Of a stretch of 40,821 nt of DNA, positions 1 to 40,821 are shown one piece after another. The translations under genes were made by a program, and so were the position numbers. The notes below the pieces were generated by a model. That model did no database searches. It saw nothing but the letters and a program-made list of their open reading frames with translations, and was not told the origin of the DNA. Source of the DNA: a virus; IMG/VR virus record IMGVR_UViG_3300031787_000290, positions 1-40,821 of that record. One strand, given 5' to 3'. Every line of letters begins with the position of its first letter. The stretch's first letter is position 1.

Positions 1-13
1 GAGTTGTTTCTCA

Positions 14-103
14 TCAGTTTACGTTTATTAGAATTATTTCGATGCTGTGGTTTGGGTTGGAGCAGAGGATAACCTCTGTCACTTCGCATACTCTTACGTT
101 CAT
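14..103 (-). CDS. Hypothetical 29-residue protein
   Basis: A short leftward reading frame (begins MNVRVCEVTEV, ends LINVN) lies directly after the 53-residue gene at 115-276 with an 11-base gap. Its stop codon overlaps an ATG at position 14 that continues out of the window (TGATG arrangement), as expected for tightly packed phage accessory genes. I recognise no family. Size alone makes it uncertain; position and strand consistent with the neighbouring genes are the only support. Confidence 0.35.
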   Translation of the reverse strand: MNVRVCEVTEVILCSNPNHSIEIILINVN

Positions 104-114
104 TGTGTTTTTTT

Positions 115-276
115 TTAGTCTGAACTATCTACTGACCATTGGATGTTACAGGTGTCGCAGGTGTACCTGCTGTAGCACCTGCCGAGTTGTTCGTGCTTCA
201 AGGTGTGGAGCATTGACCGGCACGACTGAACCTCTGCGGGTGTCTTGCTGTAAATGTTGATGTCAAATGTTTTCAT
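115..276 (-). CDS. Small Cys-rich (zinc-ribbon-like) protein, 53 aa
   Basis: The frame starts at an ATG at 276 that lies inside the last codons of the upstream 98-residue gene, so the two genes overlap and are probably translationally coupled. The product begins MKTFDINIYSKTPAEVQ and carries four cysteines in its second half, including a C-x2-C pair in YTCDTCNIQW, which is what is seen in small zinc-binding ribbon proteins. Two histidines (HTLKHE) lie between the first cysteines. Function is unknown. The zinc-ribbon label is inference from Cys spacing only. Confidence 0.55.
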   Translation of the reverse strand: MKTFDINIYSKTPAEVQSCRSMLHTLKHEQLGRCYSRYTCDTCNIQWSVDSSD

Positions 277-559
277 TGTCAATGTGTGTTTGTAGGTGAA
301 TTACTGAGTTGTGGGAGAGCGTCATCCTGTGCTTGGAGAACACTGCCTCCGACAGGATGGCAATCTTAGACCTCAGCAGGGAGGACGTTCTCTTTGACTT
401 CTCAACGAGTCGGGGGAAGCCCATGTCTTGGTACATTGCCTCGTTGTGGATAGAGTTCTCAAGTTGGTTGACCCTGTCTTTGAGCCTCTCAAGCAGTTCT
501 ACTTGATGTTCAAGGGACTCGATTGCCAGGTCAATGTGGTGTGTTGTGCTATTCTGCAT
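263..559 (-). CDS. Hypothetical coiled-coil protein, 98 aa
   Basis: This leftward gene encodes a 98-residue polar protein. Roughly residues 8-45 show heptad-like spacing of Leu, Ile and Val (IESLEHQVELLERLKDRV), consistent with a coiled coil, and the rest is helical-looking and basic. There is no signal peptide and no membrane segment. It lies a few bases downstream of the exported 74-residue gene and overlaps the next small Cys-rich gene. I do not recognise a family; an oligomeric scaffold or accessory role is possible. Confidence 0.6.
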   Translation of the reverse strand: MQNSTTHHIDLAIESLEHQVELLERLKDRVNQLENSIHNEAMYQDMGFPRLVEKSKRTSSLLRSKIAILSEAVFSKHRMTLSHNSVIHLQTHIDNENI

Positions 560-563
560 GGTG

Positions 564-788
564 TTAGTTGTTAGAGTTAATGAATGCCACTACTTTATCT
601 CTTGTTCCGATACTTCCAAGAGCATCGCAGCGGAAGCCGTAGGCGGTCATAACTGCTTGGATGCTTTCATCACTACCATCGGTAGTTCGTGCTGCGTTTA
701 CAGCTGCCCTGTAGTTGATTTCAGACAGGAGCAGGACGATGACCGCGACAAAGGCAATCACCGAGAGTGCGGGGAGGTGTTTTTTCAT
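564..788 (-). CDS. Small exported or membrane-anchored protein, 74 aa
   Basis: The N-terminus has a basic start (MKKH) followed by about 17 hydrophobic residues (LSVIAFVAVIVLLL) and then a polar domain. This is either an uncleaved signal anchor or a signal peptide. The remaining ~50 residues contain one Cys and end in a short helical-looking VVAFINSNN. It lies 4 bases after the 91-residue gene upstream and 4 bases before the next gene, so all are likely one transcript. Phage proteins of this design act in the periplasm or inner membrane, for example in superinfection exclusion or lysis. The specific role here is unknown. Confidence 0.6.
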   Translation of the reverse strand: MKKHLPALSVIAFVAVIVLLLSEINYRAAVNAARTTDGSDESIQAVMTAYGFRCDALGSIGTRDKVVAFINSNN

Positions 789-792
789 GCTG

Positions 793-1068
793 TTACTTTT
801 TGTCGATTAGTATCTTGAATCCTTTGTAGATGCCGGCACGATATGACTTGCTCTCGTGCTTGAATATTTTACTGATCATGATAGAGCCTACAGAGATAAA
901 CTCGGTCTCTATCTGATCAATCACTCCGCTCAGTGTCTTGCCTGCTCTTAAGGCGTCAATCACCTCTTGCTTCGTGTGCACCACAGGGTCGTCGAAGTTG
1001 CCGGTCTTGAGCGCTTCCAAATGCCGGTCTGCGATTGCCTTTGCTTGTTTACTGATTCTGTTCTTCAT
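793..1068 (-). CDS. Hypothetical protein, 91 aa
   Basis: I choose the ATG at 1068 (MKNRISKQAKAIADRH), which follows an A/T-rich stretch. The frame is open further upstream to 1137, but that part is low-complexity Lys/Gln and overlaps the region between genes. The product has a basic helical N-terminal half and a beta-looking C-terminal half (TEFISVGSIMISKIF, then YRAGIYKGFKILIDKK). No family is recognised. It sits downstream of the tRNA-like element at 1167-1224 in the leftward unit. Confidence 0.55.
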   Translation of the reverse strand: MKNRISKQAKAIADRHLEALKTGNFDDPVVHTKQEVIDALRAGKTLSGVIDQIETEFISVGSIMISKIFKHESKSYRAGIYKGFKILIDKK

Positions 1069-1145
1069 TTTATTTTGTTTGTTTTGTTTCTTAGATAAAG
1101 GGAGTGCGAGCCGTTGCCGCTCCTCCCTTCTTTGCATTTACGAGC

Positions 1146-1164
1146 ATCAGGTTGAGCACCTGAT
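1146..1164 (-). other. Short hairpin after the tRNA-like element
   Basis: Perfect 7-bp inverted repeat (ATCAGGT / ACCTGAT) with a 5-base loop, two bases past the 3' end of the tRNA-like element in the leftward transcript. There is no following U-tract, so it is not a classic intrinsic terminator. It could protect or define an RNA end between two genes. Confidence 0.45.
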
Positions 1165-1166
1165 AG

Positions 1167-1224
1167 AACAAGGGCGGGAGTCGAACCCGCCAATGAACCA
1201 AGCCGTGTGGCCGTATCACTTGTT
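1167..1224 (-). other. tRNA-like element 1 (T-arm plus acceptor, no D-arm)
   Basis: Read leftward, the element closes with a 6-bp acceptor-type stem (AACAAG with CTTGTT). Just inside the 3' strand is a canonical T-arm: a GGCGGG/CCCGCC stem with the 7-base loop TTCGACT. Only 27 bases separate the 5' acceptor strand from the T-arm, too few for both a D-arm and an anticodon arm. The best anticodon-like hairpin (GGCCA/TGGTT) lacks U33. The 5' strand overlaps the stop codon of the upstream gene. It therefore looks like a degenerate tRNA or a tRNA mimic used for processing rather than an ordinary tRNA. Confidence 0.45.
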
Positions 1225-1680
1225 ATCTTCAGCTATTCGCTGAGATATAATTCTGATGTAGTCACGCTTCTGCGTTTCCGTGCCGTGTCCTTGGGGCATG
1301 GGGAGTTCTATCTCCCTGTCAAGGTCAATCGAGTAAATTGCCTTCTGATTGTTAAGCATCCCGAACTCTGCCGCATCCTGCACGCTATCGAAGCGGCGGG
1401 ACAGGTCAAGGTACAGCTTGTTGTCACTCCACCACCCCCCGATGTACACGTCCTCCTGCTCCGCCTCAATGCCGTTCTTAGCGATGAAATTCAGGACGTG
1501 GTTAGCAATCATCTCGCGTTGCAATTCACGTTTATAACGAATGTATGCGGAGGGCAGTTCAGGGATGTACTCATGCCCCTGCATCGAAGCCATAACGCCT
1601 GTCGTTGGTTTACCCTGAGTGAGTGAGTAAGATGCCCCGTTACCCGTAACGAGGTCGTCAATAAATGTTTGTAGGTTCAT
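1216..1680 (-). CDS. Conserved-looking phage protein, 154 aa
   Basis: The start ATG at 1680 follows a Bacteroidetes-type promoter at 1704-1733 with a short A/C-rich leader. The product opens MNLQTFIDDLVTGNGASYSL and later contains GGWWSDNKLYLDLSRRF and an AAEFGMLNNQKAI stretch. It resembles widespread phage early proteins that I cannot tie to a named family. There is no membrane segment or signal. Its stop lies inside the 5' strand of the tRNA-like element, so translation to the end would cross that RNA structure. Function unknown. Confidence 0.65.
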   Translation of the reverse strand: MNLQTFIDDLVTGNGASYSLTQGKPTTGVMASMQGHEYIPELPSAYIRYKRELQREMIANHVLNFIAKNGIEAEQEDVYIGGWWSDNKLYLDLSRRFDSVQDAAEFGMLNNQKAIYSIDLDREIELPMPQGHGTETQKRDYIRIISQRIAEDNK

Positions 1681-1703
1681 TCTGTTTGTCTGTTTGTTTT
1701 GTG

Positions 1704-1733
1704 CAAATATATGCAGTAAATTTAAGTTTCAAA
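1704..1733 (-). promoter_or_regulatory. Leftward Bacteroidetes-type promoter
   Basis: On the minus strand a TTTG (-33, 1730-1733) precedes TATATTTG (-7, 1704-1711) with an 18-base spacer, one short of the usual 19-21. The segment TTGAAACTT and the CATATATTTG block are shared with the promoter at 2513-2540, so the two are probably recognised and controlled alike. It would start RNA about 15 bases before the 154-residue gene. Confidence 0.6.
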
Positions 1734-1810
1734 ATTTATTTTTAAAAAAAGCACACTTCATCAAGCCGTTCGTGGTTGATGCTCCCGGTTGTGAATCTCT
1801 AATTTGCTTT

Positions 1811-2041
1811 TCATACTTGTTGAGTTTTTAAGTTTGGATAAAATTGATTGAAGATCGTGTTGTACTCTTGCTCGGTGATTACCACAAAGCCATCCCACCC
1901 GTCATACATTTTAAGCAAATCTTCGGGTGTGTTTTTTTCGGTATCGTAACAAATTACGTCACCTGTAAAGTGGTCAGTCAATTCGGCGATGTTTGGGTAA
2001 ATTTCCACGGCCTGTTCGCCAACTAGAAAAAAGTGTTTCAT
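1811..2041 (-). CDS. Hypothetical acidic protein, 76 aa
   Basis: The product begins MKHFFLVGEQAVEIYP and is acidic and aromatic, with a YDGWDGFVVITEQEYNTIF segment near the end. No membrane segment or known domain is visible. The gene starts 21 bases after the 3' end of the second tRNA-like element, so processing of that element would shape its mRNA 5' end. The 130-base gap to the next gene holds that gene's promoter. Small acidic early phage proteins often bind host proteins, but nothing here proves such a role. Confidence 0.55.
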   Translation of the reverse strand: MKHFFLVGEQAVEIYPNIAELTDHFTGDVICYDTEKNTPEDLLKMYDGWDGFVVITEQEYNTIFNQFYPNLKTQQV

Positions 2042-2062
2042 GCTGTTGTGTATTAAGTTTAG

Positions 2063-2139
2063 AACAACGGGGAGACTCGAACTCCCTGCGAATGTGGTAA
2101 CCTCAGTTAGTCACACTTGCCGCACCTTGCGTCGTTGCT
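2063..2139 (-). tRNA. tRNA-like element 2 (77 nt, irregular anticodon arm)
   Basis: Read leftward, a 7-bp acceptor stem (AGCAACG with CGTTGTT, one G-U) encloses a 4-bp D-stem with a GG-containing loop. There is also a canonical T-arm, stem GGGAG/CTCCC with loop TTCGAGT. The total length of 77 nt is right for a tRNA. The middle arm does not form a 5-bp stem with a 7-base loop. It folds instead as TAAC/GTTA with a 4-base loop extended by TGTG/CACA, so no anticodon can be assigned. The 3' end (TTGTTCTA) matches element 1. A decayed tRNA or tRNA mimic is likelier than a functional one. Confidence 0.4.
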
Positions 2140-2512
2140 GTGTTGTATTGCACGTTTGCTTCATTGAGCAGTTAAGACGCTACTCGTTAACTGCTCCCCA
2201 CATTACTGCGGGACTTGTATTGCGCTGTATTGCGCTTTTTTTCGGGCCATTGCGGTACTCCGTTTGTTACTCCCGTGCTATTGGCACGGCTCAGGCAAGT
2301 TTAACCTGTAACTCCTAACCTTGTTACTGACAGGTTGCCGAATGTTGTCGGCCATTTGCGAGCTTGCTCTCGTCGCGTCGTTACCTTCGCGCTCACCCTC
2401 TTTTCTGTCAGGAGAGGGAATCAGAACCTGTTGCTGTCTTTCAATTCTAACTGATATCTCATCAGGTATACTTGCGGGTGACTTAAGCACTCCGTTGTTC
2501 CGTTGAACGGGG
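2140..2512 (-). ncRNA. Hairpin-rich leader, candidate structured RNA
   Basis: Downstream of the promoter at 2513-2540 the leftward transcript holds several perfect hairpins: GAGCAGTTAA/TTAACTGCTC (10 bp, 2166-2196), GCCGA/TCGGC (2337-2352) and CCCTCT/AGAGGG near 2398-2420. It then runs into the tRNA-like element at 2063-2139. The only sizeable reading frame is a 70-residue GTG-start frame at 2278-2490 (MLKSPASIPDEIS...), very polar and of no recognisable family. The density of inverted repeats argues for a structured RNA or a long regulatory leader. A small protein in addition cannot be excluded. Confidence 0.4.
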
Positions 2513-2540
2513 CAAATATATGTTTAAGTGAAAGTTTCAA
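2513..2540 (-). promoter_or_regulatory. Leftward promoter for the structured leader
   Basis: Minus-strand TTG (2538-2540), 17 bases, then TATATTTG (2513-2520). The spacer is two bases short of the Bacteroidetes optimum, but the -7 element is perfect and TTGAAACTT matches the promoter at 1704-1733. It fires away from the gene-free block into the structured leader and tRNA-like element. Confidence 0.55.
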
Positions 2541-2583
2541 TGCAAATTTGAATGATCGTTTAAAACACCTGTATTATCAAGGC

Positions 2584-2607
2584 TTTCAGAAAATGTCATT
2601 TCTGAAA
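2584..2607. repeat. 9-bp inverted repeat
   Basis: TTTCAGAAA and TTTCTGAAA separated by 6 bases, close to the leftward promoter at 2513-2540. No U-tract follows on either strand. The right arm overlaps the first copy of the operator-like motif at 2603-2616, so a protein-binding site is the likeliest reading. Confidence 0.5.
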
Positions 2608-2780
2608 CCCGCGTCAGACGTGGCCGAAACCACATTCAAAATATTTTTTCAATTATTTTCAGTTTTGTAGGAATGACGCGGGTTGTAGAGCGAAAAAAAA
2701 ATGAAAAAAAGTTTGACTTTTCTTGGAAGCCGCGTAAACATTGACTATCTTTGTAAGCAACAGCATTGAAACCCGCATCA
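2603..2780. promoter_or_regulatory. Three operator-like motif copies around an orphan promoter
   Basis: The motif TGAAACCCGCGTCA occurs at 2603-2616. An inverted copy TGACGCGGGTT lies at 2674-2684, and a third direct copy with one change (TGAAACCCGCATCA) lies at 2767-2780. They bracket the rightward promoter at 2723-2753, one copy sitting just after the predicted RNA start. Copies 1 and 2 together form a 10-bp perfect inverted repeat (AACCCGCGTC). This is the geometry of a repressor or activator operator set. The protein that reads it is not identified. Confidence 0.5.
2723..2753 (+). promoter_or_regulatory. Orphan rightward promoter
   Basis: TTG (2723-2725), a 20-base spacer and TATCTTTG (2746-2753) match the Bacteroidetes consensus well. 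No convincing gene follows for over a kilobase. The first frame is a 21-codon one near 2790 (MQQIAESVKMAHFRPLGHV). It may make a regulatory or priming RNA that runs toward the palindrome array. Confidence 0.6.
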
Positions 2781-3426
2781 ATCAAGCAATGCAGCAAATC
2801 GCTGAATCGGTAAAAATGGCTCATTTCAGGCCGTTAGGTCACGTTCTCAGGTGATCCGGACACAGGGTAAAACGGGGCTAAAATCAGGTTAAAAAATGGG
2901 TGCATTTAAGGTCATCCGAAAATGGTCCGGAAAGGCCAAGGCCCGAGCGCGGATACACTGCACGCATAGCTCTCCCCTCTCCTCCTACTACACAAACACA
3001 AAAGAATAATAGTGTATTGCACAAGGTCTCCTCGTGTGCGCACGCGTTTGGGCTCTCCAATCTTGTTGTGGCCCAAACTAAAAATTTCCCACGCCCCACG
3101 CGGCTTTCAGCACAACTGCATGAAAAAACACGAAAAAAGGCATGATCCGGCAGCCCTTAAAACAGCCCCTCATTATTGTATTCTCAGAGGTTTTGGCCTC
3201 AAAGTTAAAGCACTGATAATCAGGATCAGTTTATCTTCCTGCTCCGGCTGAAGACAATTTTATCGTTGGATTCCTATTATTAGACCTGTTTCTGGGCTGC
3301 TTTCGCCATGCCGCGCAGCGCTCCCCAGTTTATATGACCAGCGCCCAGTGTGCGCGATGAGCGGACGATTGCGCCTAGTTTATGCGGGCCAGTTCATATG
3401 ATCCAGATTGTGGTCTGACGTGATCA
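2781..3426. other. Gene-free stretch before the palindrome array
   Basis: I find no supportable gene here. The 71- to 81-residue open frames on both strands are low-complexity and overlap one another. There is a single outlying partial copy of the array motif (TGCACGCATAG, 2959-2969). Further right are three related motifs, CAGTTTATATGACC (3326), TAGTTTATGCGGGCC (3376) and CAGTTCATATGATCC (3390). Base composition is uneven, with purine/pyrimidine runs. Confidence 0.5.
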
Positions 3427-3530
3427 TATGCACGCATAGGATTGTAAGCTATGCACGCATAACACTGCACACTATGCACGCATAGCATCGCACCTTATGC
3501 ACGCATAACACCATGTCCTATGCATGCATA
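3427..3530. repeat. Five near-palindromic 12-mers at exact 23-bp period
   Basis: TATGCACGCATA occurs at 3427-3438, 3450-3461, 3473-3484 and 3496-3507. The fifth copy, TATGCATGCATA (3519-3530), is a perfect palindrome. Starts are exactly 23 bp apart, about two helical turns, while the four 11-bp spacers differ in sequence. The arms TATGC/GCATA are conserved in every copy. Such phased arrays bind a protein cooperatively on one face of the DNA: replication iterons, partition sites or multi-operator control regions. There is no gene in the block. The array lies about 430 bases upstream of the early rightward gene cluster. Confidence 0.85.
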
Positions 3531-3590
3531 ATACCGCGCCCAGTCCATGGGATATGGCCGCCGGTTTGTGGCTGATTATCAACGCTTTAT

Positions 3591-3623
3591 ACATAGCTGA
3601 CTACCAAGTAGTTACCACTATGT
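3591..3623. repeat. Nested inverted repeat (cruciform-type)
   Basis: An inner hairpin ACTAC-CAA-GTAGT lies within outer arms ACATAG and CTATGT. The structure follows the 23-bp array by 60 bases. It is not followed by a T-run, so a terminator is unlikely. An origin or protein-binding function in the same control block is more plausible. Confidence 0.5.
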
Positions 3624-3795
3624 GCCGCTCCTTATGCCTCCTGCTTCCCCGCTCTATATGGTTGACAGCCAATGCGTTACCTGTTGGGGGATAATTAGCT
3701 GTGGATCAGCGACTTAGTGCACCCACCCCATTTGCTAATTCGACTTCGGGAGCGGCAGGCGGCAGTGGTGGTGGGGGGGGTGACCCCCACCGCAG
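3624..3795. other. Gene-free stretch with inverted repeats
   Basis: No gene is supported. It contains a 7-bp inverted repeat AATTAGC/GCTAATT (3693-3740). It also has a G-rich hairpin formed by GGTGGGGG and CCCCCACC around 3770-3792, including a run of eight G. Confidence 0.4.
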
Positions 3796-3880
3796 TTGGT
3801 TTACGTTTTTCAATAAAATCGCTTCACTACGCTTGGTTTACGTTTTTTCAATAAAATCCCTCCGCCACAGTTGGTTTATG
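3796..3880. repeat. Three-copy 37-38 bp tandem repeat
   Basis: Units start with TTGGTTTACG at 3796 and 3833 and TTGGTTTATG at 3871. The first two continue with CGTTTTTCAATAAAATC (one extra T in the second), and the third diverges after about 10 bases. They lie just upstream of the promoter at 3913-3943, so they could be activator sites or the trace of local duplication. Confidence 0.7.
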
Positions 3881-3912
3881 AGTTTTCGGGGTTTTCTATG
3901 GTTAATTAATTT

Positions 3913-3943
3913 TTTGTTGTAATTGATTGGTTGTGTATATTTG
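3913..3943 (+). promoter_or_regulatory. Consensus promoter of the basic-protein cluster
   Basis: TTTG (3913-3916), exactly 19 bases, TATATTTG (3936-3943): a perfect match to the Bacteroidetes housekeeping consensus. The first start codon is at 3957, so the leader is only a few bases to about 10 bases, A-rich and without Shine-Dalgarno. Confidence 0.8.
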
Positions 3944-3956
3944 TAAAAAAAAAGTT

Positions 3957-4229
3957 ATGAGACTTGTAAAGAATGGGGATCCGAAGAATCGCAAGGTTTC
4001 TGAGGGTGCGAACTCGGGGATGTCTTGCAGCAAGGATGGCTGTGGGGCGGTTAAGACGAATTCAAGTGTTGGGACCAACCGTCAGAACGTTGGGGGTGCT
4101 AAGGGGCTCTCCAGCAAGCCTCAGTACGGATCAAAGACCATCACCAAGAAGCAGGCTGAAAAGAGGGCTGTGAAGATGGCTGAATACCGGGCGAAGGCTC
4201 AACCGAAGTCAAATCGATCTAAATACTAA
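3957..4229 (+). CDS. Small basic phage protein, 90 aa
   Basis: First gene of the rightward basic cluster. I choose ATG 3957 (MRLVKNGDPKNRKVSEG) because a TTG-start extension would begin inside the -7 element. The first half is rich in Gly, Ser and Asn with two Cys (MSCSKDGCG). The second half is a Lys/Arg-rich helix (TKKQAEKRAVKMAEYRAKAQ). A highly basic charge suggests nucleic-acid binding or packaging with DNA. No family is recognised. It lies 6 bases before the next gene. Confidence 0.7.
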   Translation: MRLVKNGDPKNRKVSEGANSGMSCSKDGCGAVKTNSSVGTNRQNVGGAKGLSSKPQYGSKTITKKQAEKRAVKMAEYRAKAQPKSNRSKY

Positions 4230-4235
4230 TAAACA

Positions 4236-4514
4236 ATGAAAAAGGTAAACAGGGGTAACCCAGAAAAACGAGCTGCCAAGGTGGAGGCTCGTGCCGAAAA
4301 GAAGATGACCAAGGCTAAATCGTCTTGGAACAAGGCTGAGGCCACGAGAAAGGCTGAGCCTCCAAAAAACAAGACGGTAACCTACGACGACTTCGGGGGC
4401 ATGGCTCATCAGGCCAAGACCAACAGGTTGTACGCAAGGTCTGCGAGACAGGCTGAGAAGGCCCGGGATCTCAAAACCAAGGCCGGTATCATTCGTTCCG
4501 GAGGTAAGAAATAA
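4236..4514 (+). CDS. Small basic phage protein, 92 aa
   Basis: Begins MKKVNRGNPEKRAAKVEARA and is dominated by Lys, Arg, Ala and Glu in long helix-like runs. A short hydrophobic-aromatic patch VTYDDFGGMAHQA lies near residues 48-60, and the C-terminus is IIRSGGKK. It is part of a seven-gene run of basic proteins with short gaps. This composition recalls nucleoid-type or virion-internal proteins, but no named family matches by eye. Confidence 0.7.
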   Translation: MKKVNRGNPEKRAAKVEARAEKKMTKAKSSWNKAEATRKAEPPKNKTVTYDDFGGMAHQAKTNRLYARSARQAEKARDLKTKAGIIRSGGKK

Positions 4515-4533
4515 TCTTTTATCCTTATACGAC

Positions 4534-4875
4534 ATGGCAAAATCATCAAAACCAAATCCGCCTAAAAAGAAGGCGAACACTCAGGGTCCTTTGAAATCAG
4601 GACCAAGAATGGCTCCGGGAAGCGGGGTTAGAAAGCTTGATAAACAAAGCCCCGGAGGTTCTAAGCCAAGAACAGGATCTCAATTTGTCCCCAAAAGCAT
4701 GCCCAAAAACGGACCGTCAAAGCCGAAACCGAAGCCTAAAAGCGCAGGTCAACAACTCAGGGAGGGCAACGAGGTTGTTCGCCAGACAGCAAAGAGGCTC
4801 TACAATGAGTTTGGAGACAAGGTCATGGGAGCCCGTGAGTGGATCCGAAAGGATCTCGGCCTGCCCAAGAAGTAA
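4534..4875 (+). CDS. Basic Pro/Lys-rich protein, 113 aa
   Basis: The first ~65 residues are disordered Pro/Lys/Ser/Gly sequence (PSKPKPKPKSAGQQ). The last ~45 form a predicted helical segment (LREGNEVVRQTAKRLYNEFG, then ARDWI-like AREWIRKDLGLP). The arrangement of a basic tail plus small helical domain fits a DNA-associated protein. The stop at 4873-4875 is followed in the same frame by the next gene's reading frame, so a stop readthrough would fuse the two. Confidence 0.7.
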   Translation: MAKSSKPNPPKKKANTQGPLKSGPRMAPGSGVRKLDKQSPGGSKPRTGSQFVPKSMPKNGPSKPKPKPKSAGQQLREGNEVVRQTAKRLYNEFGDKVMGAREWIRKDLGLPKK

Positions 4876-4889
4876 GATCCTTCAGAGAT

Positions 4890-4925
4890 ATGGAAATCAA
4901 AAAGCCCCGATTGTAGTCGGGGTTT
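4890..4925. terminator. Hairpin overlapping an 8-codon frame
   Basis: A 9-bp stem, 4902-4910 with 4917-4925 (one G-U), loop TTGTAG. On the minus strand it is followed by TTTTTGATTT, so it would act as a leftward terminator. Rightward it lacks a U-tract. A mini-frame ATG 4890 to TAG 4914 (MEIKKPRL) ends in the loop. It sits in the 5' region of the next basic gene and may control its translation. Confidence 0.5.
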
Positions 4926-4932
4926 CAAGGCC

Positions 4933-5073
4933 GTGCAGAGCAAGATTGCTAAGAAGCAGGGCATCAGTAAGGAGAGTTCCGGGGCTATTTTGGCCTCTGC
5001 TGCTCGTAAGGCGATTCCTGCTGCTAAGAAGGCCAACCCGAAGTTGAAGAACGTTAAAATGAAGAAGAAGTAA
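4933..5073 (+). CDS. Small basic protein with uncertain start
   Basis: The frame is open from 4876, but no ATG exists before the conserved-looking segment. The first usable initiator is GTG 4933 (46 residues, MQSKIAKKQGISKESSGAIL...). The codons just upstream encode GFKA, which together with VQSKIAKKQGIS reads like the N-terminus of a recurrent phage family of small basic proteins ending in KKANPKLKNVK. Either translation starts at an unusual codon, a +1 shift from the 8-codon frame at 4890 supplies the start, or the N-terminus has been replaced by the hairpin. The stop overlaps the next ATG (TAATG). Confidence 0.6.
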   Translation: MQSKIAKKQGISKESSGAILASAARKAIPAAKKANPKLKNVKMKKK

Positions 5074-5192
5074 TGGCAAAGTCACTAGGAAACGGACTAA
5101 AAACAGTATTCGGGAAGCGCAAGGAGGGTAAAGCCTCCAAGCGCAAATCCCCGAAGGATAAGCACGTCAAATCTTCACGAGGACAGGGATGA
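5073..5192 (+). CDS. Tiny basic protein, 39 aa
   Basis: Starts on the ATG overlapping the previous stop and ends with ATGA overlapping the next gene, so it is locked in a translationally coupled chain. The product (MAKSLGNGLKTVFGKRKEGK..., ending KSSRGQG) is almost half Lys, Arg, Ser and Gly. A short amphipathic helix LGNGLKTVFGK at the start may contact membrane or nucleic acid. Its size keeps the call modest, but the coupling on both sides supports a real gene. Confidence 0.6.
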   Translation: MAKSLGNGLKTVFGKRKEGKASKRKSPKDKHVKSSRGQG

Positions 5193-5569
5193 ATAAGCCT
5201 AAACCAAAAGTAAAACAAGGAATGGTGGTTAGCCAGCGTCGCAAGACCGCTCAAGCTATTCGCGATCCTAAAAAGCCCATGCCCGGAAGTAATTCAACTC
5301 ACTTGATGCAGCATGGGGAATCGGGGAAAAAAAAGTACAAGTACGACGTTAACCCGACTATTTTCCCTAATAAAGATGGTTCATGGACTGATTACAGCAA
5401 TGATCCAAAGGCTGCGTATGCTGAAGCAAAAAAGAGAGGCGAGACGTTTGGTTTTAAGCGTGAGAAACGAGCAGAGAAGTTTGCTGCTGGGTCATGGAAA
5501 AAGGGCCAGGATCGCAAGGAGGCTATGAAGAACTATCGTCAAGATAAACGTCAAAACAAAAAGAAATAA
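5189..5569 (+). CDS. Basic protein with phage NPTIFPNKDGSW module, 126 aa
   Basis: Residues 1-45 are basic and disordered. Residues ~48-100 carry KKYKYDVNPTIFPNKDGSW, TDYSNDPKAAYAEAKKRGE and EKFAAGSWK. This pattern (a 'PT[IL]FPN...W.D.S..P..A...A..RGE' core ending in 'F..GSWK') recurs in internal or tail-tip virion proteins and muramidase-linked proteins of many phages. Here it stands alone with a basic tail (REAMKNYRQDKRQNKKK). It starts on an ATGA overlap with the 39-residue gene. Virion association is inference. Confidence 0.65.
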   Translation: MNKPKPKVKQGMVVSQRRKTAQAIRDPKKPMPGSNSTHLMQHGESGKKKYKYDVNPTIFPNKDGSWTDYSNDPKAAYAEAKKRGETFGFKREKRAEKFAAGSWKKGQDRKEAMKNYRQDKRQNKKK

Positions 5570-5832
5570 TGGCAAAATCACCAGCATGGCAGAGGTCTGA
5601 GGGCAAGTCAAAAACAGGAGGCTTGAATGCCAAGGGCCGTGCATCGTACAAGCGTGAAACCGGAGGCACATTGAAGCCCCCAGTCTCTGCTAAGCAGGCC
5701 AAGAGGTCTCCAAAGGCCGCTGCAAGGCGTAAGTCATTTTGCGCTAGAATGAGCGGGATGGCTGGTCCGATGAAGAAGCCTAACGGGGAGCCGACAAGGA
5801 AGGCCCTGGCCCTAAGGAAGTGGGACTGCTAG
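5569..5832 (+). CDS. Small conserved phage protein with KSFCARM motif, 87 aa
   Basis: Begins MAKSPAWQRSEGKSKTGGLN and carries GRASYKRETGGTLKPPV, RRKSFCARMSGM and PNGEPTRKALALRKWDC. These blocks are typical of a small basic protein family found in phages of many hosts (a DUF-type family; I do not give its number). Two conserved cysteines (SFCARM and the final WDC) could bind a metal or form a disulfide. It starts overlapping the previous stop and its last codons form part of the terminator hairpin. Confidence 0.8.
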   Translation: MAKSPAWQRSEGKSKTGGLNAKGRASYKRETGGTLKPPVSAKQAKRSPKAAARRKSFCARMSGMAGPMKKPNGEPTRKALALRKWDC

Positions 5833-5853
5833 TCCCAGAAGCACTTATTTTTT
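5818..5853 (+). terminator. Intrinsic terminator of the basic cluster
   Basis: Stem AAGTG/CACTT outside and GGGACT/AGTCCC inside with loop GCT-like bases, followed by ATTTTTTT. It begins inside the last codons of the KSFCARM gene and lies where the leftward unit ends (5829), so it separates converging transcripts. Confidence 0.75.
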
Positions 5854-6038
5854 TGGTACACCCCATGAATGAATGACGTTGCCTCTTCTGTGGTGACCTC
5901 GTGGTAGAATGTTTTTGAGTACTTCCTCTTGTTCTTACACCAAACCGTACACGTTGTACCACCCCCATCCTTAATGACGGTCATCATGTCCTGTCCCACC
6001 ACCAGTCTGTGGTAGTTGTTTGAGCTTGTCCACTCCAT
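5829..6038 (-). CDS. Hypothetical protein, 69 aa, last leftward gene
   Basis: Product begins MEWTSSNNYHRLVVGQDMMT and looks like a small beta-strand protein (TVIKDGGGTTCTVWCKNKRK) with a C-terminal helix. Three cysteines occur (CTVWC and one near the end). It is the terminal gene of the leftward unit, 14 bases after the Acb2/Tad1-like gene. The tail overlaps the opposing terminator. No family recognised. Confidence 0.6.
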   Translation of the reverse strand: MEWTSSNNYHRLVVGQDMMTVIKDGGGTTCTVWCKNKRKYSKTFYHEVTTEEATSFIHGVYQKNKCFWD

Positions 6039-6052
6039 TTTGTAAGTATGTT

Positions 6053-6373
6053 TTAAATTTCGTTCTTCCCCTCAACCCCGCGCTTGATTCTGTTTGCGGT
6101 ACGGGCGTTCTGCCAGTGGATAGCCTCTTCAATCTTTGTGATTGTCAAGGCATTTTCTCTGCACGGGAATGCATCGTTAAGGCTTTCGAATAAACACTTT
6201 ACGTACTCGAGCATATCTGTTGCTTGAACTCCGTTTACCCCGACCTCGCTGACGGGGTCTGACTGGATTGTAAACTTTACAACTGGGGCAACCCCCCTCA
6301 CATCCTCTGTGTTTTCGAGGGTGATGAATGGTGTTTCGCCGAACTTCAGCAGGGCCTTTTCTACGTGTCTCAT
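6053..6373 (-). CDS. Acb2/Tad1-like domain protein (candidate anti-CBASS/anti-Thoeris)
   Basis: The protein is 106 residues. The last third (72-106) reads RENALTITKIEEAIHW, then ARTANRIKRGVEGK. This matches the 'RE.aLA.TKLEEA..W' helical hairpin seen in the Acb2/Tad1 family, phage proteins that sequester cyclic nucleotides made by CBASS or Thoeris immunity. The N-terminal ~60 residues (VVKFTIQSDPVSEVGVNGVQ) form a separate beta-rich part. It lies among small early accessory genes, where counter-defence genes usually sit. The family assignment is by eye from the motif. Ligand binding and the defence countered are inference. Confidence 0.5.
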   Translation of the reverse strand: MRHVEKALLKFGETPFITLENTEDVRGVAPVVKFTIQSDPVSEVGVNGVQATDMLEYVKCLFESLNDAFPCRENALTITKIEEAIHWQNARTANRIKRGVEGKNEI

Positions 6374-6402
6374 TTATTTATTGTTTTTAGTGTTATTAAG
6401 GT

Positions 6403-6480
6403 TAGCCACGGGGACTCATGCGGGGTCGGATCCACTACCGCAGGTATTGCCCCCGTGGATTGCCGTTAGCAAGTCGGCTA
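6403..6480. ncRNA. Structured intergenic RNA element
   Basis: Between two leftward genes, an 8-bp inverted repeat CCACGGGG (6406-6413) / CCCCGTGG (6451-6458) encloses TGCGG/CCGCA (6419-6442). A further GCCG/CGGC (6462-6478) and an alternative closing stem TAGCC/GGCTA (6403-6480) flank it. The set can draw as a three-arm junction like the tRNA-like elements at 1167 and 2063, but without a clean T-loop. It lies in the leader of the Acb2/Tad1-like gene and could control it. Confidence 0.45.
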
Positions 6481-6488
6481 CTTACGGG

Positions 6489-6587
6489 TTAGTTAAAGTC
6501 TGTTTTATCCCACCTCTCCACGAGCTTTACTACTGCATAAACAGTCAGGTAGAGGGCGAGGGCGACTACGATTGCTTCTTTCCACAT
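6489..6587 (-). CDS. 32-residue membrane microprotein
   Basis: A short frame (MWKEAIVVALALYLTVYAV, then VKLVERWDKTDFN) with one clear transmembrane helix of ~17 residues and a charged C-terminal tail. Its ATG lies in the last codons of the 73-residue membrane gene upstream, in another frame, preceded by the purine-rich AGAAAAGAAG. Overlap, strand and hydrophobic design support it as real. Such microproteins act as holin-like, exclusion or regulator peptides. The function is not known here. Confidence 0.55.
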   Translation of the reverse strand: MWKEAIVVALALYLTVYAVVKLVERWDKTDFN

Positions 6588-6787
6588 CTTCTTTTCTGTT
6601 GGTTCTTTTTCTTTTCGTGGTTGCTGTTTATTGCGTTGAGCGCCTGCTCGATCTTATCGATACCGTAAGACCTTGACTGTAACTCAAGCTCAAACCTCTC
6701 CTTGAGGTCGTTCATTCGCCCCGTTGACCAAAGGGCAAGTATGATGATGGCTGATAGCTCAACCACGTGCACTACTGCGTGAATCAT
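6566..6787 (-). CDS. Single-pass membrane protein with coiled coil, 73 aa
   Basis: The N-terminal ~20 residues (IHAVVHVVELSAIIILALW) form a membrane helix. A helical stretch (MNDLKERFELELQSR, later IDKIEQALNAINSN) and a very basic tail (KKKNQQKRRCGKKQS) follow. The start at 6787 lies inside the end of the upstream gene (29-base overlap). A shorter start at MNDLKERF would drop the membrane segment. The topology, an anchor plus a basic cytoplasmic tail, resembles small phage spanin- or exclusion-type proteins, without a family match. Confidence 0.6.
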   Translation of the reverse strand: MIHAVVHVVELSAIIILALWSTGRMNDLKERFELELQSRSYGIDKIEQALNAINSNHEKKKNQQKRRCGKKQS

Positions 6788-6962
6788 GTATTGAAATTGT
6801 TTTTTTTAAGTACACGGCAAGGTCAAGGGCCTCTTCGTAAGCGTGTTGTAGCCACTCGATTTCGGAGAGGTCTGTCCTGTCTACGGTTGTCCCGTACTTG
6901 GACAGTCCCCTCTGCTCCCTTGACTCAAGGTCTTGTACTACCTGGTTTATTATTTCGCTCAT
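6759..6962 (-). CDS. Small phage protein with LQHAYEEALDLAVYLKK motif, 67 aa
   Basis: The product contains REQRGLSKYGTTVDRTDL followed by EWLQHAYEEALDLAVYLK. This pattern is shared by small proteins in very many phages and resembles the core helices of MazG-type NTP pyrophosphohydrolases, in which clustered Glu and Asp bind Mg2+. It is shorter than full MazG domains (about 100 residues), so it may be a stand-alone half domain that works as an oligomer. Located 3 bases after the 344-residue gene's stop. Nucleotide hydrolysis is inference. Confidence 0.65.
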   Translation of the reverse strand: MSEIINQVVQDLESREQRGLSKYGTTVDRTDLSEIEWLQHAYEEALDLAVYLKKTISIHDSRSSARG

Positions 6963-6965
6963 GGT

Positions 6966-8000
6966 TTACCCCCAAATATCCTTAATACCCGTCTCCAGTC
7001 CGTACACCATCCCCGCGTTCTCGTTCTTACCCTGTGCTGGGAGGAACTCCGCGTAGGCCACAACCTGTGCGTTTGTTTCGAGGGACTGGTTAAACATCAG
7101 CTCCCTTTTAATTGGGTCGTACATGTCTTTAGCCCCTGCCACAATCGATACGGTGTTATCCTCATCGGAGGTGAAGCTTGCCGTGACTGAGGATCCGTAT
7201 GGGGTCCTTCCCGCCTCGTTGTACAGGTTCCATCTAAATACAAACGACGGGCACGACTTACCGTATGAGGCCACTTTGCCTGGGGCGCCCGTGGCCGGCT
7301 CCCCGTTGATGTGGAACACCCCACGGATTTTATTGTCGGGCAGCGTTTCGATGTCCATGGAGATGCTTGTAACGTGAGTTTCTGGGCTGACCGACACCGA
7401 GTTAAAGGTCACCCTTGTGTTGTAGGAGATCTCCTCGGCGGTCATCCCTGTAACCGAGCACAGCTGGCCGACCGTCCACCTAACGAACTGCTTCTTGCTT
7501 GTCCACGTCTTGGTTGTTCCGTCCGATGATCTCGTAATAGATTTCTGTACGCGGTAGAAAACACCACCCCTAACGAACGGGTTGTCCGGGTTTGATGGGG
7601 TTCCGTCAGTGTTGACGTTCATCCCTATGTCTGATATAACGTCAAAGGAGTGCCCCCCACCGGACTCGGATGGGTAAAGCTCAACCATTTGCCATGGCAT
7701 CCACCTGCCGTTGTCCCCGTACACACGTGGTTTGTTTGTTGTCATAACGGACCCGTTAAACACAGGCATACCGTGACCGTAAGAGTGGATGTAGTTGGAT
7801 ATCATATTGAAGGTGTACGCCCCAAACAGCTCCGTGGAGCTTGATACGTAAACCCTTGTGCTGATTTTTCTAGGGGAAACCGTAAAGTCATGGGTTTCCT
7901 CAACAATTAAGAACCGTGAGGTTTTGCTCTGTATTTGCCCCTCAAACTGCTGACACTCGTCGGGTAGTTGTAGCAGCTCTAACGCCTTTTGTGTGCTCAT
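6966..8000 (-). CDS. Unidentified 344-residue protein of the early unit
   Basis: Largest unknown gene in the leftward unit. The first 30 residues (MSTQKALELLQLPDECQQF) look like a small helical lead-in, and the rest is rich in Thr, Ser, Val and aromatic residues in beta-like alternation (FVFRWNLYNEAGRTPYG, VVAYAEFLP). There is no signal, membrane segment or catalytic motif I can name. The start overlaps the upstream stop by ATGA, ending a coupled chain of three genes beginning at 8604. A DNA-binding or decoy beta-sandwich is possible, but nothing proves it. Confidence 0.75.
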   Translation of the reverse strand: MSTQKALELLQLPDECQQFEGQIQSKTSRFLIVEETHDFTVSPRKISTRVYVSSSTELFGAYTFNMISNYIHSYGHGMPVFNGSVMTTNKPRVYGDNGRWMPWQMVELYPSESGGGHSFDVISDIGMNVNTDGTPSNPDNPFVRGGVFYRVQKSITRSSDGTTKTWTSKKQFVRWTVGQLCSVTGMTAEEISYNTRVTFNSVSVSPETHVTSISMDIETLPDNKIRGVFHINGEPATGAPGKVASYGKSCPSFVFRWNLYNEAGRTPYGSSVTASFTSDEDNTVSIVAGAKDMYDPIKRELMFNQSLETNAQVVAYAEFLPAQGKNENAGMVYGLETGIKDIWG

Positions 8001-8212
8001 TTATGTGTTTTTTTTGATTTTTTAACCACTTGCGCCCCCTCAACCACCTCCCACGAGTACTTGTGCCACGGCCTGTCAAATCCCATTACCTTATCAAGCT
8101 TCCAGCAGTCTGAAAGGCACTTCGACTTAGCCATTTCGGGGGACTTAGCGGTACACCTTGCGTGGTGAATCACGCTATCCCCATCAAGAACCATTACCGT
8201 GTATTCCCTCAT
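7997..8212 (-). CDS. Hypothetical basic protein, 71 aa
   Basis: Begins MREYTVMVLDGDSVIHHARC and ends in a Lys-rich tail (VVKKSKKTHK). The first half looks like a beta-hairpin followed by a helix (SPEMAKSKCLSDCW). Coupled by 4-base ATGA overlaps on both sides (8209-8212 and 7997-8000), so the three products are probably made in similar amounts. No family recognised; this could be a small partner of the 344-residue protein. Confidence 0.65.
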   Translation of the reverse strand: MREYTVMVLDGDSVIHHARCTAKSPEMAKSKCLSDCWKLDKVMGFDRPWHKYSWEVVEGAQVVKKSKKTHK

Positions 8213-8604
8213 TCCTCGCCCTCCCCTGAGATTTCAACCTCAACCTCCTGGGGGAGCGGGGTTTTGTTACTTTCCGCCTCAATTACCACCTTTTTAATGT
8301 TTTTTACAGCCATTACCACCGTTGGCCAGTACTCCAGAGGCAGACCAGACAGCTCGGCAATGGTGTTGTCAATTGTGGCAACGGCACGAACGTACTCGTC
8401 CCCGTCGTTTAGGTCCCCCAAGGTCTTGTACAGCTGCTTAAACTTGTTCTCCAGCTTAGAGACAAGGTTGTTTGAAGCCATTTTTAGGTCCTGTGTAAAA
8501 ACCCCCGTGGCAACACTCTCGTCGTGACACTGGGCGTACACCTGCTGCGCGGCAAGGCCTGTGACAACCATCCTGTAGGCCCTGATTGCTTGTTCTTTCG
8601 TCAT
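8209..8604 (-). CDS. Hypothetical helical protein, 131 aa
   Basis: Starts MTKEQAIRAYRMVVTGLAAQ and is mostly alpha-helical (LVSKLENKFKQLYKTLGDL, VVMAVKNIKKVVIEAE) with a strongly acidic end (EVEVEISGEGEE). First gene of a three-gene ATGA-coupled chain and preceded by its own promoter at 8622-8654. The acidic tail is reminiscent of single-strand-binding or chaperone partners but is not diagnostic. Function unknown. Confidence 0.7.
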   Translation of the reverse strand: MTKEQAIRAYRMVVTGLAAQQVYAQCHDESVATGVFTQDLKMASNNLVSKLENKFKQLYKTLGDLNDGDEYVRAVATIDNTIAELSGLPLEYWPTVVMAVKNIKKVVIEAESNKTPLPQEVEVEISGEGEE

Positions 8605-8621
8605 TTTTCTGTTTGTTTTTG

Positions 8622-8654
8622 CAAGTGTACGACATTGTGAGTAGTATTTGCAAA
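8622..8654 (-). promoter_or_regulatory. Internal leftward promoter
   Basis: Minus-strand TTTG (8651-8654), 21 bases, TACACTTG (8622-8629; one mismatch to TAnnTTTG). It lies in the gap before the 131-residue gene and would serve the coupled three-gene chain. Confidence 0.5.
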
Positions 8655-8676
8655 TAAATTACGCGATTTTAACAAA

Positions 8677-8934
8677 TTAGTTCTTAAAAAACAGGTACTT
8701 TGACTGAGTCTGATCATCTATTGCGTCAATCAGCTCGTCAAGCGTAGCCGCAACGACAAACTGTGCCCCCCCTGAACCAACGACACACAGGTTCTTAAAG
8801 GATGAGTATGGACCTATGTAGTCTATGTGGTAAAACCAAAACTCTTCGATGTGGAACATTTCGGGCATGGTTTCCAGCTCTTCGTACAAGCGAATTTGTA
8901 GATCATCAACCACTGACAGTTTAAGCTTTAGCAT
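8677..8934 (-). CDS. Hypothetical protein, 85 aa
   Basis: Begins MLKLKLSVVDDLQIRLYEEL, with an aromatic middle (EEFWFYHIDYIGPYSSFK) and a Gly-rich VVGSGGAQFVVAATLDELID segment. It is mildly acidic, with no membrane segment. It stands alone, with 45-base and 70-base gaps to its neighbours. I cannot assign a family. Confidence 0.6.
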   Translation of the reverse strand: MLKLKLSVVDDLQIRLYEELETMPEMFHIEEFWFYHIDYIGPYSSFKNLCVVGSGGAQFVVAATLDELIDAIDDQTQSKYLFFKN

Positions 8935-8979
8935 AGAAGACTGTGATTTTGGTTTGTAACAAATTTATTGTGTTTTTTG

Positions 8980-9216
8980 TCACGACTCAACTTTCCTGTA
9001 ATGATTTTTCCAAAGAAAATCCGATAAGCAGACCCCCGTCTCGGTGACCTTCTCCTCTGTCCACTCTGGGTGGAGGTGAAGGTACTCGTGAATCATAACC
9101 TCAAGGTGCTTCTTGCCCCTTAGCCTTGGGTCAATTTCTATAGTTCCGTTTGGCATATACTGCCCCCAGGCCTGTTGCCTCCCCAGTTTTTTCAGTATTA
9201 CCTTCGGGTGTCTCAT
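8980..9216 (-). CDS. Mini zinc-metallopeptidase-like protein, 78 aa
   Basis: Contains the zinc-binding signature HExxH at residues 43-47 within MIHEYLHLHPEW. It is preceded by a beta-like strand (NGTIEIDPRLRGKKHLEV), the usual arrangement of SprT- and gluzincin-like minimal metallopeptidase domains. A third zinc ligand is not obvious; His49 or Glu55 are candidates. At 78 residues it is about half the usual size. Such small phage HExxH proteins are common but uncharacterised. It follows the metallophosphoesterase gene by 18 bases, and the two are probably co-transcribed. Confidence 0.6.
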   Translation of the reverse strand: MRHPKVILKKLGRQQAWGQYMPNGTIEIDPRLRGKKHLEVMIHEYLHLHPEWTEEKVTETGVCLSDFLWKNHYRKVES

Positions 9217-9234
9217 TAGTCAAATTTACAAAAA

Positions 9235-10245
9235 CTACCGAACCCTTCCGTTTATAATTGTAAAATTTTGAACCTCAAAGGTCTCGTCCTCAAAGACCTT
9301 GATGTGGGCAAACCCGTGGTTGTATTTGTTGTACGGTGCGTAGTCCGGGTGCAGCTCCGACAGGCAACCAATAGACCAGCAGGCAACCACCCTCCCGTTA
9401 ATGTTAGGCTCCGTGTGGTGAGATGTCTGGTGGCTGTGACCGCAGATTGCGTTGTCCTTTGCCCTTGTGTAAAGACCACGCGCCACGTTGACGGGGGAGA
9501 ACGTGGACTTACCAAGCTCATGGCCGTGGAGTATCGTCAGTTTCCCCGCGTGGATAAGCTGCTTATCGGGGATCATTACGATGTTGTACCTCTCCAAGTG
9601 AAGCAGGGACTCTAAGTTAAACTCGTTTATCCCAAGCAGGTCGGGTGCCTTATTGATGATGTAGTGTTCGTACCTAATGTCGTGGTTGCCGAGTTTAAAG
9701 TAGATGTTCTGGGTTGGGAAGAGTTCCCTTAGGGTTGCAAGGAACTCCCTGGTAGACAGAATCTCGTTGGCAAAGTTCCTCTTCCTTGGGTCCTTGTCAA
9801 ACCTGGAGACCGCGTAGAAGTCTATCAAGTCTCCATTGATAATGATTGTGTTAACCCCCTGCTCCATCCCGTACTTTAAAGCTGCAGTCAGAGCCTGAAT
9901 GTTGTGGTACGGGATGTGAATATCGGAGATAAGGAGGATGTCGTTGTGCGAGACGGGGAGCTTGAACGCCTTGTGCTCGGGCTCTAAACTCTTGGGGAGG
10001 TTGAGCGGGTTGTCGTTCTTTGACAGCGCCTTGAGGTCTGCAAACTCTGATTTTTTATTCGTGGGGGCGGTTGGCTTTGGGTTGTCTTTCTTCATCCTCT
10101 TTGGGCTCCTCTTCCACCGGAAGTAGGCCGCTGAAAAGCATGAGTACGTCTCCCCCTGTTTTTTAGCGTACTCATTCAGCAGTTGCCTTTGGCTTTTTCC
10201 GCTTGTGTCAGAAATAATTTGTTGAAACACTGTTCGTCTATCCAT
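9235..10245 (-). CDS. Calcineurin-like metallophosphoesterase, 336 aa
   Basis: The complete metallophosphoesterase motif set is present in order: DIHIPYH (about residue 107), GDLID (~138), GNHD (~186), GHE (~238) and GHSH (~265). These give the metal ligands of a two-metal phosphodiesterase. The first ~95 residues are an extra basic helical region (QRQLLNEYAKKQGETYSCF, KRSPKRMKKDNPKP) that may bind nucleic acid. Phage enzymes of this class act as DNA or RNA nucleases (as with SbcD or lambda phosphatase relatives) or degrade nucleotide signals. The substrate cannot be told. It follows an intrinsic terminator at 10266-10301. Confidence 0.85.
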   Translation of the reverse strand: MDRRTVFQQIISDTSGKSQRQLLNEYAKKQGETYSCFSAAYFRWKRSPKRMKKDNPKPTAPTNKKSEFADLKALSKNDNPLNLPKSLEPEHKAFKLPVSHNDILLISDIHIPYHNIQALTAALKYGMEQGVNTIIINGDLIDFYAVSRFDKDPRKRNFANEILSTREFLATLRELFPTQNIYFKLGNHDIRYEHYIINKAPDLLGINEFNLESLLHLERYNIVMIPDKQLIHAGKLTILHGHELGKSTFSPVNVARGLYTRAKDNAICGHSHQTSHHTEPNINGRVVACWSIGCLSELHPDYAPYNKYNHGFAHIKVFEDETFEVQNFTIINGRVR

Positions 10246-10265
10246 TGATTTTATTTTTTATGGAG

Positions 10266-10301
10266 AAAAAAAAACAAGCCGCCCCAACTATAGGGACGGC
10301 T
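10266..10301 (-). terminator. Leftward intrinsic terminator
   Basis: On the minus strand a 9-bp stem (AGCCGTCCC with GGGGCGGCT, one G-U) and a 7-base loop is followed by TTGTTTTTTTTT. It lies between the two-TM gene and the metallophosphoesterase, dividing the leftward unit into an upstream replication block and a downstream block. Confidence 0.75.
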
Positions 10302-10382
10302 GTCAAACAAAACGAAAATTGAAACAAGGCACACAGATCAGTGTGCGGAACAAATGTATTGAATATGTTCCATTGAAGCAAG

Positions 10383-10625
10383 TTAGTTGATTGTAATGCT
10401 AAACCTATTGGTCCCAGTCTGTTTTGATTTTGATTTCCACTGAATGAACTTGGTGACAAGCGCAAACGACATGGTTGTCGAACACGCTATTAAGTTCTTT
10501 GTATCAGACTGCGTAACAGACACTATCACCCCCACGAAAAAGGCAAAAACAAAGGCTAAAAAACCATGGTTTTCACCCGACACGAGGTGCTTGGCAAATA
10601 GGATTGCGGAGTTTGGTTTCTTCAT
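10383..10625 (-). CDS. Small two-helix membrane protein, 80 aa
   Basis: Two hydrophobic segments are visible: GFLAFVFAFFVGVIVSV (~residues 21-37) and LIACSTTMSFALVTKFI (~45-62). They are followed by a basic tail (KSKSKQTGTNRF). The start ATG overlaps the upstream stop by ATGA, so it is coupled to the YegP-like gene. Two-TM small proteins of this size can be holins or exclusion proteins. The location in the early unit argues against a late lysis role. Confidence 0.65.
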   Translation of the reverse strand: MKKPNSAILFAKHLVSGENHGFLAFVFAFFVGVIVSVTQSDTKNLIACSTTMSFALVTKFIQWKSKSKQTGTNRFSITIN

Positions 10626-10912
10626 ACTGCTTCTTGTATTTTCAGCTTACTTATGGGTACCTCAACAGAGACATCAAAGCTCGTCCCCTTCATTTTTTTG
10701 TCCTTTGTCATGTCGTATACGCTCGGTGCGTAAAACGATCTCCACGCCTCGCACATAGCGCATATGTGTTTTTTTACAGAGGACGCAGTGTTTAACACCT
10801 CCGATGTCTGTAGGATTTCGTTGTTAGAGGCCACTGTCTTCACCCTGAACCCCTTCATTTTTTTCCCATCAACAGTTCTTGTGGCGTCGTAAATTTCTAT
10901 TCTGTTTGTCAT
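10622..10912 (-). CDS. YegP/DUF1508-like domain protein, 96 aa
   Basis: Residues ~21-50 read GFRVKTVASNNEILQTSE then NTASSVKKHI. This matches the repeat unit of YegP/DUF1508 proteins (strand, 'asNgeil.tSe', then a helix). One such beta-beta-beta-alpha unit is present, whereas cellular members often have two. The family's function is unclear, though UPF0339/YegP proteins are small cytosolic dimers. Here it is followed by a coupled two-TM protein. The assignment is moderate and based on motif only. Confidence 0.55.
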   Translation of the reverse strand: MTNRIEIYDATRTVDGKKMKGFRVKTVASNNEILQTSEVLNTASSVKKHICAMCEAWRSFYAPSVYDMTKDKKMKGTSFDVSVEVPISKLKIQEAV

Positions 10913-10935
10913 CTTGTTTATTGTGTTTGTTGTGT

Positions 10936-10943
10936 CAAATGTA
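10936..10943 (-). promoter_or_regulatory. Possible -7 element before the YegP-like gene
   Basis: TACATTTG on the minus strand, 24 bases before the start codon, fits TAnnTTTG. No TTTG is found at the right distance upstream, so this is a half promoter at best. The AATTAATT inverted repeat just upstream could bind an activator. Confidence 0.35.
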
Positions 10944-10995
10944 ACAATTAATTGCTAAATGCCCGTGGTGGTTTTGTTTTTCTAACAAAAATCAA

Positions 10996-11385
10996 TCATC
11001 TCAAGTACGTTTGAGAAAACCCAAGCCACCTTAGCACGGAAAAGAACACCATTAAAAAAAATGTGTTTAATAGGCTGTTAGTGAAGCTGTAGGCTATCAA
11101 GAAATCCGTTATTCTGTACTGAAAGAAGTTGGACAGGTGCCACCAGTCAGTAAAAAACACCAGCGCCGTTGAACTGAACGGGAACCTTTCAGAGTACTTC
11201 GGTAAGTGAGTCCCAAAGTACCACCAATGCCTTGTTTCAGAGCCCGGGACAAGCGATCCGTTGGGGTTTGTTTTCCACTTACCCTTCCACCCATTGATTA
11301 TGTAGTCTGGATCGTGGGCAATCCTATCTGATATACCCTTGAACGCCCCAACAAAAAATATCCCTATAATAATTATCGCTATCAT
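10996..11385 (-). CDS. Membrane protein, 129 aa
   Basis: An N-terminal hydrophobic segment (MIAIIIIGIFFVGAF) and a C-terminal one (LLNTFFLMVFFSVLRWLGF) flank an aromatic, Trp/His-rich loop (SETRHWWYFGTHLPKYSERF). A third, weaker hydrophobic stretch (ALVFFTDWWHLSNFFQY) may lie along the membrane. The start is coupled to the upstream gene by ATGA overlap. It resembles small uncharacterised phage inner-membrane proteins. Its role could be exclusion or anchoring of replication, but this is inference. Confidence 0.7.
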   Translation of the reverse strand: MIAIIIIGIFFVGAFKGISDRIAHDPDYIINGWKGKWKTNPNGSLVPGSETRHWWYFGTHLPKYSERFPFSSTALVFFTDWWHLSNFFQYRITDFLIAYSFTNSLLNTFFLMVFFSVLRWLGFSQTYLR

Positions 11386-11618
11386 TTTTTTCTTTTTTTT
11401 CGGTAGTCAGGCCTTGGTTCGCGCATCTCTTTGATATACTGGTAGGCCATGACGGCCAGAACAAGGCTTGCCGTTACCATACACCCAATGGCTGTTGTCA
11501 TGTCCCCCACAAAGTAGCTTGACACTCCGTACACGACAAAAAGAATCAAGAACGTGCTTACAATCTTGCTGTCGTATGCCACCAAGTAGTACCAAAATGT
11601 TGTTCTGTACTTTTTCAT
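11382..11618 (-). CDS. Two-TM membrane protein, 78 aa
   Basis: I choose ATG 11618 (MKKYRTTFWYYLVAYDSK). The frame extends to a GTG at 11693, but that extension crosses a G/C-rich hairpin (11633-11669) and the upstream stop. Two hydrophobic helices (IVSTFLILFVVYGVSSYFV and AIGCMVTASLVLAVMAYQY) are followed by a Lys/Arg tail. Coupled with the 129-residue membrane protein by ATGA, so the two probably form a membrane pair. Confidence 0.65.
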   Translation of the reverse strand: MKKYRTTFWYYLVAYDSKIVSTFLILFVVYGVSSYFVGDMTTAIGCMVTASLVLAVMAYQYIKEMREPRPDYRKKRKK

Positions 11619-11632
11619 TTTTGTTTGTTTTA

Positions 11633-11669
11633 GGCGGGAGGGGGGAAACCAAAAACCCCCCTTTCCGCC
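11633..11669 (-). other. Strong intercistronic hairpin
   Basis: GGCGG..GGGGGG and CCCCCC..CCGCC arms can fold into a ~12-bp stem with one internal loop. No U-tract follows on either strand. It sits 15 bases before the two-TM gene, so it could stabilise or pause the transcript or block start at the upstream GTG. Confidence 0.5.
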
Positions 11670-11685
11670 GTACTTCAAATCAACT

Positions 11686-11892
11686 CTAACCACTGGTTTT
11701 TTCGTCTATCTTGTATGTTGCGTTCTTCCAAATCCGTACCTGGTCACTTGTGAAGTGCTTTATCTCCCCGCCGTTCTCAAGAACAACGGTTATTTCATCG
11801 TTCTCAAGGAATCCAGACGCGGTTATGTAAAGTATGTAGCCATCCCCAAGGGGCGTAATTACTGGTATCGGTCTGTCTACAAAGGTTATCAT
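11686..11892 (-). CDS. Hypothetical beta-rich protein, 68 aa
   Basis: Product begins MITFVDRPIPVITPLGDGYI and looks like a small beta-barrel (YILYITASGFLENDEITVVL, EIKHFTSDQVRIW). It follows the SSB-like gene by 23 bases and ends before a strong hairpin. Position suggests a replication accessory function. No family recognised. Confidence 0.6.
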   Translation of the reverse strand: MITFVDRPIPVITPLGDGYILYITASGFLENDEITVVLENGGEIKHFTSDQVRIWKNATYKIDEKTSG

Positions 11893-11915
11893 TTTAAAAC
11901 GGTAAAATCAAAATT

Positions 11916-12551
11916 TTAAAATGGCAATCCATCATCCTCGGGAGGCGATCCTGCAGGCTGCCACCCCGTTGCCTGTTGTTTCTCCTCCGGCTTTGACTCA
12001 TAAACCCTTGGCAAGAACGTGTCCTTTAGGTAAGACTCAAAAAACTCTTGTCTCTCCGTGTCGTCCCAAACAATCTGCCCCTTGACCTTCATCTGCTTCA
12101 TTTCTGGCATATCGCCTGGGTTCTCCCTTGTCCACGCCCACTCAACGTTGTCTTTATCCTGTCGGATGTAAAGCATTGTTTTTTTCTTTCCGTCAACCTC
12201 CTTTGCCCACGGGGATAGCGTTACTGGCTTTTCCGGGTTGATGTTCGGCATACACAAAAAGAAACCTGATGAGTACCGTGAAGACCATGGCATTTGTACC
12301 TGAAAGGTCTCATCCCCGTCCTTCAACACAATGCAGAGCTGATCGCCGTACCCCTGCTCGGACACCCTCTTAAAGGCATCAACGATGTTCCCCGTAACGG
12401 ACGGGTAACGCTTTTCGTACCAAACCTTGGTACCGTCCTTTGAGTTGCACTTTACAGCACCGTCGGTGCCCTCTTGAACTCGTTTTGCAATACGTCCATC
12501 AGAAATACTGAGGTACGTTCTGTTTGATGAACCACCTGTGTCTAATCCCAT
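11916..12551 (-). CDS. SSB-like single-stranded DNA-binding protein, 211 aa
   Basis: The last residues are acidic and end SPPEDDGLPF, close to the DDDIPF tip by which bacterial SSBs recruit partner enzymes. A Pro/Gln/Gly-rich linker precedes it (EEKQQATGWQPAGS). The first ~150 residues are beta-rich with many aromatic residues (WYEKRYPSVTGN, FQVQMPWSSRYSSGFFLCMP), in line with an OB-type ssDNA-binding core, but the fold cannot be proven by eye. It lies directly downstream of the primase-helicase and has its own promoter, consistent with high demand at the fork. Confidence 0.65.
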   Translation of the reverse strand: MGLDTGGSSNRTYLSISDGRIAKRVQEGTDGAVKCNSKDGTKVWYEKRYPSVTGNIVDAFKRVSEQGYGDQLCIVLKDGDETFQVQMPWSSRYSSGFFLCMPNINPEKPVTLSPWAKEVDGKKKTMLYIRQDKDNVEWAWTRENPGDMPEMKQMKVKGQIVWDDTERQEFFESYLKDTFLPRVYESKPEEKQQATGWQPAGSPPEDDGLPF

Positions 12552-12591
12552 AGTTTAATTGATTAATGATTGATTGATTAATTATTGTGTG

Positions 12592-12623
12592 CAAATGTAA
12601 CATACACGACTTGTTTGTGCAAA
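12592..12623 (-). promoter_or_regulatory. Promoter of the SSB-like gene
   Basis: Minus-strand TTTG (12620-12623), 20 bases, TACATTTG (12592-12599): a consensus Bacteroidetes promoter in the gap after the primase-helicase. The ~40-base leader is very AT-rich, with repeated TGATTGATTAAT units. Confidence 0.7.
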
Positions 12624-12637
12624 TTTAATTTGTTAAA

Positions 12638-14578
12638 TTATTCCCAGGCTTCCTTGTACCCGTTTGGGTGCGCTATGTCTTCGTTCCATTCTTTTGCTTC
12701 TTTTGAATCCGTCCAGTTTCTGTTAGGACTTACTGCGCTTGGTGTTTCTTGCTTAATTTCAATCTGGACAGCCCTCCCGTCTATTGCCTGTTGAAGGTAG
12801 TCTACACCGTCAAAGGTAAACCTCCTCGTGTTCCTCTGTAGTTGAAATTCAAACGACCCCTTTAGTCCAACTATCTTCTGTCTTCTGATCTTCTTACTGT
12901 GAAACTCGCACACGGGGCTGTCTGGGGCTGTCTGAGCGAATGGACGGTGGTATATGATGATGTTATCCGCCTTGTTGTTCCACATCGCACCATCTGCAAG
13001 GTCAAACACCTCTGGACAAGGATAATTCCCATCCTCTCCTTTTCTCATTTTGTGCGGGTGAACCACGATGTCGAAGTACACGTTGTTCTTCCTCGCAAAC
13101 CGTGTGCAGTCAGAAAGGAAAGTTTCGAGGTACTTGTCGCTGCGTCCCGCACCCTTTGAGTAATCGTTTGCCATTTGGTTGAACGGATCAATAACCACCC
13201 TGTCAACTCCGTGCTTGATGATCAGGCTCAGGAACACCTCCTTCACGTAATCTGGTGTGGGGGCTACGTTCTTCGGGTACACCATGAAAATATGGTCTCC
13301 AATCATCTTGTACACCTTCATGTACGCATCGTATGATGGGCGTGTTGGGTTACTTGGTGTGCAGTCTCTCCCAAAGTAAATCTCTACAAGGTCGTGGTAG
13401 AACTGTTCGGCAGGCAGTTCCTCAGGAGTAAAGATGGCAACCCTCTCCCCAAACCTAACCATACGCATTATCATCTCCCACTTCATGAATGATGACTTTC
13501 CGTAGTTTCCTATTCCGGAAACAATTGTTAATTCGCCTTTAACTCTTTTGAAGTGCCTATCGAGCAATGGGACGCCGACGGGCATTGCTGCTTGATAACC
13601 CTTGAGGTAAATTTCCCCAGCCCTATCCATCACCTCCTCGGCATAGATTACGTCCTCCTTAGACATTTCATCGAGGTCCTCTTCGGTTAGCTCAATCTTA
13701 ACCTCCTTGTGGCTACTCTTTGTAACTAACTGATCCTTAGTGAACTCGGCAGTATTCCACTGGCTCATGTTCGCCCTGTACGCACTACGGATGGCCTGGC
13801 GACACTCCTTCTGACTGAAGCTTGCATCAGGAACGACGTAGGTCATCATCATGCTGTAGCACGTCTCCTCGAGCATCCCGAACCTACAGCAGCTTGCGGC
13901 CAGCTTAAAAACGAAGTGATTCCTTTCCCCCTCACGGAACGCATCCCCCTTGGATGTCATCCACGTCAGCAGGTTGTTGAATATCTTGTCGTCATCGTTA
14001 ATCGTTTCAGTGGTTGTCTGTTGGGGCAACCTTCTATCGGCCTTTTTTACAGGCAGTTTGTTGTACGTCTCGGCGTTCTCGTTGTACCAAAGATTGGGAT
14101 CATACGACTCAAAGCAGAGTCGGGACAGGTTCTTTCCGGTCTTGTCAATGTCTGGAAAGTCATTCATTAAGGCCTCAAAGTGCTCTTTGTGCATGGTTTT
14201 CCATTCAATTTGGACGAGCGCCTTCAATCCCTTGCCAGATGGGGAAGTCCAAACAGCTGTTATGTACCCTAAAGAGCACAGTTCTCTGCGTTTTTCGGCC
14301 ATGTCTGACACGTTATCGAAGTCCAAAACAATGTACCCGGAATGTTCGACAAGTTCAGAGTCCTTTCGCTTTGAGAACGTGCCGCTGAAACAAACGGCAG
14401 GGAGTTTCTTTTTTAACTCGTCCGCCTCCTTCTTGGTTTTTGCTTGCCTCGCCTTGTTAACAAGCTCCTTTGACTTCCCATTCCTAATTCGTTCAAGTGC
14501 GCCCAACACACTAATTGTGTGTCCCTGCAGGTCGTTGAAGTCTTGGTAGATTGATACTTTACCATCTATTGGTCTCAT
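12638..14578 (-). CDS. Primase-helicase (BT4734-like primase plus DnaB-type helicase), 646 aa
   Basis: The N-terminal ~180 residues contain GYIVLDFDNV and SPSGKGLKALVQIE, blocks of the BT4734/VirE-like primase-polymerase (AEP-type) family typical of Bacteroidetes mobile elements. A helical linker follows (residues ~200-310). The C-terminal half is a RecA-type hexameric helicase: GELTIVSGIGNYGKSSF carries the Walker A (G-x4-GKS), and VDRVVIDPFNQM the Walker B aspartate. VHPHKMRKGEDGNYP and NIIIYHRP match later DnaB-type motifs. The fused enzyme would unwind and prime at the fork. It overlaps the initiator gene by 20 bases, indicating co-expression. No DNA polymerase is visible nearby. Confidence 0.85.
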   Translation of the reverse strand: MRPIDGKVSIYQDFNDLQGHTISVLGALERIRNGKSKELVNKARQAKTKKEADELKKKLPAVCFSGTFSKRKDSELVEHSGYIVLDFDNVSDMAEKRRELCSLGYITAVWTSPSGKGLKALVQIEWKTMHKEHFEALMNDFPDIDKTGKNLSRLCFESYDPNLWYNENAETYNKLPVKKADRRLPQQTTTETINDDDKIFNNLLTWMTSKGDAFREGERNHFVFKLAASCCRFGMLEETCYSMMMTYVVPDASFSQKECRQAIRSAYRANMSQWNTAEFTKDQLVTKSSHKEVKIELTEEDLDEMSKEDVIYAEEVMDRAGEIYLKGYQAAMPVGVPLLDRHFKRVKGELTIVSGIGNYGKSSFMKWEMIMRMVRFGERVAIFTPEELPAEQFYHDLVEIYFGRDCTPSNPTRPSYDAYMKVYKMIGDHIFMVYPKNVAPTPDYVKEVFLSLIIKHGVDRVVIDPFNQMANDYSKGAGRSDKYLETFLSDCTRFARKNNVYFDIVVHPHKMRKGEDGNYPCPEVFDLADGAMWNNKADNIIIYHRPFAQTAPDSPVCEFHSKKIRRQKIVGLKGSFEFQLQRNTRRFTFDGVDYLQQAIDGRAVQIEIKQETPSAVSPNRNWTDSKEAKEWNEDIAHPNGYKEAWE

Positions 14579-15266
14579 CTGTAGTAGGTGTTTGTTTTAT
14601 CGTTTGTTTTGTTTGTGTTTCATCCTCCCATCTCCTGTCGCGAAGGTATCGCACAGGATCCTTCCAGTACTTGCGTTCGCGCCCCGATTTGTGGTTCCCC
14701 ATGCACTCCACGGCAAGTATGCGATCTTTTTCATGCAGTTTGTTCCATGCAGCTTCTGCTTGTTTCTTGTCCACTTTCTTGTCGTAAGCCATCCAAAACT
14801 GCTCGAAAGAATACTTATTTTCTTCTTTTACTTTATTCTTTTTATTATGTGAGCATTCCTGAGCAGGGGTATGCTCATTTTTGAGCAGGGGGTATGCAGG
14901 TTTTTGAGCAGGGGTATGCTCAAAAAAATCATCTTCCTCATTTTCAGACACTGGTATCTCGGGGGTAACTGTTCTGCTTAAAATGTCGGCATCTGGATTT
15001 ATAGTTAAACATCTAACCTCAACCTCATTTCTGGTATTGAGTTTCACCATTCTCCCCAAAACACCTTTCTGTTCGAGATCAGCAATTATCCGTCTCACAC
15101 TGTGCTTGGATATCCCAAGGCATTCACCCAGATAATGATTTGAGGCAAAGCAATAGCCCCTGATGTTTGATAAATTCGAAATAACCCCTATAAGGAGTTT
15201 TTCCGTGGATGATAATTCCTTGCTAAGCAACACACTTGCAGGGATAATTGAATATTGATTGTGCAT
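14559..15266 (-). CDS. HTH replication initiator (lambda O-like role), 235 aa
   Basis: I choose ATG 15266 (MHNQYSIIPASVLLSKELS). A GTG at 15296 would start inside a terminator hairpin. Residues ~20-80 form a winged-helix domain (SSTEKLLIGVISNLS, SNHYLGECLGISKHSVRRII, then EQKGVLGRMV) like those of phage replication initiators. A linker (~110-150) is encoded by DNA repeats. The C-terminal domain has FWMAYDKKVDKKQAEAAW and YLRDRRWED, typical of phage replisome-organiser proteins that load the helicase. The primase-helicase follows with overlap. An origin-like repeat set lies within the gene, as in lambda O. Expression is probably governed by the upstream attenuator. Confidence 0.8.
   Translation of the reverse strand: MHNQYSIIPASVLLSKELSSTEKLLIGVISNLSNIRGYCFASNHYLGECLGISKHSVRRIIADLEQKGVLGRMVKLNTRNEVEVRCLTINPDADILSRTVTPEIPVSENEEDDFFEHTPAQKPAYPLLKNEHTPAQECSHNKKNKVKEENKYSFEQFWMAYDKKVDKKQAEAAWNKLHEKDRILAVECMGNHKSGRERKYWKDPVRYLRDRRWEDETQTKQTIKQTPTTDETNRW
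14809..14922 (-). other. Candidate replication origin inside the initiator gene
   Basis: Three repeats of TGAGCAGGGGTATGCTCA type lie at 14860-14877, 14882-14899 (one extra G and a different right end) and 14905-14922, spaced 22 and 23 bp. Next to them (14809-14849) is a 41-bp tract that is about four-fifths A+T. Phased iterons plus an AT-rich unwinding region within an initiator gene is the lambda ori arrangement. The middle copy has an extra base, so it encodes AYPLLKN while the flanking copies encode EHTPAQ: DNA, not peptide, is conserved. Confidence 0.7.
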
Positions 15267-15269
15267 GAT

Positions 15270-15304
15270 AAAATAAAAAAGCCCCGTGTAAGGCACCGGG
15301 GCTT
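15270..15304 (-). terminator. Intrinsic terminator in the initiator leader (attenuator)
   Basis: On the minus strand the 8-bp stem AAGCCCCG/CGGGGCTT (10-base loop) is followed by TTTTTTATTT, ending four bases before the initiator ATG at 15266. A full terminator between promoter and gene implies regulated readthrough. Its loop contains GCCTTAC, complementary to the loop of the upstream hairpin at 15338-15367. Confidence 0.75.
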
Positions 15305-15367
15305 GGGTTGGTCAAACTTGCGTTCAACTTGCCAAACCCTTCTTTTCGGCCTTACTCAAAAAGAAGG
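15305..15367 (-). promoter_or_regulatory. Two leader hairpins upstream of the attenuator
   Basis: The first hairpin in the transcript has a perfect 9-bp stem, CCTTCTTTT/AAAAGAAGG (15338-15346 with 15359-15367), and loop TGAGTAAGGCCG. The second uses GGGTTTGG/CCAACCC (15305-15339, one bulge) with an AAGTT-type direct repeat inside. GTAAGGC in the first loop can pair with GCCTTAC in the terminator loop, a possible kissing interaction or antiterminator switch. Confidence 0.6.
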
Positions 15368-15386
15368 AATTGGCACAAATACATCG

Positions 15387-15416
15387 CAAAGATAATCCTG
15401 TTTTTTCACTTGTCAA
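15387..15416 (-). promoter_or_regulatory. Main leftward early promoter
   Basis: Minus-strand TTG (15414-15416), exactly 19 bases, TATCTTTG (15387-15394): a strong Bacteroidetes match. It drives the initiator, primase-helicase and downstream early genes through the attenuator leader, and stands back to back with the late promoter. Confidence 0.8.
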
Positions 15417-15442
15417 GACTTTACTCATATTTTTTTCAGTCT

Positions 15443-15473
15443 ATTGACACAGTGCATATTATTTGTATATTTG
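15443..15473 (+). promoter_or_regulatory. Main rightward (virion-unit) promoter
   Basis: ATTG (15443-15446), 19 bases, TATATTTG (15466-15473). The first start codon is at 15478, only four bases after the -7 element, so the RNA should begin at or within a few bases of the ATG: an almost leaderless message. Confidence 0.75.
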
Positions 15474-15477
15474 CCGC

Positions 15478-15693
15478 ATGAGTAAACTTATTCCGCCAGA
15501 CCACACGGTCTTTGTAAACATAGAATCGCGCTCAAAGGGGAGCGTGAAGGCTGTGATAACCGATGTTGGGAGCGGCGTTGACTATGAGGTTGGTCAGCGC
15601 GTCGGCATTATTGGAAAGATAGACAACCTTGAAATACAGGGGGACTCAAGGTTCTCCGTTCACGAAAAATACATTGCGTTTTTATATGAGTAA
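15478..15693 (+). CDS. GroES-like co-chaperonin-fold protein, 71 aa
   Basis: I choose ATG 15478 (MSKLIPPDHTVFVNIESR). The earlier in-frame start lies in the promoter. The order VFVNIE, GSVKAVITDVGSGVDYEVGQ, VGIIGKIDNLEI and HEKYIAFLYE follows the Cpn10 fold: strand, 'v.aVG.G..ykvGdrV', a loop, then the closing strand. It is shorter than GroES (~95) and lacks a clear mobile loop. Phage co-chaperonins (T4 gp31) help fold the capsid protein, and this gene heads the virion unit, which fits. Function by analogy only. Confidence 0.55.
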   Translation: MSKLIPPDHTVFVNIESRSKGSVKAVITDVGSGVDYEVGQRVGIIGKIDNLEIQGDSRFSVHEKYIAFLYE

Positions 15694-16006
15694 CAAGAAG
15701 ACGTGGGAAAGGGCTAAGACTGTTTTACAGCGCCTTATTGATGATCGTGTCGAAATATACGAGGTTACAAGGATATTTAACCCAATGGCAAATGGGGCAA
15801 GAAAAACCCTGTGCCTGTGTAAGCCGTCAGTAACCGACAACGATCTTGACGAGGTTGAGAAAACAATAGAAAGATACAAGAACACCCTGAGCGAGGTGTC
15901 CTCAACTCGTGTTGAGCAGAGGGTAAAGCGGTCGATGTTCTTTAAAACACTTCAGGAGCACTATGATAAGAACAAAAACAAAAGAGCAGTACGAAAAGGC
16001 CATTAA
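15686..16006 (+). CDS. Hypothetical helical protein, 106 aa
   Basis: Start ATG 15686 overlaps the previous stop by 8 bases. The product (MSNKKTWERAKTVLQRLIDD...) is mostly helical, with a short strand region (VEIYEVTRIFNPM) and a long charged helix (DEVEKTIERYKNTL). It ends in a basic tail (KNKNKRAVRKGH). No family recognised. It overlaps the next gene by 44 bases. Confidence 0.6.
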   Translation: MSNKKTWERAKTVLQRLIDDRVEIYEVTRIFNPMANGARKTLCLCKPSVTDNDLDEVEKTIERYKNTLSEVSSTRVEQRVKRSMFFKTLQEHYDKNKNKRAVRKGH

Positions 16007-16220
16007 GGTCTACGACTACTACATCCGCAGGGAGGTGGCAGAGAAAGACAAGCTAGAGTCACTTACTGAAGACCCCGAGGTTGTAGAGCTTTTTGATGGC
16101 TCTTACGCCTCTATCCGCAGGGCCATTTGCAGGATGCGTGATAAAAAGCCTGTTGGGAAGAAACTTTTCGAGAGGCAGCTTGCTTTTTTAGAGATTTACG
16201 AAAAAAGATTTTGCCGATGA
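15963..16220 (+). CDS. Hypothetical helical protein, 85 aa
   Basis: Begins MIRTKTKEQYEKAIKVYDYY and appears wholly alpha-helical and highly charged (REVAEKDKLESL, YASIRRAICRMRDKK). Overlaps its upstream neighbour by 44 bases and the downstream GroES-like gene by ATGA. This tight packing suggests coupled production. A role in assembly or small-terminase-like DNA binding is conceivable, but I see no diagnostic motif. Confidence 0.6.
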   Translation: MIRTKTKEQYEKAIKVYDYYIRREVAEKDKLESLTEDPEVVELFDGSYASIRRAICRMRDKKPVGKKLFERQLAFLEIYEKRFCR

Positions 16221-17029
16221 ACTTTAATGGTATTGATGTTGACTCGTTAAGGCTTCTTAACGGTTGCTGCTTGGTGGAGATACACTCGCTTACAGAGGAC
16301 GAGGTATCCTTTAACGGGGGTACGCTAAAGATTGTACACAAGGTGAAGAGCGGTGTTGCCGATATAGATCCAAGGGACATTTTTAGTGCCGTAAAGGGGA
16401 TGAAAAAGTCCAGGTATAAGGACGACGAGGCCACCAAGGAGTACTACAAGATGCTTGCTGAGGTAAATAGGAAGGCCGACGAAAACAAGGAGAACCACCA
16501 GGATAAACAGGCGGTAAGGAGGGGGATCATAGTAAAGATGCCCGAGGCAAGCCTCAACGACTTCGGGTGGGACTACGACTGCGAGTTTGATGCTGTTATT
16601 GGCGACGAGGTGTGGTTTGATGCCACTTACACTAGGGAGATGATTACCGAGGGCGAGAACGGCTTTGAGTCTGACGGCAAAACATTTTTAATGATCCCAA
16701 CAAGGTCAATATTTGCCGCAAAGAGGGGCGATGATATCGTTAGTCTTAACGGGTACGTTATAGGGAAAAAGCTGCCCAACGACAGGAAGTACGGCTCGAT
16801 ATTCTTGATTGATAACGACACTGCCCGCGTTGAGGTGATTGTACCAAACGCAAGGACGCCAAGGTTCAGCGATTTTTCCCCGTGGACAAACACGTCAGTT
16901 AAGAGGGGTGATGTTGTGATAATGAAGAACCACTTTGCCATTCCTCTTGATCCAACTCTTGGGCAGAGCACGGATCTTGTTAGGTTTCAAACACGAGTGA
17001 TAAAGGCGTACGAGAATGATCAAGCTTGA
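16217..17029 (+). CDS. Two-domain GroES-like protein, 270 aa
   Basis: Start ATG 16217 overlaps the upstream stop. Domain 1 (~20-175) has CCLVEIHSL, a charged insert of ~60 residues, RRGIIVKMPE, IGDEVWFD and FLMIPTRSIFAA. Domain 2 (~180-265) has GYVIGKKLP, TARVEVIVPN, VKRGDVVIMKN and LVRFQTRVIKAY. Each follows the Cpn10 order of strand, 'Gdxvxf' turn and closing strand. Tandem GroES-like units next to a single-domain copy may form a hetero-ring cap for the host GroEL during capsid folding. The fold call is by pattern and needs structure prediction. Confidence 0.55.
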   Translation: MNFNGIDVDSLRLLNGCCLVEIHSLTEDEVSFNGGTLKIVHKVKSGVADIDPRDIFSAVKGMKKSRYKDDEATKEYYKMLAEVNRKADENKENHQDKQAVRRGIIVKMPEASLNDFGWDYDCEFDAVIGDEVWFDATYTREMITEGENGFESDGKTFLMIPTRSIFAAKRGDDIVSLNGYVIGKKLPNDRKYGSIFLIDNDTARVEVIVPNARTPRFSDFSPWTNTSVKRGDVVIMKNHFAIPLDPTLGQSTDLVRFQTRVIKAYENDQA

Positions 17030-17672
17030 CTTTAGCAAAATAGCGTACAATATCGAGAACATCCCAGAAGAAGAGTCTGTGGTTCATCGGTTCTCTGACT
17101 TGGCTAGTCAAGCCCACATATTTGATAGGTCTGACGACCTTCCAAGTGGAGTGGATGCAGACAAGGTGCTCAGGTACTTGATATACATGTTTGCCCCAGG
17201 GACACCAGTAAGGGAGGCCTATCCAGATATTAATCAGCGCAAGAGGTACACCCTCAATAAGTTGAACATAGTGGTTGACGAGAATGACACGACCGACGAG
17301 GGCTACGTTCAGTTGTGCTTGATGAATGCTGAATGGGCTGTGGATAGATACATTGCGTTCACCAGGCTTCAGTGCTCGGAGGACTACTCCATCATGAGCA
17401 CTGCCGATATACGCATAGCCGCTCTTCAGAGGGCGCTTCTAACCCAGCCTGTTGATAGGTCTAATGACGACAAGAACTTCCAGGAGGGTCTTGAGCGGTG
17501 GAGGCAAACACTTGTTAGCGCAAGAACAAGAATCATGAACGAGGAGAGTAGTGTCATGCTTCAAAAGTCAATCACGTTCTCTGTTAGGGCTGAGAACCTC
17601 GGCATTCAGCCCGAGCACTACTCAAGGGTTTGGAGAGAGAAAAAGGAGATATTCCCAGAAATAATACCATAA
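17016..17672 (+). CDS. Candidate terminase small subunit, 218 aa
   Basis: Lies directly before the large terminase gene (3-base gap) and overlaps the GroES-like gene by 14 bases. The protein is predominantly helical with acidic N-terminus (KIAYNIENIPEEESVVHRF) and a repeated helix pattern (YLIYMFAPGTPVREAYPDI, ADIRIAALQRALLTQ). Small terminases bind DNA and hand it to the motor and are usually encoded just upstream of it. No HTH can be pointed to with certainty, so the assignment rests on position, size and helicity. Confidence 0.45.
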   Translation: MIKLDFSKIAYNIENIPEEESVVHRFSDLASQAHIFDRSDDLPSGVDADKVLRYLIYMFAPGTPVREAYPDINQRKRYTLNKLNIVVDENDTTDEGYVQLCLMNAEWAVDRYIAFTRLQCSEDYSIMSTADIRIAALQRALLTQPVDRSNDDKNFQEGLERWRQTLVSARTRIMNEESSVMLQKSITFSVRAENLGIQPEHYSRVWREKKEIFPEIIP

Positions 17673-17675
17673 ACA

Positions 17676-20138
17676 ATGGAGTACCAATACGAGGAGGAGG
17701 ATAAGTACGTTGTTTTTCATGATGATGATCCAGACCTTGACACCATTATGATAAAGCTCCCTGTTCTTGAGCAGTGGTACACCGAGATGCTGAAGCGACC
17801 AGTTACAAGGGAGGAGGCGCTGACCTATGTGGATGGGTATGGACTTGCCCCTGAAAAACAGAAGTTCACGCACCAGGAGATGCCCGAGAAGTTGAGGATG
17901 ATTTACGAGGTTGTGTTCAATAAAAAACACGCTGTAAACAAGGGTAAGTACAAGGAGGTGTCTGACGTAAGGTTAGAGGATATCTACGAGGAGATTGAGT
18001 CAAATCAAAAGTACTACGCATCAGAAATTGAGTGGATAAAGCTTCAGATTAAACGCAGGTACGTTGGCTACTGGTGTTTCATTAAGGGAAAACCAACTTA
18101 CCTAAACGGTGCGAACTACTTCTTCCTTAATTTTTGGCCGGTGAAAAACTTTGGGAAGAACGGAAACAGGCCAGATTACAGGGACTACCAACGAAAAATG
18201 TTCCACTTTTTGATGTACGCGTACACGACACAAGAGGCGTTCTACAAGCACAAAGTGTCTTACAGGGAAGACGGGGTTGTTAAGACAAGGTACTCAAACA
18301 AGGACATTAAGGATGTTATTGAGGAGGTGAAAGAGATAAACTCTGAGTACTACGCTGAGCCAAACATAAACATCACTGTTGATATGGGGAGAAGGACGGT
18401 GCATGGGACAAACTTTGTCTCTGGGAGGAGGATTGCTAAGACGGCAATATCTTGTTGTTTCTGCACGTGGGGAACACTGAACATGCCCGACCAGACATTT
18501 ATCATACAGGCAATGAATGAAGATCAGGCGGTGGATAAGATATTTGTCAAGCAGATACAAACCCCTATAAGCAAGTTGCCGTTTTTCTTCAGGCCGTACT
18601 ACAGGGGTAGACTGGAGGCGAAGCAGGGGTTGAGGTTTCAGTACGAAGGTTCGGTGGCCTCTGCCGCAAGGGCTGGGATAATCCCCGAGCAAATGGAGTG
18701 CTTCATTACACCCTTACCGTCTACAGAAAAGGCTGCGGATGGTGAGGCAGAGATTGCCTTTGTGTATCGGGATGAGCCCGCAAAAAAAACAGACGCCAAG
18801 GCAGCCGATCAAAACATACCTACGTGGTGGTACAACACCATGAAACCCGCAATAGAACGAGGACAAAACATACGAGGATTTTGCATTATGCCGTCAACCG
18901 TTGGCGATATGGAGAGTGGTGGTGGGGCTCAGTTTTTCGATATTGCCAATGACTCTCACTTCTCTGATAGGAATGAAAACGGAACAACGGCATCCGGTCT
19001 TGTTAACTTCTTCTTGCCTGGATACTATGCTGTTGAGGGATACATAGACGAGTACGGGGCAAGCGTTGTAGACGACCCTGATGAGCCGGTAATGTCTAAT
19101 GAGGGGAAGTGGATAACAAAAGGTGCTAAAACCTATTTGCTCAACCAGGCAGAGTACTTCGAGAAAAAGAAGCAGTGGAGTAACTTGATAAAGTTGCAAC
19201 AGAACTTTCCCATGACGTGGAAGCAGGCCTTTGCCGTAATCCCTAAGGACATGGGTATGCCGATTGAGAAGATGAGGGATCGAATATCTGAACTCAAGTT
19301 TTCAAAAACCCCTATAACCACACGCGTAAACTTAAAGTGGTTGGGGGAAAAGTTTGGAGGAGATGTTTTTGTTGAGAACGACCCCAAGGGCAAGTGGATA
19401 ATGTCTTACCTACCCCCAATTGATCAAAGGAATTTAAGGACTGTGGTTACCGCGGAAGAGGGTTATGTGCCGCCAAAAAACAGGGGTGTGATTTATGCCC
19501 CCGATCCGTCTGTAATGAATAAATTTTTTCTTGCCTGTGACCCAGTTAAGTTCCACAGGAGGAATACTGTTGGCAAGAAAAAGTCAAACGCAGCCGCCGC
19601 AATATTTTACAAGAGGGATTCACAAGTAGATCCGGACACGAAACCCAGGTCTGAGTGGGTGTCAAGTGATTGGGTGATGATTTATAACAACCCGGTGGAT
19701 GACAAAGAGGAGTACCACGAGGAGTGGTTAAAGGCCGCAATACTATTTGGGGCGTACGTTTACCCAGAGTGGCCCGATGGAGAATCTATTGTTGAGTACT
19801 TCAGGGATAATGGGTTTGACGGCTATCTTTTGAAGGACATGGGGGCTGATGGGAAGCAGGATTCAAGACCAGGAGTTTGGGCGGGTGTTGCCGAGCAGAA
19901 TGAAATGGCAGGGGATATAATGACCTACTTCCACAACAACGCTAAGTACGTGAAAATATGGGAAATCCTTGAGGAGTGGACACAGATGAGGGGTATAGAC
20001 GACCTGACAAACCATGACCTTTGCGCGGCCACAGGTTGGTGCATGAGGGCGATAAAGAGCAGGATGCCAGACCTTTACAAGGAGGTTTACCAACCCATAG
20101 AGGTCACGGGATCTTTTCAGTCGTTTGATGTTGACTAA
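17676..20138 (+). CDS. terL: Terminase large subunit (packaging ATPase-nuclease), 820 aa
   Basis: The motor that pumps DNA into proheads. The ATPase domain shows a Walker A-like GRRIAKTAIS near residue 252 and a Walker B AFVYRDEP near 360, with adjacent acidic Asp-Glu. A coupling-like SLV-type stretch (IRGFCIMPSTVGDMESGG) follows near 410. The C-terminal nuclease domain has FLACDPV near 617 (RNase H-fold Asp) and GYLLKDMGADG near 718. The N-terminal ~170 residues (KRRYVGYWCFIKGKPTYLNG) are an extension common in crAss-like terminases. At 820 residues it is longer than the usual 450-650. The Walker A has Ala where the P-loop Gly is expected. Confidence 0.85.
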   Translation: MEYQYEEEDKYVVFHDDDPDLDTIMIKLPVLEQWYTEMLKRPVTREEALTYVDGYGLAPEKQKFTHQEMPEKLRMIYEVVFNKKHAVNKGKYKEVSDVRLEDIYEEIESNQKYYASEIEWIKLQIKRRYVGYWCFIKGKPTYLNGANYFFLNFWPVKNFGKNGNRPDYRDYQRKMFHFLMYAYTTQEAFYKHKVSYREDGVVKTRYSNKDIKDVIEEVKEINSEYYAEPNINITVDMGRRTVHGTNFVSGRRIAKTAISCCFCTWGTLNMPDQTFIIQAMNEDQAVDKIFVKQIQTPISKLPFFFRPYYRGRLEAKQGLRFQYEGSVASAARAGIIPEQMECFITPLPSTEKAADGEAEIAFVYRDEPAKKTDAKAADQNIPTWWYNTMKPAIERGQNIRGFCIMPSTVGDMESGGGAQFFDIANDSHFSDRNENGTTASGLVNFFLPGYYAVEGYIDEYGASVVDDPDEPVMSNEGKWITKGAKTYLLNQAEYFEKKKQWSNLIKLQQNFPMTWKQAFAVIPKDMGMPIEKMRDRISELKFSKTPITTRVNLKWLGEKFGGDVFVENDPKGKWIMSYLPPIDQRNLRTVVTAEEGYVPPKNRGVIYAPDPSVMNKFFLACDPVKFHRRNTVGKKKSNAAAAIFYKRDSQVDPDTKPRSEWVSSDWVMIYNNPVDDKEEYHEEWLKAAILFGAYVYPEWPDGESIVEYFRDNGFDGYLLKDMGADGKQDSRPGVWAGVAEQNEMAGDIMTYFHNNAKYVKIWEILEEWTQMRGIDDLTNHDLCAATGWCMRAIKSRMPDLYKEVYQPIEVTGSFQSFDVD

Positions 20139-20177
20139 TTTGTTTTCAACAAATTGCGATAAAATTGCATACATTTG
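20137..20177 (+). promoter_or_regulatory. Inverted repeat and possible promoter before the portal gene
   Basis: A perfect 8-bp inverted repeat, AATTTGTT-TTC-AACAAATT (20137-20155), lies just after the terminase stop. TACATTTG (20170-20177) fits the -7 element, but no -33 box is at the right spacing; the repeat occupies that place. An activator-dependent promoter or weak stem is possible. The portal ATG follows at 20203. Confidence 0.4.
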
Positions 20178-20202
20178 CAAGGAATAAATATTTTTGTTAC
20201 AT

Positions 20203-22599
20203 ATGCTTCTACCTCAATTAGCTGGAGGGGTACTTTTCCCGAATGACAACATACCCGAGATTGACAAGCTGAAGCCAGACTTCGGTTTGCGTTGCGGGAG
20301 GGCTTTGTATTCTCGCTTTTGCGCGGGAGGAACATATTTTTCCATGGCTCAAATGCCAGAGATGCAGGAGGTCCGTAACTACGGGTCTGGAATGCAGTCC
20401 CCGGAAAAGTACAAGAACTGGTTCTCTAACGGATCCCCGATTGGTAACAAACAGGCGAAGCAGGGCGAGGCCGTTTCTTCCACACGCGGAATGACGAAGG
20501 CTCAAAGAAAGGCAATGGCAAACGTGAGTTACGACATCTTCTCTCCGATGAGAAAGATGACCAACGTTTTGTTGTCAATCCTTTCTGACAACGACTACAA
20601 GGTGGACTGCCTGTCCCTTGATAGATCTATAATAAATGTTAAAAAAACAGAGAAGGCCAAGGTAATCGCCAGAAACTCTGTTGTTAATCCGTTCCTGGAG
20701 TCTTTGGGCCTTAAAAAACTTTCTGTTCCGTTTGTTGCAAATGACCCAGCGACTGTTGAGGTGGCTGAAAGGCTTGGTTTTTTTAAGGCGAGGTATGAGG
20801 TCGCTCTTGAAAAGCTTGCTGAATCTGGTTTTAGGGCATCCAAGTGGCATGACCTAAGAATGAAAACGAACAGGGATGCTGTAGACTATCACTTCCGTGC
20901 GGCAAAGGTTTACAACGACGAGAAAACTGGACAGGTAAAGGTGAAGTACGTTGACCCAGCAAGGATGGTCATGCTGTGGAATGAGGACAACGAAAATGAC
21001 CCTGTTGCTATTGGGCATATTGAGGTTGAGACCATTCAGTCTATTTACCCTAAGCTGAAGGAGGCGGGCTTCCCTGATGAACAAATACAGGCAATGGCCA
21101 AGTCATATGTTCCGTATCAAACTGACGTAAGCTCTATACCTGCGTGGGCGTTCGAGAGAAAAGATCCAACCACCAATAAATGGGTGTGGATGGACTTCAA
21201 GGTTTATGTTCTTAAGTTTGAGTACCTGTCAACAGACTACTCTCAATACGTTGAGAGGACTAACAAGCAGGGTGTAAGGACATTCTTAAAGAATAACAAG
21301 CCCGTAGACGAGAAAAAGAAAAGCCAAAGCGATGATTACCATGAGGTTTCATGCAACTATTGGTACGAGGGGTGCTACATAATCTCTGGCACAGGACAAG
21401 ATAAAATATACGATTGGCGCAAGAAGCCAAACCAAATGCAGAGCGGCCTTACGCCTAAGTGCTCCTATGTAATCGATAGGATTCTTGGTCAAAGTCCAAC
21501 AAGAAGTGTTAAGGGTCTTCTTGACGATCTCATGTTTGCCGTCCTTAAACTGAGATCAGCAGTTTGGGCTGCTGCTCCGAAGGGATATAGAATAGATATA
21601 GGTGAGTCCGCCAACATTAAGATTGGCGGGGTGGAGTACGATCTTTTTGACTTGATGCACGTTCATCGCCAAAACGGTATTCTTGTTGCGGCAACAAAGT
21701 TTAATGCTGCAACAGGAAAGTATGTATCACAGCCATTGGTTGAAATGGATAACGGCCTTGGTCCACAGGGCCAGGAGTGGCTGAATCAAATAGCCAACAT
21801 TCAGCTCATGATTAAGGACGTGCTTGGCATCCCTGATGCGATGGCTGCAAGTCCTGACCAGAGTGCAGAAAGACTTGTTGGTGTTATGGAGGCTGACTAC
21901 ATTGCCGGTAACCACGCCAACTGGCCGCTCCGCGAGTCTGAAAGACGGTTTAAGGAGAAGATTGCAGAAAGAATAATTCACCAGGCAAGAATAGACATTC
22001 AATTTGACAAAAAGATTGAAGAGTTTTATAGAGCCGTCATTGGGGAGAACCTTATAAACGCGCTTGTTGAGATACAGGATTTAACCCTTGATCAGTTAGC
22101 AATTACCTGCAGGTCTCTTCCTAACGAAAAGGAAAAGAGCATGATCCTTCAGCGGGCAATACAGATGTCTCAAATCCCAACTAAGGATGGGTCTGTGCTG
22201 TTGTCTCCTTCAAGCATTGAAAGGGTTGCACAGATGCTCAAGAACGGGGATGTTGATGAGGCCCTTTGGTTTATGGCTAAGTCAGAGATTGATGCGAAGG
22301 CCCGTGAAGAGGCTCACGCTAAGGAAATGCTGCAGCAAACCATTCAGGGTCAACAGCAGACGGCAATGATGAGCGAGCAGGCAAAACTGCAATCAGCAAT
22401 GCAGATGGCAGAAATAGACTTGAAGAAACAGGCACAGCTTTACAACCTTGAGTTAATGAAGGAGAAGGAGCTGCTTAAACTGAAGTCAGAAGACAACTAC
22501 GACCTTCAGCTTTTGAAGGGCGAACAGGTGCTTGAACAGATAAACTTAGAGGCCACACTTGAGTCTCAGTACGGAAACGAAATAACAGGAAGAGTATAA
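20203..22599 (+). CDS. Portal protein, 798 aa
   Basis: Follows the large terminase and precedes the scaffold and major capsid, the standard portal position, and the size fits crAss-like portals. I choose ATG 20203 over the TTG at 20194. A helix-rich body is visible. The central part (VKYVDPARMVMLWNEDNEND) and DIGESANIKIGGVEYDLFDL recur in portal proteins of this group. The C-terminal ~120 residues form a Gln/Lys/Glu-rich helix (QQTIQGQQQTAMMSEQAKLQ), as expected for a portal barrel. It would form the dodecameric DNA channel and dock the terminase. Confidence 0.75.
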   Translation: MLLPQLAGGVLFPNDNIPEIDKLKPDFGLRCGRALYSRFCAGGTYFSMAQMPEMQEVRNYGSGMQSPEKYKNWFSNGSPIGNKQAKQGEAVSSTRGMTKAQRKAMANVSYDIFSPMRKMTNVLLSILSDNDYKVDCLSLDRSIINVKKTEKAKVIARNSVVNPFLESLGLKKLSVPFVANDPATVEVAERLGFFKARYEVALEKLAESGFRASKWHDLRMKTNRDAVDYHFRAAKVYNDEKTGQVKVKYVDPARMVMLWNEDNENDPVAIGHIEVETIQSIYPKLKEAGFPDEQIQAMAKSYVPYQTDVSSIPAWAFERKDPTTNKWVWMDFKVYVLKFEYLSTDYSQYVERTNKQGVRTFLKNNKPVDEKKKSQSDDYHEVSCNYWYEGCYIISGTGQDKIYDWRKKPNQMQSGLTPKCSYVIDRILGQSPTRSVKGLLDDLMFAVLKLRSAVWAAAPKGYRIDIGESANIKIGGVEYDLFDLMHVHRQNGILVAATKFNAATGKYVSQPLVEMDNGLGPQGQEWLNQIANIQLMIKDVLGIPDAMAASPDQSAERLVGVMEADYIAGNHANWPLRESERRFKEKIAERIIHQARIDIQFDKKIEEFYRAVIGENLINALVEIQDLTLDQLAITCRSLPNEKEKSMILQRAIQMSQIPTKDGSVLLSPSSIERVAQMLKNGDVDEALWFMAKSEIDAKAREEAHAKEMLQQTIQGQQQTAMMSEQAKLQSAMQMAEIDLKKQAQLYNLELMKEKELLKLKSEDNYDLQLLKGEQVLEQINLEATLESQYGNEITGRV

Positions 22600-22603
22600 T
22601 CAA

Positions 22604-23656
22604 ATGGAAACAGCAGAAATGAACAATGAAACCCCGGAGAATTCACAAAATTCAGGGGAAAACCAAGAGCAGAATTTGCCACAGGAGTGGTACAACGTGC
22701 TTGGCTATGAGAGCGAAGATGTTTTTAAACAGGAGTTTGAACAGCTAAAGACTTACAAGTCCTTGGCTGCAGAGCTTGAAGAAAAACAGAAGGATATTGA
22801 GGACGGCTTTGCACTGCTGCAGGAGGCCGAAGATCCTTACGCGGGGAATGAAGAGGCCAGGATGCTTGTCCAATTTTCAAAGAAGGGAATTCCGTCTTCT
22901 ATTTCATCGAAGATGATGTCTTTAGACGCAGAAACGATGATGGAGGATCCGCTGTCAGCGCTAATTGTTGCTGAGGCTGTAAAGAACCCCGAAAAATTCA
23001 AGAAGCTTGGTCAAGAAACAATTGAAGAGGCCGTTCGGGAGAAGTATGGGATTGGGTTTGATGGGGACTACACCCCAACAGCCCTGATGAAATCAGACGC
23101 CCTTGACGCAATTGATGCTATAACAAAAGTAAAAAAAGAGATTGCGGATGCTAAAAATCCGTTTATCTTTGCAAAAGAGTTGAAATCCCAAAACGAAAAA
23201 TCGTTTGCGGATAGGCAGTCGTTAGCGTTTTCAGAAGCCGAAAGCTTCTCAAAACAAATTAAGGATGTGCCGTACAAGTTTGGCGAAAACCAAATATCGC
23301 TGCAAGTTTCGAGCGAAGAGGTTGAAGCCGTCTTGAAGTCGCAATACGCTTCGTACTTGGGTAGGGCCTTTGACGCATCGACAAAGGAGGGTAAACAACA
23401 GGTTAGGGATTGGGTTTCTAACCAAATTCTCGTACATAAGCTTCAGTCCGGGGATATTGGAATCCAAATTCAAAACGCCCTTCAGGCAGGTGCGGAAAAG
23501 AAAGCCGTTCAAACAGTGTTCAACGGTCAGCCAAAGATGGTGAACCGTTCGGGCAAAACAAATGTTGACGCGAAGGGTTTAACGCCAGCACAACGCGACC
23601 TTATGGATCGTGGGCTTCCTATCCCGTCACAACAAATTCAGTCTAACAACAGTTAA
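22604..23656 (+). CDS. Scaffold-like head assembly protein, 350 aa
   Basis: Lies between portal and major capsid, where scaffolding proteins are encoded. Acidic, Gln/Asn-rich N-terminus (NETPENSQNSGENQEQN), a charged coiled-coil region (FEQLKTYKSLAAELEEKQ) and an Ala/Glu/Lys helical body fit a scaffold that is removed before packaging. The C-terminus (LTPAQRDLMDRGLPIPS) resembles capsid-binding tails. No protease motif is visible, so maturation cleavage, if any, is done elsewhere. An internal ATG (MNNETPEN) five codons in could also start it. Confidence 0.65.
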   Translation: METAEMNNETPENSQNSGENQEQNLPQEWYNVLGYESEDVFKQEFEQLKTYKSLAAELEEKQKDIEDGFALLQEAEDPYAGNEEARMLVQFSKKGIPSSISSKMMSLDAETMMEDPLSALIVAEAVKNPEKFKKLGQETIEEAVREKYGIGFDGDYTPTALMKSDALDAIDAITKVKKEIADAKNPFIFAKELKSQNEKSFADRQSLAFSEAESFSKQIKDVPYKFGENQISLQVSSEEVEAVLKSQYASYLGRAFDASTKEGKQQVRDWVSNQILVHKLQSGDIGIQIQNALQAGAEKKAVQTVFNGQPKMVNRSGKTNVDAKGLTPAQRDLMDRGLPIPSQQIQSNNS

Positions 23657-23670
23657 AAAAATTAAAGAAA

Positions 23671-25095
23671 ATGGGATTTACACCTAATGGAAATATCGCA
23701 CCTTTGTCAGCCCCCGGCGGGATGACCTATGGTGGCATCCAGAACAACTGGGATGCACTCAAAGAAGATTTCGACGCGGTAGCATACCTGCCGTTCGGTG
23801 ATGAGTACTGGGACGCAATGAACCAGATTATGAACGCTATCGGTAACCGCGAAATCGCGAAGCAGCCGACCGTTCGTTGGTTTGAACTCACTCGTCAAGA
23901 GGTTCCTTTCACCGTTGATGAAACTATCACAATTGATTCAACAGACAACCCTGGAACACAAGTTAATTTGGCTGCGGCTGACGTTGTTGTTCTTGATGGT
24001 TCACGCTATGTTTGGGCGACAGTCAATGAGATTTATCGTCACGCACCAAGTGGAGCCCTTGTTCAGGTTGTTGCTAAAGACGCCTCTACTACTCCAGCCA
24101 CTCTCACTTTGCGTCCCCTTGCAGCGTCTTCTACAATCAGTGTAACTACGGGTGATAAGTTCTTCTACGTTGGTGTTTCCGTGAAGGAAAACTCTAGCGC
24201 TCAGGAGGCTAAGTTCACCTTTGATGAGCTGCGTGGAGCAAAGCTTCAGACTATGCGTCACGATGGACTGTCAAGCTCAGAGGCTCTGTACAACCAGCTT
24301 TGGTACACCCAGATTGAGAACGGCGTTCAAACTCCGTACTCAAACTCTCGCGACATCCTGTACCTCCAGCGTGAGCATCAGGTCGCTATGGTGAACACCT
24401 TCCTTGCTGGTGAAACAGACACTAACCTGTCTTCATCTACATCGTTTCAGACTACTAACGGATTGATTCCATCTATCCTCGCTGGTGGCCAGGCACACGA
24501 CGCTGCTGGTTTTGTTGATGCTTCAGACTTCTACACGCTTGAGGCTATGCTTACTTCACAGGACGCATCCATCAAGAATTACATGGTGTGGACAACTGGT
24601 AAAACATCAGCGAACATCGAGCAGGCAATGTTTGAATATAACAAGAACGCTAACATCAGCATCAATAAAGTGCAGATGGAGAAAACGTTCTGGGGCGAAG
24701 GCCAGTACGCTGACCTGATGCGCTCTACTTACTCGTTCAACAACCTTGTTTTCAATAACAAGAACTTTGGACTGGTTCGTATGGGTATTTTCGATAACCC
24801 ACAAACATTCAACGTGGCTGGTTCTAACTGGGCGGATTATGCAATCTTCCTCCCAATGAGCCAGGGCAATGTTGATGACGGTATCGGAAACATGGGTAAG
24901 TACATTCGTCTGTGTCACAAGCCAGGTGCGTTCATGAATATGTGGCAGACAGGTGGTCGTGCCGCTGCGAACAAGACCGACAAGTGGGAACTCGGTATTC
25001 ACATTGTATCTGAGGTTGCGTTCAAGTTCGTTAACGTGAATAAGTACGGAATGTTCTACAACGCTACAGAGCCAGGCCCAGAGCCAGTAGTGTAA
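23671..25095 (+). CDS. Major capsid protein, 474 aa
   Basis: The product begins MGFTPNGNIAPLSAPGG and has the hallmarks of an HK97-fold capsid protein of the crAss-like type. It has an N-arm, a long helix region (FTFDELRGAKLQTMRHDGLS), a DILYLQREHQVAMVNTFLAG segment and a C-terminal VSEVAFKFVNVNKYGMFYN. Codon use (many CGT, CTG, GTT, AAC) differs from neighbouring genes, as is common for highly expressed capsid genes. It is followed 13 bases later by a strong terminator. Family membership is by position and pattern. Confidence 0.8.
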   Translation: MGFTPNGNIAPLSAPGGMTYGGIQNNWDALKEDFDAVAYLPFGDEYWDAMNQIMNAIGNREIAKQPTVRWFELTRQEVPFTVDETITIDSTDNPGTQVNLAAADVVVLDGSRYVWATVNEIYRHAPSGALVQVVAKDASTTPATLTLRPLAASSTISVTTGDKFFYVGVSVKENSSAQEAKFTFDELRGAKLQTMRHDGLSSSEALYNQLWYTQIENGVQTPYSNSRDILYLQREHQVAMVNTFLAGETDTNLSSSTSFQTTNGLIPSILAGGQAHDAAGFVDASDFYTLEAMLTSQDASIKNYMVWTTGKTSANIEQAMFEYNKNANISINKVQMEKTFWGEGQYADLMRSTYSFNNLVFNNKNFGLVRMGIFDNPQTFNVAGSNWADYAIFLPMSQGNVDDGIGNMGKYIRLCHKPGAFMNMWQTGGRAAANKTDKWELGIHIVSEVAFKFVNVNKYGMFYNATEPGPEPVV

Positions 25096-25107
25096 TTTGA
25101 CTAAAGA

Positions 25108-25137
25108 TAAAAAGGGGGCAATGTCGCCCCCTTTTTT
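25108..25137 (+). terminator. Strong intrinsic terminator after the capsid gene
   Basis: Stem AAAAAGGGGGC/GCCCCCTTTTT with the 6-base loop AATGTC, ending in a T-run. It directly follows the capsid stop and lies before the next start (25154), so most capsid mRNA should end here and downstream genes depend on readthrough. Confidence 0.85.
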
Positions 25138-25153
25138 AAATCCAATATACGTT

Positions 25154-26098
25154 ATGCTTTTCGATATAAGCACTATGCAACCTGTTTCTATCCCAGATTG
25201 GGCAGAGCAGCAAATGAGGGAGGACTTCCCTGAGTTCTTTAAGGGCAAGCCCGTTAAAATAAGGCTGATCCCTTCAAAGGGCGTAAAAAAAATGATGGTT
25301 CCATCCAACGCCCATGACAGTGAGGCTAGGGTACGACTTGAGGCTCCTAAATCGAACTCAAGAAAGGCCAGAGGAATTGTCATTGATCCGGAGACGGGGG
25401 AACAGTACCACATTCAGTATTCAACATCTTCCCCCCGACCAGGAAGGAATGGTGTTGAGTTTTTTTACCCTGGCAACAACGTAACTATTTCAGACGGGAT
25501 GACCATCCAGTCTGGACAGAAGGACTTGTTGTTTTATGTCCACTACTTGTGTCCCGTTATCAAGGGGAACAAGTGTCGCTTCCGTTCTTCTGACCCGTGG
25601 TATGAGTACTACCAGCCAGAGGTAGAGGCTGCGGTTAAGATCAAGCAGGCAAAAGAGCGTGTTGATCTTGAGAAGCTTATTTACTTTGACACCCCGTATG
25701 ACGTCATCCTGAAGGCTATTGATGGATTGGCGATGAAACGCATGGGGAATGAGGAGCGAGATCGTGTGGCATTGCGAGATGCTATTTCTAAGGGTTCAGC
25801 CACGTTTAAATCGAACGCATTCAGCATTATAAACGCGTCCGTTCAGACTCAAAAGGAAAAAACACAAGAGTCAACGTCTGAGGAATCCGAGGGAGAACTA
25901 GTAAATCGTCTTTTGATGGAAAAAATTATCAAAAATGACGAAGGAAAGTGGTATCTTCGCGACAAAAGAGGTGATGGGGATAAGTGGTTGAAGAATCCGT
26001 TTTACGAGACACAAGGTCAAGTATCAGAGGCGTTCTTCGAGCTTGTTGATCACCTTAAAATAAATAGCGAATTGCTGAATAAACTTAGAAAACAATAA
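25154..26098 (+). CDS. Unidentified virion-region protein, 314 aa
   Basis: I choose ATG 25154 (MLFDISTMQPVSIPDWAEQQ). The longer frame from 25097 would be translated through the terminator. The N-terminal half is beta-rich and basic (KPVKIRLIPSKGVKKMMV, then YHIQYSTSSPRPGRNGVEFF). The C-terminal half is helical and charged (SISKGSATFK, TQKEKTQESTSEESEGE). It lies between capsid and fibre genes, so it may be a head decoration or head completion protein. I do not recognise a family. Confidence 0.7.
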   Translation: MLFDISTMQPVSIPDWAEQQMREDFPEFFKGKPVKIRLIPSKGVKKMMVPSNAHDSEARVRLEAPKSNSRKARGIVIDPETGEQYHIQYSTSSPRPGRNGVEFFYPGNNVTISDGMTIQSGQKDLLFYVHYLCPVIKGNKCRFRSSDPWYEYYQPEVEAAVKIKQAKERVDLEKLIYFDTPYDVILKAIDGLAMKRMGNEERDRVALRDAISKGSATFKSNAFSIINASVQTQKEKTQESTSEESEGELVNRLLMEKIIKNDEGKWYLRDKRGDGDKWLKNPFYETQGQVSEAFFELVDHLKINSELLNKLRKQ

Positions 26099-26101
26099 AA
26101 G

Positions 26102-28129
26102 ATGTTAAGCACCGTATCTCTTACGTTTGAACTGTCGTACACCAACCCCATCACAGGGAATGTTGAGCCTCGCGGTATCGTAACGGACTCAACTGATTAC
26201 TCTGGAATTGGTATTAATTTGTCGTCATTTTTGGCGAAGGGACTCGGTGTTATATCTTTTAACGGGGATATAATCGTCGACAAAAATTCTGTTGGCGACC
26301 CGATGATTGATCTTCAAAACTGGGAGTCTCTCCACCCTGGCGAGACCCCAGTTTTTATTTTCCCTCTTGTCCTTGACGGCAATGGGGAGCCAGCCAATGG
26401 AGTTTATTCCTTCCAATACTCTTTGAGACTTCTTTCAAACCCGCTGATCGGCGGTGTTGAAATCTTTGCTGAAATTCCTCCACACGAAGTTGAGACAGAC
26501 GGCAGCGAGTGGCTCGTAAACTTCCTTGTGTCGGGCAACACTATAACCCTTGTTACAGGTTCTCCAAACTTAGTTGCTACTGTTGTTTCCGCCTCAGAGG
26601 GCGAGAACGGGGCGCTTATTGTCATTGAAGAGCAGCTTGATGCGGAAGCCCCTCACGAGGATATATCGTTTGACATAACGAATGTTCAGCTGAATAAATC
26701 ATACGTGTTTAAGGGTTGTAAGAAAGCTACTGCAAATGTAGATTTTACATACGATTGCGAGTACGGCGATTCGGGCACATGGGCGGTGGCTAACACTACT
26801 CAACTTGGTTCTAACGACGTTGTATCGAGCCTAAACTGCACGATCACATACCCTGGTTGGACATTTTCGACACCAGGATTTACTCCGACCATCACAACCA
26901 CATCTCTTCCATATCCAACACTTGAGACTCAAACTCCGTTGGCGACTGGAACGTACACCGTTTCTCTGACAGAGGTTATTGAGACTATTCAAACCGACGG
27001 TCTGATACTTCAGTACAGCACGTCTGTTACGAAGGAGTTTTCAGTAAGCTGTGCGGGAACACTGTGTGGACTTGTTCCATGCATTGAAAACCTGAGAAAG
27101 GCACACGAGTTGGAGCTCAAGTCTAATCGCGTATCTAAGTACCAAGTTTTTGTAGACAATGTTCTTCTGTACTATACAGAGGCTTTGAACTACAAGGCTT
27201 GCGGAGAGCTTGATAAGTACAAGGAGACCATCTCTTTGATAGAGTCTCAACTTGATGCGTCGGGCTGTGAGTGTGCTTGTTGTGATGATGAGACATACTA
27301 CTGGGTGTCAAACAACAGCGGTCAGTCTGTTATCGATCAGCTTCTGGCTAACATACAGTACAAGCTGTTCGATGGAATCCCTGGTGCTACCGAGGATTCA
27401 ACGGCTGGAAACCTTGTTGGGGCAATCAAACAGGACTACAACACTGGTATCGAGTATCGATGCATTGATAACACACCTGGAGCGGCTGTTTGGGTTCTGT
27501 ATTACGACCCTAATGCAAATCCGGCTGCGGAAAACGTATCCTTTTCTGAAAACCCCAACATACCAGGAACCAATGTTCAGGACGTAATAGACAATACTAT
27601 TGGGGCTACGCTGTACCTGCAGTCTTTGATAGACATAAACACGTCTCAGATAGCGTCTTTGATCACTGATGTTGGCAGTAAGGTGCAGAGTGTTACTGGA
27701 ACTGTTGTTGATAATACCGATCCTCTCAACCCGATTATTCAGGCTCTGAACTCCGTGGCAACCGACAGCTCGCTTACAGGAAACGGAACCGTTGGGTCAC
27801 CCCTAGCGGTTGTTCCAAAGTACTTGTCTGCCGTGTTCAGAATCACTCAAATAGGAAGTTCTGCTCCCACTTTGGACCAGACCCTGTACAATGACACCGG
27901 TCAATCGATTTCATTGGTGAGAAGTGCTCAAGGCGTTTACCGAGTTACAATCGGCGGCCTTGTTGGCCTAACTAAAACAGCGGTGTCCATCTCCAACGGA
28001 TCCGTAAAGGGTCACGTGGCTATCGCTCCTGCTTCTGGATACGCAGTAATATCTACCGGCTCTTTTGCTGGGGTTGCTGCCGACAGTATTTTGGATGATG
28101 CTACCGTAGAGATCAAATTCTATCAATAA
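26102..28129 (+). CDS. Fibre-type virion protein, 675 aa
   Basis: Low-charge, Thr/Ser/Val/Gly-rich sequence with beta repeats across the first 310 residues (TFSTPGFTPTITTTSLPYP, ATGTYTVSLTEVIET). A Cys-rich stretch follows (CAGTLCGLVPC near 320; CECACCDD near 390, a likely metal or disulfide knot). NIPGTNVQDVIDNTIG and SSLTGNGTVGSPLAV are modules typical of phage fibre stems and tips. The C-terminus (GLVGLTKTAVSISNGSVKGH) resembles a fibre head domain. It could be a head or tail fibre binding host glycans. It overlaps the next start (TAATG). Confidence 0.65.
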   Translation: MLSTVSLTFELSYTNPITGNVEPRGIVTDSTDYSGIGINLSSFLAKGLGVISFNGDIIVDKNSVGDPMIDLQNWESLHPGETPVFIFPLVLDGNGEPANGVYSFQYSLRLLSNPLIGGVEIFAEIPPHEVETDGSEWLVNFLVSGNTITLVTGSPNLVATVVSASEGENGALIVIEEQLDAEAPHEDISFDITNVQLNKSYVFKGCKKATANVDFTYDCEYGDSGTWAVANTTQLGSNDVVSSLNCTITYPGWTFSTPGFTPTITTTSLPYPTLETQTPLATGTYTVSLTEVIETIQTDGLILQYSTSVTKEFSVSCAGTLCGLVPCIENLRKAHELELKSNRVSKYQVFVDNVLLYYTEALNYKACGELDKYKETISLIESQLDASGCECACCDDETYYWVSNNSGQSVIDQLLANIQYKLFDGIPGATEDSTAGNLVGAIKQDYNTGIEYRCIDNTPGAAVWVLYYDPNANPAAENVSFSENPNIPGTNVQDVIDNTIGATLYLQSLIDINTSQIASLITDVGSKVQSVTGTVVDNTDPLNPIIQALNSVATDSSLTGNGTVGSPLAVVPKYLSAVFRITQIGSSAPTLDQTLYNDTGQSISLVRSAQGVYRVTIGGLVGLTKTAVSISNGSVKGHVAIAPASGYAVISTGSFAGVAADSILDDATVEIKFYQ

Positions 28130-28884
28130 TGGTAACCACTCTAGGTCAAATATATGATGAACTGCTTTTCCGTGCGGGTAAGGACCTTCGCGGTGGGTTC
28201 ATCACTCCAGATGACTTCAATAGGGCTATCAAGGTGATAAGCCAAAGGTACCTGAACACGTTAGTGGACAACTTTGAGAAGAGCAGGGAAATATCAAGTG
28301 ACCTTCAGCCGTTTATCAAAACACTTGGTTCTCCTCAGTACCCAGCCATGAGTTTCACGCCTGTGATGCCTGGCAACCCCAAAAAGGGAGGGTACGCAGA
28401 CATTCCTGAGGACATATGGTATGAGGCAGCATCAAGCTACCTTGAACTCATGAACGACGGGTGTTCTACCAGCGAGAACTACAGGTCTGTTGACTTTGTA
28501 AGTCAGCATGACTTTGATGCTAAGATGAGGAACTCCATTACAAGCCCAGTGGATAACCCGGGTGAGAATGACCCGATACTTGTTACAAGGAATAACAAGT
28601 ACTTCTTGTACCCATTCTTAAACAGAATTTCGTTTACATACATTCGTAAACCGAACACTCCGTACTTTGACTATGATTTTATCAATGGGGTCGCTGTATA
28701 TCTCCCGCCGGGATCAACTCACGTAAACAGTTCTGTTGAACCGCAGGGTTCCCCAAGCCTCAGCGTTGAGTTTGAGTACCCTGAGAGCACGGTCGATCAC
28801 CTGACAGACATGATTAAAACCTATGTCGGTATCGGTAATGAGAATCAGTGGAATATTCAAACCCAAATGCCTAGCAAGGTATGA
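28129..28884 (+). CDS. Head-tail connector-type protein, 251 aa
   Basis: The gene lies immediately after the fibre gene and in front of two further connector-sized genes. Begins MVTTLGQIYDELLFRAGKDL, an N-terminal helical start shared in style with adaptor or ring proteins of podoviruses. A beta region follows (YFLYPFLNRISFTYIRKPNT) and a short helical end (VDHLTDMIKTYVGIGNENQ). The ATG overlaps the previous stop by one base, and the next gene overlaps by 4. Identity is by synteny and size. Confidence 0.6.
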   Translation: MVTTLGQIYDELLFRAGKDLRGGFITPDDFNRAIKVISQRYLNTLVDNFEKSREISSDLQPFIKTLGSPQYPAMSFTPVMPGNPKKGGYADIPEDIWYEAASSYLELMNDGCSTSENYRSVDFVSQHDFDAKMRNSITSPVDNPGENDPILVTRNNKYFLYPFLNRISFTYIRKPNTPYFDYDFINGVAVYLPPGSTHVNSSVEPQGSPSLSVEFEYPESTVDHLTDMIKTYVGIGNENQWNIQTQMPSKV

Positions 28885-29477
28885 TAACGAAGCGCCAAGC
28901 CATAGAGTTAGTTCAGCACAGACTCACGGGCGGAGATATCCCCGAGGATGTTCGCAGGCTGTATCCTAGATCAATAATAGCAAGGATCATAAACTTTGCC
29001 CTTTCTGATATTGTGACCAGGGATCCGTATGCGGCATCAGACATGGCTGTTCCGTATTCTTTTGACGTGAAGTCTGATGAGAGGGGGTACTACGTGGAGA
29101 TGAATCCACAGCCCATGTCGGGTAGCTTTTCTATCTACACGGTTGAGGACCAGTCTGAGGCGGCAAGTGAATACCTTGTTCAAACGAAGGCGGAGTCATC
29201 GGCAATGAAGGTGTTAAGGGGGGCCAATAAAAGTGCTGCAGTTCTTTACAAGAACCTGCTCAGGTTCAACAAGAAGCCAACTGGTTCGGTTACGATCACT
29301 ATGATCCCTAATATATATCAGATGGAAGACGACGATATACTTGTTATTCCATCGGATGTGAATGGAGCTGGTGAGCTTGCCTTCTTTCAAATGTGCTTGC
29401 AGGCGCTTTCAAGCCAAGGGTTCCAGGATGACCTTAACAACAACTCTATAGACATTCAAGCGTTATCAAAGGGTTGA
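28881..29477 (+). CDS. Connector/completion-type protein, 198 aa
   Basis: Starts with a 4-base ATGA overlap. The opening (MITKRQAIELVQHRLTGGDI, then RSIIARIINFALSDIVTRD) is a helical bundle of the kind seen in neck adaptor proteins. A beta-sandwich-like middle follows (GSVTITMIPNIYQMEDDD), with a helical tail. Together with the 251- and 243-residue neighbours it probably forms the neck rings below the portal. No family named. Confidence 0.6.
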   Translation: MITKRQAIELVQHRLTGGDIPEDVRRLYPRSIIARIINFALSDIVTRDPYAASDMAVPYSFDVKSDERGYYVEMNPQPMSGSFSIYTVEDQSEAASEYLVQTKAESSAMKVLRGANKSAAVLYKNLLRFNKKPTGSVTITMIPNIYQMEDDDILVIPSDVNGAGELAFFQMCLQALSSQGFQDDLNNNSIDIQALSKG

Positions 29478-29495
29478 TAAAACTACACTTAGTCG

Positions 29496-30227
29496 ATGAC
29501 AATAAAGGATATAAAATACATTGCAACATCAGCCCTGTACAGGCTTGGCAAGAATCCTACTGGTCGTGATTTGAACTGGATGATTCAGGTTGCCATAGAC
29601 TACATGAGTGAAAAATCGCCGCTTGACGGGTCTGTGAGCCTAAAAACGGTTTATGCAAAGATTGATACAGGGGCGAGGGTGTACACGCTCCCGCCAGACT
29701 GTATGCGCATCTCTAAGATAGGGCTCAAGTCTGGAAGGAGGATATGGACCCTGACGCCGGACACGTCACTGACATTCCCTGAGCCTGTGTTTACGTGCGA
29801 AAGCGACGCCACTGACCCCGTGATCATAGACGGCTACTATCCGTCGGGTTATTTTGGGTATTTTTACGGGTATCCAAACTACACAACTGGCGGGGGGAGG
29901 AATGAGAACTACTACAGGATTGATGGTAGGAACATTGTTTTTGACCACAACATACCCGATGGGCAGCTTGTTATTGAGTACTTTTCAAACGGCTCAAGCA
30001 TTGATGAGAGGACATTGATTGATGCGGCATACGCTGAACCGTTTAGGCTTTATCTAATGAGTGAGTACTGTTTCCACAGGGGTAGTGCGGGTGATATGGC
30101 TAAGTACAAAGAGCTGCAAATGCAGTACGAGGCCGCCCAATGGAGTGCCAACCTTTTGGTGAAGGCTCCCAGGTTGTATGAAATGATTGACGCTTTGGCG
30201 CAGAGTTCAGAACTTAATCTTGGATAA
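29496..30227 (+). CDS. Tail tubular A/ring-type protein, 243 aa
   Basis: Begins MTIKDIKYIATSALYRLGKN and contains a helix-beta-helix layout. It has a Gly/Tyr-rich loop (GYYPSGYFGYFYGYPNY) and VIEYFSNGSSIDERTLIDAA, followed by LYLMSEYCFHRGSAGDMAKYKEL. This resembles T7 gp11/P22 gp4-like adaptor proteins that attach the tail nozzle. It lies directly before the nozzle-like gene (1-base overlap), the usual order. Confidence 0.6.
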   Translation: MTIKDIKYIATSALYRLGKNPTGRDLNWMIQVAIDYMSEKSPLDGSVSLKTVYAKIDTGARVYTLPPDCMRISKIGLKSGRRIWTLTPDTSLTFPEPVFTCESDATDPVIIDGYYPSGYFGYFYGYPNYTTGGGRNENYYRIDGRNIVFDHNIPDGQLVIEYFSNGSSIDERTLIDAAYAEPFRLYLMSEYCFHRGSAGDMAKYKELQMQYEAAQWSANLLVKAPRLYEMIDALAQSSELNLG

Positions 30228-33200
30228 TGGATTTCAACGAAGAAATAATCTTTGCTGGGGGCATCAACACTGACGATGATCCACGATCAATCCCTAAGGG
30301 GGATTACCGCGACATGAGTTACTGCAGGCTTGGTCCGGTGACTGGTGAGGGAGTTGCTGTCATTACCTCGTGGGGCACGGTTAACATCTCCAACCCAGAG
30401 CTTGAGAGTAGGGATGTTGTTATAGGTGCCACTATATGGGAGAGAAATGGTGGAAATTCAAGGTCTATAGTTTACTTCGTGTGTGCCTACGATGGGGACC
30501 ACGAGGTGTGGGTTTACGACATAAATTCGGAGGCACACTCGCTTGCTCTGCAAAGCCCTGAGCTGAACTTCTCTGTTAACTTCCCTGTTTTCCATGCAAA
30601 TACGTTCGACGACATACTGAAGTTTACAGACGGCAGGTGGGATGATCAGATGTATGTTGATGGGGATCGGGTCTTTAATCCTCCGTACCAAATTAACTTG
30701 GAAAAGGCGTTGTCAGGGTTTTATACTGGCGTAACGCTTAGGACGATTGATGCAATTAAATGGCCTCCGAACCCGCCCTATACGCAGTACATTACCGATG
30801 TAGACAGGAACGACAACAAGATATCTAAGAAGCTTTTCAAGTTCTGCATTCAGTACATTTACGAGAACAACGAGGTTAGTTCATGGTCGATGTACAGTAA
30901 CCTGCCGTTGCCTGACCAGTCGGAGTTCGTTACAGGGTCAAACTGGCTTCGTACTAACTACGATAACGGGATTGCTATTACATTCGAAACAGGCCCCAAA
31001 GAGATTATAGGCTTTAACATAGCTGTTCAGCAGTTTGACGAAAGCACCGGTGGCGCCGAGGGGCCGTTTTCTGTTTTTGCTGAATTCAATAAGGAGAGGG
31101 ATGGGATTTCAGACAACGAGAATTACACGGTCAATTTCTACGGAAACGTATCCACCAAAGTTGCCGTTGATTTCCAGAAAAATTATGACCGCCTTCCTAT
31201 TTCGGCTCGTTGCCAAGAGTACCTTCCGACGAGTCAGGTAGCGTATATAAATTTCAGAGAGGGTTTCGATAAGATCGCAATTGATTCTCAGTCCGATTAT
31301 ATCATCAGGGAGGTTCAGTGGTCTGCGTTTGCGAATGTTTGGTTTACGGCTAGATGGGACGGCCCCGGTGGTGGGAACCTGGATACCGGCGTCGATGCGT
31401 GGAATGTCACGACCGAATTCCCCTACAGCGCAGGCATGGTCATAACACTCAACGGGCCGACGAGCATCCCTATTCTTCTGAGCTACATTGTGACTCAGCA
31501 GGACATTGATGCAGCACTCGCTCTCCCGACGATTACCGATCGGAATGAGTACATGATTCAGTTGATCGGCGACTCGTTCATGGCTTCTCTTGGTCAGCCC
31601 GCCGGGACGGTATCTCTTGTTGGAACTATTTTCAGATACTCTTTCACCCCGATCGCGAGCGACATCAACACGACTCAAAGCAAGCTGACCCGCCTCAATG
31701 ACGCCCGGACATCCCTAAAGTCTGGTGCCACTCACCAGTTTGGGATAGTTTACGGGGACAGGGCTTTCAGGGACGGCACCGTTTATACTTCGGATCAGAT
31801 GAATCTGTTTGTTCCGTTCTTTTACGACATCGACAGATCGTCTTTGTCCAAAGAATGGAACCCTTTTACTATTAATCCGAAAATCACCATCGGGCATGCA
31901 CCTCCGGTCTGGGCCGACAGGTACTGGATTGTAGCGAAGCCGGCTACCGAGATATTGAGTTTTGGTCAGTACATGGTTTCGGTTGAAAACATATACGCAA
32001 ACAGTGCTATAGTTTTAGATTCTGCAAGTCAAGACACTCGTTACAAGATAACGCTTGACAACAAGTACACTAACGTTTATAACATTGGGGCGACCATAAA
32101 TCACGTTCCTCAGAAGGGTGATAAGCTAAGGTTTGTTAGAAGACGTTCCCCAGAGAGTTGGGATAACTTCAGTAACACCCTTGGCGGGTATGCGGAGTAT
32201 GTTGAGGTGGATGTTTTGGATTACCTTCCCACTGACGGGGAGGGCGGAAGGCCAGTTGTTTATACTAGCCTGTTTAACATAAACCTGATTGAGAACTTTG
32301 ACAGTATCGATAACCCGGGCGGATACATTGTTGAGATATACACTCCTCGTCCGTTTGTTGACGATGACGGAGGCCTGTTTATTTCGGCTTGGAAGGACGT
32401 GACCGGTTCTATATCGGTTATTGACGCGCATACTCCAGACAGGAGACATGGTGCGCCATACGATTACACCGCTCAGTGCGTCGAGATAGCTCCTTTCAGC
32501 TACATATTTTCCATGACCAGTGATCGCACTAATTTGGTCGGGCAGTCCTTTAATCTCGTTCTTTATTACAACGACGGATCTGTCGAAACAGTTAATTCCG
32601 AAGAGATTATCGATGCTGAATACCGCGTAGAGGACAATATAACCTACATCACGTTTCTTAATCAGGATCCTCTCGATACCATTTCCTACATAACGCTGTC
32701 TTATAGCTCTTCTCAACAGGTGGGTGTTATTGCTTCTCCGGCCTACATCTACCCGTCATACGGAGACGTATACCTCAGGATGAGAAATTTTTGCACGGGG
32801 TATGCAGGCGGGGCGGGGATGTACTACTACTACATCGAGGACCCGCATTATTCCGACTACTGGCTGAGTGATGTTCACAATACCGGAAGAACAAGAATCG
32901 AATCTCCGACATTTAAGATGACGCACCGTAAGGCTGACGCCATCCACTCGAATCCTTACGGCGGCCCGAACAGCACTATTAACGGGACGTCGACCTTTGT
33001 GCTTGACAACTCGAACATCATTCAGATGAACCCCTTTCACGGGGAGGTGACTCGAGCAATTATGGCTGGCAGGGAGGGTAAGACTCTGAAGTGCCTTCAG
33101 CCGTTTAAAGAGAACTCGGTGTACATTCAGTTCTACCCCAACGAGGTTGGATCGGATAGCTCTGTGAGGGTAAGCAAGGCCACGTTCGCTTCTTGGTTTG

Positions 33201-34537
33201 ACTACAAGTCAAGGTTTGGAACCACGGCCCCTGGCTCTGTTGCGCTGCTCCCAAACGGCTCTATAGCGTACTTTGACCCGAACTCTGGGGTGTTTATCCT
33301 GTCTGACACCAACGGTCAGAACGTGATCAGTGAGATAGACCCTGCAAGCGGAAACGACTTTAAGTTCAAAACCGAGACCAAGCGGATTGCTACAGAGTAC
33401 TCAAAAACGTCTGCATCTGACTGCCGTTCGTACGTGAACGAGCTTATGGGGGAGGTGGGATTTGCTTTTAAGCTGGTGAAGGACGACTCTGATTATTCTG
33501 GCGACATAGTGTTCGCCAACGAGGGCGCTTCGGTTTTCCTTGCCTCTGGAACATATGCTGAACTCGCCGGGTTTGTTGGTCGCCAAATAACGTTTTACAT
33601 ACCAGTAGACGATCCTTTGGCTCCGCTTGTGACATTCACCACGTACATAGAGTTCGTCGAGGAGCCGGGCCTTATCGCACTGGGTATCGCAATATACATT
33701 CGGGATCAATTCCCTGTAGGGAACAATGTTGGTCAGGCAACGTATTACATTCACCCGGAAACAGAGGTGAAGCACGTTGTTTTCGATTACTTAAAAATGA
33801 GGTGGAGATCAACATACTACTACCCGTTCATGCACTTTGTCAACTACGGACAGCTTCTGTTTGGGTGGGGGGACGAGTCGGAATTCTTTAAACACAATCA
33901 GAGGGATTCTTTCACGTTCCACGATACCGAGTTTATTCAAAAGATAGCGTTTGTCTCCAACGAAGACCCGCTAAATGTAAAGAGGTATCAAAACTTTACT
34001 CAGCGCTCATCAAAGCCGTTTTTGGTTGAGGCAAGTTCAGAACCAAACCTCAGCTACACTAGCGGAATGTACACCTCCGTCCCAACATCAGAGATGGGGG
34101 TTTATGAGGGGTATGTAAGGGGTTACTACAAGAAGAACTTGTACGACCCCAAGTTTTTGAATTCAGCAGTCCCATCAACGTCTTTTGTTGGTATCGATCC
34201 CGACACGGGGGACCTCATCACGGGGTGGAATGTTGATGGTGATTACACGGGATTGCTTGGTGTGAATGTGGTGGTTGTTCAGGTTAACGGCAACTTTTTA
34301 GGGACGGTAACGTCTGCCGTTTACAACAGCATTACAAACACAACGTTTATAGAGACTAGCTACGGGAACCCTGTAGAAACAGGGGTTTCAGGGTACTTGT
34401 ACTCCGCCGATAAGGCCATGGCTGCTGGTGAAGACATGAGGTCGTACTACCTTACCCACGTGTTGAGTTATGACCCACTTTCAAACCAGAGCGGGGCACA
34501 AATATTCAATGTTGGAATTAAGGGGATACTTTCATAA
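30227..34537 (+). CDS. Tail nozzle/stabilisation-like protein, 1436 aa
   Basis: Begins MDFNEEIIFAGGINTDDDPR, then SIPKGDYRDMSYCRLGP, a start shared with the large stabilisation or tail-tubular-B-like proteins of crAss-like phages. The body is a long series of beta strands with DGDHEVWVYDINSE-type turns, suited to a propeller-based nozzle. Late conserved-looking pieces include MAGREGKTLKCLQPFKENSV and LPNGSIAYFDPNSGVFILSD. Two stretches (~385-480 and ~1095-1180) look like inserted small domains with different codon use. It would form the DNA exit channel and tail end. Assignment by synteny and pattern. Confidence 0.7.
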   Translation: MDFNEEIIFAGGINTDDDPRSIPKGDYRDMSYCRLGPVTGEGVAVITSWGTVNISNPELESRDVVIGATIWERNGGNSRSIVYFVCAYDGDHEVWVYDINSEAHSLALQSPELNFSVNFPVFHANTFDDILKFTDGRWDDQMYVDGDRVFNPPYQINLEKALSGFYTGVTLRTIDAIKWPPNPPYTQYITDVDRNDNKISKKLFKFCIQYIYENNEVSSWSMYSNLPLPDQSEFVTGSNWLRTNYDNGIAITFETGPKEIIGFNIAVQQFDESTGGAEGPFSVFAEFNKERDGISDNENYTVNFYGNVSTKVAVDFQKNYDRLPISARCQEYLPTSQVAYINFREGFDKIAIDSQSDYIIREVQWSAFANVWFTARWDGPGGGNLDTGVDAWNVTTEFPYSAGMVITLNGPTSIPILLSYIVTQQDIDAALALPTITDRNEYMIQLIGDSFMASLGQPAGTVSLVGTIFRYSFTPIASDINTTQSKLTRLNDARTSLKSGATHQFGIVYGDRAFRDGTVYTSDQMNLFVPFFYDIDRSSLSKEWNPFTINPKITIGHAPPVWADRYWIVAKPATEILSFGQYMVSVENIYANSAIVLDSASQDTRYKITLDNKYTNVYNIGATINHVPQKGDKLRFVRRRSPESWDNFSNTLGGYAEYVEVDVLDYLPTDGEGGRPVVYTSLFNINLIENFDSIDNPGGYIVEIYTPRPFVDDDGGLFISAWKDVTGSISVIDAHTPDRRHGAPYDYTAQCVEIAPFSYIFSMTSDRTNLVGQSFNLVLYYNDGSVETVNSEEIIDAEYRVEDNITYITFLNQDPLDTISYITLSYSSSQQVGVIASPAYIYPSYGDVYLRMRNFCTGYAGGAGMYYYYIEDPHYSDYWLSDVHNTGRTRIESPTFKMTHRKADAIHSNPYGGPNSTINGTSTFVLDNSNIIQMNPFHGEVTRAIMAGREGKTLKCLQPFKENSVYIQFYPNEVGSDSSVRVSKATFASWFDYKSRFGTTAPGSVALLPNGSIAYFDPNSGVFILSDTNGQNVISEIDPASGNDFKFKTETKRIATEYSKTSASDCRSYVNELMGEVGFAFKLVKDDSDYSGDIVFANEGASVFLASGTYAELAGFVGRQITFYIPVDDPLAPLVTFTTYIEFVEEPGLIALGIAIYIRDQFPVGNNVGQATYYIHPETEVKHVVFDYLKMRWRSTYYYPFMHFVNYGQLLFGWGDESEFFKHNQRDSFTFHDTEFIQKIAFVSNEDPLNVKRYQNFTQRSSKPFLVEASSEPNLSYTSGMYTSVPTSEMGVYEGYVRGYYKKNLYDPKFLNSAVPSTSFVGIDPDTGDLITGWNVDGDYTGLLGVNVVVVQVNGNFLGTVTSAVYNSITNTTFIETSYGNPVETGVSGYLYSADKAMAAGEDMRSYYLTHVLSYDPLSNQSGAQIFNVGIKGILS

Positions 34538-34548
34538 ATTTGCCTACG

Positions 34549-34983
34549 ATGAAGAGTAGCGTCAAAATAAGGTCTATTCTTGCCGCTTTTAAGGGGGACA
34601 AGGAGATAGAGCTTTATTGCGACCCAAGTAACCCTGATAAAACGGATTCAGGAGTGGCTGTAGACACCTACAAGAAAATTATGGATTGGGAGTCTGTTAG
34701 CGAGGACGGGGTTTTTAAAGACGTGGTTGTTGACGATAGAGTTGTTGGATTCATTTACACCATACCGGGGAGACTCGTGAGTTTTGGTGTAAACCCAAAC
34801 TACAGGGTAAAGACTGTTCTCAAGCAGGTGTTTGAGTCCGTTGTTGATACCGTTGGCCCCGAGTTTGAGTGCTCGATGTGGTCTCGTAACGAAAGGGGTA
34901 TAAAGTGGCTGCAGCGCTGTGGGATGAGTGTAGTTTACTCTGATGAAGAAATAACAAATTTAATCTACAAGGAATGCCGATAA
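34549..34983 (+). CDS. GNAT-like protein of the virion region, 144 aa
   Basis: I choose ATG 34549 (MKSSVKIRSILAAFKGDKEI) over the TTG at 34540. The second half reads VDDRVVGFIYTIPG, SFGVNPNYRVKTVLKQVFES and WSRNERGIKWLQRCGM. This is the strand, CoA-loop helix and 'N..ai.wl...GM' end of the GNAT fold. The CoA-binding loop is weak (no RGxGxG), so it may not be catalytic. Similar GNAT-like proteins (T7 gp13-like position) occur next to internal virion genes in podoviruses. It overlaps the ejection gene by 10 bases. Confidence 0.55.
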   Translation: MKSSVKIRSILAAFKGDKEIELYCDPSNPDKTDSGVAVDTYKKIMDWESVSEDGVFKDVVVDDRVVGFIYTIPGRLVSFGVNPNYRVKTVLKQVFESVVDTVGPEFECSMWSRNERGIKWLQRCGMSVVYSDEEITNLIYKECR

Positions 34984-35642
34984 CAGCAAGTATTATAGCA
35001 GGGGGCATTGCAGCGGGTAAGGGGATTCAGTCCCTTATTCGTGCGAACCGTGCCAAGAAGGAGATAGAGGGCCTACAGAAGGGGCTCAAGGACCCCCGTT
35101 TTGAGATGCCTAAAGAGATGATGCAGGCCTACGATGCTGCAAAGGCAATGCCTGTTTCAAGGAATATGCCGGGCTACGGCGCCATGCAGAACCTTATGGG
35201 GGTTCAGCAGGCCTCCGCCCTTGGGGATATTTCTAAGTACGGTACGGGTCTTGATGCCGTTGCCGCCCTTACAAACCTCGGGACTCAGGGTATGGCTCAG
35301 CAGCAGCAGATTGGTATTGAGAATGCGCAGAACTATCAATCCCAATTAGAGAACAGGCGGGCGAATATGGCGAATATGGCCTCTCAACTCGGCGAGTACA
35401 GGCAGATGGAGTACGAGCAAAACGTCTTGAACCCCTTCTTGAGAACCAGTGCAGCTATTTCTGCGTTAAGACAAAAGAGGTATCAGGAGTCGAACTTGGC
35501 TTTCGATGCTTTTGCGAATGTCGCAAGGGCTGGGGGCGGCATGATGGGGGGAATCGGGGGCAAAACCACGACAACTACGGGGAATACAGGCGAATTTGGT
35601 GAAACAGGAATAGATACAATTGAACCAATGCTTTACGGATAA
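34974..35642 (+). CDS. Internal virion/ejection-type protein, 222 aa
   Basis: The N-terminus is a Gly/Ala-rich amphipathic or membrane-active segment (MPITASIIAGGIAAGKGIQS), followed by Ala/Gln/Met-rich helices (NLGTQGMAQQQQIGIENAQN, NRRANMANMASQLGEYRQM). A flexible Gly/Thr end follows (GGMMGGIGGKTTTTTGNTGE). This composition and the position after the nozzle match ejection proteins of the T7 gp14/P22 gp7 type that build a channel through the host envelope. The next gene's ATG overlaps its stop (TAATG). Confidence 0.65.
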   Translation: MPITASIIAGGIAAGKGIQSLIRANRAKKEIEGLQKGLKDPRFEMPKEMMQAYDAAKAMPVSRNMPGYGAMQNLMGVQQASALGDISKYGTGLDAVAALTNLGTQGMAQQQQIGIENAQNYQSQLENRRANMANMASQLGEYRQMEYEQNVLNPFLRTSAAISALRQKRYQESNLAFDAFANVARAGGGMMGGIGGKTTTTTGNTGEFGETGIDTIEPMLYG

Positions 35643-36877
35643 TGGCAGTACCAAGTGCAGCAATAGTATACACAGGCGAGTCTGGTCAAATGGATGGATC
35701 AGGCAAAGGGGCTGCGTTCTTTGAACGTGGGGAGGCCTTAAACATAGCCGAGTCGGAGCTTGAAAGGGCTCGTGAATTAGCCAAGGAGGAGGAGGATAAC
35801 AAGAAGGAGGCTAAGAGGCAGTGGCTCGACACAATACTTGCCCCCGAAGACCTTTGGCATGATGGGGAGGAGGAGGAGCTCAATGGTCTTATCTCTCAGT
35901 ACGACGACCTCGTTACGGGTTACATCAACTCTGGAACGGCGATGGAAGACCTTACCCCCGACCAAATAAAGGAGAAGAAGGCCCTTGAGAGGAAGATAGA
36001 AACCGCCCGTAAGCAGTCCGAGCAAAACAGGGCCTTCTACGACAATATTATGGGTCAGTACCAAAAGGATCCTGAGGGGTTGGTTTACGATAAGGAAAAG
36101 GCCCTTGCCCAGATTGAAGCATTTAAGAGTGCCGGTACAATAGAGGAGAGGAATAGACTTGCTAGACAGGGTGCCGAACTACCTAAGGTTTATGACTTGA
36201 CGGGAGTGGTTGATGAGATTGCCAAGACGGTTCCGGAAACTGATCTGCCCAAGAACATGGTGGGTAAGGATAGAACCGCATTCGAGTCAAGACTCGACGC
36301 GTACCTGCTGAAGAGCCCTGAGGGTAAGGCTGTAGCAAATCAAATGGGGGGTTACGAGGACGCAAAAGAAGAAATCCTTAAGCAGTTTGACCAGTACTAC
36401 AAGCCCAAAAAGAAGGAGGTTAAGTACACGGGGGGAGTAACAAGTAGGAAAGAGGAAAAGCCAGACTTTTCTTTTGACTTTAATGCGGGTCAGGGACAGT
36501 ACAAGGGGGTTAACTTCAGGGCTGCTCACACACCAAACCAGCCGGATCAAACAGATCTTTTTTACACGTCTGGATACAACACGATTGCCCTTGATCCTAA
36601 AACCGTTGATTTGTATGACAGCGATGGTAACTTAAGAAGAGTAAGCGTTAAAGAGGTTTATCAAGGGCCGAACGGGACTGTAATTCGTGGTGTGGTTGAT
36701 ACAGGAAGAGGCTATGTTGAATCGGTTTGGATTGACTACTCAGATGTAAGGAATAGGAACGCGTTTTTAGGGGAGTACGGGGCTGATGCAAATGACATAT
36801 TTAACAATATTCGCGGGGGTGGCAGCGCTAATCAAAGCACGGACAACTCAGGCGTTACCTGGTTGAAACCCGATTAA
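35642..36877 (+). CDS. Ejection/internal virion-type protein, 411 aa
   Basis: Begins MAVPSAAIVYTGESGQMDGS, then a long Glu/Lys coiled-coil region (residues ~35-150: ELERARELAKEEEDNKKEAK, KKALERKIETARKQSEQN). A middle part (DEIAKTVPETDLPKNMVG) and a beta-rich C-terminal domain (YNTIALDPKTVDLYDSDGNL, TVIRGVVDTGRGYVESVWI) follow. It sits between the small ejection-type gene and the giant gene, the usual place for internal core proteins. No catalytic motif is visible. Confidence 0.6.
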   Translation: MAVPSAAIVYTGESGQMDGSGKGAAFFERGEALNIAESELERARELAKEEEDNKKEAKRQWLDTILAPEDLWHDGEEEELNGLISQYDDLVTGYINSGTAMEDLTPDQIKEKKALERKIETARKQSEQNRAFYDNIMGQYQKDPEGLVYDKEKALAQIEAFKSAGTIEERNRLARQGAELPKVYDLTGVVDEIAKTVPETDLPKNMVGKDRTAFESRLDAYLLKSPEGKAVANQMGGYEDAKEEILKQFDQYYKPKKKEVKYTGGVTSRKEEKPDFSFDFNAGQGQYKGVNFRAAHTPNQPDQTDLFYTSGYNTIALDPKTVDLYDSDGNLRRVSVKEVYQGPNGTVIRGVVDTGRGYVESVWIDYSDVRNRNAFLGEYGADANDIFNNIRGGGSANQSTDNSGVTWLKPD

Positions 36878-36930
36878 GCACATGGCAAAGAATAAAGTGC
36901 AGTAACAACAATTACAAGACAAAAATATAA

Positions 36931-39900
36931 ATGGCAATACCAGTAAGCAAGAAGTATTACGAATATCTGAAGTCGAAAAACCTTGACGTACCACCAACGT
37001 ACGAATCGTTTCAGAAAACACTTTCCAATCAGGAGAGTGCAAGGAAATATTTTTCATACCTTCAGTCCAAAAAATCTCAGGGAATAGATGTCCCCGAATC
37101 GTTTGAATCGTTTTACAAAACGCTTTCGCTAAAGGGGGCGCAACCGGAAGATGGCGCGGCTTCTGGGCAAGAATCAAACGCGCCACAAGGGCAGCAGCCA
37201 CAGCCTTCCGCTCCGAGTTTTGGGCAGGGCATTGTCGATAGGATGAAGCAGTCTCAAATTCAGGTTCCGCTTAAAACTGATTTGCAAAAGAAGCAAGAGA
37301 TAAAGCGTCCATTTGAAGACATAACCTACAAAAAAGAAGAACTGCCATCCGAGACAACTCAAGCGCTTGTCCCTGAGCAAACCTCCTTTGAAATAAGTCA
37401 AGCAAACAAGGCTCAGTCGCAAATTCGGCAGGGCAAACTGCCGTCGAATCCAAAGTACGTAAACGAGCAGGTTGTTCAAGAGGTTGAGGACATTAGAAAG
37501 GAGAAGGGTATGCCAACTCTTGAGGAATCAGCCAGAAGGACGATGAGAAGGGCGGAGTTAAGCGATGCTATTTCCCCATTTGAGGATGAGTTGAAGGACT
37601 ACATGGCCTATTCTGGGGATGATACGTTAACTGACGATGACTATACAATTGCATCCAATAAGGACATTGCTGATTTGTACCAAGAGTCAGAGGACCAGCC
37701 CGTTTCTACCATATTTCTCGAAACAACTGAGGAGGGCAAAAAGAACAGGGAAAAGAAGGATTTAGTTTTTAAAAACGTAATGGATTCTTATTGGAGGTAC
37801 ATGTCCAAAAAGTATCCAGACGGGTATAGCTCCAACAAACAAAGGTACGACGAGATTAAAAAAAGAATATCGGATAAAGAGGGTGTTTCTAAGGGGGATG
37901 AGCAGTTTGTTTTATCTATAGAAGACAGGGCAAAGGGGCTGTTTAATGCCAAGAGGGCAGAACAGGCTATGGCTATTGAAAACAGGATTGTGGAGAACTC
38001 AAACCTTGTTGGCAGTGTAGATATTCAGAAGTACCAAGAACAAACAGGCGATATTTTTAAGCAGGCCGAGGTGTTGAACACTCAGTTGCAGAAGGGAGAA
38101 ATAGCCCGTGAGTTCTATGACTCTCAAATGGAGTCTTTAAAACAAAAAGAAAAAAGTATATCTACTCGACTTGGCATAACTGAAGATGTCAAGAAAAGGG
38201 TAAACCAACTTCAGCAGGACTATAACATCTATGGCAAGGTCTTGATGGGCATGTCGGCTTCTGGTCAGGCGTTTGCTGACGAGTTTGAGAAGTATTCGGG
38301 CATAAAGGAGGAGTTTGAACAGAAGAAGCGCAATGAAGAAATTGCAAAGAAGTTTTGGTCAACGGATTTTGGGGTGATTGAAGCTCCTATGAAAACATGG
38401 GGGGCTGCGTATGAATTTATGAGGTCGGCAGGTGCTGCGGGAATGAGTATGGCCATATCTTCAGCGGCATCACTTGTTAGGATGGGGGCTCAAGTTGGGC
38501 CGGCAAAGTTTTTAACAAGCGATGACAAGTACGACATCTCGGACAGGCTGTTTGATAAAATTATGGGGCTTAACGCCAACCTTATAGCTGAATCGTTCGA
38601 GCCAGAGACTAACTCTGTTGTTCAGAAGCTGTCAAGCATGGCCGGTAGTGGTTTTGGATCGATGGCTATGTTTATGATGGGGGGAGAAGCTGCGGCAGCG
38701 GCAAAAGCCCCTGCTTGGCTTGGAACATTTATCCCCGGGTTTTTATCTGCTGAGGCGGACTACTATAATGAACTGATTCAAACGGGCAAGTACAGTTCGT
38801 CTGAAGCTTCTGTAGTGTCCTCTGCGTTGGCAATTCCGCAGGCCACAATAGAACTTGCTGTCCCAGATAATTTGTTTAAGACGCAGGCAAGGGCCTCTAT
38901 TCGTCAGGCCATAAGGGGCAACGGCCCGCTTGGAAAGGCCGTGTTTGAATCGCTTGGGGCGTACACAAGGGATGCCTTTATTAAGGAGGGACTTCTTGAA
39001 GAAGGGGGTGCTTACATCCTTGATAACATATCGAAGCGGGCTGCTAACGCTATCGGTCAATCGAAGTACTTTGACACACAGTTTAATAACGAAGAATTTG
39101 TAAATAGCGTTCTTGGGGGAGCCATCGTAAAGGGTGGCGTTGACTTCATAAAGGGTCCTCAAAAGAAGTCCCAAACAAGGGAGTCTGTAGAGTATGAAAT
39201 AGCTGAAAGGGGACAAAAAATAATTGATTCTCACACATCAGAGAGCACTGTGGGTCAGTTAAAAGAGACGCTCAAAAAGCCGATGGAGACTCTGGAGTCT
39301 TTAAGGGTTCACCCTAATTGGGATTCCCTTGATGACACGAAAAAGGCTCACGTCTTTTCGATCAGTCAAGACATCAAAACGCTTGAAGATTCAGACGTGC
39401 AGGATCCTGTAACCGAGGCTCAAATTCAAAGACTCAAAAGTGAAAGGGAGCAAATTTTAAACCTTGGCACAAACGGGATTGATGCAAGAACGGTGGGTGT
39501 TTCTACGGCCCCTCAACGAGTTATGGTGGATGGGCAACAGGCGAATTTCTTCATAAACGAAGATGGGGATTACGAGCTTGAGTACAACAACGGGAAAAGT
39601 GTTGTAATCGAGAAGGGCGAAGGCGCGGCTGAAAAAATTCGCTCAATGGGGATTAAGACAGACACTGGAGACGTTGGGGAGATGGTAAAAGAAAACCAGA
39701 ACACCCTCATCACTCCATCCCTTGAAAAGGGGGCAACAGTAGACTACAATGGTAAAAACGCTGTAGTCAATAGCTATAAAGAAAAGGGCGGCAAGGTTGT
39801 GTATCTTAATATAACAACTGAAGACGGCAAAAATCTTCAAATAAGAGATGGTGCACAGGGTCCTGGGCAACAGCTGTTGAATAATCTAAACAATCTCCCT

Positions 39901-40821
39901 TATGATCAAGAAAACCAAACAAGGGTATCAGGTGAAGTCGGAGTCGGGCAAGAACCTGTCACAACCCAACCTATCGAAACAACAAGCGGTGAAGCGCCTG
40001 CAACAAGTGGAGTTCTTCAAACATCAGACGAAGCCGCGCAAAGGGTAAACGATATATTGAGTGATATTTATTTCAATGTTCCCGGCGGACGAAGTGGCGG
40101 ATTGTTGGATGAAGGATTTGGGAATGCCCCAGCAGCTCTCGATAGAGCGAATGCGGAAGGCGGAAATCAATATTCGGCTCATGGAATGGGGAAAACAACT
40201 ATTGGTAAAGCATTTAGTGATTTATTCAATCTTTTAACCAAAGGGATAGACCCGACTAGAGGTGGAGGAAGGCTTTACACGGCTCCGTTATCAGGGGGTC
40301 AACAAGGGGCGGGAGCCGGAACCGGAACAGCTTCTGGAAACGCATATATGGATGGACCATTTACTCTTGTTGCAAATAGAGGTGTTGGATCGATAACCGA
40401 CGTGTCTCAAATAGGCGGAATCATCGTAAATGACGGTCTTGTAAATGCAAGGCCCGAATTGCTTGACGCTCTAAGACAGGCGTTTCCTGATATTGTATTT
40501 GAATCTACATCAAACGCTGACCTGCTTGTTAGGCAATTAAATGCAAGAAGCGAAAGTCAACAAGCCGCTCAAACAGAAGCCGCTCCTCAAGCACAAGAAG
40601 AAATAGACTCTGTAAGACAGCGGATAAATGCAATTGAAGCCGCAAGAAGAGAGGGCAGAATCCTTGAAGATGAAAAGCCTAATGAATTAAAGGAACTTAA
40701 GGCAAGGGAAAAAGAATTATTGTCCCAAGAGACCAAACCGTCTGGACAAAAATTAACCGTTGGAAGCAAAATTCAATGGGACGTATTCGGCAATGAATCA
40801 ATGAATGAATGGACTGTTGCT
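36931..40821 (+). CDS. Giant polyvalent-type internal virion protein, partial (at least 1297 aa)
   Basis: The frame is open from ATG 36931 to the window edge. The N-terminus holds two ~33-residue repeats (KKYYEYLKSKNLDVPPTYES and RKYFSYLQSKKSQGIDVPES, each followed by 'F.KTLS'). Residues ~90-480 are charged helical sequence. Residues ~490-710 include Ala/Gly/Met-rich membrane-active stretches (AAGMSMAISSAASLVRMG, GFGSMAMFMMGGEAAAAA). A later domain (~1075-1190: NQYSAHGMGKTTIGKAF, RGGGRLYTAPLSGG, SITDVSQIGGIIVND) is an unidentified globular unit of the type carried by phage polyvalent proteins. It is probably ejected with DNA into the host. Confidence 0.7.
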   Translation, partial: MAIPVSKKYYEYLKSKNLDVPPTYESFQKTLSNQESARKYFSYLQSKKSQGIDVPESFESFYKTLSLKGAQPEDGAASGQESNAPQGQQPQPSAPSFGQGIVDRMKQSQIQVPLKTDLQKKQEIKRPFEDITYKKEELPSETTQALVPEQTSFEISQANKAQSQIRQGKLPSNPKYVNEQVVQEVEDIRKEKGMPTLEESARRTMRRAELSDAISPFEDELKDYMAYSGDDTLTDDDYTIASNKDIADLYQESEDQPVSTIFLETTEEGKKNREKKDLVFKNVMDSYWRYMSKKYPDGYSSNKQRYDEIKKRISDKEGVSKGDEQFVLSIEDRAKGLFNAKRAEQAMAIENRIVENSNLVGSVDIQKYQEQTGDIFKQAEVLNTQLQKGEIAREFYDSQMESLKQKEKSISTRLGITEDVKKRVNQLQQDYNIYGKVLMGMSASGQAFADEFEKYSGIKEEFEQKKRNEEIAKKFWSTDFGVIEAPMKTWGAAYEFMRSAGAAGMSMAISSAASLVRMGAQVGPAKFLTSDDKYDISDRLFDKIMGLNANLIAESFEPETNSVVQKLSSMAGSGFGSMAMFMMGGEAAAAAKAPAWLGTFIPGFLSAEADYYNELIQTGKYSSSEASVVSSALAIPQATIELAVPDNLFKTQARASIRQAIRGNGPLGKAVFESLGAYTRDAFIKEGLLEEGGAYILDNISKRAANAIGQSKYFDTQFNNEEFVNSVLGGAIVKGGVDFIKGPQKKSQTRESVEYEIAERGQKIIDSHTSESTVGQLKETLKKPMETLESLRVHPNWDSLDDTKKAHVFSISQDIKTLEDSDVQDPVTEAQIQRLKSEREQILNLGTNGIDARTVGVSTAPQRVMVDGQQANFFINEDGDYELEYNNGKSVVIEKGEGAAEKIRSMGIKTDTGDVGEMVKENQNTLITPSLEKGATVDYNGKNAVVNSYKEKGGKVVYLNITTEDGKNLQIRDGAQGPGQQLLNNLNNLPYDQENQTRVSGEVGVGQEPVTTQPIETTSGEAPATSGVLQTSDEAAQRVNDILSDIYFNVPGGRSGGLLDEGFGNAPAALDRANAEGGNQYSAHGMGKTTIGKAFSDLFNLLTKGIDPTRGGGRLYTAPLSGGQQGAGAGTGTASGNAYMDGPFTLVANRGVGSITDVSQIGGIIVNDGLVNARPELLDALRQAFPDIVFESTSNADLLVRQLNARSESQQAAQTEAAPQAQEEIDSVRQRINAIEAARREGRILEDEKPNELKELKAREKELLSQETKPSGQKLTVGSKIQWDVFGNESMNEWTVA

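Follow-up and report, generated by a model that had tools for sequence, protein, structure and literature searches.

Five evenly spaced palindromes in a phage genome match a predicted MarR operator of Bacteroidota beta-oxidation genes

Phages reprogramme their hosts with proteins and metabolic genes. In operator-repressor titration, an engineered effect, operators on a multicopy plasmid draw a repressor from the chromosome. Sites for host regulators have also been described on phage DNA. The intergenic regions of alphaproteobacterial phages are rich in CtrA-binding sites, which lie preferentially at promoters and have a demonstrated role in phage gene control (PMC9437464, available in part); the available part does not mention titration, decoys or sequestering, and the word "sponge" occurs there twice, each time for an animal named in the reference list. 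According to the available part of a second paper, the P1 promoter of phage GIL01 is regulated by host LexA through two sites at the promoter, together with a phage cofactor (PMC4551915). Apart from these two papers, literature searches on the MarR regulon and on phage decoys or titration gave no direct precedent among the papers listed.

The locus described here is an array of five 12-bp palindromes in a virus record of 40,821 bases, which was analysed at its full length and is called the window. The array would resemble the GIL01 system, as far as the available text describes it, in placing operators of a host repressor on phage DNA. It differs in being promoter-less, whereas GIL01 has two promoter sites and a phage cofactor. 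It departs from the CtrA phages, as described in the available part, in having no nearby promoter element, in the MarR-type metabolic regulator that its sites suggest, in its hosts, which are probably Bacteroidota, and in being known from sequence alone. Host-factor sites in phage intergenic DNA, a feature of the CtrA and LexA systems, are found here by sequence match only, and sites at phage promoters, the other feature, were found at none of 12 clusters. Extra operators are common to the array and to plasmid titration, and the case of the array would be natural and viral. With the putative MarR operator pairs beside fad genes of Bacteroidota, the array shares an identical 12-mer, and its flanks match in part. 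These pairs mostly lie near a promoter element, 102 of the 119 listed with a spacing of 28-30 bp, whereas the array has five copies at 23 bp and no promoter element.

The array and its genomic setting

The same array was found in three near-identical contigs, among them G002, of 68,495 bp. The window starts at position 52,285 of G002, and its later part continues near the beginning of that contig. About 2.9 kb, including the initiator gene, seems to be present at both ends of G002, so this contig probably covers the complete genome. Among the products encoded in the window are a large terminase, a portal protein, a BT4734-like primase/helicase and a replication initiator. The matches of the portal among named phages were Flavobacterium, Cellulophaga and Maribacter phages (21-24% identity for the best listed), and they point to a Bacteroidota host. 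No known RNA family was matched in the window by Rfam at the gathering threshold, nor did blocks A and B (Table 1) give an Rfam match.

The five palindromes reported in the earlier note were confirmed at every start, with 23 bp at each of the four steps, in a region free of genes. Four copies are TATGCACGCATA and one is TATGCATGCATA. No further exact TATGCNNGCATA site occurs elsewhere in the 40,821-base window, and two exact sites no more than 60 bp apart appeared in none of 300 order-1 Markov windows. The spacers do vary at the fixed period, with 10 of the 11 spacer columns of the 23-bp unit variable compared with 1 of the 12 core columns (Fisher p = 1e-4). Spacer differences summed over unit pairs were mostly transitions (45, against 14 transversions), so the array looks like an old tandem duplication in which the 12-mer alone was preserved.

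The earlier suggestion that all sites face the same side of the helix did not survive this analysis. With 10.5 bp to a turn, the period of 23 bp makes 2.19 turns, and the sites therefore do not lie on one face; the rotation is about 69 degrees per step and about 274 degrees over four steps. Selection on the spacing is not clear either, as the same site stands in other phages at 15, 21, 23, 28, 32, 33 and 37 bp, a list that omits L022 (35 bp), whose flanks do not match. Two inverted repeat arms of 18 nt (3206-3223 and 3572-3589; 89% complementary) lie on either side of the array, and TGATTATCA-like motifs recur in the corresponding segments of relatives.

Table 1. Features of the window discussed in the text
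Feature	Position	Strand	Remarks
Conserved non-coding block A	2041..2790		Longest alignments 76-81% DNA identity (L191, L193, L194, L196); shorter ones 70-74% in others
TATCTTTG, Bacteroidota -7-like element	2746..2753	+	At the end of block A; points towards the array, about 680 bp away
Variable segment between blocks A and B	2764..3721		Contains the array; other sequence in relatives
Whole array, five 23-bp units	3427..3541		
Operator-like palindrome 1	3427..3438		TATGCACGCATA
Operator-like palindrome 2	3450..3461		17-mer GCTATGCACGCATAACA identical in host sites L096, L239 (both of one genome) and L128
Operator-like palindrome 3	3473..3484		Position of the 12-mer checked exactly
Operator-like palindrome 4	3496..3507		Position of the 12-mer checked exactly
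Operator-like palindrome 5	3519..3530		TATGCATGCATA; 17-bp identity CTATGCATGCATAATAC with host site in L233
Conserved non-coding block B, G-rich	3722..3800		About 73-83% identity
TATATTTG, -7-like element	3936..3943	+	Precedes genes for small basic proteins; 406 bp downstream of the array
Replication initiation protein	14559..15296	-	PHROG 270, HTH_36
23-bp repeats inside initiator gene	14860..14922		Different unit; contain TGAGCA...TGCTCA

The palindrome in Bacteroidota chromosomes and in other phages

Genome contigs were scanned for two copies of TATGCRYGCATA, the core present at all five window sites, within 31 bp, and at least 119 chromosomal stretches were found. Among the pairs listed, a MarR-profile match lay no more than 300 bp away in 108 of 119, and a MarR-profile match or a fad-type protein was near 114 of 119; the profile had been built from the ORFs of these same host loci. 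The five pairs with neither neighbour were L035, L065 (where the site is at a contig end), L101, L121 and L123. Representative neighbours were MarR (PF01047, E 5.5e-11), 3HCDH plus ECH, acyl-CoA dehydrogenase and an AMP-binding ligase. Apart from the predominant spacing of 28-30 bp, 4 of the listed pairs were spaced by 27 bp, 10 by 31-43 bp, and one each by 15, 22 and 23 bp. The 80 titles listed were mostly Flavobacteriales, with some other Bacteroidota. Mis-binning is probable for a few listed records (L044 and L066, where the neighbouring genes have a flavobacterial look), and the Chlamydiae record L035 lacked the operator flanks (P=0.30).

Seven of 11 single-site loci (L233-L237, L239 and L242) also adjoin genes of beta-oxidation type, which were named by reading protein starts as dienoyl-CoA reductase, EtfB, FabH-like synthase, acyl-CoA dehydrogenase or MarR. 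The sites of L238, L240 and L241 are inside ORFs, and that of L243 is beside neighbours given no assignment. The palindrome is likely the operator through which a MarR-type regulator controls fatty-acid beta-oxidation in Bacteroidota, and the host loci are predicted to form a coherent beta-oxidation regulon. The spelled 12-mers were not found in the bacterial literature of open-licence PMC, where the sole match was a nematode paper; an operator for a beta-oxidation MarR regulator of Flavobacteriales is proposed here. The exact pair was present in 6 of 395 sampled Bacteroidota genomes, including the centre chosen for having it, and the reversed-pattern control pair in none of the 395. Seven host genomes contained 2-6 exact sites each, and with so few on the chromosome the five sites of a phage genome could matter.

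The setting of the sites differed between hosts and phages. The Bacteroidota -7 element TAnnTTTG stood no more than 60 bp from 94 of the 119 listed host clusters, compared with 14.7% of random intervals. All 12 phage clusters, or 11 if L022 is set aside, lacked this element within 60 and within 100 bp. The Fisher values of the contrast were 5.8e-8 by cluster and 6e-4 by 5 groups, with L025, L005-L007 and the single-site L010 and L020 left out. Random placement, at the 14.7% background of host loci, also predicts 0 of 12, so the result separates phage from host use and is no proof of a decoy. The window's own array has no TAnnTTTG within 100 bp. The multi-operator region proposed in the earlier note is thus supported as a region of host-type operators, and not as an established control region of the phage's early genes. 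Both -7-like elements of the window (Table 1) sit in stretches conserved in array-less relatives.

Two TATGCNNGCATA sites were present in 21 viral stretches, and two exact RY sites in 15; three of these 15 contigs come from the same virus as the window, and another, L025, nearly duplicates L014. Beyond the window's phage, the sites fell into the groups L008/L016/L023/L024, L012/L013/L014/L025 and L015/L017, plus L019 and L022, as defined by shared flanking sequence and ORF sizes (one protein identity of 74%) and not by a tree. All of these groups except L022 resembled the host operator. Clusters of the same site thus occur in four other, seemingly unrelated phage groups. Control palindromes of like composition were found in 4, 8 and 9 viral contigs, compared with 15 for the TATGC site, and clusters of at least three sites were found in 12 contigs, compared with 3 and 2 for the two of three controls examined. 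These contig counts were rejected as proof of enrichment, because the excess is modest and the controls also form clusters, and the weight is carried by a test of the flanks. One control led to another phage group (L152, L154 and L155) with a cluster of the ATACGTGCGTAT palindrome, at spacings of 21-22 and 42.

In the flank test, the 3+3 bases beside the core, which lie outside the search pattern, were compared with random positions within 700 bp; L025 and L005-L007 (copies of the window's phage) were dropped. The match to the host profile reached P=0.002 in the window, P=0.0018 in L019 and 0 of 5000 draws in each of the L008, L013 and L015 groups, values that are optimistic because the sites of any one phage or group have a common origin. 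L022 (P=0.52) and L035 did not match. Compared with T-A-Y / R-T-A, the window flanks obey the Y..R rule in 9 of 10 cases and match the full flank in part, in units of common descent. The mean flank score was -2.3 in the window versus +1.1 to +1.9 in the other phage groups.

The sites lay between ORFs in the ORF maps of 13 loci, with the exception of L010, where the overlapping 62-aa ORF is probably spurious. Near the operator cluster of two phages there are 519-aa ORFs (L013:8720-10279 and L014:2128-3687); a GroEL-like PHROG was matched by two of the scanned set, probably these ORFs. Capture of a host fad promoter or operon was considered and rejected, since MarR, fad and neighbouring proteins found no counterpart by tblastn in the phage loci tested. 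BLAST with the window segment, the L008 array and the host operator pair found no named phage with the array, the latter two queries matching at E 0.6 or worse, and no plasmid matched; sites as short as 12 bp easily escape BLAST. A tblastn search for hosts yielded no matches or uninformative ones for the L013 and L015 groups. The nearest match of the L016 peptidase was an uncultured phage, followed by Cellulophaga phages.

Relatives of the phage and the variable segment

A metallophosphoesterase search gave 66 loci, and in 33 of the 63 loci L162-L224 one or more of the small genes at 3957-5832 also had a homologue. Among the matches listed, the relatives were largely co-linear, with TerL at 83-85%. 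L162, an identical fragment, stops short of the array, and L163-L224 contained no exact array site. The earlier note had proposed a search of related phages for the motif and its 23-bp phasing, and had staked its claim on the array being kept where synteny is intact. None of the 21 relatives whose sequence extends at least partly into the segment had the array, the outcome that the note had named as a refutation; the set includes near-duplicates and several members that cover only part of the segment. The array is therefore lineage-specific.

Blocks A and B and the promoter near 3936 were kept in many of these 21 relatives, and the stretch between the blocks was variable. It contained two or three exact AGTGTA-N5-TACACT sites in 3 of the 21 (L178, L191 and L195); additional copies were an imperfect one in L178 and one exact and one imperfect in L196. 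Pairs of this palindrome occurred in 22 viral stretches. It was present in 54 of 395 host genomes, compared with about 73, by hand count, for the reversed control, and with no enrichment it was not supported as a host operator. A slot with different short palindromes in different phages fits either a changeable decoy or changeable sites of the phage's own.

Possible roles of the array

The array is probably a set of host-type MarR operators. The five sites may well be operators of the host MarR repressor of beta-oxidation that act as a promoter-less decoy, a reading that we hold tentatively. A decoy is the most likely mode because the array sits away from any recognisable Bacteroidota promoter; alternatively, the array might recruit the host repressor in some other way. 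Entry of the phage DNA, and more so its replication, would add extra operator sites to the cell. By binding the host repressor, these sites would take it away from the small number of operators on the chromosome, and the beta-oxidation genes would be derepressed during infection. The sequence itself shows the sites, their identity with host operators, a partial agreement of the flanks, the missing adjacent TAnnTTTG and the recurrence in several phage groups; to these the reading adds that MarR binds and represses, that the phage's host has the regulator and that titration has an effect.

Several results tell against a decoy. The exact pair occurs in only 6 of the 395 Bacteroidota genomes. The contig counts are weak, as three of the 15 come from the window's virus and the controls reached 4, 8 and 9. 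The window flanks match less well than those of other phages, and shared ancestry makes the P values overstate the match. The absence of promoters at 12 clusters equals the expectation for random placement, and sub-cut-off MarR matches exist in 6 of 22 phage records. Finally, the 21 relatives examined lack the array, and BLAST found it in no cultured phage or plasmid.

That a phage-encoded protein binds the array, whether the 261-aa wHTH protein, one of two DnaA-domain-IV-like proteins or another, with the host match due to convergence or shared motif ancestry, seems unlikely. The wHTH protein (G002:47922-48704) is, like the array, full-length only in this lineage; 2 of 11 records matched at E<=1e-3, and the second match covered just 24 residues. 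It has a sub-cut-off MarR match (6.4e-5), as has the initiator of G002. However, a MarR over the cut-off was found in none of the 22 phage records (12 site-bearing ones plus those of 10 relatives; many records of the other array phages are fragments), and a phage-encoded MarR was rejected. The best of the weaker matches (3.2e-5) was in G406, the record of L010, outside the site-bearing stretch. DnaA_C-like proteins number two in G002 and one each in relatives, which would favour them as binders, but they were present in 10 of 10 relatives tested, which have no exact site in the stretches covered, and in 3 of the 12 records from other phages with arrays. Moreover, DnaA domain IV reads a non-palindromic box. 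The different palindrome pair or cluster in the slot of 3 of the 21 relatives, which is not enriched in host genomes, also agrees with a binder of the phage's own. Such a binder gives no reason for the identity with the host fad operator, flanks included. L148 encodes two paralogous phage proteins (L148:5541-6050 and L148:6576-7085), 50% identical, that resemble DnaA domain IV.

It is also improbable that the host MarR on the array controls phage transcription, by which the phage would sense the fatty-acid state of its host. The same match to the host operator, in core, flanks and MarR/fad neighbourhood, supports this possibility. One conserved -7 element, at 2746, is directed towards the array, and a second one follows the array; control might be exerted, for example, through a block to elongation from the promoter near 2746, or through looping to the promoter near 3936. 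The CtrA sites (PMC9437464) and LexA on GIL01 P1 (PMC4551915) provide precedents, in the parts available. However, the sites of those precedents are at promoters, whereas no TAnnTTTG lies within 100 bp of the 12 phage clusters, and the two -7 elements of the window are in stretches that array-less relatives conserve.

A second replication origin, or a partition (centromere) site of a phage-plasmid, both raised in the earlier note, is very unlikely. The tandem, evenly spaced sites lie in a non-coding block amid conserved non-coding DNA, as would suit either role, and the arrays of the L008 group and L020 adjoin GAAACTGC-type repeats. The 23-bp repeats of a different motif that the note had placed inside the initiator gene do exist (Table 1), and they are more likely the origin than is the array. 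They were kept in L163, L191, L193 and L198, all without the array; L196 has a divergent initiator in which other repeats replace them. Iterons lie in or beside the initiator gene and are conserved with it, whereas the array is 11 kb away. The cumulative GC skew, which also tracks gene direction, turns at the initiator region and not at 3.4 kb. No ParA/ParB family was found by Pfam among 66 G002 ORFs plus 10 submissions (one of them a repeat) and ten window proteins. The absence of the array from 21 of 21 relatives and of any plasmid match at BLAST sensitivity points the same way. A neutral or structural tandem repeat is the least probable reading, for although the spacers resemble drifted copies of one unit and the relatives examined are without it, the near-invariant core beside variable spacers would need selection or biased conversion.

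The titration of a host repressor by promoter-less operators is the reading we prefer. More broadly, it is possible, though rather doubtful, that promoter-less clusters of one host operator arose independently in several unrelated groups of Bacteroidota phages, as a counter-regulator made of DNA only that titrates the fatty-acid repressor and turns on beta-oxidation. A promoter-less array would be a departure from the CtrA and LexA precedents, since these, in the parts available, place host-factor sites at phage promoters. If true, such a decoy would escape gene-based annotation, and phage infection would be linked to host lipid breakdown in Bacteroidota.
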